From positions 1 to 35,989 of the forward strand of contig CACNIC010000007.1 in NCBI GenBank assembly GCA_902620405.1: 35,989 nt of DNA. Direction: 5' to 3'. Shown here in pieces: positions 1-35,989 of this stretch. The stretch is from an uncultured SAR202 cluster bacterium (GTDB lineage Bacteria > Chloroflexota > Dehalococcoidia > Lucifugimonadales > Lucifugimonadaceae). Position 1 is the stretch's first letter; every line of letters begins with the position of its first letter. Position numbers and translations under genes: made by a program. Below the pieces are notes generated by a model. It had not been told where the DNA came from. It saw only the letters and a program-made list of their open reading frames with translations, and searched no databases.

Positions 1-54
1 ACACGGTAACGAATCACATGTCAATTTTTTTTAAATTTATATAATTTTAAATAT

Positions 55-82
55 TCAGACCCTTAATTAAATAAGGGTCTGA
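55..82 (-). terminator. Strong hairpin downstream of the first lipoprotein
   Basis: There is a perfect 11-bp inverted repeat (TCAGACCCTTA at 55-65 against TAAGGGTCTGA at 72-82) with a 6-nt loop. It lies about 70 nt beyond the stop of the leftward lipoprotein gene. The sequence that follows on the minus strand is AT-rich but has no clean T run, so it is either an imperfect intrinsic terminator or a 3' stabilising hairpin. It could equally belong to a rightward gene that ends before the window. A second, smaller inverted repeat (CATGAAT-AA-ATTCATG) sits at 96-111. Nothing else is recognisable in 1-149. Confidence 0.45.
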
Positions 83-149
83 TATTCCGTATCAACATGA
101 ATAAATTCATGCATAAAAAAAATTTATATTTTTCCCTTATTTTTTAAAA

Positions 150-734
150 TTAATTTTCTTCAATTTTTAATATTTTAATAACATCTATGCAGTTATCCCT
201 TGATTCTATTTCGTTTTCACCTTGGCATAGTATTATTAAATTATTAAAAACAAAGTATTCATTATATTTTGGTGATGAACAACTTCCTACCGCATGATCT
301 CCTGCTCCACCTGCTTGACTTCCACCTGCAGACATTCCTCCACCTGCACCTCCGCACTGCCTTGCATCTTTTAATCCTTCATCCCAAGTCGCATACTCTT
401 TTTTTAATTTTGCTTCCGGTCCAACTCTTTCTTGAGCCATTGGCACACCTGCAGTTACTGCATCATCATGGTTATCATAAAATCTTATTTCGTACTCAAT
501 AGCTTCTTTTTCACCCGGTTTTTTATAAAAAGCAAAAATAGCTGCATTAGCCTTTTCTAATCCTTCGACTTTGTACTTTTTCCCTTTTTTTATACCTAAA
601 GCTTTCAAATCTTCTTCATTATGTATATTGTTGTCTGAAAAAATTTGAACAAATTCAATTTCATTTGAAGAATCTCCGCATGAAATAAGTAAAACTGTAA
701 AAACAGAAATAAAGATAAATTTAATATATTTCAT
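150..734 (-). CDS. Small lipoprotein of unknown function
   Basis: This 194-residue protein starts with a typical lipoprotein signal: Lys-rich tip, hydrophobic core, then the lipobox LISC with the lipidated Cys at residue 19. It is therefore expected to be membrane-anchored and exported. The mature part has no domain I recognise. Residues about 125-150 form a Gly/Ala/Ser-rich loop with Cys at both ends (CGGAGGG... to GSCSS), and two more Cys follow near the C terminus, so disulfides are possible. The start codon is preceded by GTGAGG on the minus strand, and that ribosome binding site lies inside a 14-bp palindrome at 734-747. The gene is divergent from the TrpB2-like gene. Function unknown. 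Confidence 0.8.
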   Translation of the reverse strand: MKYIKFIFISVFTVLLISCGDSSNEIEFVQIFSDNNIHNEEDLKALGIKKGKKYKVEGLEKANAAIFAFYKKPGEKEAIEYEIRFYDNHDDAVTAGVPMAQERVGPEAKLKKEYATWDEGLKDARQCGGAGGGMSAGGSQAGGAGDHAVGSCSSPKYNEYFVFNNLIILCQGENEIESRDNCIDVIKILKIEEN

Positions 735-747
735 AGTGACCTCACTA
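734..747 (-). promoter_or_regulatory. 14-bp palindrome containing the ribosome binding site of the small lipoprotein gene
   Basis: On the minus strand the sequence TAGTGAGGTCACTA is a perfect palindrome with arms TAGTGA/TCACTA around a central GG. It contains the GAGG ribosome binding site and abuts the ATG. It could be an operator or a small structure occluding the ribosome site, but a 2-nt centre is too tight for a normal hairpin loop, so a protein-binding site is more likely. It may also be chance. Confidence 0.25.
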
Positions 748-898
748 ATTGTTTTACATATTTTATATCAATTTTATTTATCGACTAAATTCTTGTTGTT
801 GCAAATTAAGAAAATAGATAAATATTATAAATTTTTAAAGATTTATTTTTAAAAATTAGAATTCAGCAATAAGATTACAAATAATTCTTTTTTTCAGT

Positions 899-904
899 TA
901 TAAT
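899..904 (+). promoter_or_regulatory. Probable -10 element for the TrpB2-like gene
   Basis: A consensus TATAAT lies 33 nt before the ATG at 938, giving a leader of about 27 nt that contains the AAGGGGAG ribosome binding site. The matching -35 is weak (TTACAA with an 18-nt spacer). The 203-nt intergenic stretch 735-937 is otherwise plain AT-rich sequence between two divergent genes. Confidence 0.45.
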
Positions 905-937
905 TAACAAAATTTTAACATTTATAAAGGGGAGAAT

Positions 938-2293
938 ATGAGTGACCAAAAAAAATTTTATTTATCTGAAAATGAGATGCCAAAACAGTGGTATAACGTT
1001 CAAGCTGACCTTCCTTCTCCCTTAGACCCTGCGTTGCATCCTGGGAGAATGGATCCTGCAGGGCCAGATGACTTTGCTCCTTTATTCCCAATGGAACTAA
1101 TTATGCAAGAGGTTAGTCAGGATAGATGGATAGATATTCCAGATGCCGTAAGAGATATGTATAAAACATGGAGACCTACTCCATTAATTAGAGCTATTAA
1201 TTTAGAAAAAGCATTAGGAACACCTGCAAAAATTTTCTATAAATATGAAGGAGTAAGTCCTGCAGGAAGTCACAAGCCCAATACAGCTGTTGCTCAAGCT
1301 TTTTACAATAAAGCTGAGGGAACTAAACAAATTGTTACTGAAACTGGAGCGGGTCAGTGGGGTAGTGCCTTAGCTTATGCATGTAATCAATTTGGGTTAG
1401 AAGCAAAGGTATTTATGGTAAGCGCAAGTTATGATCAAAAGCCTTACAGAAAATCTATGATGCAGGCATGGGGAGGGGCAGTAACATCGAGCCCTAGCAC
1501 TGAAACAGAATCAGGTAAAAAAATATTAGAAAGTGATCCTAATTCTACAGGTTCACTAGGAATTGCAATTTCTGAAGCTGTAGAAGTAGCTGTTCAAAAT
1601 GATACTACTAAGTATGCTCTTGGATCTGTATTAAATCACGTATTAATGCACCAAACTATAATTGGCCAAGAAGCAATTATGCAGATGGAAATGGCAAATG
1701 CTTATCCTGATATAGTTATAGGTTGTTCTGGTGGAGGATCAAATTTAGCAGGAATATCATTTCCATTTATTCCTGAAAAATTAAAAGGTAAAGATACGCG
1801 TTTAATTGCTGTGGAACCTGCTGCATCTCCATCATTAACTAAAGGTAAATTTACTTATGATTTTGGTGACGCAATTGGAATGACTCCATTACTAAAAATG
1901 CATACTCTTGGTCATACTTTTGTTCCAAACCCAATTCATGCTGGTGGTCTTAGATACCATGGTATGGCGCCTTTAATAAGCGCTCTTTATGATGCTGGTG
2001 TATATGAAGCAAAATCTTATAATCAAAATGAATGTTTTGAGGCAGGAGTATTATTTGCTAAGAATGAGGGTATTATACCTGCGCCGGAGCCAACGCATGC
2101 AATTAAAGCTGTAATTGACGAAGCTTTAGTATGTAAAGAAACTGGAGAAGAAAAAAATATACTATTCAATTTATGTGGTCATGGATATCTTGATTTATCT
2201 GCATATGATTCTTATTTTGCAGGAGACATGATTGATTATTCCTTGTCTTCTGATGAAATAGATAGAGCTATGGAATCAGTTCCAAAAGTTTAA
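938..2293 (+). CDS. trpB: TrpB-like PLP-dependent enzyme (TrpB2 type tryptophan synthase beta chain)
   Basis: The 451-residue protein matches the long TrpB2 branch of tryptophan synthase beta subunits, which condense indole with L-serine using pyridoxal phosphate. Visible hallmarks are the PLP-lysine motif GSHKPNTA (about residues 110-117), the catalytic-glutamate motif ETGAGQWGSALA, the phosphate-cup motif GCSGGGSN, and the C-terminal LCGHGYLDL. The length is normal for TrpB2, and the protein ends in PKV as many TrpB2 proteins do. No trpA or other trp gene is adjacent, so it may act as a stand-alone indole-salvaging enzyme. A strong ribosome binding site (AAGGGGAG) fixes the start. Immediately after the TAA the same frame stays open for 27 codons with protein-like content (see findings). 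Confidence 0.9.
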   Translation: MSDQKKFYLSENEMPKQWYNVQADLPSPLDPALHPGRMDPAGPDDFAPLFPMELIMQEVSQDRWIDIPDAVRDMYKTWRPTPLIRAINLEKALGTPAKIFYKYEGVSPAGSHKPNTAVAQAFYNKAEGTKQIVTETGAGQWGSALAYACNQFGLEAKVFMVSASYDQKPYRKSMMQAWGGAVTSSPSTETESGKKILESDPNSTGSLGIAISEAVEVAVQNDTTKYALGSVLNHVLMHQTIIGQEAIMQMEMANAYPDIVIGCSGGGSNLAGISFPFIPEKLKGKDTRLIAVEPAASPSLTKGKFTYDFGDAIGMTPLLKMHTLGHTFVPNPIHAGGLRYHGMAPLISALYDAGVYEAKSYNQNECFEAGVLFAKNEGIIPAPEPTHAIKAVIDEALVCKETGEEKNILFNLCGHGYLDLSAYDSYFAGDMIDYSLSSDEIDRAMESVPKV

Positions 2294-2442
2294 GTAAAAA
2301 AACCATCTCTAACTGTTAATACTGTTCCTCAGGAAATTTATGAAAGAGTTTACCCTGAAGGATGGATACCACGGTAAAAAGTTTTTTATTAATTTATGAG
2401 TATAATTAGTGATATTCATTTAGTTATTAATTATTATAAATA

Positions 2443-5334
2443 ATGAACCTTAAGTTAGAAAATAAAGTTGTTAAAATTGATGAGGATTTAAAAAATCTCA
2501 TTAAATCTCAGGTTGAAGGCGAAGTATATTTTGATGAAATTACTAGAGAAATATATTCAACTGACGCTTCTATTTATAGAATAGTCCCACTTTGCGTTGT
2601 TGTTCCCAAGACAGTAAATGACGTAAAAGCATTAGTGCAAATTTCAAATGAATATTCCATTCCAATTCTACCTAGAGGAGGAGGGTCAAGTCTTTCTGGT
2701 CAAACAGTTAATAGGGCAATAGTAATTGATTTCACAAAGTACATTAATAAAGTGATTGATATTAATAAAGAATCAATGACTGCAATAGCTCAGCCAGGAA
2801 TCACAATAGATAATCTGAATTCAATTTTAAAAAAACAAAATTTACTTTTTACTCCTGACCCAAGTACAACTAATAGGGCAACAGTGGGTGGAGTAATTGG
2901 AAATAATTCTTGTGGTGCTCACTCAATAATTTACGGTAAAACCATTGATAATGTTAAAAGCCTGAAGACAATTTTATCTAATGGCGAAGACCATGATTTT
3001 AAAAAAATTAGATTTAGTGAATTTGAAAAATTAATTCTAAATGACTCTTTTACTTCAAAGCTCTATTTAAATTCAATAAATTTATTTAAAGAATATACTG
3101 ATGAATTAGCAATAAGATATCCTGATATTCAAAGAAGAGTAGGTGGTTATAATTTAGATGAAATAAATAAGGGTGGTTATGTTGATTTAACTAAAATCAT
3201 CGTTGGTTCTGAAGGTACTTTGGCTACTGTAACTGAAGCAGAACTTAGTTTGGTTGAACTGCCAAAAAGTAAAGGTTTATTGGTAATAGAATTCGATGAC
3301 ATTATCAAATCAATGGAAGCATCGGTAATTGCTTTAGATTTTAAACCTTCCGCAGTTGAACACATTGGAGAAATAATAATTTCAGAAGCAAGAAAGTCAC
3401 CTGAATTTTCATCAGGCATTGAGTATTTAAATAATAATCCTACTGACATAATTGTTGTGGAATTTTATGGAGAAAATAATTCGGAAGTTCAAGACAAGAT
3501 TTCAAAATTAAAAAGAAAAGTAGATATTTCGGGACTATCATTATCTTCAACAGAAGTAATTGATACTGAAATGCAAAAAAAGGTATGGAATATGAGAAAA
3601 GCTGGCCTCGGTTTAGTAATGAAAAAACCTGGTGAAGCAAAAGCCATTCCATTTGTTGAAGACACCGCAGTTTCTCCAGAAAAATTACCTGAATACGTCA
3701 AAAGGTTTGATGAAATTGTTAGGCAAAACGGAACAACTGCTGGCTATTATGGACATGCTTCTGTTGGATGCCTTCATATAAGGCCACTAATAAATCTCAA
3801 GAAAGAAGAAGATATAAAAAGAATGGTAAAAATATCTGATGAAATATCTGATTTAGTTTTTGAATTCGGTGGAGCATTTAGTGGTGAGCATGGTGATGGG
3901 ATTGTGAGGGGTGCTTGGACAAAGAAAATGTATGGAGAAAATATTTATAGAGCATTTCAAGATCTCAAGAAAAGCTTCGATCCGAAAAATATTATGAATC
4001 CAGGCAAAATTATTGAAACACCACCAATGGATGAAAATTTAAGATTTGGTAAATCATATAAATCTGAGAATACCGAAACTTTTTTATCTTTTGAAAAAGA
4101 AGGAGGTTTTGCTCAAGCTATTGAGATGTGCAATGGTCAAGCAGCATGTAAAAAAATTGGAAATGGATATATGTGTCCATCATATATGGCAACTAGAAAT
4201 GAAGTTGACTCAACACGAGGAAGAGCAAATGCATTAAGGGCAGCCTTATCAGGAAAATTACCCATCAAACAATTGAATTCTAAAAAATTATTTGATGTTT
4301 TAGATTTGTGTCTTGAATGTAAAACTTGCAAATCAGAGTGCCCATCAGGTGTTGATATGGCAAAAATTAAATACGAATTTCTCCATCAATATTATAAAAA
4401 TAACAGTGTCCCACTTAGGTCTCGTTTGACAGGAAATATAGCAATTTTGAATAAATTGGGCTCTTATTTTCCTAGGTTATTTAATTTTTTTAATAGTATA
4501 TATTTATTTAAAATTGTATCTGATAAATTTCTAAATATTGATAGAAGAAGAAATCTGCCAAAATTAGCCCCAAAAACATTCGATACATTATTTAAAAATG
4601 AGAAAACAAATAAAAATATTGCAGTCTTTTTTAATGATACTTTTACAAATTATAATCATCCAAATGTTGGAATATCAGCAGTTAAAATACTGAATGCTTT
4701 GAATTATGAAGTTAAATTAGTTGACAAGAAATGCTGCGGGAGGCCTTTAATATCAAAAGGTCTTCTTGGACCAGCTAAAGAAAATGCAAAATATAATATC
4801 GATAAAATTTATGAGTATGTTAAAGAAGGTGCAATTGTTGTTGGTGTAGAGCCAAGTTGTATCTCTGCCCTGAAAGATGAATATCCTGATATGTACCCCG
4901 ATGATAATAGAGTTAATGAAATTTCTAAAAATACATATCTTTTGCAAGAATTATTATTAAAAGATTCATATAAAAACATAAAATTTAAAGATAATTTTCA
5001 AAAAAAATCATATGCAGTACAAGTTCATTGCCATGAAAAAACCATGATAGGAGAAAATGTTTCTGTAGATTCATTGAAATTAATACCTAATGCCCATGTA
5101 GAAAAGATACCGTCTGGATGTTGTGGAATGGCTGGTGCTTTCGGTTACGAAAAAGAGCATTATGATATTTCAAAGAAAATAGCAGAAGATAGGCTATTGC
5201 CATACATTAATAGCTTGGATAATGAAACAGAGATTGCTATTACTGGAGTATCATGTAGACACCAGATTGAAGATTTTTCAAATAGTAACCCGAAGCATGT
5301 TTTAGAAATTTTTGCTGAAAATATAACAGACTAG
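2443..5334 (+). CDS. FAD-linked oxidase / Fe-S protein (D-lactate or D-2-hydroxyglutarate dehydrogenase type, GlcD-GlpC fusion)
   Basis: This 963-residue protein fuses a GlcD-like flavoprotein to a GlpC-like iron-sulfur half. The VAO-type FAD-binding domain shows PRGGGSSLSGQ (77-87) and GGVIGNNSCG (149-158). The FAD-oxidase C-terminal domain carries GEHGDGIVRG near 481. Two ferredoxin-like clusters follow: CNGQAACKK...MCPS from about 563, and CLECKTCKSECP at about 624-635. Two CCG domains end the protein (CCGRP near 764, CCGMAG near 893). The family oxidises D-2-hydroxyacids such as D-lactate or D-2-hydroxyglutarate and passes electrons to the membrane quinone pool; the exact substrate cannot be read from sequence. 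The ribosome binding site is weak. A 149-nt gap separates it from the TrpB2-like gene. Confidence 0.9.
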   Translation: MNLKLENKVVKIDEDLKNLIKSQVEGEVYFDEITREIYSTDASIYRIVPLCVVVPKTVNDVKALVQISNEYSIPILPRGGGSSLSGQTVNRAIVIDFTKYINKVIDINKESMTAIAQPGITIDNLNSILKKQNLLFTPDPSTTNRATVGGVIGNNSCGAHSIIYGKTIDNVKSLKTILSNGEDHDFKKIRFSEFEKLILNDSFTSKLYLNSINLFKEYTDELAIRYPDIQRRVGGYNLDEINKGGYVDLTKIIVGSEGTLATVTEAELSLVELPKSKGLLVIEFDDIIKSMEASVIALDFKPSAVEHIGEIIISEARKSPEFSSGIEYLNNNPTDIIVVEFYGENNSEVQDKISKLKRKVDISGLSLSSTEVIDTEMQKKVWNMRKAGLGLVMKKPGEAKAIPFVEDTAVSPEKLPEYVKRFDEIVRQNGTTAGYYGHASVGCLHIRPLINLKKEEDIKRMVKISDEISDLVFEFGGAFSGEHGDGIVRGAWTKKMYGENIYRAFQDLKKSFDPKNIMNPGKIIETPPMDENLRFGKSYKSENTETFLSFEKEGGFAQAIEMCNGQAACKKIGNGYMCPSYMATRNEVDSTRGRANALRAALSGKLPIKQLNSKKLFDVLDLCLECKTCKSECPSGVDMAKIKYEFLHQYYKNNSVPLRSRLTGNIAILNKLGSYFPRLFNFFNSIYLFKIVSDKFLNIDRRRNLPKLAPKTFDTLFKNEKTNKNIAVFFNDTFTNYNHPNVGISAVKILNALNYEVKLVDKKCCGRPLISKGLLGPAKENAKYNIDKIYEYVKEGAIVVGVEPSCISALKDEYPDMYPDDNRVNEISKNTYLLQELLLKDSYKNIKFKDNFQKKSYAVQVHCHEKTMIGENVSVDSLKLIPNAHVEKIPSGCCGMAGAFGYEKEHYDISKKIAEDRLLPYINSLDNETEIAITGVSCRHQIEDFSNSNPKHVLEIFAENITD

Positions 5335-5362
5335 TATATAAAGAAAAGTGATTTAAATAAAA

Positions 5363-5824
5363 GTGGGCACAAGCAACTATACATATCAAGAAATTGTAAA
5401 CTTCCTTTTTCCAATATGGATGTGCTTATTATGTATAAGTTTTTCTTTGGGTATTTTATACGTCTTAAAAACTTTTAAAGCAGAGAAAAAGAAATCTCCG
5501 ATATATCTCAGAGAAGATGAAAAGAAGCTTACCTATAATTATTATTCTAAAATTAATTTTTGGTTTTTTAATTCACTTTTTTTTAGCCTTCTTTTCTTTT
5601 TTGGATCAACATTTTTACTTTGGGGGAAATTATCATTTGACCTTAAGATTTACTTTGCATACTACTTATTTGAAGATGATAACGTAGGAATAGCATATGG
5701 AAACTTTGTTGGTTTTATTTTAGACGTAATTATATTTTTTGGATTACCAATTACTACTGTTATTTTATCTTATTGCATTCCAGTTAAAGTTGCTAAAATG
5801 TTATTAAATTTAAATAAAATTTAG
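5363..5824 (+). CDS. Small integral membrane protein, unknown function
   Basis: This 153-residue protein starts with GTG and has three clear hydrophobic segments: about residues 13-36, 66-90 and 110-142, the last possibly two short helices. A Lys/Glu-rich loop (FKAEKKKSPIYLREDEKK) follows the first segment. No conserved motif is recognisable. The start is uncertain because no ATG lies near and the upstream AAGAAAAG is a poor ribosome site. It follows the FAD/Fe-S dehydrogenase by 28 nt and may be co-transcribed. It ends 3 nt before the convergent lipoprotein gene. Confidence 0.65.
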   Translation: MGTSNYTYQEIVNFLFPIWMCLLCISFSLGILYVLKTFKAEKKKSPIYLREDEKKLTYNYYSKINFWFFNSLFFSLLFFFGSTFLLWGKLSFDLKIYFAYYLFEDDNVGIAYGNFVGFILDVIIFFGLPITTVILSYCIPVKVAKMLLNLNKI

Positions 5825-5827
5825 TTT

Positions 5828-6610
5828 TTACCACTGATCGCACCCTTCTGCGATATGACTGTCAACTTTGTTATTTTGATGACCATTTACATCTTCGGTA
5901 AAAATATCAAGATAATAAATTAATGGATTTGGCCCAAGAAATTTTCCATCTTTCAAGTAATATTGAGCTATCCATTTATTTTTATCATTATCAATAAAAG
6001 TTTTGTCTTTGGATATTTCATAATCCATTTTTAACCATTCATCACACTTAGCACCAAAATCTCCCCAAGAATGATTTTTTAAATAATCTCCGATAGCTTT
6101 ATCTACTTGATTAATATTTTTAACCTTTGCATTTTCTGGTACGTAATAATCCAATTTGATGATTTCTTCGCCAGATTCTTCAATATAAGTCTTTGTTATA
6201 TTTACACCTTCATCTTCACATGCTTTTGTTAATTCCTGCAAAGCAAGATAGGATTCGACATGAATTGCCATATGCTCGTATGTATCATCATATGCAAGTG
6301 GTAAAAATGTTGGATATACATAATAATTAGTTGCTGCTTCTTCAGCTGCCAAAACAAATCTTTTTGAAGATTCTAAAACTTTGTCAGAAGACCTCATTGA
6401 TGCAGCCTCAAGTTTTTTTATCATTATTTTTATTTCTTTTACTGGTATCTTGTCTTTCATTACCCCGACCTGGAGATCATCAAAGATATTGCACGCTAAC
6501 TTAGTACCAAGTTCAACATTATTTTGATTATTTTGAACTTGACTACAACCAATTAAAATAATTATTGAGCTTAATAGAAATAAAAATTTTTTTAAAAATA
6601 ATTGTTTCAT
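5828..6610 (-). CDS. Lipoprotein of unknown function
   Basis: The 260-residue protein has a lipoprotein signal peptide ending in LIGC, with Cys22 the predicted lipid site, followed by an Asn/Gln-rich linker (SQVQNNQNN). The mature part is mixed helix and strand, with cysteines in CNIF, CEDEG and the C-terminal EGCDQW that could form disulfides. No family is recognised. It lies 15 nt downstream of the Gfo/Idh/MocA gene on the same strand, so co-transcription is likely, but this does not reveal a function. Confidence 0.8.
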   Translation of the reverse strand: MKQLFLKKFLFLLSSIIILIGCSQVQNNQNNVELGTKLACNIFDDLQVGVMKDKIPVKEIKIMIKKLEAASMRSSDKVLESSKRFVLAAEEAATNYYVYPTFLPLAYDDTYEHMAIHVESYLALQELTKACEDEGVNITKTYIEESGEEIIKLDYYVPENAKVKNINQVDKAIGDYLKNHSWGDFGAKCDEWLKMDYEISKDKTFIDNDKNKWIAQYYLKDGKFLGPNPLIYYLDIFTEDVNGHQNNKVDSHIAEGCDQW

Positions 6611-6625
6611 TAATAAAAATTTTAT

Positions 6626-7912
6626 TTAAATATTAAATTCTTCGTCAATTATGCTTTGGTAAGAATTAGTAACTCCGGAAATTATATCTTTTAAGTTAAC
6701 AGTTTCACCAGATTCTCCTGATTCTAAAGCCCCATAAGCAAGAGCCAATGCATCCATACCTACTTCAGAATCAACTTCTGGACTTGAATCATCAATTATA
6801 GATTTTGCTAAATCATGGATTTCTATAGCAATCAATTTCCGATCTATTTCTTCAAAGTCGTATTTGTAACTAGTTAACCTTTTTTTGTTATCGAAATACA
6901 ATGAAGTAACCTCATCTAATTCCCATTTTGGCACTAGATCTAATAGTTTTTCTCCTGTAATTTCAATTGGAGGCTCACCTGGGTTTTTAGGGTCTCTTAA
7001 AATTATTGGGCTTCTACCATTTCTGCTTCCTGGGAGTTTAATTGTTCCTTTTGATCCGTGAATTGATTCATTTCCGAATCCGTATCCACTAGCTGCACTA
7101 CTCATAGTCATTTGGCCAATCGATCCATTTTCAAATTCAATAACAGAAATTGCAGTATCCTCAGCATCAATTTCTATTTGGCTTTCATTATTATCTAGTT
7201 GATCTTCAACTCTGTGTCCATAAAATTTTTTTAATTGTTCATTTAACATTCCTGATGTTTTTCTTATAGGGTTTAAAACACCAGTTTTTGCATAAATTGT
7301 TTTAGCTTTTCCCATAAAATATAATATTAAATCTGATGTATGTACTCCTTGTTCTAATATCAGGCTTCCTGCAAGTGATTTTTTTGCTCTCCACCCGGTT
7401 CCATGCATAAGATAACCTCCACCAGAAACAGATACATCAATCACCATTTGCAAATCACCAATTGCGCCCTCATCAATTAAGGCCTTTACCAATCTATTCA
7501 TAGGATCTCGTCTGTAATTTTCAGCAACAGCAAGTTTAACATTATTTTTTTCTTGAACATCTTTCATTTTCCTGCAGGCTTTTAAAGTTATACCCATTGG
7601 TTTTTCTGTTAAAACACTTATACCCTTATTCATAGCTTTAATAGCAAATGCGTGATGCGTTTTAGTGTCTGTGACTATATCAAGTATATTTATACCAGAT
7701 TCAGAAATCATTGAATCAAAATCTGTATAAATTTTTGGTCTGTACCCATTATTTTTTTCTGCTTCATCTGCAACATGATTAGCAGCTTCTTCATGAATGT
7801 CGCAAATTGCTTCAAGTTTTGCAATATTGCTATGCCTCATTACCTCCGATATACCTTGCATATGCCGAAATCCCATACCACCACAACCAACGATTCCTAG
7901 TTTAAGAGTCAT
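6626..7912 (-). CDS. Gfo/Idh/MocA family oxidoreductase
   Basis: This 428-residue NAD(P)-dependent sugar or inositol-type dehydrogenase has an N-terminal Rossmann fold beginning LGIVGCGGMGFRH (GxGGMG at about 9-14) and the family motif EKPMGITLKAC near residue 103, whose Lys binds cofactor and substrate. The C-terminal alpha/beta domain includes GSLILEQGVHTSDLILYFMG with the conserved His. Family members oxidise or reduce ring sugars and related polyols; the substrate here is unknown. It is slightly longer than the usual 330-390 residues. A terminator at 7946-7977 separates it from the upstream binding-protein gene, so it is only partly coupled to the transporter. Confidence 0.88.
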   Translation of the reverse strand: MTLKLGIVGCGGMGFRHMQGISEVMRHSNIAKLEAICDIHEEAANHVADEAEKNNGYRPKIYTDFDSMISESGINILDIVTDTKTHHAFAIKAMNKGISVLTEKPMGITLKACRKMKDVQEKNNVKLAVAENYRRDPMNRLVKALIDEGAIGDLQMVIDVSVSGGGYLMHGTGWRAKKSLAGSLILEQGVHTSDLILYFMGKAKTIYAKTGVLNPIRKTSGMLNEQLKKFYGHRVEDQLDNNESQIEIDAEDTAISVIEFENGSIGQMTMSSAASGYGFGNESIHGSKGTIKLPGSRNGRSPIILRDPKNPGEPPIEITGEKLLDLVPKWELDEVTSLYFDNKKRLTSYKYDFEEIDRKLIAIEIHDLAKSIIDDSSPEVDSEVGMDALALAYGALESGESGETVNLKDIISGVTNSYQSIIDEEFNI

Positions 7913-7945
7913 TTTTTACACCTTTCCTTAAAGATAATTTTATTT

Positions 7946-7977
7946 AAAAAAAAGGGGCTGAGTTAACAGCCCCTTTT
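7946..7977 (-). terminator. Intrinsic terminator of the ABC binding-protein gene
   Basis: On the minus strand there is a perfect 11-bp stem AAAAGGGGCTG / CAGCCCCTTTT with a 6-nt loop (TTAACT), running straight into a T8 tract. This is a textbook Rho-independent terminator 20 nt after the stop of the solute-binding protein gene. It should sharply limit read-through into the Gfo/Idh/MocA gene. Confidence 0.9.
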
Positions 7978-7997
7978 AATTTAATAATGAATCAGTA

Positions 7998-9899
7998 TTA
8001 CTGAGCTTTACTTACGTTCAGTATAACTTGCATAAATGCAGCCCATAAACTGTAAGGTGCTACATAAGGATCATTTGCACTCATCATACCTTTCCAGTAG
8101 GTATCATTGAAAGTTACTACGTGCCTTTCTTCAGCAAGAGTTACTTCAGTAATATCCTTTAGGAAAAGTTCAAGAGCTTGATCAGCTAATGCCATGTATT
8201 CAGGACTATTTGGAGATCCTGGAATAGCATCCATTTGATCAATAATTGCATCATATTCTGGGTTATTGTAATGACTATTACCCCAAATATATGTATTCAT
8301 TTCACCCTGTGATGGAGCAGCAAACTTGCTGTGGTAATGTTGTAATGTTCCCCAAGGCTCATTACTACTTCCACAGTGCACTACTACCCATGCATCAGCA
8401 TTACCTGTTCTTACTTTATCGAACATTGGCGCGTTGTCTGGGTCATGTAGTACAAAGGTTGTGTCAAATCCACCATCTTTGAACTGCTTCTCAAGTACAG
8501 GACCCATTGGTTTTAACCAACCAGGAACATGAAGGTCGAATGTAAACTTAGAACCATCCTTTGTGTACATTCCGTCAGAGTCTTTAGCCCATCCTGACAA
8601 AGCCATATGCTCAGCTGCTTCAGCGAGATCATGCTTTGTAGGGTCGTACTTAGCAATTAAGTCTTTTTGTTTATCTTCGTAAGCTAGTAATCCACCATAT
8701 GTAGAATATGGAATACCTCTAGCTACTGTAGAATTTTCATAAGCTAGCATTACTAATTTATCTCTATCTACAGTCCTATTGATTGCTCTTCTAACATTTA
8801 CATCAGACATAATACCCCATTGAGTATTTAGACCTAATGTATATAGACAAGCATCTGCAGCACCCCAAGATGGGCCTTCAACTGCCCAACTCTTTACAGC
8901 TGGGTTCTTTGATTTAGCAGCTAAAAACACACCTGGTTGCATTATTGATGCAATATCGAACTCATTATTAATGGTTCGAGCAGCAGCAGTGTCTGCGCTT
9001 CCAGGAGGTATGTAAGCAACTCTTAATGGAACAGGTTGGTGAGAGAATCCAGTTTTAGATGCCCACCATGCATCATTCCTATCAAAGATTTGTCCTTGAG
9101 CTGTAGCTTCAACAGCTACATAAGGACCAGTACCTACAGGATATCCTTTATCAGGATCCCAGTTATTGAATTCTAGTGGATCTTCATTTTCCCAAATATG
9201 CTTAGGAAGAATCTGAATGTGAATTTCAGAGTTCTCAACAAAGTAGAAGTAGAAGAATCTTACATTTGGTTTATTAAGATTAATTGTAAAGTTATGATCA
9301 TCTTTACAATTAACATCTTTTACCCACTCATTCATATCGCTAGCAAAAACTAGCTCAGGAGTATCTCGAAGTAACTCGATTGTGTATTTTACGTCATCAC
9401 ATGTGAATGATTCACCGTCCGACCATTCGATACCTTTTCTCAAAGTTACGTCAACTCCCATACCATCTGTATGAGTGTCATAGCTTGTAGCTAGCCATGG
9501 CATTTCTTCACCAGTGTTGTGGTTATAGTAATACATGTATTCATAAATAGTTTTATTTAAAATACCTCTTACTCTTCCCAGTCCACCTAGTGAATAAGGG
9601 TTGAGATTGTCAAAACCTTCCCATTGAGTTGCTCCAGGCCCAAAACCAGTAATGATTAATGTGTCTTCCCTTGCAACATCTCCTCTGTTTCCAGGCTTAT
9701 AGTCTGGAGGAGGAACGACTTTCTCAACTACTCTTTCCTTTTCTACTATTTTTTCAACTTCAACTTCCTTTTCTACTATTTTTTCAACTTCAACTTCAAC
9801 TATTTTTTCTTCAACAATAGTCTCAGTTTCACCTGCACATGCAATAGAAATAGAAAGAACGATAGATGAAATCATAAGCAAATAGAAACTTCGTTTCAT
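7998..9899 (-). CDS. ABC transporter substrate-binding lipoprotein (SBP_bac_5, peptide/nickel family)
   Basis: This 633-residue extracytoplasmic solute-binding protein belongs to the DppA/OppA/NikA family. It has a lipoprotein signal with Cys21 (SISIAC), then a stalk of Glu/Val/Lys heptad-like repeats (about residues 27-63, EVEKIVEKEVEVEK and relatives), then the family-5 fold. Typical segments are LRKGIEWSDGESFTCDDVKYT, VGTGPYVAVE, NVRRAINRTVDRDKLV and the C-terminal TEVTLAEERHVV. It would capture oligopeptides or another small organic ligand for the divergent permease-ATPase genes at 10050-13899. A good ribosome site (GGAAGGAAGG) precedes the ATG, and its own terminator follows the stop, so it can be expressed above the other subunits. 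The stalk is of a kind common in Chloroflexota. Confidence 0.92.
   Translation of the reverse strand: MKRSFYLLMISSIVLSISIACAGETETIVEEKIVEVEVEKIVEKEVEVEKIVEKERVVEKVVPPPDYKPGNRGDVAREDTLIITGFGPGATQWEGFDNLNPYSLGGLGRVRGILNKTIYEYMYYYNHNTGEEMPWLATSYDTHTDGMGVDVTLRKGIEWSDGESFTCDDVKYTIELLRDTPELVFASDMNEWVKDVNCKDDHNFTINLNKPNVRFFYFYFVENSEIHIQILPKHIWENEDPLEFNNWDPDKGYPVGTGPYVAVEATAQGQIFDRNDAWWASKTGFSHQPVPLRVAYIPPGSADTAAARTINNEFDIASIMQPGVFLAAKSKNPAVKSWAVEGPSWGAADACLYTLGLNTQWGIMSDVNVRRAINRTVDRDKLVMLAYENSTVARGIPYSTYGGLLAYEDKQKDLIAKYDPTKHDLAEAAEHMALSGWAKDSDGMYTKDGSKFTFDLHVPGWLKPMGPVLEKQFKDGGFDTTFVLHDPDNAPMFDKVRTGNADAWVVVHCGSSNEPWGTLQHYHSKFAAPSQGEMNTYIWGNSHYNNPEYDAIIDQMDAIPGSPNSPEYMALADQALELFLKDITEVTLAEERHVVTFNDTYWKGMMSANDPYVAPYSLWAAFMQVILNVSKAQ
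9737..9796 (-). repeat. Perfect tandem duplication of a 30-bp unit in the binding-protein stalk
   Basis: Positions 9737-9766 and 9767-9796 are identical 30-bp units. On the minus strand each encodes ten residues of the type K-x-E-V-E-x-x-K-I-V-E. A partial third copy (CAACTATTTTTTC) follows. The unit length is a multiple of three, so copy changes lengthen or shorten the stalk between lipid anchor and binding domain without breaking the frame. Confidence 0.85.
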
Positions 9900-9939
9900 A
9901 GTATTTTCCTTCCTTCCATCAACTCAAATTAACTAAGAA

Positions 9940-9968
9940 TTTATAATAATTCCTCTTTATAAAGTCGA
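9940..9968 (-). promoter_or_regulatory. Candidate sigma70-type promoter of the binding-protein gene
   Basis: On the minus strand, TCGACT (9963-9968) and TATAAA (9940-9945) are separated by exactly 17 nt and lie about 40 nt upstream of the ATG at 9899. The -35 matches four of six consensus positions and the -10 five of six. The intergenic region 9900-10049 must also hold the rightward promoter for the permease genes, for which I see no convincing pair. Confidence 0.35.
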
Positions 9969-10049
9969 TTGAAATAATTTTTTAATTTGTTACATTTTTG
10001 TTAAGATTAGGTTAAATGTCAAATAATTACTTCAAAGATTAGGATAAAA

Positions 10050-11060
10050 ATGTCTTGGGACTATGTTATAAAAAGATTTCTACTTTTTTTGGCAGTTATA
10101 TTTGTTGCAGTTACTATTAATTTTATTATACCTAGGTTAAGAGATACTAACCCGATAGAAGAGAGACTTTATCAACTCGCAGCTCAAGGTGGAGTAAATG
10201 TTTCTAAAATTAAAGAACTAACAGCAATTTATGAAGCAAAATACGGATTGGATAAATCCATTGGAGAACAATATTTAAATTATTGGAACGATATTTTTCA
10301 TCTTGATTTTGGTTGGACCATAGCAGATAGGACACCGGTAATAAATGAAATTATGAGAGCAGTCCCTTGGACAATTGGGCTTTTGACGGTTGCCACATTT
10401 ATTGCTTTTATTGTAGGAACAATCTTTGGGGCTTTGCTTGCCTGGCCAAAAACAGGTAATTTTGTTAAATATTTTGTTCCATTATTAATGACATTATCAG
10501 CAATTCCATATTATTTATTAGGTATAGTATTTATTTATCTATTTGCAATCAATTGGGGGGTTTTGCCAACAGCAGGAGCTTTTGGTTTTGGCGTAAAGCC
10601 AGGCTGGACTTTAGAAATGATAACAAGCGTACTTTGGCATGCTATCATGCCTGCAGCATCTATTGTATTAACTTCAATTGGCTTTTGGGGGCTTGGTATG
10701 AGAGGGATGATGATCACCACGATGGGTGAAGATTATATGAAATTTGCTGAGTATAAAGGGTTAAAGGATAGAAGAGTGTTCTTGTCATATGGAGTCAGGA
10801 ATGCTTTACTTCCTCAAGTAACCGGTCTTGCAATAAGCCTAGGAACAATTTTAGCTGGCTCGGTTTTAGTTGAAGTAATATTTGCTTATCCGGGTTTAGG
10901 AAATTTATTATATAGAGCTATTACTTCAAATGATTATTTCTTACTTCAAGGAATAATATTGTTTATTATAGTTTCTCTTGGATTTTCATTATTTTTAATT
11001 GACTTAATATACCCATTAGTTGACCCAAGAATTAAATTAGAAGGTGGTGAGGATGGATAA
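10050..11060 (+). CDS. ABC transporter permease (DppB/OppB family)
   Basis: This 336-residue inner-membrane permease has an N-terminal helix (YVIKRFLLFLAVIFVAVTINFII), a periplasmic segment containing YGLDKSIGEQYLNYW, and five further membrane spans. The cytoplasmic EAA-loop region is EYKGLKDRRVFLSYGVRN, which docks on the ATPases. The ending AYPGLGNLLYRAI is typical of DppB. It forms the channel with the next gene, which overlaps its 3' end. AGGATAAAA provides the ribosome site. It heads the rightward unit and is divergent from its binding protein. Confidence 0.92.
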   Translation: MSWDYVIKRFLLFLAVIFVAVTINFIIPRLRDTNPIEERLYQLAAQGGVNVSKIKELTAIYEAKYGLDKSIGEQYLNYWNDIFHLDFGWTIADRTPVINEIMRAVPWTIGLLTVATFIAFIVGTIFGALLAWPKTGNFVKYFVPLLMTLSAIPYYLLGIVFIYLFAINWGVLPTAGAFGFGVKPGWTLEMITSVLWHAIMPAASIVLTSIGFWGLGMRGMMITTMGEDYMKFAEYKGLKDRRVFLSYGVRNALLPQVTGLAISLGTILAGSVLVEVIFAYPGLGNLLYRAITSNDYFLLQGIILFIIVSLGFSLFLIDLIYPLVDPRIKLEGGEDG

Positions 11061-11907
11061 AATAAAGTTTGGATTTAAAGAAGTAATAAAAAATAGACTC
11101 CTAACTTCTGGAATAATTTTATTTTTATTTGTAAGTTTTTTTGGGGTTGTGGGCGGATGGTTTATAGATCCAGAAATGGCAGATGTTGGAGCTGGTTATC
11201 CTTCCCAGCCTCCATCTTGGGAACATTGGCTTGGCACTGATCAACAGGGAAGGGACGTGCTTGCAGACTTGCTGTTAGGAACCCCGCAGACATTAAAAAT
11301 TGGTTTAATTGCAGCGTTTGTGGGTGTCAGTATTGGGACTATTTTAGGGTTTATTGGAGGGTATTTTGGAGGAAAAATCGATACATTATTTAGGTTAATG
11401 TCAGATGTATTTATGACTATTCCTGGTTTATTAATTTTAATTGTAATTGCCTCTTTGCTTGATATTGTTAGTACAACATTATTGGGGTTTGTTATCGCAG
11501 CATTTGGGTGGATGGGCGCTTTGAGGGTGACTAGAGCTCAAGTTCTTACTATGAGGGAAAGAGCATATGTCCAAGTTGCAAAGTTAAATGGTGTAAAGGA
11601 TATGGAAATTATTTTTAAAGAAATGTTGCCAAACCTTTTACCTTTCATTGCCGCAAGTTTGACAGCAGCTACTGCTGGAGCAGTTTTAGCATCTTTAGGA
11701 CTTTCTGCTCTTGGTTTAGGCCCACAAAATGAACCATCAATCGGTTTAACGATTTATTGGGCTTTGCATTATGGAGCTTTAATTAGAGAACTATGGTGGT
11801 GGTTTATGCCGCCAGTTGTTGTAATGATTCTTTTATTTCTAAGTTTATTTTTAATTACTGCTGGGCTGGACCAGATTGCTAACCCAAGACTTAAGGACAG
11901 GGTCTAA
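11053..11907 (+). CDS. ABC transporter permease (DppC/OppC family)
   Basis: This is the second permease of the peptide-type importer, 284 residues from the ATG chosen here. Typical motifs are HWLGTDQQGRDVLADLLLG, the EAA loop AKLNGVKDMEIIFKEMLPN and LGLSALGLGPQNEPSIG. Two GTG codons at 11044 and 11047 also lie in frame. The ATG at 11053 is preferred because AAGGTGG sits 5 nt before it and the protein then begins MDKIKFGFKEV. It overlaps the end of the first permease gene, indicating translational coupling, and its TAA overlaps the ATG of the next gene (TAATG). Confidence 0.92.
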   Translation: MDKIKFGFKEVIKNRLLTSGIILFLFVSFFGVVGGWFIDPEMADVGAGYPSQPPSWEHWLGTDQQGRDVLADLLLGTPQTLKIGLIAAFVGVSIGTILGFIGGYFGGKIDTLFRLMSDVFMTIPGLLILIVIASLLDIVSTTLLGFVIAAFGWMGALRVTRAQVLTMRERAYVQVAKLNGVKDMEIIFKEMLPNLLPFIAASLTAATAGAVLASLGLSALGLGPQNEPSIGLTIYWALHYGALIRELWWWFMPPVVVMILLFLSLFLITAGLDQIANPRLKDRV

Positions 11908-12887
11908 TGCCGAATATTCTTGAAGTTAATAATTTAAAAGTTTATTATCATACCTCCAAAGGGCCAGTTAAGGCCGTGGAAGATGTTTCTTTTTCTTTAG
12001 CTCCCGGAGAAAGAATGGGACTCGTTGGTGAATCTGGCTCTGGTAAATCTACTATTGCTTTGGCACTGATGAAAGCACACAAATATCCAGCTAGTATTGA
12101 AAACGGCAAAATTATGGTTGGTAAAACTAATCTAATTGATCTTGATGAAGAAGAAATGAGAAAAACAAGATTAAAAGAGATAGCCATGATTCCTCAAGGC
12201 GCAATGAACTCACTAAATCCTGTCAAAAGGATAAAGCCACAGATAATGGATGCTTTAATTGATCACGATTTAAAATTATCAAAAACTGAAAAGGAAAATT
12301 TCTTAACTAAATTAATGGAAAGCGTTGGATTAGATTATTCAGTAGTAAACCTATTTCCTCATGAGCTAAGCGGCGGAATGAAGCAAAGAGTTTGTATAGC
12401 AATATCCATTTCAATGCAACCTAAAGTTATTATTGCTGATGAGCCTACAAGTGCACTAGATGTAATTGTACAAAGACAGGTAATGGAAACACTTTATGAA
12501 GTTCAAGAAAACTTAGGAGCAGCATGTATACTAATTGGCCACGATATGGGGTTAATGGCGCAATTTGCTGACAAAATTGGCATAATGTACGCTGGAAAAA
12601 TGGTTGAGATGGGAACTGTTTTAGATATATTTAAAAAACCTAAACATCCATATACAAGACTTCTTATTGATAGTCTTCCAGATACAAATAGCAAGCGCGA
12701 TCTAATAGGAATTCCTGGAATACCTCCTTCTCTTCTAAACATTAAGGAAGGTTGTAGTTTTTGTCTAAGAATAGGACAAAGAACTACGTCAAAGATACCG
12801 TGGGTAAAGGTATCAAAAAATCATTATTATCAAAAATGTTCTAAATGTTCTAATTACGGTAAATCAAAAAAAAGAGTTAAAGGATAA
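11907..12887 (+). CDS. ABC transporter ATP-binding protein (DppD/OppD family) with divergent Cys-rich C terminus
   Basis: This 326-residue ATPase powers the peptide-type importer. It has Walker A GESGSGKST (41-49), signature LSGGMKQR (about 154) and Walker B VIIADEPTSALD (about 173-184), followed by the OppD/DppD C-terminal extension starting PGIPPSLLN. That extension normally reads C-x-F-x-x-R-C...C...H...C and binds a 4Fe-4S cluster in characterised members. Here it is shortened and rearranged: CSFC near the start, the usual RC replaced by RI, then HYYQKCSKC. Four cysteines in two CxxC pairs remain, so a metal site is still possible. The start codon overlaps the previous stop (TAATG). Confidence 0.92.
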   Translation: MPNILEVNNLKVYYHTSKGPVKAVEDVSFSLAPGERMGLVGESGSGKSTIALALMKAHKYPASIENGKIMVGKTNLIDLDEEEMRKTRLKEIAMIPQGAMNSLNPVKRIKPQIMDALIDHDLKLSKTEKENFLTKLMESVGLDYSVVNLFPHELSGGMKQRVCIAISISMQPKVIIADEPTSALDVIVQRQVMETLYEVQENLGAACILIGHDMGLMAQFADKIGIMYAGKMVEMGTVLDIFKKPKHPYTRLLIDSLPDTNSKRDLIGIPGIPPSLLNIKEGCSFCLRIGQRTTSKIPWVKVSKNHYYQKCSKCSNYGKSKKRVKG

Positions 12888-12891
12888 TAAA

Positions 12892-13899
12892 TTGGGATCT
12901 TTATTGAAAGCTGAAAATATTTCCAAAGAATACGTTAGTGGAACATTTATAAAAAAAAGAAATTTAGCACTTAAATCTGTCTCATTTTCTATCGACGATA
13001 AAACTCCATCGATTACAGCAATTGCAGGAGAAAGTGGTAGTGGAAAAACAACATTTGCAAGAGTATTAGCTGGAATTTTGGACAAAAGCAGTGGTGTTTT
13101 GAGATACCAAGATAAAGACATTAATCATATGACAAAGGATGAGGAATTAAATTTTAAGAAAGAAGTTCAAACTATTTTTCAGGATCCTTTTGAAGTATAT
13201 AATCCGTTTTACAAAGTTGATCATGTATTAACTACTCCATTAAAAAAGTTTGGAATGACAAGTAGTAAGTCAGAATCAGATAAAATGATAATTTCTGCTC
13301 TTGAAGAAGTGGGCTTAAGGCCAGACGAAACTCTTGGAAGATATCCTCATCAATTAAGCGGAGGTCAAAGACAAAGAATTATGGTTGCTAGAGCTTTTTT
13401 ATTGAGACCAAAAATAATAATTGCTGATGAACCAGTTTCAATGGTTGATGCTTCTCTTAGAGCTACAATTCTTGAAGAATTAAAAAATTTAAGAAAAAAT
13501 CACAATATATCTATTATTTACATAACTCATGACCTTACTACCGCTTATCAAGTAGCAGACAATATTATGATTTTATATAAAGGTCAGGTTGTTGAGGCTG
13601 GAAGCGTAGAAAATGTGATAAATAAGCCAGCTCATCCGTACACAAAGTTATTAACAGATTGCATCCCAAGACCTGATCCTGATCAAAAATGGTCAAAAAC
13701 ATCTGGAGATATAAGTGTTAAATCAAGAGTAATTAAAGGATGTAATTGTGCTTTTTGCAACCTAAATGAAGAAAAGGAATCGTTTACTGAGATTTACGAA
13801 TTTAAAAAAAATCAAATTGTTAGTTGTAAACTTAAAAAGAAAATGAAACTTTGTCCTGACAACGAAATTTCAAAATATTTTGTAAAACCAAAAAAATAA
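12892..13899 (+). CDS. ABC transporter ATP-binding protein (DppF/OppF family)
   Basis: This is the second ATPase of the importer, 335 residues, with Walker A GESGSGKTT (46-54), signature LSGGQRQR and Walker B IIIADEPVSMVDAS. In the Walker B region the usual TSALD is replaced by VSMVD, common in the DppF branch. The C-terminal extension is Cys-rich (GCNCAFCN, then SCKLKKKMKLC) instead of the usual GCPFHPRC pattern. The start is TTG at 12892, supported by AAAGGA about 7 nt upstream and by lying 4 nt after the preceding stop. It pairs with the upstream ATPase on the cytoplasmic face of the two permeases. Confidence 0.92.
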   Translation: MGSLLKAENISKEYVSGTFIKKRNLALKSVSFSIDDKTPSITAIAGESGSGKTTFARVLAGILDKSSGVLRYQDKDINHMTKDEELNFKKEVQTIFQDPFEVYNPFYKVDHVLTTPLKKFGMTSSKSESDKMIISALEEVGLRPDETLGRYPHQLSGGQRQRIMVARAFLLRPKIIIADEPVSMVDASLRATILEELKNLRKNHNISIIYITHDLTTAYQVADNIMILYKGQVVEAGSVENVINKPAHPYTKLLTDCIPRPDPDQKWSKTSGDISVKSRVIKGCNCAFCNLNEEKESFTEIYEFKKNQIVSCKLKKKMKLCPDNEISKYFVKPKK

Positions 13900-13910
13900 A
13901 TTAAACATAA

Positions 13911-15380
13911 ATGAAAATTTTTTGGAATTTAATATTAATACTTATTCTCTTAGCATTTACTTTATCTTGTAATGAAAGTGAAAAAAAAGTTATTTATATT
14001 GGTGATGAGCCGAGTGTAAAAAAACATATTTCTCAATCAGATATTGAATCAGGGTTAATTTCAATTGAAGATGTAGTTATTCACGGAAAAGAACTGTTTA
14101 CTGCTAGATTTAATTCACTAGATGGTTTCGGGAGACCTCTAAGCGCAGGTGATAGAACAAGAAGAAAAAATAAAAAAATTTTTCCAGAAAATTTCAATAG
14201 AATTTCTGGCCCTGAATCTCAGGCATGCTCTGATTGCCATAATATGCCCATAGCTGGAGGCGGAGGAAGCAATGTTACTAATGTTTTTTCATCTGCAGAA
14301 AAATCTCCATTTTTAGATTTTGATACTGAAAGTTTGGAAAGTGATATTAAGATAAGTGATATTGGCAATGAGAGAAATACAATAGGAATGTTTGGATCAG
14401 GTTTGGTAGAACTTCTTGCTAGAGAAATGACTAAAGATCTTATTGCCCAAAGAGCAACTGCAGAGGCTTTATCAATAAAAGAAGATAGAAACGTTAGGAT
14501 CTTATTAACAACTAAAGGTGTAAATTTTGGTCATCTTACTGCTCGGCCAAACGGAACTATAGATACTTCAGAGATAGAAGGAGTTGACAGGGACTTAGTT
14601 ATTAAGCCTTTTACTCAAAAGGGAGTGGTGGTATCTTTGAGAGTTTTTACAAATAACGCTATGAATCATCATCATGGAATGCAGTCTTCTGAAAGATTTT
14701 TAGATAGAGAAGATGTTCATAAAGGGATGGATTTGCTTTCTGATATGTCTGATTACGATGGAGACGGAGTTGAAAATGAATTATCTTCAGGCGACATAAC
14801 TGCAGTCACTTTATTCCAGGCTACTCTAGAAATGCCAGGTAGAGTAATGCCAGAAAGTAATCAAGAAAAAGAAGCAGTTAAGAATGGTGAAGTTTTATTT
14901 TCAAATATTGGTTGCAATTCATGCCATGTAGAAAATCTACCTTTGAAAAGCCTTGAATTCACTGACCCAAGCCCATTTAATCCAAAAAATCATCTATCAC
15001 CAGAAGATACAAACGGGATAAAAGTTAACCTTGAAAAATTTTTTCCTAACCTAGAAAGGGATTCTGATGGGAATTATCTTATTCCATTATTTTCTGATTT
15101 AAAAAGGCATAATATGGGAAGTAAATTGGATAATGAAAAAGTAAAACAATTATCAAGTAGAGGAAAGATTGATACTAATCAATGGATGACTAGGAAACTA
15201 TGGGGCTTTGCAAGTGAACCACCTTTTCTGCATCACGGAAGAGCAACATTGATATCTGAAGCAATAATAATGCATGGGGGCGATGCTGAAGAAAGTAAAG
15301 AAAAATATAAAGAATTAAGTGCTTTAGAACAAGCATCAATTGTTGAATATTTAAAGACTTTCCAAATTGTTAATAAATAG
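13911..15380 (+). CDS. Di-heme c-type cytochrome lipoprotein (DUF1111 / DHOR, putative peroxidase)
   Basis: This 489-residue exported protein has a lipobox (TLSC, Cys20) and two CxxCH heme-attachment motifs: CSDCH at 106-110 and CNSCH at 335-339. The family-typical segments are RFNSLDGFGRPLSAG, the MNHHHGMQ patch, RKLWGFASEPPFLHHGRAT and the C-terminal EQASIVEYLKTF. This matches DUF1111 di-heme oxidoreductases, relatives of MauG and cytochrome c peroxidase. Their physiological substrate is generally unknown. It lies 11 nt after the second ABC ATPase and probably ends that transcript. Why a periplasmic redox protein sits at the end of a peptide-ABC operon is unclear. An A8 tract at 13981-13988 is in frame. 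Confidence 0.87.
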   Translation: MKIFWNLILILILLAFTLSCNESEKKVIYIGDEPSVKKHISQSDIESGLISIEDVVIHGKELFTARFNSLDGFGRPLSAGDRTRRKNKKIFPENFNRISGPESQACSDCHNMPIAGGGGSNVTNVFSSAEKSPFLDFDTESLESDIKISDIGNERNTIGMFGSGLVELLAREMTKDLIAQRATAEALSIKEDRNVRILLTTKGVNFGHLTARPNGTIDTSEIEGVDRDLVIKPFTQKGVVVSLRVFTNNAMNHHHGMQSSERFLDREDVHKGMDLLSDMSDYDGDGVENELSSGDITAVTLFQATLEMPGRVMPESNQEKEAVKNGEVLFSNIGCNSCHVENLPLKSLEFTDPSPFNPKNHLSPEDTNGIKVNLEKFFPNLERDSDGNYLIPLFSDLKRHNMGSKLDNEKVKQLSSRGKIDTNQWMTRKLWGFASEPPFLHHGRATLISEAIIMHGGDAEESKEKYKELSALEQASIVEYLKTFQIVNK

Positions 15381-15448
15381 CTTAAATTAAGAAAATTTAT
15401 TAAATTTAAGTTAATATAAAAAATTATCAAGCATTTAAGGAGAATCAA

Positions 15449-16336
15449 ATGAAAATAGGATTTGTAGGTTTAGGAAATATGGGTAGCGGGATGGCTAATA
15501 ATATATTGAAAAAAATTGAAAATAAATCTGATCTTTATGTTTATACGAGGACTCCAGAAAAAATATCAAAAATGGCTGAAAAAGGAGCTTCTGGTTGTAC
15601 TTCATTAGAAGATCTTGTTTCTAAGGTGGACATAATTTTAACTTGCCTTCCGAACGTTGAGACATCTAGAAACCTTATTATGGGAAACGGTGGAATTTGT
15701 GACTTAGCAAACTCAGATCAAGTAATCGTTGACCACAGCACTGTAGATGTAAAAACCTCAAAGGATTGTTATGAATTTGCTCGAAATAAAGATGTTAATT
15801 TTCTTGATGCGCCTATAAGTGGAGGGCCCGGAGGAGCAGCTGATGGAACATTAACTATAATGGTTGGTGGTAAAGAAGAAATTTTTAATAAAGCGAAACC
15901 AGCATTTGAAATGATGGGAAAAAAAATATCACATATGGGGCCAAGTGGCGCTGGAACAGCTATGAAATTAGTAAATCAACTTCTTGTAAGTACAAACACA
16001 GTTGCTGCTGCTGAAGCATTTGTTCTTGCAGAGCAAGCAGGTGTAAATTTAGAATCTGCTATAGATATCCTTAATACCAGTTGGGGCAGAAGCATGATGA
16101 TTGAAAGAAACGGTCCTATAACAGTAAATAAAGAATTTGAAAATTCTCCTGCACCACTTAGGAACTTAGTTAAAGATCTTGGCATAATTAAGGAATTGCT
16201 TATTCAGCTTGGACTTGATCTTCCAGTTACTATGGCTAGTTCTTCAGTTGTTGATACAACTATGGGTCTAGGTTTGCAGGAACCTGATATTGCTGCTACG
16301 GCTTTAAGTATTAAGAAGTTATCTAATTTAGAATAA
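15449..16336 (+). CDS. NAD(P)-dependent beta-hydroxyacid dehydrogenase (3-hydroxyisobutyrate dehydrogenase family)
   Basis: The 295-residue enzyme has a Rossmann motif GFVGLGNMGSGMA (4-16), the substrate-binding motif LDAPISGGPGGAADGTLTIMVGG, and the catalytic-lysine segment GTAMKLVNQLL with Lys near 173. These are the signatures of the HIBADH / tartronate-semialdehyde reductase / GLYR family, which interconvert 3-hydroxyacids and the corresponding semialdehydes. The specific substrate cannot be assigned. The start is well set by AAGGAG upstream of the ATG. It has its own 68-nt upstream gap and ends only 3 nt before the convergent D-2-hydroxyacid dehydrogenase gene. An A8 tract at 15919-15926 is in frame. 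Confidence 0.9.
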   Translation: MKIGFVGLGNMGSGMANNILKKIENKSDLYVYTRTPEKISKMAEKGASGCTSLEDLVSKVDIILTCLPNVETSRNLIMGNGGICDLANSDQVIVDHSTVDVKTSKDCYEFARNKDVNFLDAPISGGPGGAADGTLTIMVGGKEEIFNKAKPAFEMMGKKISHMGPSGAGTAMKLVNQLLVSTNTVAAAEAFVLAEQAGVNLESAIDILNTSWGRSMMIERNGPITVNKEFENSPAPLRNLVKDLGIIKELLIQLGLDLPVTMASSSVVDTTMGLGLQEPDIAATALSIKKLSNLE

Positions 16337-16339
16337 TTT

Positions 16340-17413
16340 TTATAACCCTTTCCTGTTAGAAATTGTGAAATCGGAAAGATTGTATTTGGTTTTGTGACCT
16401 GAAAAAAATCTGTCAAGTTCATCAATCATGATGCTCATAAACCTTGGTTGGCATCTCTTTGTAACTCCTGCCACGTGAGGAGATAAAAATACATTTTCCA
16501 TTTTTCTGACAGGGGAATCTACAGGTATTGGTTCTGGATCAAAAACATCTAATGAAGCAATTATATCTTTTTTGCTTAACCTTTCTATAAGAGCATCAGT
16601 CTCAATTATTGGCCCCCTTGAAACATTAACCAAAATAGATCCAGATTTAATCATGTTTAATTCTTTACTGCCAATCATGCCCTTAGTCTTAGGCGTCAAA
16701 GGTGCAAGGCAAATTATAACTTCCATATTTGACATAATGTATTCAAGGCTAGTTTGTGTGAATTCGTATATATCTGCTATATCTCTACTTAAGTAAGGAT
16801 CATACACAAAGTTTTCTGTATTAAATGGTTTCAAGAAGCTCAACAATCTCCTCCCAATATGACCACAGCCAATCAATCCAACTTTTCTCTCCCATAGTTC
16901 TCCCATAATAAAACCCGGGTCTTTAGTTCTGTCATTATCTGGAAAAGATATTTCCCCGTTAATCATTTTTCGAAAATGATATCCTCCATTTTTTAAACCA
17001 ATTATTGATAAAGCTAACGCCCACTCTGCTACTGGATATGAAGATCCATGAGTAGTGTCTACAACATTAATCCCATTTTTAAATGAAGCCTTCAAATCAA
17101 TTCTTTGAGAAAATCTATCTCCTTCAAGCTCACCAATAAACTTAAGATTTTTAGCATTTTTAATAATATCAATATCAACATATGGTGAACCATGGCTTAC
17201 AATAAGAGCATCTAGATTTTTACAGAATTCTTTGAAATCATTTTTAACATTTTCAATCGTTGTTGGTGATTCATCCCAACTAGACTCTTCATTAAATTCA
17301 CCCCATATGAAATCAAATTTGGTTTCAATTTTTTTTAAATCATTCTTTGTTAAATAGTTATCTCTCACATTTTTATTAGATGCTAGGCCAATTTTTGGTT
17401 TTGAGTTACTCAT
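16340..17413 (-). CDS. D-isomer specific 2-hydroxyacid dehydrogenase, NAD-binding
   Basis: This 357-residue enzyme is of the phosphoglycerate / glyoxylate-hydroxypyruvate reductase superfamily. The NAD-binding core has VGLIGCGHIGRR (GCGHIG at 182-187). The catalytic Arg is in VNVSRGPIIETDAL, the Glu in FDPEPIP, and the His in LSPHVAGVT. It reduces 2-ketoacids or oxidises D-2-hydroxyacids; substrate undefined. GGGGGAG precedes the ATG. It is the last gene of a leftward set with the sugar-isomerase-like and LLM monooxygenase genes. If the isomerase frameshift is corrected, the gap between the two genes shrinks to 18 nt, a normal operon spacing. Confidence 0.9.
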   Translation of the reverse strand: MSNSKPKIGLASNKNVRDNYLTKNDLKKIETKFDFIWGEFNEESSWDESPTTIENVKNDFKEFCKNLDALIVSHGSPYVDIDIIKNAKNLKFIGELEGDRFSQRIDLKASFKNGINVVDTTHGSSYPVAEWALALSIIGLKNGGYHFRKMINGEISFPDNDRTKDPGFIMGELWERKVGLIGCGHIGRRLLSFLKPFNTENFVYDPYLSRDIADIYEFTQTSLEYIMSNMEVIICLAPLTPKTKGMIGSKELNMIKSGSILVNVSRGPIIETDALIERLSKKDIIASLDVFDPEPIPVDSPVRKMENVFLSPHVAGVTKRCQPRFMSIMIDELDRFFSGHKTKYNLSDFTISNRKGL

Positions 17414-17474
17414 TTCTCCCCCTATTATTTATTATCTGTTTATATTTGCTTCTTTAAAAGCTCTATCTAAGATT

Positions 17475-18266
17475 TCATATGATTTTTTTTGCTGTTTCAA
17501 GTGGGTCGTAATTTGGATTAGCTTGGACTTGGAAACTTATTTCAATTGTTATAAACCCTTTGTAATCAGCTTTTTTCATAATTTTTAAGTAATTTGTGTA
17601 ATCGAATTCTCCTTCACCTGGAGCTACATAAGACCAATTAGGCACTACACCTCTTTCATCCTTTACGTCACATGCAACTGATATAGGCAACACTTTTTCG
17701 ATTGATTCATTAACATCGATTCCCTGAACATTAAAATGACTTATGTCAAAGTTTGCTTTTACTGAATCCATGTTTATTTTATTTATTAATTCAACAAGCT
17801 GATCAGGTTTTTCTACTGCCTGGTCAACGTGGGGCTCTAAGGCAATTGTTACCCCTTTAGATTTAGCTATCAAACCTAACTCACTTATTCTTTCAATGAA
17901 TTCTTCGCTTTTTTGCATATCCTCAAGCTCATTAGACTTCCCCCCAATCCCTGTGATCAAATAATTTGTTTCCCAGTCGTTTGCAAGGTCTATTGAATCA
18001 TTAACAAATTTAATATTATTTTTTAAATTTTCTTTATTCTCTTCCATTAAATTTGTAAAACTCATAACTGATGTTATTGGAATTGAATATAATTTTGATA
18101 AATTTAATATTCTTTTTCTTTCTTCGATGTCTAGATTATTAATAGATGTTGTAAATTGAGGAAGGGTTGCAATTGTTATTCCATCATAACCAGTTTCTGA
18201 CAAAAATTTTATTGAAGTATCGATTGGTATTTTTGGCATTGCCCAAGTACTATATCCTAATTTCAT
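17475..18266 (-). CDS. Sugar phosphate isomerase/epimerase family protein (TIM barrel), C terminus lost by a frameshift
   Basis: As encoded, this is a 263-residue xylose-isomerase-like TIM barrel. It begins MKLGYSTWAMPKIPIDTSI and carries metal-ligand segments IALEPHVDQ, ANFDISHFNVQG, SVACDVKDERG and GFITIEISFQ. Such enzymes isomerise or epimerise sugars and ketoacids with a divalent metal. The frame ends ...PLETAKKII at a T8 tract (17483-17490 on the plus strand). With one T fewer, the protein would continue ETAKKSYEILDRAFKEANIN to a stop at 17432-17434, giving the amphipathic C-terminal helix usual for the family and close spacing to the next gene. AAAGGAG precedes the ATG, 10 nt after the LLM gene. 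Confidence 0.85.
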   Translation of the reverse strand: MKLGYSTWAMPKIPIDTSIKFLSETGYDGITIATLPQFTTSINNLDIEERKRILNLSKLYSIPITSVMSFTNLMEENKENLKNNIKFVNDSIDLANDWETNYLITGIGGKSNELEDMQKSEEFIERISELGLIAKSKGVTIALEPHVDQAVEKPDQLVELINKINMDSVKANFDISHFNVQGIDVNESIEKVLPISVACDVKDERGVVPNWSYVAPGEGEFDYTNYLKIMKKADYKGFITIEISFQVQANPNYDPLETAKKII

Positions 18267-18276
18267 TTAATCTCCT

Positions 18277-19284
18277 TTACTTATATTTTGAAATTATTTC
18301 TTTGCTAAATATTTCCATCCCATCTGTTGATGGGCTGTCAATAAACCAAAGCATAAAATTTTCAACTCCAAGATCAATATATTTTAATAATTTTTCATGT
18401 ATTTCATCAGGGGTTCCGTATAAATTTGTTTTACTCCAATTTTCCCAATCACCAAAAAATTTTTGTTCAGCATTGTTCATTTTTATCTTATCTTTTAAGG
18501 AATTTAAATCTCTATCGTTTTCAGCAATAAGAATCTCTAATTCAACAGATTTTTTAACAGTTGCGAAATCTCTTTTCTCCTGATTAAAAATTACTTTCAT
18601 ATCTTCAATAGTTTTTTTATATGAATCAATACCTATTGGGGTCAGATTCCACCAATCAGCATATTTTGCTACAGTCTTTGAAAGCCTTAAATTCCAATCT
18701 TTAGTCTGACTGGAAGGAGTCAATGTCCCAATCCAAATAGGTATTTTGCGACTATTATATGGCGGGGGATTAAAATATATATCCTCTACAGAATAATACT
18801 TGCCATTAAAACTTTTTTTTGGCTCTTTCCACAGTAGATTTATCATTTCTATAGCCTCTTCAAGCATCTCAATTCTTTCTAGATTGCTTAGAAAATTGAA
18901 ACCATAGGTTGTAACTTCGTTTATTGTACCTGGGTGCCCACCATCAAAAAAAAGATTCATTCTTCCCTTTGTTAAAGTATCAAGTGTTGTAATAATTTTT
19001 GCAGTGTAAGATGGTTGTCTAATTATATTATTAAAATGAATGTTGCCAAGCATAATATTCTTTGTTATCCCTGCAGCCCAACTCAAAGTTGTCCATCCTT
19101 CTAAAATACCATTATCGTTATTCATACTTAGATGGTCAGCAACCCATAAAGAATTAAACCCAAGTTGTTCAGCTATAGAGACATTCATAGAATTTAAATC
19201 TGTTAATGAATTAACCATAGGTGTCCTGGCCATTTTATCTTGGCTTCCAGAAAATATAGGTAAACAATAACCAAAATCTATCAT
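18277..19284 (-). CDS. LLM-class flavin-dependent oxidoreductase (luciferase-like monooxygenase)
   Basis: The 335-residue protein has the luciferase-like TIM-barrel pattern: IDFGYCLPIFSG at the N terminus, EQLGFNSLWVADHLSM, TTLSWAAGITKNIMLGN, LDTLTKGRMNLFFDGG and the C-terminal GTPDEIHEKLLKYIDLGVENFML. LLM proteins use reduced FMN (or F420) to oxygenate or oxidise small organic molecules, with reduced flavin supplied by a partner. The substrate is unknown. It is the first gene of the leftward set, divergent from the aldehyde dehydrogenase gene across only 70 nt. No good ribosome site is seen before its ATG. Confidence 0.9.
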   Translation of the reverse strand: MIDFGYCLPIFSGSQDKMARTPMVNSLTDLNSMNVSIAEQLGFNSLWVADHLSMNNDNGILEGWTTLSWAAGITKNIMLGNIHFNNIIRQPSYTAKIITTLDTLTKGRMNLFFDGGHPGTINEVTTYGFNFLSNLERIEMLEEAIEMINLLWKEPKKSFNGKYYSVEDIYFNPPPYNSRKIPIWIGTLTPSSQTKDWNLRLSKTVAKYADWWNLTPIGIDSYKKTIEDMKVIFNQEKRDFATVKKSVELEILIAENDRDLNSLKDKIKMNNAEQKFFGDWENWSKTNLYGTPDEIHEKLLKYIDLGVENFMLWFIDSPSTDGMEIFSKEIISKYK

Positions 19285-19298
19285 TAATTTACATTACC

Positions 19299-19304
19299 TA
19301 TAAT
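19299..19304 (+). promoter_or_regulatory. Probable -10 element for the aldehyde dehydrogenase set
   Basis: A consensus TATAAT in the 70-nt divergent gap lies about 50 nt upstream of the ATG at 19355. No convincing -35 is visible. On the opposite strand TTGACC at about 19312-19317 could serve as -35 for the leftward monooxygenase gene, but its -10 would be poor. The arrangement would let one regulator control both arms of the catabolic block. Confidence 0.35.
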
Positions 19305-19354
19305 TTATTTTATGGTCAAAAATAATAATTTATTTTATTTAGCAGGAGAGAATT

Positions 19355-20767
19355 ATGAAAATGTATTTAAATGGGGAATGGGTATCAAGGGATCAAGTTC
19401 AAGAAGTTTTAAATCCATATGATGGATCGGTTATTGATACTGTTCCTTCAGCATCAGTAGATGATGTTAATAATGCAGTTAATAGTGCAGAAAACGGATT
19501 TACTGAAATGAAAAAATTATCTGCCCATGAGAGATATGAAAAACTTATGAAGGCATCAGTGCTTATTGAAGAGAGAAAGGAAGATTTAGCAAGAACAATA
19601 ACCCTTGAAGAAGGAAAAGTTATCTCTGAAGGCAGGATGGAAGTTGAAAGATGCAAAGAGACTATAATCGTGTCAGCAGAAGAAGCAAAAAGATTGAACT
19701 CTGAAGTATTACCACTTGACGCTGCACCTGGAAATAAAGGTAAATTTGGATTTACGTTAAGAGTTCCAGTAGGAATTGTTGCAGCTATAAGCCCATTTAA
19801 TTTTCCATTAAATTTAGTTGCACATAAAGTTGGGCCTGCACTTGCTGCGGGTAATTCTGTAGTTTTGAAACCTGCTTCAGATACGCCGTTATCTGCTTTA
19901 AAATTAACTGAAATAATGGTTGATGCTGGATTCCCTTCTGAATCAATACAATGTATTACAGGAAGCGGAAGTAAAATCGGAAATGCTCTTGTTGGGAATC
20001 CTAAGATAAGAAAAGTTACATTTACAGGCAGTCAGGAAGTTGGCGAAATAATTTGCAAGAATGCAGGCCTTAAGAAAGTAACTATGGAATTAGGTTCTAA
20101 TAGTCCTTTGGTTGTTTTGCCAGATGCAGATTTAGAAAAAGTTGCCCAAGCTACTACGCAAAGTGGATTTTCAAATGCTGGCCAAGTATGTATATCTACC
20201 CAAAGAGTAATAGTCGATCAATCAATTTATGGAGATTACCTAGATGCATTAGTTCCTGTTGTTGAATCACTTAAAGTTGGCAACCCTATAGAAGACCCAG
20301 TAAAACTTGGCCCAATGGTCAGAGAGGATGATGCTGTTAGAGTGTCAGAGTGGATAGATGAAGCTGTTTCTGGTGGAGCAAAATTATTGACAGGAGGAGA
20401 AAGAGAAAGAGCTACAGTGAGCCCTGCAATTATTGCTGATGCAAATCCAGATATGAAGATTTGTAGAGAAGAGTTATTTGGTCCTGCAGTAACAGTTATG
20501 CCAGCGAAAAATATTGATGAAGCAATTGCGATGGCAAATGATACTAGATTTGGTTTAAGTGCTGCATGTTTTACTGAAAACTTAGATCATGCTTTAAGAT
20601 TTGCTCTTGAAGTTGATTCAGGAAATTTAAATATTAATAGTGGAACACAATTTAGAGCAGATTTTATGCCTTATGGAGGATTAAAAGATAGCGGAATGGG
20701 AAAAGAAGGTCCAAAGTATGCTATTGAAGAAATGACAGAACTTAAAATGGTGGTAATACATAGATAA
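19355..20767 (+). CDS. NAD(P)-dependent aldehyde dehydrogenase family protein
   Basis: This 470-residue enzyme of the ALDH superfamily oxidises aldehydes to carboxylic acids. Seen are PFNFPLNLVAHKVGPALAAG with the cofactor-binding KPASDTPLSA, the Rossmann-turn FTGSQEVGE, the general-base glutamate in MELGSNSPLVV, and the catalytic cysteine in GQVCISTQR (Cys279). EELFGPAVTV and the C-terminal GGLKDSGMGKEGPKYAIEEMTE are also typical. It most resembles the succinate-semialdehyde or lactaldehyde dehydrogenase branch; substrate uncertain. AGGAGAG precedes the ATG. It heads a rightward set with the SDR and the M81 peptidase. Confidence 0.92.
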   Translation: MKMYLNGEWVSRDQVQEVLNPYDGSVIDTVPSASVDDVNNAVNSAENGFTEMKKLSAHERYEKLMKASVLIEERKEDLARTITLEEGKVISEGRMEVERCKETIIVSAEEAKRLNSEVLPLDAAPGNKGKFGFTLRVPVGIVAAISPFNFPLNLVAHKVGPALAAGNSVVLKPASDTPLSALKLTEIMVDAGFPSESIQCITGSGSKIGNALVGNPKIRKVTFTGSQEVGEIICKNAGLKKVTMELGSNSPLVVLPDADLEKVAQATTQSGFSNAGQVCISTQRVIVDQSIYGDYLDALVPVVESLKVGNPIEDPVKLGPMVREDDAVRVSEWIDEAVSGGAKLLTGGERERATVSPAIIADANPDMKICREELFGPAVTVMPAKNIDEAIAMANDTRFGLSAACFTENLDHALRFALEVDSGNLNINSGTQFRADFMPYGGLKDSGMGKEGPKYAIEEMTELKMVVIHR

Positions 20768-20803
20768 TAAGTAGTTTTATTTTATTCATTTAAATAGGAT
20801 GAT

Positions 20804-21565
20804 ATGAAAAAATTTAATGGTGAAGTTGCATTTGTTGCCGGAGGTTCTGGTGGCATGGGTACAGAAATTGTAAAAAAATTTCTAATTGAAGGTGCAAAGG
20901 TAGTATCTGCTGATATTAATGATCCATCAAAAAAAATAAATGATGATAACCTCACTTACTGTAAATTAGATGCTACTGACCCAATATCTTGGGATAAAGC
21001 TATAAAACATTCTTTAAAAAAATTTAAAAAAATTAGCATTCTTGTTAATTGCTTTGGATCAAATTATAGAAAAGAGTTCAAAGATCAAACCATTGAAGAA
21101 TGGAATAAAATACTAAATATAAATCTAACAGCAGTTTTTATTGGGATTAATTCTGTTATCCCGATCATTGAAAAAGAAAAAGGCGGATCAGTAATAAATT
21201 TTGGGTCTATAGTTACTATGCGCCCAGGAAGTACAGGACCAGCTTATCAGGCTAGCAAAACTGGATTAATTGGTTTAACAAAGAGTGCTGCACTTTCATT
21301 TGCCAAGAAAAATATTAGATTCAATTTAATTTGCCCAGGTCATGTAGATACAGATTTTATAAGAGCTGATAATTCATATAGTCCAAATGATTGGTCTACT
21401 TCGATAAATAATCCAGAAAACTACAATTCTAGAAAGAAACAAATCCCTTTAAAAAATTTTCAAGATCCTGAAGATATTGCAAACTTAGTGCTTTTTCTTG
21501 CATCAAGTGAATCAAAAATGATAACGGGTGCAGTAATTCCTGTTGATGGAGGATCAAGTCTTTAG
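20804..21565 (+). CDS. Short-chain dehydrogenase/reductase (SDR)
   Basis: This classical SDR has 253 residues. The cofactor motif GGSGGMG is at 13-19, DATDP near 56-60, and the catalytic Ser135, Tyr148 and Lys152 are in NFGSI and AYQASK. The C-terminal VIPVDGGSSL is standard. It reversibly oxidises an alcohol or reduces a ketone with NAD(P)(H). It lies 36 nt after the aldehyde dehydrogenase gene, probably in the same transcript. The substrate is not inferable. An A8 tract at 20929-20936 is in frame. Confidence 0.9.
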   Translation: MKKFNGEVAFVAGGSGGMGTEIVKKFLIEGAKVVSADINDPSKKINDDNLTYCKLDATDPISWDKAIKHSLKKFKKISILVNCFGSNYRKEFKDQTIEEWNKILNINLTAVFIGINSVIPIIEKEKGGSVINFGSIVTMRPGSTGPAYQASKTGLIGLTKSAALSFAKKNIRFNLICPGHVDTDFIRADNSYSPNDWSTSINNPENYNSRKKQIPLKNFQDPEDIANLVLFLASSESKMITGAVIPVDGGSSL

Positions 21566-21634
21566 AAAATTTATATTGAAAATTTATGGTTTTATAGATT
21601 TCTGTTATTTTAACAACTATATATGGGTATTAAT

Positions 21635-22390
21635 ATGAGATTTGCATTAGCCGGAATAAATCATGAAACAAATACTTTTCACAGTATTCCCACAAAGTAT
21701 GAAAACTTTGAAAAGAGTGGAATGCTTTTAAGAGGAAAAGAAATTGAAAAATTGTATGATACTCCTTCAACTATAGGAGGTTTCTATAATGCATCACAAC
21801 AATTTGGATTTGAATTAGTTCCTCTACTATTTGCTACTACTGGACCTCTAGGAACAATTACTTCAGATGCTTTTGAAAGTTTAATAAATGAAATAATTGA
21901 TTTAATTAAATCAAGTGAACCTTTTGATGCAGTTCTTTTGAATTTACATGGAGCTGCTGTTTCAGAACAATTTGAGGATATGGATGGTGAAATAACTGAA
22001 AGAGTTAGAAAAGTAATTGGTGATGAAATACCATTTGGGATTAATTTAGATATGCATGCAAATGTTTCTGAAAAAATGATAATTAATACTGACATTACTA
22101 ATGTTTATCAGACAACTCCTCACCTAGATGCTGACGAAACAGGATTTAAGTGTGCTGAACTAGTTTACAAGACAGTTATTGGTGAAATTGTACCAACTCA
22201 GCATATAGAAACACCACCTATGACAATAAATATAGTAAATCATAATACTAACTTAGAACCTATGAAATCAATTTTGGCAGAGTCAAGGAAATTATATGAA
22301 GACAGTGACGTTCTGTCTGTGAGTGTCGCCGAAGGTTATCCCTATTCAGATATAAAAAAAAATGGGAATGTCATTTACAGTAATTACTAA
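21635..22390 (+). CDS. M81 family metallopeptidase (MlrC), N-terminal part, interrupted by a frameshift
   Basis: This is the N-terminal catalytic half of an MlrC-like protein. The start MRFALAGINHETNTF at 21635 fits the family better than the ATG at 21623. Conserved segments include LLNLHGAAVSE, the zinc-ligand motif LDMHANVSEKM and TPHLDADETG. MlrC was described for cleaving linearised microcystin, but most homologues have unknown amide substrates. The frame runs ...SVAEGYPYSDIKK and then falls out of register at an A9 tract (22354-22362), ending a few codons later. Deleting one A joins it exactly to the downstream frame at 22362-23117, giving a normal full-length protein of about 490 residues. 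Confidence 0.85.
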   Translation: MRFALAGINHETNTFHSIPTKYENFEKSGMLLRGKEIEKLYDTPSTIGGFYNASQQFGFELVPLLFATTGPLGTITSDAFESLINEIIDLIKSSEPFDAVLLNLHGAAVSEQFEDMDGEITERVRKVIGDEIPFGINLDMHANVSEKMIINTDITNVYQTTPHLDADETGFKCAELVYKTVIGEIVPTQHIETPPMTINIVNHNTNLEPMKSILAESRKLYEDSDVLSVSVAEGYPYSDIKKNGNVIYSNY

Positions 22391-23117
22391 TAATAATGCA
22401 ACCAAAGCAAAAGAATATTCTAAGAGCATAGCAAAATATGCTTGGAGCAAAAGATATGAAATGAATTCCCAAGCCCCTACAATAGAGCAGGGCCTTAAAG
22501 AAGCGGTTTCAACAATTGAAAAACCTGTTGTCCTAATGGATTCAGGAGATAATATTGGTGCAGGCTCTTCTGCTGACTCCACTCACATATTGCATAAAGC
22601 AAGAGAACTTGGTGTAAGTGGAATACTTCAAACTCTATTTGATCCAGAAGCTGTAGAAAAGTGCATGAATAAAGTTGGGTCCATGATTACTTTAATGGTT
22701 GGAGGTAAAAGTGACTCATTACATGGAGAACCTATTGAAATTACTGGCAAAATTACAAAGTATTTCCAAGGAGAGTTTGAAGACTTTGGCAGGACTCATG
22801 GGGGCAGTAAGTATTTTGACGCAGGAGATTCAGTTGCAATTCAAACAGAAGATGAAAATACTTTAATTTTGACAAGCAAAAGGGTTGGAAATACAAGTAT
22901 ACAGCTTTATTATTCTTTAGGAATAGATCCTTTAGGTTTTCCAATAATTATCGCAAAAGGTGTCCAGTCTCCAAGACCAGCCTTTGAACCAATTGCATCA
23001 AAAATTATTGCATTAGATACTCCAGGAGTCACTGCATCAGGATTACATAATTTTAATTTTAAAAATATTAGAAGGCCTATGTTTCCATTTCAAAAAGATG
23101 AAGCAAAATATATCTAA
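22362..23117 (+). CDS. M81 family metallopeptidase (MlrC), C-terminal domain, separated by a frameshift
   Basis: This is the C-terminal MlrC_C portion, 251 codons from the nominal ATG inside the junction. Family segments are VLMDSGDNIGAGSSADSTHIL, LFDPEAVEKC, GGKSDSLHGEPIEITGKI and GLHNF near the end. In homologues this domain is fused to the M81 domain, so this is probably not an independent gene. No ribosome binding site precedes 22362, and the upstream frame overlaps it by 29 nt. It may be made through slippage at the A9 tract, or the break may be a sequence error. If the break is real, the peptidase is probably inactive. Confidence 0.8.
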   Translation: MGMSFTVITNNNATKAKEYSKSIAKYAWSKRYEMNSQAPTIEQGLKEAVSTIEKPVVLMDSGDNIGAGSSADSTHILHKARELGVSGILQTLFDPEAVEKCMNKVGSMITLMVGGKSDSLHGEPIEITGKITKYFQGEFEDFGRTHGGSKYFDAGDSVAIQTEDENTLILTSKRVGNTSIQLYYSLGIDPLGFPIIIAKGVQSPRPAFEPIASKIIALDTPGVTASGLHNFNFKNIRRPMFPFQKDEAKYI

Positions 23118-23157
23118 GAAAATGTCCAAAATAAATAAAAATCTGTTATTATAAAAA

Positions 23158-23178
23158 AAATGAGAATGATTCTCATTT
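23158..23178 (+). promoter_or_regulatory. Fur-type operator upstream of the flavoprotein operon
   Basis: There is a perfect 10-1-10 palindrome: AAATGAGAAT, a central G, then ATTCTCATTT. The inner TGAGAATnATTCTCA is the 7-1-7 core recognised by Fur-family repressors (Fur, also compatible with Zur or Mur). It sits directly after a possible -10 (TTATTATAAA around 23146-23155) and about 24 nt before the ATG, the classic place for metal-dependent repression. AAAAGGAG (23181-23188) follows as ribosome site. The downstream genes are therefore predicted to be induced when iron, or possibly zinc or manganese, is scarce. Confidence 0.85.
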
Positions 23179-23201
23179 ATAAAAGGAGAAGTTAAAATAT
23201 T

Positions 23202-24320
23202 ATGGAAAAATTTGATGTAGTTATCGTTGGCGCTGGCCCATCTGGCATAGGCATGTGTTCAATGTTAAAAGATTTTGGTGTTGAAAGTATGACTGTTATC
23301 GATAAAGGTAAAGTAGGCGAAACTTTTGATAAATGGCCAGAAGAAATGAGATTTATAACACCATCTTTTACTACGAATTTCTGGGGCCATATGGATTTAA
23401 ACTCAATTGCAGTGGGTACGTCTCCGGCTTTCACATTAGAAACAGAACATCCAACTGGTAAAGAATATGCCAAATATTTAAGGACACTTGCAGAACATTT
23501 TGAACTACCAATAAAAGAAAATACTGAAGTTGAAAATGTTGAATATTCAAACAATCATTTTACAATTAATATTAAAAATGGTTCTCCAATTAAATCAACA
23601 TATTTAATTTGGGCTGCCGGTGAATACCAATATCCTGATCTTAATGCATTTTCAGGATCCCAACTTTGCATGCATAACAGTACAGTAAAAACATGGAAGG
23701 AAATAAAAGGAGATGATTTTTATGTAATTGGAGGTAATGAGAGCGGCATTGATGCAGCTATTAATTTAAGCAGGATGGGAAAAAAAGTAACAGTTCTTGA
23801 TGAAAAGGAAAATCCAGATGCAAAAATAACAGATCCAAGCGAAACTCTTACTCCCTACACAGTTGATAGGCTTATGGATGAAATAGCGTATGACAGGATA
23901 ACACTTGTTGCTGATACTAAGGTTGATGAAATCAAGTTTGAAAATGATAATTACATAATTACCAACGAAAGAGATGATTCTACTTACACAACGAAATCAA
24001 AACCAATATTAGCAACTGGATTTGTTAGCAGTTTATCTATGGTAAAAGATCTTTTTGATTGGCATGAATCAGATTCTTATGCTTTACTTAACGAACACGA
24101 TGAATCAAGAAAAACACCTGGTTTATTTCTTGTAGGTCCTCAAGTACGTCATGAAGACTTAATATTATGTTTCATCTACAAATATAGGCAACGCTTTGGG
24201 GTTGTTGCAAATGCGATTGGTGATAGACTAGGTATGGACACTTCATTCTTGGATCAATATCGAGAAGAAGGTTTATATAAAGATGATTTGGGTGCTTGTG
24301 GAGAGGAGTGCCCATGCTAA
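23202..24320 (+). CDS. FAD/NAD(P)-binding flavoprotein oxidoreductase, Fur-box controlled
   Basis: This 372-residue two-dinucleotide-binding flavoprotein has an FAD motif VVIVGAGPSGIG (GAGPSG at 10-15), a second Rossmann motif YVIGGNESGIDAA near 175, and the late FAD segment LATGF...GLFLVGPQ. It resembles the CzcO/YpdA-type flavin monooxygenase and disulfide-reductase-like group but lacks a CxxC redox motif in the body. The protein ends in an unusual Cys cluster (ACGEECPC, 365-372), which could bind metal or act in thiol exchange. It is the first gene behind the Fur-type operator, and the next gene begins inside its last codons. Partner and substrate are unknown. Confidence 0.87.
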   Translation: MEKFDVVIVGAGPSGIGMCSMLKDFGVESMTVIDKGKVGETFDKWPEEMRFITPSFTTNFWGHMDLNSIAVGTSPAFTLETEHPTGKEYAKYLRTLAEHFELPIKENTEVENVEYSNNHFTINIKNGSPIKSTYLIWAAGEYQYPDLNAFSGSQLCMHNSTVKTWKEIKGDDFYVIGGNESGIDAAINLSRMGKKVTVLDEKENPDAKITDPSETLTPYTVDRLMDEIAYDRITLVADTKVDEIKFENDNYIITNERDDSTYTTKSKPILATGFVSSLSMVKDLFDWHESDSYALLNEHDESRKTPGLFLVGPQVRHEDLILCFIYKYRQRFGVVANAIGDRLGMDTSFLDQYREEGLYKDDLGACGEECPC

Positions 24321-24505
24321 TAAGAATGGACAACAAATCAAAATACAATTTTAGTTCAATTTGGCTTTTTCAATTGATTGCAAGTACGTCTTGGATGATA
24401 TCGGTATTTCTTTACGGGACTTTTTCATCGGGTGATTTATTTCAGTTAATAGCATCATCTGCATGGACAGTTGCTAACATAATTAATTTTTTCAAAAGAG
24501 ATTAA
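24314..24505 (+). CDS. Tiny two-helix membrane protein, unknown function
   Basis: This 63-residue protein starts at the ATG at 24314, which has AGGAG 5 nt upstream and overlaps the end of the flavoprotein gene. It has two hydrophobic segments of similar pattern (SIWLFQLIASTSWMISVFLYG and DLFQLIASSAWTVANIINFF), each containing FQLIAS-x-x-W, so it looks like an internal duplication. It ends with a basic FFKRD tail. I know no named family for it. Placement between the flavoprotein and the DUF2061-like gene, with 1 nt to the latter, argues for a membrane partner in the same metal-regulated unit. Confidence 0.75.
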   Translation: MLIRMDNKSKYNFSSIWLFQLIASTSWMISVFLYGTFSSGDLFQLIASSAWTVANIINFFKRD

Positions 24506-24506
24506 A

Positions 24507-24740
24507 ATGACTGAATTTGCACAAGGAATCATAAATTCTGTAAAAGATAAAATGGATGAAAGCTTAGCACTAGCTCTTATTTTCTTCATTGGTCATATAT
24601 TAATTGCAATGACTGTAGTGAGCATTATTACTGGCGCTAGTATTTGGGAAGCAGGTATAGTTGCACTTGTTGAACCAGCTGTAAATTCTGTATGGTTTTA
24701 TGTTTTGCATAAATTATGGAAAAAATTTAGTAAAAATTAA
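24507..24740 (+). CDS. DUF2061-like small membrane protein
   Basis: This 77-residue protein has two membrane segments (ALALIFFIGHILIAMTVVSIITG and the region around IVALVEPAVNSVWFYVLHKLW). The pattern of helix, ITG-turn, then EPAVNSVWFYVLHKLWKK resembles the DUF2061 predicted membrane protein family, normally about 60-80 residues with a VEP/K...YYLHERxW ending. Function is unknown. It begins 1 nt after the preceding stop and is the last gene of the Fur-box unit, ending 34 nt before the convergent enolase-superfamily gene. Confidence 0.75.
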   Translation: MTEFAQGIINSVKDKMDESLALALIFFIGHILIAMTVVSIITGASIWEAGIVALVEPAVNSVWFYVLHKLWKKFSKN

Positions 24741-24774
24741 TCATAGATTGCAATATTCTTTTAATTATTAAGAA

Positions 24775-25869
24775 TTAAAGAATTTCTGATTTTATAGTAT
24801 ATTTTTTTAGTAAAACTTCATCTGGCACTGGCATTTTATTTAAAGGTTTGAAAATATATGGAGAATCAAATTTATTTTCTGGTTTACATAAATCATCTTT
24901 GTAAAATCTCTCTGATGGAAACAGGTCGCCAGGGTATGTAAAATTATTTAGTGTAGCTAATGCTATGCAAGTACTTGCACCCAATGCACTTTCAAGCATT
25001 CCTCCAACCCAAACAGGAATACCAGCATTTTCAGCTAATTTATTTATTTCAATTGCGTTAGTTAGGCCTCCAACTCTTCCAGGTTTAATATTGATATACT
25101 TACACGCATTTAATTCAATAGCTTGCCTTGCTCTTTCAACACTATTTATTGATTCATCTAAACATAGAGGAGTGCTAATAGATTTTGCAAGTTTTGAGTG
25201 ATCAAGTAAATCATCAAATGATAGTGGCTGCTCTATAAATGCTAATTGATATTTGTCGATAGATTTAAAAAAATTTAAATCTTCTAAAAAATATCCACCA
25301 TTACAATCTATATGAAATATTGACTTTGGAAATGAACTTTTTACTGCATCTATTACATCAAAGTCCCATCCTTTTTTTACTTTTAATTTTATCCTTGGCG
25401 CTCCATTTTCAACCGATATGTTTATTTTTTCTAGTAACGTATCTATATCTTTTTCAATGCCAAAATCTGCTCCTGCCGATACAGTATCTCTTGAGCCACC
25501 TAAAAGAACATGAAGCGGTATATTTGAAATTTCACTTTTAAGATTCCACCATGCTATATCTAGTCCAGCCTTAGCAAAAGGATTGCCTTTATATATTGAT
25601 AATTCATTATTTAAATCTTCAGAAGATTCAAATTTTTTACCAATAATAAGAGGTCCAAACACTTCAGAAATATTATGAAAAATAGAACTTGCACTTTCAT
25701 AAGAGTATGTTGGAAGTTCTAGCGCACATGTTTCTGACCATGCCGAATATTCACTACTTTTTACATTAGTTAAAATTGAATGTATTTCATAATCTGAGCC
25801 ATATGAGGTAATCCACGGTTGGATTAATGGCATAGCTACATGATAGATTTTTATTTCATCAAATTTCAT
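24775..25869 (-). CDS. Enolase-superfamily enzyme, MenC2 / N-succinylamino acid racemase type (o-succinylbenzoate synthase-like)
   Basis: The protein is 364 residues from the ATG at 25869. A TTG at 25899 is also in frame but lies inside the upstream SDR, and the ATG gives the typical start MKFDEIKIYHVAMPLIQPW. The barrel shows the catalytic KxK pair in IKLKVKKGWDFD, metal ligands in HIDCNGG, IEQPL and CLDESI, the second acid-base lysine in NIKPGRVGG, and the motif WVGGMLESALGASTCIALA. These fit the OSBS/NSAR branch, which dehydrates SHCHC in menaquinone synthesis or racemises N-acyl amino acids. No other men gene is nearby, so a catabolic racemase or dipeptide-epimerase-like role is at least as likely. 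It starts 5 nt after the SDR stop. Confidence 0.87.
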   Translation of the reverse strand: MKFDEIKIYHVAMPLIQPWITSYGSDYEIHSILTNVKSSEYSAWSETCALELPTYSYESASSIFHNISEVFGPLIIGKKFESSEDLNNELSIYKGNPFAKAGLDIAWWNLKSEISNIPLHVLLGGSRDTVSAGADFGIEKDIDTLLEKINISVENGAPRIKLKVKKGWDFDVIDAVKSSFPKSIFHIDCNGGYFLEDLNFFKSIDKYQLAFIEQPLSFDDLLDHSKLAKSISTPLCLDESINSVERARQAIELNACKYINIKPGRVGGLTNAIEINKLAENAGIPVWVGGMLESALGASTCIALATLNNFTYPGDLFPSERFYKDDLCKPENKFDSPYIFKPLNKMPVPDEVLLKKYTIKSEIL

Positions 25870-25873
25870 GAAA

Positions 25874-26638
25874 TTATCTTGCTGTATATCCGCCGTCAAC
25901 AGGAAGGTTAACTCCTGTTATAAATGAAGCATCATCAGAGCATAGAAATAGAGCTGCATTCGCAATTTCATTTAGTTCTGCTAATCTGCCCATAGGATGG
26001 AGAGATTTTACATGTTTTAGTATTTTTTTATCCTCAAATAATCGCTGGGTAAGTTTGGTTTCAACATATCCAGGGCACAAGGAATTAACCCTTATATTAG
26101 ATTTAGCAAAACCTACTGCCATATCTCTTGTTAATTGAACAACACCACCTTTAGAGTGAGCGTATGAACTAAGTCCTGAACTAATCTCCTCATCATAGCC
26201 CACTAATCCTATTATTGAAGCAATGTTTAATATTGCACCCCCTCCGTTTTCTTTCATTTTTTCAACTGCAAAATGAGACATTAGATAAGAACCTTTTAGA
26301 TTCACACTTAAAACCCAATCCCATATTTCTTCAAAATCATATTCCATTGGGGCATTTCTAGGATTAACACCTGCACAGTTAATTAAAATATCTAAAGAGC
26401 CTAAAGATTTTACAGTGAAATTCACCAAATTTTTAGTGTCCTTTTTTGAAGTAACATCACATTTGTATTTTAGAGAGTTTATCTTGGGGTTCAAGGTTCC
26501 TATTGTTTTATCTAAATCTTCTTCATTAACATCAGACAGAACAATATTTGCTCCTTCCTGGTTAAATAATTGAGTACAAGCTTTTCCTATGCCAGACCCA
26601 GCTCCGGTTATTATTACTGATTTGTTTTTAAGTTTCAT
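25874..26638 (-). CDS. Short-chain dehydrogenase/reductase (SDR)
   Basis: This 254-residue classical SDR has a cofactor motif TGAGSGIG at 11-18, the adenine-site DV at 61-62, NCAG near 87, and the catalytic triad Ser141, Tyr159, Lys163 (NIAS and SYAHSK). The ending VNLPVDGGYTAR is typical. It oxidises or reduces a hydroxy/keto group with NAD(P)(H). It is the first gene of a leftward pair with the enolase-superfamily enzyme, divergent from the Baeyer-Villiger-type monooxygenase. Substrate unknown. Confidence 0.9.
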   Translation of the reverse strand: MKLKNKSVIITGAGSGIGKACTQLFNQEGANIVLSDVNEEDLDKTIGTLNPKINSLKYKCDVTSKKDTKNLVNFTVKSLGSLDILINCAGVNPRNAPMEYDFEEIWDWVLSVNLKGSYLMSHFAVEKMKENGGGAILNIASIIGLVGYDEEISSGLSSYAHSKGGVVQLTRDMAVGFAKSNIRVNSLCPGYVETKLTQRLFEDKKILKHVKSLHPMGRLAELNEIANAALFLCSDDASFITGVNLPVDGGYTAR

Positions 26639-26704
26639 AAATTCATAAAGTTCAATAATATTTATACTATAGTTTAATAATCATCTGAATATCAAGAATT
26701 AAGA

Positions 26705-27385
26705 ATGAAAAACAATAGATTAAATAAAATTAGTTCATGTAAAAATATACCTTATTTTGACGCCTTGATAATTGGAGCAGGATTCTCGGGTTTATATCAA
26801 TTGTATTCTTTAAAAAAGCAAGGACTTTCTGTAAAAGTGATTGAAGCAGGAAGTGGAGTAGGGGGCACTTGGTACTGGAATAGATATCCAGGAGCCAGGT
26901 GTGATTCAGAAAGTTTTACTTATTCATATACATTTAGCAAAGAATTGTTTAAAGAATGGGAGTGGACTGAAAGATACCCAGGTCATCTAGAGGTAGTTAA
27001 ATACCTAAATTATGTTGCTGATAAATTTTGCCTAAAAAAAGATATTTATTTTGAAAAAAAAGTAATTTCAGCTCATTACAACAATAATAATAAATGGAAA
27101 GTTAAAACTGATTCTTTAGAGGTATTTGAAAGCAAATATCTTATAACAGCAGTTGGTTGTTTATCCTCAAAAAATATACCTAATTTTAATGGGTCTGATA
27201 GTTTTTTAGGTGAAAGTTATCATACAAGTGATTGGCCACACTATGATGTAGATTTTACAAATAAAAGGGTAGGGCAAATAGGTACAGGGTCAACAGGAAT
27301 TCAAACGGCTCCTGAAATAGCAAAAAAAATCAAAACATCTTACTATATTTCAGCGTTCTGCCAATTACAGTGTGCCTGCAAGTAA
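26705..27385 (+). CDS. Baeyer-Villiger-type flavin monooxygenase, N-terminal part, interrupted by a frameshift
   Basis: This is the N-terminal 226 codons of a flavin-binding monooxygenase. The FAD site is LIIGAGFSGLYQLY, followed by GVGGTWYWNRYPGARCDSES and ERYPGHLEVVKYL. The Baeyer-Villiger fingerprint FLGESYHTSDWP matches FxGxxxHxxxW(P/D) exactly, and the NADPH site is GQIGTGSTGIQ. These enzymes insert oxygen next to a ketone to give an ester or lactone. The register is lost at an A8 tract (27322-27329). With seven A residues the frame reads EIAKKSKHLTIFQRSANYSV, the canonical family sequence, and continues into the frame ending at 28412. No good ribosome site is seen before the ATG. Confidence 0.87.
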   Translation: MKNNRLNKISSCKNIPYFDALIIGAGFSGLYQLYSLKKQGLSVKVIEAGSGVGGTWYWNRYPGARCDSESFTYSYTFSKELFKEWEWTERYPGHLEVVKYLNYVADKFCLKKDIYFEKKVISAHYNNNNKWKVKTDSLEVFESKYLITAVGCLSSKNIPNFNGSDSFLGESYHTSDWPHYDVDFTNKRVGQIGTGSTGIQTAPEIAKKIKTSYYISAFCQLQCACK

Positions 27386-28412
27386 CTATCCCTTAAGTCC
27401 AGAATTTAAAAAATACATTAAGGAAAATTATGAAGAAATAAAAAATACGATTCAATCCAATACTAATGGGCATTTTTTTAAATTTTCTAAACAAAAAATA
27501 CTTGATACAAGTATAGAGGAACGTGAAAAAATATTTGAAAAAGCATGGCTTAAAGGTGGCCTAGGTTTTAGGGCATGTTTTAATGACATTGCATTTAATA
27601 AAGAGGCTAATGATCTTGCCTCAGATTTTATTAAAAGAAAAATTCATAAAATAGTTAAAGATCCAAAAAAGGCTAAAATTTTAACTGATATTGACCATGC
27701 TTTTGCTTCTAAAAGACCACCGATTGATACGAATTACTTTGAAACATTTAATAAAGATAATGTCACTTTAATTGATCTTAAATCATCACCCATAGAATCA
27801 ATTACCTCAAAAGGAGTAAAGACTATAGATAAAGAGTATGAGCTGGATGTTCTGGTTTATGCAACTGGCTTTGATGCAATGACTGGACCATTATTAAATA
27901 TAGATATAAGGGGTTGCGACGGAATAAAACTAAAAGATGTATGGAGTGAAGGACCAAAAACTTTTCTCGGTATACAAATTTCTGGGTTTCCAAATTTATT
28001 TACTATAACTGGACCAGGTAGTCCTTCAGTTTTGTGCAATATGATCGTTCCAATTGAGCAACATGTTGAATGGATTAATGACTGCATAGTTTATATGGAA
28101 AAAAATCAAATCGATTTTATAGAGGCAACTCAAGGATCTATGGAAAATTGGACTAAACATGTAGATGATGTTGCAAACGAGACTCTATTTATTCATGCCA
28201 AGAAATCTTGGTATTATGGAGCAAATATACCTGGAAAGCCAAGAGGTTTTATGCCTTACCCAGGAGGAATGTCTAGATATAAAGCTATTTGCAATTTTGT
28301 CGCAAATCAAAATTATTTAGGTTTTAAGTTTAGTAATTCTAATAAAGAAGAAACATTTGTTCCTTCTGAAATATCCATTGATATATTGATAAAAGACTTA
28401 ATGACTAAGTAA
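27372..28412 (+). CDS. Baeyer-Villiger-type flavin monooxygenase, C-terminal part, separated by a frameshift
   Basis: These 346 codons make up the rest of the monooxygenase. Family segments include NYPLSP after the NADPH site, GLGFRACFNDI, KRPPIDTNYFETFN, LDVLVYATGFDAMTGPL and NLFTITGPGSPSVLCNM, with SWYYGANIPGKPR near the end. The nominal ATG at 27372 lies inside the coding sequence and has no ribosome site, so it is unlikely to be a true start. The two parts total about 565 residues, normal for a type I Baeyer-Villiger enzyme. If the frameshift is real and not rescued, the enzyme is lost. Confidence 0.82.
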   Translation: MPASNYPLSPEFKKYIKENYEEIKNTIQSNTNGHFFKFSKQKILDTSIEEREKIFEKAWLKGGLGFRACFNDIAFNKEANDLASDFIKRKIHKIVKDPKKAKILTDIDHAFASKRPPIDTNYFETFNKDNVTLIDLKSSPIESITSKGVKTIDKEYELDVLVYATGFDAMTGPLLNIDIRGCDGIKLKDVWSEGPKTFLGIQISGFPNLFTITGPGSPSVLCNMIVPIEQHVEWINDCIVYMEKNQIDFIEATQGSMENWTKHVDDVANETLFIHAKKSWYYGANIPGKPRGFMPYPGGMSRYKAICNFVANQNYLGFKFSNSNKEETFVPSEISIDILIKDLMTK

Positions 28413-28434
28413 CTTAATTTGAATCCAAAATAAA

Positions 28435-28448
28435 AAAAGATATCTTTT
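28435..28448. terminator. Possible weak bidirectional terminator between convergent genes
   Basis: AAAAGATATCTTTT is a perfect 14-bp palindrome flanked by further A and T runs in the 65-nt gap between the monooxygenase and the convergent cupin gene. It lacks a proper loop and GC pairs, so terminator activity is uncertain. Confidence 0.25.
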
Positions 28449-28477
28449 AATATTTTATTTTCTACCTACTTCATTTT

Positions 28478-28816
28478 TTATGGTTGAATAAATTCATATG
28501 CAACAACTGGCTCATCACCAACAACCCAAAGATTATGGCCTGGTTCCACTACATATGCTTGACCTGGTAAAATATCAAATTCAGTTCCATCATTATGTTT
28601 AGCATGGTATTTTCCACTTATAACTATACCAATGGGCCTATTTTCACACCATTCTGTTCCAGCTATATCTGACATATGATCTTTCCAGTTCCACCCAGGT
28701 TGAATAGTAACTTTTACCATACTTATTCCATTTAAATTTACTTTTTGAATTGATATTTTTTCAAATTCAATATTTTCATCAGGATGATTAAAATCTCCTT
28801 TTGATGCGCCTTTCAT
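28478..28816 (-). CDS. Small cupin-domain protein
   Basis: This 112-residue single-domain cupin has the beta-barrel pattern KVTIQPGWNWKDHMSDIAGTEWCENR...GIVISGKYHAKHNDGTEFDILPGQAYVVEPGHNLWVVGDEPVVAYEF. The G(X)5HX(H)X3-4E motif 1 is degenerate here: only one His (KDHM) and a possible Glu are visible, and motif 2 retains PGH. Metal binding is therefore uncertain. Such proteins are often small isomerases, dioxygenase-like proteins or sensory domains. AAGGAGAT precedes the ATG. It lies 88 nt downstream of the formate dehydrogenase gene on the same strand and may be co-transcribed. Confidence 0.82.
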   Translation of the reverse strand: MKGASKGDFNHPDENIEFEKISIQKVNLNGISMVKVTIQPGWNWKDHMSDIAGTEWCENRPIGIVISGKYHAKHNDGTEFDILPGQAYVVEPGHNLWVVGDEPVVAYEFIQP

Positions 28817-28859
28817 AAGATCTCCTTTAATTCTAATTATCTTTATCTTATTGTGTTTT

Positions 28860-28885
28860 GGTCTATTTAAAGCATAAACCTTTTT
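28860..28885 (+). terminator. Weak terminator-like hairpin between cupin and formate dehydrogenase genes
   Basis: GGTCTAT and ATAAACC can pair over seven positions with one G-U pair and a 7-nt loop, followed by T5 on the plus strand. No rightward gene ends close by (the monooxygenase stops at 28412), so it would stop stray rightward transcripts, or it may be chance. Confidence 0.2.
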
Positions 28886-28904
28886 ATTTAATCATTTTCA
28901 GATT

Positions 28905-30101
28905 TTATTTCTTAAATTTTGCAGCTTCTTCTGACCCTCCTGTAGCACTACCTTTGGTGTAAGAATGTGCCCCCATACCTGCTAAGTCTCCATCTTGAAC
29001 AATAATGTATTCATTCCTTATAGGGTTCCCATCAAAAAAACATTCAAGAATTTCTCTGACACCAGAAGCATACCTCGATTGAGCAGATAATGAAGTTCCA
29101 CTAGTATGTGGAGTCATTCCGTGATTTGGCATTTTCCTCCAAATATGATCATTTGGAGCAGGCTGAGGAAACCAAACATCCCCTGCATAACCGCTTATGT
29201 GGCCTAATTCTAATGCCTTAGCCATAGCCTCTCTATTTACAATTTTGCCTCTAGCAGTATTTATTACATATGCACCTTTTTTACATTTACTAATCATCTC
29301 TTCGTCAAAAAGATTTTCGGTTTCTGGGTGTAGTGGGCAACTAATGTTTATAACGTCACACACTGAAACTAATGATTCAGCAGTTTCATGGAATGTTAAA
29401 TTTAATTCCCTTTCTTTTTCTAAAGGCAATCTGTGCCGATCGTTATAATGAAGGTGAACATCGAAAGGATACATCTTTCTTAATACATCATACCCAATTC
29501 TTCCAGCTGCTATCGTTCCAACATTCATTCCTTCTACGTCATAAGATCTTTTTACAGCATCTGCTATATGCCAACCGCCATCATTAACTATTTTATGTTG
29601 ATTATGATAGTCCCTAACCATTGATAAAATCATCATCACAATATGTTCAGCTACTGATCTTGAATTACAATAAGTAACTTCTACAACATCAACTTTGTTA
29701 TCAATAGCTGCTTGTAAATCAACGTGATCAGATCCTATTCCGGCAGTTATTGCCATTTTTAATTTTTTTGCAGATTCAATTCTTTCTCTTGTTAAATAAT
29801 ATGGCCAAAATGGTTGAGAAATAACTATATCTGAGTCTATTAATTCTTTATCAGCCAAGCACCCTTTAGCATCTTTATCAGATGTGACAACTAATGTATG
29901 TCCATTTTCTTCTAAAAATTTTCTTAGGCCCAATTCACCTGAAACACAACCTAAAAGTTCTCCAGGAGTAAAATCTATGGACTTTGGATTTGGCAGCGAC
30001 ATTCCGTCAGGATATTTTTTTAAATCAGGTAGATTATTCATTGGATATGATTTAGGCATACCGCCAACTGGATCATCGTATAAAATGCATAATATTTTCA
30101 T
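28905..30101 (-). CDS. fdh: NAD-dependent formate dehydrogenase
   Basis: This 398-residue metal-free formate dehydrogenase oxidises formate to CO2 with NAD+ in the cytoplasm. It matches the Pseudomonas/plant FDH family closely: DPVGGMPKSY at the N terminus, QPFWPYYLTRERI, AGIGSDHVDLQAA, NSRSVAEHIVMMILSMVRDY, cofactor motif AAGRIGYDVLRKM, catalytic Arg in NTARGKIVN near 280, Gln in WFPQPAPNDH, and catalytic His in MTPHTSGTSLSAQ near 330. The C-terminal GAHSYTKG tail is also typical of bacterial FDH. It would recover reducing power from formate released by C1 or oxidative catabolism. The gene precedes the cupin and lies downstream of tRNA-Ala on the same strand. Confidence 0.95.
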   Translation of the reverse strand: MKILCILYDDPVGGMPKSYPMNNLPDLKKYPDGMSLPNPKSIDFTPGELLGCVSGELGLRKFLEENGHTLVVTSDKDAKGCLADKELIDSDIVISQPFWPYYLTRERIESAKKLKMAITAGIGSDHVDLQAAIDNKVDVVEVTYCNSRSVAEHIVMMILSMVRDYHNQHKIVNDGGWHIADAVKRSYDVEGMNVGTIAAGRIGYDVLRKMYPFDVHLHYNDRHRLPLEKERELNLTFHETAESLVSVCDVINISCPLHPETENLFDEEMISKCKKGAYVINTARGKIVNREAMAKALELGHISGYAGDVWFPQPAPNDHIWRKMPNHGMTPHTSGTSLSAQSRYASGVREILECFFDGNPIRNEYIIVQDGDLAGMGAHSYTKGSATGGSEEAAKFKK

Positions 30102-30215
30102 AATAATTCCTAAGGCTATATTTTTTATTAAGATTAATAATAAGTGATTGAATTGGTTTGTCTATTTTTTTATTGATTTAGACAGGTTTAAGTAATTTCA
30201 GTTAATTTTAATTAA

Positions 30216-30291
30216 TGGTGGAGCTGAGGAGGCTCGAACTCCTGACCCCCTGCTTGCAAAGCAGATGCTCTACCAACTGAGCTACAGCCCC
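30216..30291 (-). tRNA. tRNA-Ala (anticodon UGC), CCA encoded
   Basis: Read on the minus strand, GGGGCTGTAGCTCAGTTGG starts a complete cloverleaf. The acceptor stem is GGGGCTG/CAGCTCC with one G-U pair, the D-arm contains GCTCAGTTGGTAGAGC, and the anticodon loop CTTTGCAAG gives UGC. The T-arm is CAGGAGTTCGAGCCTCCTC, and the discriminator A is followed by an encoded CCA. The mature length is 76 nt with CCA. The flanks read ATTAATGG...CCATTAAT, so the precursor could extend the acceptor stem by several pairs. Nothing else coding is seen in 30102-30359. Confidence 0.97.
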
Positions 30292-30359
30292 ATTAATCGA
30301 AGTATTATTCTAATACTATATCTGGTCTTTTTCTAGTGGGTAATTGTTAATATATATAT

Positions 30360-31145
30360 ATGCATAAAAATATGATGAAATCAAAAAATATTCGATACAC
30401 TTACCAACCCGGTGCATACAACAATTCTAAGTTTCCATTGAGTAGGTCAGCAATTGATGAGTTTTTAGAATGTAAAAAATGCTTTTATACAAATAGGAGA
30501 TTAGGTCTAAAAAAACCATCTCAAATACCTTTTAACCTTAACTCTGCAGTTGATAATTTATTTAAAAATGAATTTGATAAATATAGAAGAGAAAAAAAAC
30601 AGCACCCAATTATGGAGAAATATGGTGTAAATGCAATTCCTTATTCTCATAATGAATTAGATATATGGAGACAAAATTTTCAAGGTGTAAGAGTTGAGTT
30701 TATGGGTACGGATATAGAAGTATTTGGTGCAGTTGATGATTTGTGGATTTATGAAAACGGGGATATTATTGTTGTTGATTATAAATCTACGTCAAAATCA
30801 GTAAATAACCTTTTTCATTCAATTAACGATTTCAATGATGTTTGGGAAGGGGGCAAAATTTATAAAAGGCAACTTGAAGTTTATCAGTGGATATTATTTA
30901 AGAAAGGTTTTCAGGTATCTAATGATTGTTTTCTTGTATATGCAAATGCTTACAAGGATAAGCAAGAGTTTAATAACATATTAGATTTTGAGGTCACTCT
31001 GCTAAAGCACGTCGGTGATTTTTCTTGGGTTGAGGGCGTCCTCCTCGACATTTATAAGCTTTTAAACTCAAATGAAGTTCCAGAATCTTCATCGAATTGT
31101 GAATTGTGCGGATATGTTGAATATTCTAATCGCCTTTTTCTATAG
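30360..31145 (+). CDS. PD-(D/E)XK nuclease family protein with four conserved-looking cysteines
   Basis: This 261-residue protein has the RecB/AddB/Cas4-type nuclease core: PLSRSAIDEFLECKKCFY at the N terminus, GAVDDLWIYENGDIIVVDYKSTS with the metal-binding D and the D-x-K pair near 140-142, then KRQLEVYQWILFKKG with the Q-x3-Y motif. Four Cys (Cys38 and Cys41 in CKKC, Cys247 and Cys250 in CELCGY) bracket the nuclease domain, as in Fe-S nucleases of the AddB and Cas4 type, so a 4Fe-4S staple is plausible. It is a stand-alone domain without helicase, and no CRISPR array is present. The start is uncertain (ATG at 30360, 30372 or 30375; no ribosome site). The 3' end overlaps rmuC tail-to-tail. 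Confidence 0.82.
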   Translation: MHKNMMKSKNIRYTYQPGAYNNSKFPLSRSAIDEFLECKKCFYTNRRLGLKKPSQIPFNLNSAVDNLFKNEFDKYRREKKQHPIMEKYGVNAIPYSHNELDIWRQNFQGVRVEFMGTDIEVFGAVDDLWIYENGDIIVVDYKSTSKSVNNLFHSINDFNDVWEGGKIYKRQLEVYQWILFKKGFQVSNDCFLVYANAYKDKQEFNNILDFEVTLLKHVGDFSWVEGVLLDIYKLLNSNEVPESSSNCELCGYVEYSNRLFL

Positions 31146-32151
31146 AATTTGAATTCAAAATATTATCTACTTTATTTAATTCGCGACTCATTGCTTTAGT
31201 TCTTGTTGTTTTTACAGTTTCAATTTCTTTAGAAAGTTGAGTTAATCTGTCTTCAACTTTTTCGAAAGACGCCTCATATTTACCCCATTGTTCTTTTAAT
31301 GAACCAAAAATTTTAATAATTTCTTTCTGTTCTTTTGATACTTTAAAGATAGTTTCTGAGTATTTAAGGAAGTTGATTAATGCATAGAAACTTGCTGGAG
31401 AAACCAATACAACCTTGTACTTCATTGCGTAATCTACTATCTCTGAATCCATTTTTAAAGTTTCATCTAAAATTCCTGTTATAGGAATAAACATTGCTGC
31501 TAGATCTATAGTATTTTCAGATGTATTAACATATTTGCTTACTTCCACAATTCTTTTTCTAAATTCAGATAAATAAAGTTTTTTTTGGTTTTCAACATCA
31601 AAAACCTGATTTCCATTTTCATCATACATTTTATAGTAATGACTCAATGGAAATTTTACATCCATAATAAATAGTTTATCTTGACCATCAATATTAAAAA
31701 CAAAGTCAGGTTTTAATTGAGATTCGTCTTCTGATTTCCATGGGAGAGCCTGTTGTTTCTTATAAGATTTTCCTTCAATAAGCCCCATACTTTTAAGTAA
31801 GTCATCAGCTGCTTTTTCTCCCCATGCCCCTCTTTTTGAATTATCTTGAAGAATATTGGTAACTTTTTGGGTAGCATTTAACATTTCTTTTGCAGCTCTA
31901 TTTTGGCTTTGTTCAGAAAATTTAATCATTTCTTTTACGCTATTTGTTGAGCCAATTAAACTTTCAGATAATTTAGTTTGTTCCACTTCTAACTTTGTAT
32001 TCAAATTATCCATTCTTTGAAAAAGGTCTTTTGATATTTCGTCAAAATGAACGTAATTATTTGAACTTGTGTTTTTTTTGATACGAAAAAGACTTAAGCC
32101 AACTAAAACAATTAGCAATAATACTAAAACTATAATGACAATGTCAGTCAT
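31126..32151 (-). CDS. rmuC: RmuC family DNA recombination protein
   Basis: The 341-residue protein has one N-terminal membrane helix (about 3-22), a coiled coil (about 40-105), then the RmuC domain: KRGAWGEKAADDLLKSMGL, KPDFVFNIDGQDKLFIMDVKFPLSHYYKM, AAMFIPITGILDETL and KYKVVLVSPASFYALINFL. A second coiled coil ends the protein. RmuC limits DNA inversions and rearrangements and its core is related to restriction-type nucleases (the DVK in IMDVKFP fits). The length is somewhat shorter than the E. coli protein. The ATG overlaps the end of the NHL gene by 8 nt, so these two are co-transcribed. The 3' end overlaps the convergent nuclease by 20 nt. Confidence 0.93.
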   Translation of the reverse strand: MTDIVIIVLVLLLIVLVGLSLFRIKKNTSSNNYVHFDEISKDLFQRMDNLNTKLEVEQTKLSESLIGSTNSVKEMIKFSEQSQNRAAKEMLNATQKVTNILQDNSKRGAWGEKAADDLLKSMGLIEGKSYKKQQALPWKSEDESQLKPDFVFNIDGQDKLFIMDVKFPLSHYYKMYDENGNQVFDVENQKKLYLSEFRKRIVEVSKYVNTSENTIDLAAMFIPITGILDETLKMDSEIVDYAMKYKVVLVSPASFYALINFLKYSETIFKVSKEQKEIIKIFGSLKEQWGKYEASFEKVEDRLTQLSKEIETVKTTRTKAMSRELNKVDNILNSNSIEKGD

Positions 32152-33085
32152 TTTTTTCCCATTTTCTTAGGCTTGGAATTTCACCAACTGGAGGGTTTTC
32201 TTGTCTAGAAAACCAATATGTCCAAGCTACTTCAGCAACATAAATTGAACCTTTTGAGTCTACTGCGATTCCATGAGGTGCAACAAATTGATTTGGCTCT
32301 GCTCCGGGTAGTTTGTCTCCAATTTTTTCAATTATCTCTCCTTTAGATGAAAAAATTGTTACACAATTTCCTAAATTTTCTACACCTTCTTGAACTGGAG
32401 GAGGACCCATTTCTCCAACAAAGATATTGTCATCCTTGTCAGTCGTTACAGACATCGGGTGATGAACATGCCATTGATCAATAAAATTACCATCGCAATC
32501 AAATATTTGAAGTCTAAAATTTTCCCTATCCGCTACTATTATTCTCTTATCAGTTGTTAGAGCTATATTGTGAGGTAAGCTAAATTTACCTGGATCTGAT
32601 CCTGGTTCACCCCATGACAATATATGTTCTCCGTCAGAATTAAATTTATGTACTCTTGAATTTCCGTATCCATCGGAAATGTATATATCACCGTTATCCG
32701 GGTCCACAACTGCATCAGTTGGTAAATTAAAAATTTTTCCACTTTGTCTTGGAGAACTTTTACCTTTGTCTCCAAGCCTGAAAATTAAATTCCCATTTAT
32801 ATCTCTTTTTTCTACCATATGGCCTTGGTCATCAATTAAATAAATATTATCTTCTTTGTCATGTGCTATGCCATGAGGCCTTAAAAACTCACCTTCTCCC
32901 CAGCTATTCAAAAATTCTCCATCAGAATTAAATATTATTACTGGAATTGGACCCCTGCAAAAAACATATACATTGTCTTTGCTATCTATAGAAACCGAAG
33001 TGGCATCATTTTTGAAAGTCATTCCATAAGGAAGTTTGCACCAAGCAGGGACAGGGTAGTAATTCTGATTTTTTAAATATGACAT
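32144..33085 (-). CDS. NHL-repeat beta-propeller protein
   Basis: The protein has 313 residues from the ATG at 33085. An in-frame TTG at 33097 lies within the ribosome site GGAG, which stands 6 nt before the ATG, so ATG is preferred. Repeating NHL blades are clear: SIDSKDNVYVFCRG, RPHGIAHDKEDNIYLIDD, LPTDAVVDPDNGDIYISDGYGNSRVHKF, LPHNIALTTDKRIIVADRENFRLQIF and VAPHGIAVDSKGSIYVAEVAW. The fold is a six-bladed propeller related to peptidyl-alpha-hydroxyglycine lyases and 6-phosphogluconolactonase-like proteins. No signal peptide is evident. Binding partner or reaction unknown. It is first in a leftward pair with rmuC. Confidence 0.88.
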   Translation of the reverse strand: MSYLKNQNYYPVPAWCKLPYGMTFKNDATSVSIDSKDNVYVFCRGPIPVIIFNSDGEFLNSWGEGEFLRPHGIAHDKEDNIYLIDDQGHMVEKRDINGNLIFRLGDKGKSSPRQSGKIFNLPTDAVVDPDNGDIYISDGYGNSRVHKFNSDGEHILSWGEPGSDPGKFSLPHNIALTTDKRIIVADRENFRLQIFDCDGNFIDQWHVHHPMSVTTDKDDNIFVGEMGPPPVQEGVENLGNCVTIFSSKGEIIEKIGDKLPGAEPNQFVAPHGIAVDSKGSIYVAEVAWTYWFSRQENPPVGEIPSLRKWEKND

Positions 33086-33162
33086 CTTTTTCTCCAAATT
33101 TAATAAATATTTTTTTATGAAATTAATATAGAATAAATCCTATTATTATCATATATAACTAA

Positions 33163-33924
33163 ATGGAAAACCCAAAATCAAATAATTTAAAACGAAATTC
33201 AATATTTACTATATTTGTAGTTATAATCTTTTTTTTACTGGGACTAATTTTATTTTTAAATTCAAATTTAAATTCAGCAAATAAGGATATTGACAATCTG
33301 AATGCTGAAATTGAAGCACTCAGATTAAGTGCTCTAGAGTTAAAAGAAAGAGCAGAAAGGGTTACAAATAATTTTGCTTCAGGTGGAGGAACAGTTGTAA
33401 GGATATTTGAAACTGAAGACTCTTTAGACGTTGTTACTTTTGAGGATTTTTTTACTTTTGATAGATATCATCTAAATTACAGATCTGAAAAAAAATCAGA
33501 AAAATCTTTCAATTGGGATACTAAAAATAGGGGAAGAGTAGTCTTTAACGACTTTAAATTTAATTTAATTGCTACAACTGTGGATAAGTATATTTCTAAG
33601 CCATTTGACATAAATTCTAACTCAATAACAATGACTGGATTGGCAGAGGTCAGATTTGTTATGAACGCAAATCCATTTGGAGAATTATTACCAATAAGTA
33701 ATACGGGAGATGTTTCAAATCAAGCAGAATTTGAAATTTTAAAATATAAACTTGTTGCAACCGATTCAGGTTTGGGAGAAGCAAATAAATTTGATAATTT
33801 TGATTTAACAATAATGCCAAACAGTGTTGAAGCACCAAATTTGTATAAAGTTTTTGGAGAAAGTGAAACAATAACCGGTGAACTTAAATTATCAGAAATA
33901 ACCATCGAAAGATCTGAAAGATAA
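33163..33924 (+). CDS. Membrane-anchored coiled-coil protein, unknown function
   Basis: This 253-residue protein has a basic N-terminal tip, one membrane helix (about 14-33), a coiled coil (about 38-68, NKDIDNLNAEIEALRLSALE) and a beta-rich remainder without cysteines, probably outside the membrane. I recognise no domain. The beta-rich part (FRFNLIATTVDKYI-like strands, GLAEVRFVMN, KLVATDSGLGEANKF, ETITGELKLSEITIE) could be a lipid- or polymer-binding fold, but that is a guess. It ends 1 nt before malate synthase, suggesting co-transcription and perhaps nothing more. Confidence 0.72.
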   Translation: MENPKSNNLKRNSIFTIFVVIIFFLLGLILFLNSNLNSANKDIDNLNAEIEALRLSALELKERAERVTNNFASGGGTVVRIFETEDSLDVVTFEDFFTFDRYHLNYRSEKKSEKSFNWDTKNRGRVVFNDFKFNLIATTVDKYISKPFDINSNSITMTGLAEVRFVMNANPFGELLPISNTGDVSNQAEFEILKYKLVATDSGLGEANKFDNFDLTIMPNSVEAPNLYKVFGESETITGELKLSEITIERSER

Positions 33925-33925
33925 G

Positions 33926-35563
33926 ATGAAAAAAATAAATAGAACATCCTTTAAAGAGGTTAAAGGATATGAAAATATTCTAAATTCAAATGTAATTAAT
34001 GTAATTGAAAATCTTCACGATAAATTTACTAAAAGAATTATAAATCTCAGAAATGATAGATTAAAAGTACTAAATTACGTTCTTTCAAATAATGAATCTA
34101 ATCCAGTAAAAATTTTAAAAAAAAATCATGAAAATCATGAATGGATACTTGATGTTCCAGAACAACTTTTAATTCCCGGGATTGAAATATCTGGTCCATC
34201 ATCTCAGACATCAATGTTTATTAATGGCTTAAACCCTAATATGGAAGGTTTTAGAGCTGATGGTGACCTAGATGATAATGAAGATGCTTCTGGCCATTCA
34301 TTGGAAGATACTGTGCAATCTGCTATCAATAGAAAAGGTGCTGTAGAGGGAAACCTTGAATATTTTGATAAAACAAAAAACAAAAAATATGTCTTGGAAA
34401 AAGGTAAGCTACCATTTTTTATGCATAGAGAAAGAGGTATTCTGCTTGATGAATATGATTATTTAATTGATAGCAAACCTGTTTGCGCATCTATTTTAGA
34501 TACGGTATTAACCTTGATGCACTGTGGTATTAAACAGCAAGAAAAAGGTGAGTATATTTTCTTCTATTTACCTAAACTAGAAAATTCAAATGAAGCGGAA
34601 TTTTGGAGAGATTTTTTTGATGAAGCAGTAAAAATAATTCCTGGATTGGATGGAGATAAAATCAAAGCAATAATGCTTGTTGAATCATTGCCATTTGCGC
34701 TGGATATGGAAAACTGTCTCATGTCATTAGGAAAATATGCTGCAGGATTAAATGCAGCAAGATGGGACTTAAAGGCTAGTGTATTGGAATTTGTTATGAC
34801 AAATAAAAACTATATTTGGCCTGATAGATTTGAAGTCACAGTAGCATCAACACCATTTATGGTAAGCATTTTTAAACACCTTGTTGCTGTTTGTTTAAAA
34901 CATAAGGGCGTTCCAATTGGAGGCATGGCAACAGCATTGCCAAGTAAAGACAATGAAGTCAATTTGCTAGCTTCTAAATCAATCGAAGCAGACAAAACAT
35001 GGGAAGCTAATAATGGGTTTTTAAGAGCATGGGTAGCTCATATTTATCATATGAAAACAGCTGCTATGCCTTTTAAAAATTTGCGTGCATCTGGATGGAT
35101 ACCATCTGAGGAAATGAAAAAACCAGAACTTTATCCTTTAGAAGATATTAACTTGAAGCCAGAAGGTAAAATTACCCAAGAGGGAACAAGAAGAAACATA
35201 AGAACTATAATTGAATATTTGGAAGGCTGGTTTAATGGCAGAGGTGCTAAAGGCATAGATAGCCAAGAAGGTTTGAAGGGAAAAAGACCAGCATTAATGG
35301 AAGACTTAGCTACTGCGAGAATTTCAATTGGTCAAACTTGCCAAAGAGTTTTGCACGCGAGCATCTCTCAAGACACAAATAAGGTGCACGATATTAAATT
35401 AGTAAAAGATATATTTGCTGATGAGCTAAAAAATATATTAGAGTTAAGGCCTGAAAATTCAGTAAATTATAATAGAGCCGTTAAATTAGGTATTGATTGG
35501 CTTGAAAGCTATTTAAATTTAGATTTTAAACCACTTGCATATTACGATAGAGGAAAATATTAA
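33926..35563 (+). CDS. Malate synthase (type A-like)
   Basis: This 545-residue enzyme condenses glyoxylate with acetyl-CoA to malate, the second step of the glyoxylate shunt. Family features are FFMHRERGILLDEYDYLID (catalytic Arg region), YIFFYLPKLENSNEAEFWRD, the metal-binding Glu in IMLVESLPFALDMEN near 250, the metal-binding Asp in GLNAARWDL near 277, WPDRFEVTVASTPFM, GGMATALPSKDNEV and the C-terminal ISIGQTCQRVLHAS. It departs from textbook AceB in places: GLNAARWD for GLNCGRWD, and ATALP for AAQIP. No isocitrate lyase is in the window, so glyoxylate may come from other catabolic reactions. Its stop overlaps the next ATG (TAATG). An A9 tract near 34120 is in frame. Confidence 0.85.
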   Translation: MKKINRTSFKEVKGYENILNSNVINVIENLHDKFTKRIINLRNDRLKVLNYVLSNNESNPVKILKKNHENHEWILDVPEQLLIPGIEISGPSSQTSMFINGLNPNMEGFRADGDLDDNEDASGHSLEDTVQSAINRKGAVEGNLEYFDKTKNKKYVLEKGKLPFFMHRERGILLDEYDYLIDSKPVCASILDTVLTLMHCGIKQQEKGEYIFFYLPKLENSNEAEFWRDFFDEAVKIIPGLDGDKIKAIMLVESLPFALDMENCLMSLGKYAAGLNAARWDLKASVLEFVMTNKNYIWPDRFEVTVASTPFMVSIFKHLVAVCLKHKGVPIGGMATALPSKDNEVNLLASKSIEADKTWEANNGFLRAWVAHIYHMKTAAMPFKNLRASGWIPSEEMKKPELYPLEDINLKPEGKITQEGTRRNIRTIIEYLEGWFNGRGAKGIDSQEGLKGKRPALMEDLATARISIGQTCQRVLHASISQDTNKVHDIKLVKDIFADELKNILELRPENSVNYNRAVKLGIDWLESYLNLDFKPLAYYDRGKY

Positions 35564-35989
35564 TGGAATTTGATAAAAGTAAAAGATTATATTCTAAAGC
35601 AAAAGAATTAGTACCTGGCGGTGTAAGTAGTTCTATAAGACAAACCGAATGGCCTGTGCCATTATTTTTTGACAAAGCTCATGGAAGTAAAATGTGGGAT
35701 GTTGATGGAAATGAATTTGTTGATTATGTTATGGGCATGGGGCCAAATATTTTTGGTCATGCACCCGAATTTGTTACTAAATCAGTTTATCAAGATATGC
35801 AAAATGGATATTGCTTAACTGGTCAAACAGAAAAAGAAAATGAAATTTCAGAATTTATACAAAAAACTTTGCCTTTTAAAAGAAAAGTCAGGTATGCAAG
35901 TTCAGGAACAGAAATCGTACAAATAGCTCTCAGGCTTGCTCGCTCATATACAAATAAAAATAAATTTTTAAAATTTGAAGGACATTACC
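35563..35989 (+). CDS. Class III aminotransferase, glutamate-1-semialdehyde aminomutase-like (cut by the window end)
   Basis: The first 142 codons are visible. The start MEFDKSKRLYSKAKELVPGGVSSSIR and the segments GSKMWDVDGNEFVDYVMGMGPNIFGHAP, TGQTEKENEISE and RYASSGTEIVQIALRLARSYT match the HemL-like branch of PLP-dependent class III aminotransferases. HemL itself makes 5-aminolevulinate for tetrapyrroles, but many HemL-like paralogues in catabolic loci act on other amines. The PLP lysine lies beyond the window, so the specific role is open. The ATG overlaps the malate synthase stop (TAATG), so the two are translationally coupled, which favours a catabolic paralogue over the heme enzyme. Confidence 0.88.
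   Translation, partial: MEFDKSKRLYSKAKELVPGGVSSSIRQTEWPVPLFFDKAHGSKMWDVDGNEFVDYVMGMGPNIFGHAPEFVTKSVYQDMQNGYCLTGQTEKENEISEFIQKTLPFKRKVRYASSGTEIVQIALRLARSYTNKNKFLKFEGHY

Follow-up and report, generated by a model that had tools for sequence, protein, structure and literature searches.

The operon and its gene products

The window analysed here is a 35,989-nucleotide stretch of DNA from an uncultured SAR202 cluster bacterium. An earlier note on it, made from the sequence alone, had pointed to a perfect 21-bp palindrome in front of three tightly packed genes, and this arrangement was confirmed. The locus comprises the following features:

23158..23178, no strand: predicted Zur operator, a 21-bp perfect 10-1-10 palindrome (AAATGAGAATGATTCTCATTT), 23 bp 5' of the flavoprotein ATG
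23202..24320, + strand: FAD/NAD(P)-dependent flavoprotein (PF13738, Pfam E 2.4e-94), 372 aa; 3D1C homolog with an AF2 model
24168..24170, + strand: codon of Cys323, invariant in a 41-row alignment and also Cys in 3D1C
24297..24317, + strand: C-terminal tail CGEECPC (codons 366-372), with C366, C370 and C372 invariant
24314..24320, + strand: ATGCTAA overlap, with the two-helix start within the last Cys codon and stop of the flavoprotein
24314..24505, + strand: two-helix membrane protein, 63 aa, without Pfam family; helices at 12-34 and 39-62, internal Q-xx-A-xxx-W repeat
24507..24740, + strand: DUF2061 (PF09834) membrane protein, 77 aa, 26.4 bits, above the gathering score of 23.1

Elsewhere in the window, an MlrC/M81-like gene (PF07364 and PF07171) lies in two overlapping frames (21623-22390 and 22362-23117), as by frameshift, and a Baeyer-Villiger-type monooxygenase is likewise found in two frames (26705-27385 and 27372-28412), which match a single model in its N and C parts.

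The first gene encodes an NAD(P)H:FAD oxidoreductase of the 3D1C family, as established by homology and fold. Its nearest solved homolog, 3D1C of S. aureus, aligns with it from end to end, Cys tail included (E 3.8e-73), and the AF2 model (pLDDT 87) has 3D1C as best Foldseek match (TM 0.89), followed by YpdA (TM 0.76). The protein ends in ACGEECPC, so that the tail described in the earlier note is real, and its cysteines are limited to positions 19, 156, 323, 366, 370 and 372. Cys323, which sits just before the C-terminal helix (325-342), and the tail residues C366, C370 and C372 are all four invariant in the 41-row alignment of relatives, as are the glycines of both nucleotide-binding motifs. 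A C-x3-C-x1-2-C end was present in 77/77 full-length homologs, and tail residues 367-372 are disordered in the AF2 model (pLDDT < 50). The flavoprotein falls outside two related reductase families: the redox CxxC in the NAD(P)H domain of thioredoxin reductases is absent, the YpdA/Bdr model TIGR04018 gives 105.7 bits (cut-off 339.9), and Cys14, the catalytic residue of YpdA, is Ser in the flavoprotein alignment.

The 63-residue protein had been noticed for its two FQLIAS-x-x-W helices. These helices are real: all of 27 relatives keep the Q-xx-A-xxx-W motif in each of the two, and the two motifs of the window's protein are 24 residues apart. No significant Pfam, PDB-sequence or Foldseek match was obtained for it. 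The protein is encoded 3' of the flavoprotein in 70/87 loci; for 66 of these 70, its start lies close to the flavoprotein stop or overlaps with it. An HMM search of 30 genomes retrieved exactly one copy in 20 and zero in 10. Loci that lack it usually have another membrane protein next in line, be it a FeoB-like Gate protein, an SBF transporter (two loci) or some other small one. Since other membrane proteins fill this slot, membrane partnership is the rule, with the exact partner varying. The FeoB-like partner has Gate and G domains as FeoB does, but scores about 106 bits on the FeoB model, where 316 are needed. Members of this GTPase-Gate family were observed 3' of the flavoprotein in seven loci (L173:10132-11772, L083, L088, L100, L174, L178 and L179), and a CSxCSxxxC motif is present in the copies from Pantoea and S. 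arlettae.

The third gene was correctly recognised as DUF2061-like, its product passing the PF09834 cut-off. It is found at the same place only in two close relatives (L006 and L007), and DUF2061 is therefore a lineage-specific addition and was rejected as a core component. Of the three-gene module proposed earlier, the operon, the redox flavoprotein and the membrane partners stand, whereas DUF2061 lies outside the conserved core. In Caulobacter, a DUF2061 gene is iron-responsive and Fur-regulated (PMC3751524), a point in favour of an iron-related role that is weighed below.

The operator and its regulon

The palindrome is the single perfect 21-bp 10-1-10 palindrome in the window (0.16 expected under a Markov model of the window), and the box TGAGAATNATTCTCA has one perfect match there. 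Ten exact copies of the box TGAGAATNATTCTCA were counted across 12 related genomes: six precede the flavoprotein gene, three precede znuA and one lies inside hisS. In a Fur (iron) regulon, the box would be expected before iron genes, but none of these ten precedes one. In related genomes, the operator is common to znuA and the gene of a Fur-family regulator. One relative (G044) has the exact box between znuA and the Fur-family gene; another (G066) has a one-mismatch box between divergent genes, with the Fur-family protein on one side and ZnuA, an ABC ATPase and a permease on the other. The ZnuA of the latter is His-rich, and znuA products of the related genomes have long His/Asp-rich loops, which are typical of zinc-binding ZnuA.

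In four of these genomes (G013, G023, G044 and G066), the sole Fur-family protein found adjoins znuA. Scored against equivalog models, the Fur-family protein of the relatives stays under the cut-off for Fur as well as that for Zur, and is nominally nearer the Fur models. Family models thus do not decide between the names Zur and Fur, and the assignment to zinc is made on the basis of neighbours and operator. Neither a PF01475 (Fur-family) match nor ZnuA or COG0523 genes were seen in the window's own genome, whose assembly is 70% complete. The operator also varies among relatives: one locus (L036) has no box before the operon, and G013 and G023 carry a variant box that was not found at their Fur-family/znuA operon.

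Independent lineages point to the same metal. TAATCGTAATTATTACGATTA lies 5' of the Paenibacillus operon and AAATCGTAATAATTACGTTTT was found in S. epidermidis; these operons have TCGTAATTATTACGA and TCGTAATAATTACGT boxes, the Bacillus Zur consensus. Upstream of the planctomycete, Pantoea and haloarchaeal operons, the operator search gave weak palindromes only, and a sigma-70 scan of the operon region returned matches no more than chance. The architecture of the box has a precedent in C. glutamicum, where Zur operators are 21-bp palindromes with a 1-bp centre (PMC2823685).

Taken from sequence, the operon is very probably under Zur (zinc) control. The earlier designation of the box as Fur-type was right for the protein family; the metal it points to is zinc, not iron.

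Distribution and zinc-gene neighbourhoods

Relatives of the flavoprotein were found in 161 candidate stretches of the species collection, the best 80 of which belong to Dehalococcoidia/SAR202, Planctomycetes, Dadabacteria, Bacteroidota, Gemmatimonadota, Myxococcota, marine Euryarchaeota and further groups. Among relatives with a name, marine Chloroflexota genomes are the nearest, which probably places the window in that group too; 6/400 genomes of the window's phylum have a match at E ≤ 1e-60. Many loci come from metagenome-assembled genomes, with many short contigs, and distant members are putative orthologs, called by sequence. Viral contigs contained no flavoprotein relatives, and a viral origin was rejected on this ground; three records labelled phage do match the flavoprotein. 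The flavoprotein query also hits around 500 plasmid records of Klebsiella, with about 38% identity among the matches listed.

At least one of COG0523, ZnuA, ZnuB and a Fur-family gene lies within 6 kb in 50 of the best 80 of the 161 loci (COG0523 in 40, ZnuA in 12, ZnuB in 13 and Fur-family in 14, counted by blast-based clusters). Within 1.5 kb, zinc-marker genes were present in 47/80 loci vs 0/22 for control flavoproteins of other families. Pfam confirmed representative COG0523, ZnuA and ABC-3 permease proteins as well as the Fur-family protein of G044, and the ZnuC-like cluster, which consists of generic ABC ATPases, was left out of the zinc-gene counts. Zinc uptake and COG0523 genes thus stand beside the orthologs, as in a Zur regulon, and the conservation of operator and neighbourhood in relatives goes far beyond chance. 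The earlier note had said that a lack of such conservation would count against its module, and on this point the module stands.

The ortholog islands also contain ZnuABC, folE2, cysS, hemB and rpsN paralogs. The examples that follow are from annotated plasmids. On the Pantoea island, the flavoprotein gene occurs with hemB, a pyrC-type dihydroorotase, thrS, carbonic anhydrase, folE2 and dksA, as well as a COG0523-type GTP-binding protein, a transcriptional repressor, cysS, a queD-type gene and zigA. Its neighbours in both Paenibacillus and haloarchaea are a GTP-binding protein and rpsN, joined in Paenibacillus by rpmG; in staphylococci, it adjoins zinc ABC transporter binding-protein genes. The Paracoccus gene is near aztABCD and adjoins a repressor, a GTP-binding protein and cysS.

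Three further families were observed in these neighbourhoods. A family of about 200 aa without Pfam match (cluster c3, 25 loci, a few members of which are probably false frames) recurs by the flavoprotein and COG0523 (L040, L065, L069 and others). A 70-90-aa family with the pattern SYxxWRxxxxxxCxIxLTxxYI...WF, also without Pfam match, was seen in L046, L065, L079, L095, L106 and L173 (11786-12028) and recurs in zinc-starvation neighbourhoods including Pantoea. A second, different flavoprotein family (cluster c16) adjoins this flavoprotein in L059, L062, L063, L067 and L109.

Proposed function, alternatives and known systems

Our preferred reading is a zinc-starvation operon with Zur control, a thiol-reducing flavoenzyme and a membrane partner, to which we give, as a whole, a probability of about 45%. 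When zinc is present, Zur would sit on the 23158-23178 palindrome and keep the operon shut; when zinc is absent, the operon genes would be made. Genome comparison lends this part strong support. Electrons would pass from NAD(P)H to FAD and, past Cys323 at the start of the C-terminal helix, which is presumably flavin-facing, to the mobile tail with C366, C370 and C372. The tail may then reduce thiols meant to hold zinc in zinc-handling proteins, and the reduced thiols would make it possible to bind scarce zinc or pass it along. The co-translated two-helix protein would be the membrane partner, either docking the enzyme or forming the membrane side of the reaction, a role that may be taken in other lineages by the FeoB-like Gate protein, the SBF transporter or small membrane proteins; DUF2061 would be a local accessory.

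The thiol-reductase step itself is put forward tentatively, at slightly less than even odds. The thiol-disulfide reductase fold, the four invariant cysteines and the disordered tail, its cysteine motif kept in 77/77 homologs, were counted for a thiol mechanism. With Ser in place of Cys14 and no CxxC motif, electron transfer to the tail is a guess; instead of accepting electrons, the tail could serve just to bind zinc. A bolder version is doubtful, in which the system is a redox relay for zinc starvation in many bacterial phyla and some archaea: an NAD(P)H flavoenzyme would reduce or release zinc thiolates through its C-terminal Cys tail, and a minimal two-helix protein would let it work at the membrane, in the role that a FeoB-like protein has elsewhere.

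Zinc binding by the tail leads to a rather unlikely alternative, namely zinc handover without thiol reduction. Here, the Cys tail, with or without Cys323, would pass zinc to or from the membrane partner or a COG0523 protein, and FAD/NAD(P)H would gate zinc binding by redox state. The four invariant cysteines could form a Zn(Cys)4 site, the neighbours are zinc metallochaperone GTPases and importers, and the FeoB-like transporter is available as an alternative partner. A whole NAD(P)H flavoenzyme would, however, be costly as a mere carrier of a metal-binding tail, and the invariance of the glycines in both nucleotide-binding motifs speaks against such a role.

It is decidedly unlikely that the enzyme is an oxygenating flavin monooxygenase that modifies a small molecule (a metallophore, thiol or sulfur compound) moved by the membrane partner. 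Although 3D1C was deposited as a putative monooxygenase, the flavoprotein matches ArsO and Lys/Orn monooxygenase models weakly and an SBF transporter takes the partner slot in two loci, the flavoprotein has no PF00743 match and reaches 54.3 of the 425 bits needed for ArsO (NF040505). Its F-x-G-x5-H, with a G-to-H spacing of six, not four, departs from the flavin-containing monooxygenase fingerprint FxGxxxHxxx(Y/F/W), and no metallophore genes were recognised adjoining the flavoprotein gene.

Still less probable is a zinc-independent stand-in for some zinc enzyme, comparable to the FolE2, HemB, PyrC, ThrS and CysS paralogs of the same islands. In Pantoea soli, the gene sits within a run of such paralogs; in Paenibacillus, it adjoins paralogs of rpsN and rpmG, and in haloarchaea rpsN. 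These positions fit the idea, but no zinc enzyme of the same reaction is evident and the strict pairing with membrane proteins is atypical. A Fur-controlled ferric or iron-release reductase, as suggested in the earlier note, is highly improbable: the box resembles Fur boxes, IruO of S. aureus, a Fur-regulated reductase, has a related fold and the Caulobacter DUF2061 gene is Fur-regulated, but of the exact boxes in the 12 genomes none precedes an iron gene and three precede znuA, and the orthologs cluster with zinc genes, two of them behind Bacillota Zur-type boxes, so that an iron regulon was rejected by operator distribution and neighbours.

Because zinc is redox-inert, the recurrence of an NAD(P)H flavoenzyme among zinc-starvation genes, in many bacterial phyla and some archaea, is unexpected. 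If the preferred reading of a thiol-reducing zinc-starvation operon is true, zinc scarcity would be linked to thiol redox state, and two families, the two-helix membrane proteins, so far unnamed, and the FeoB-like proteins, would be tied to zinc starvation. Orthologs occur in culturable genera, and the proposal is therefore testable.

In the open-access literature, no description of the function of the flavoprotein and two-helix pair was found; subscription journals may differ. The terms flavo-, FAD, FeoB and monooxygenase are absent from the text of a 2018 review of Zur regulons (PMC6103462), as are flavo- and FeoB from a survey of COG0523 (PMC2770081). A regulatory parallel is cg0794/cg0795 of C. 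glutamicum, a Zur-repressed COG0523 GTPase and 'oxidoreductase' encoded side by side (PMC2823685), in which oxidoreductase and COG0523 share Zur control through a 21-bp palindromic operator; cg0795 is likened here by description only. An FAD oxidoreductase of Picosynechococcus pAQ7 is elevated both when zur is mutated and under TPEN (PMC4628125). This enzyme, taken as the FAD/NAD(P)-binding gene of its cluster, is Zur-controlled and adjoins hemB and folE paralogs, but was rejected as an ortholog: with 17% identity, it groups with another flavoprotein family (cluster c16), which is found beside our flavoprotein in five loci.

At the protein level, YpdA/Bdr bacillithiol disulfide reductase resembles the flavoprotein in fold and in its FAD and NAD(P) motifs, and differs from it in having Cys14 instead of Ser and in lacking the added Cys tail. 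The nearest relative, 3D1C (S. aureus 'flavin-containing putative monooxygenase', NP_373108.1), is a solved structure for which neither function nor metal context was found. It shares 35% identity with the window's protein in the structural alignment, together with the same Cys tail and Cys323. Its relatives in other staphylococci pair with a FeoB-like Gate protein, not with the two-helix protein, and the operon described here offers a candidate context for this crystal structure, released in 2008.
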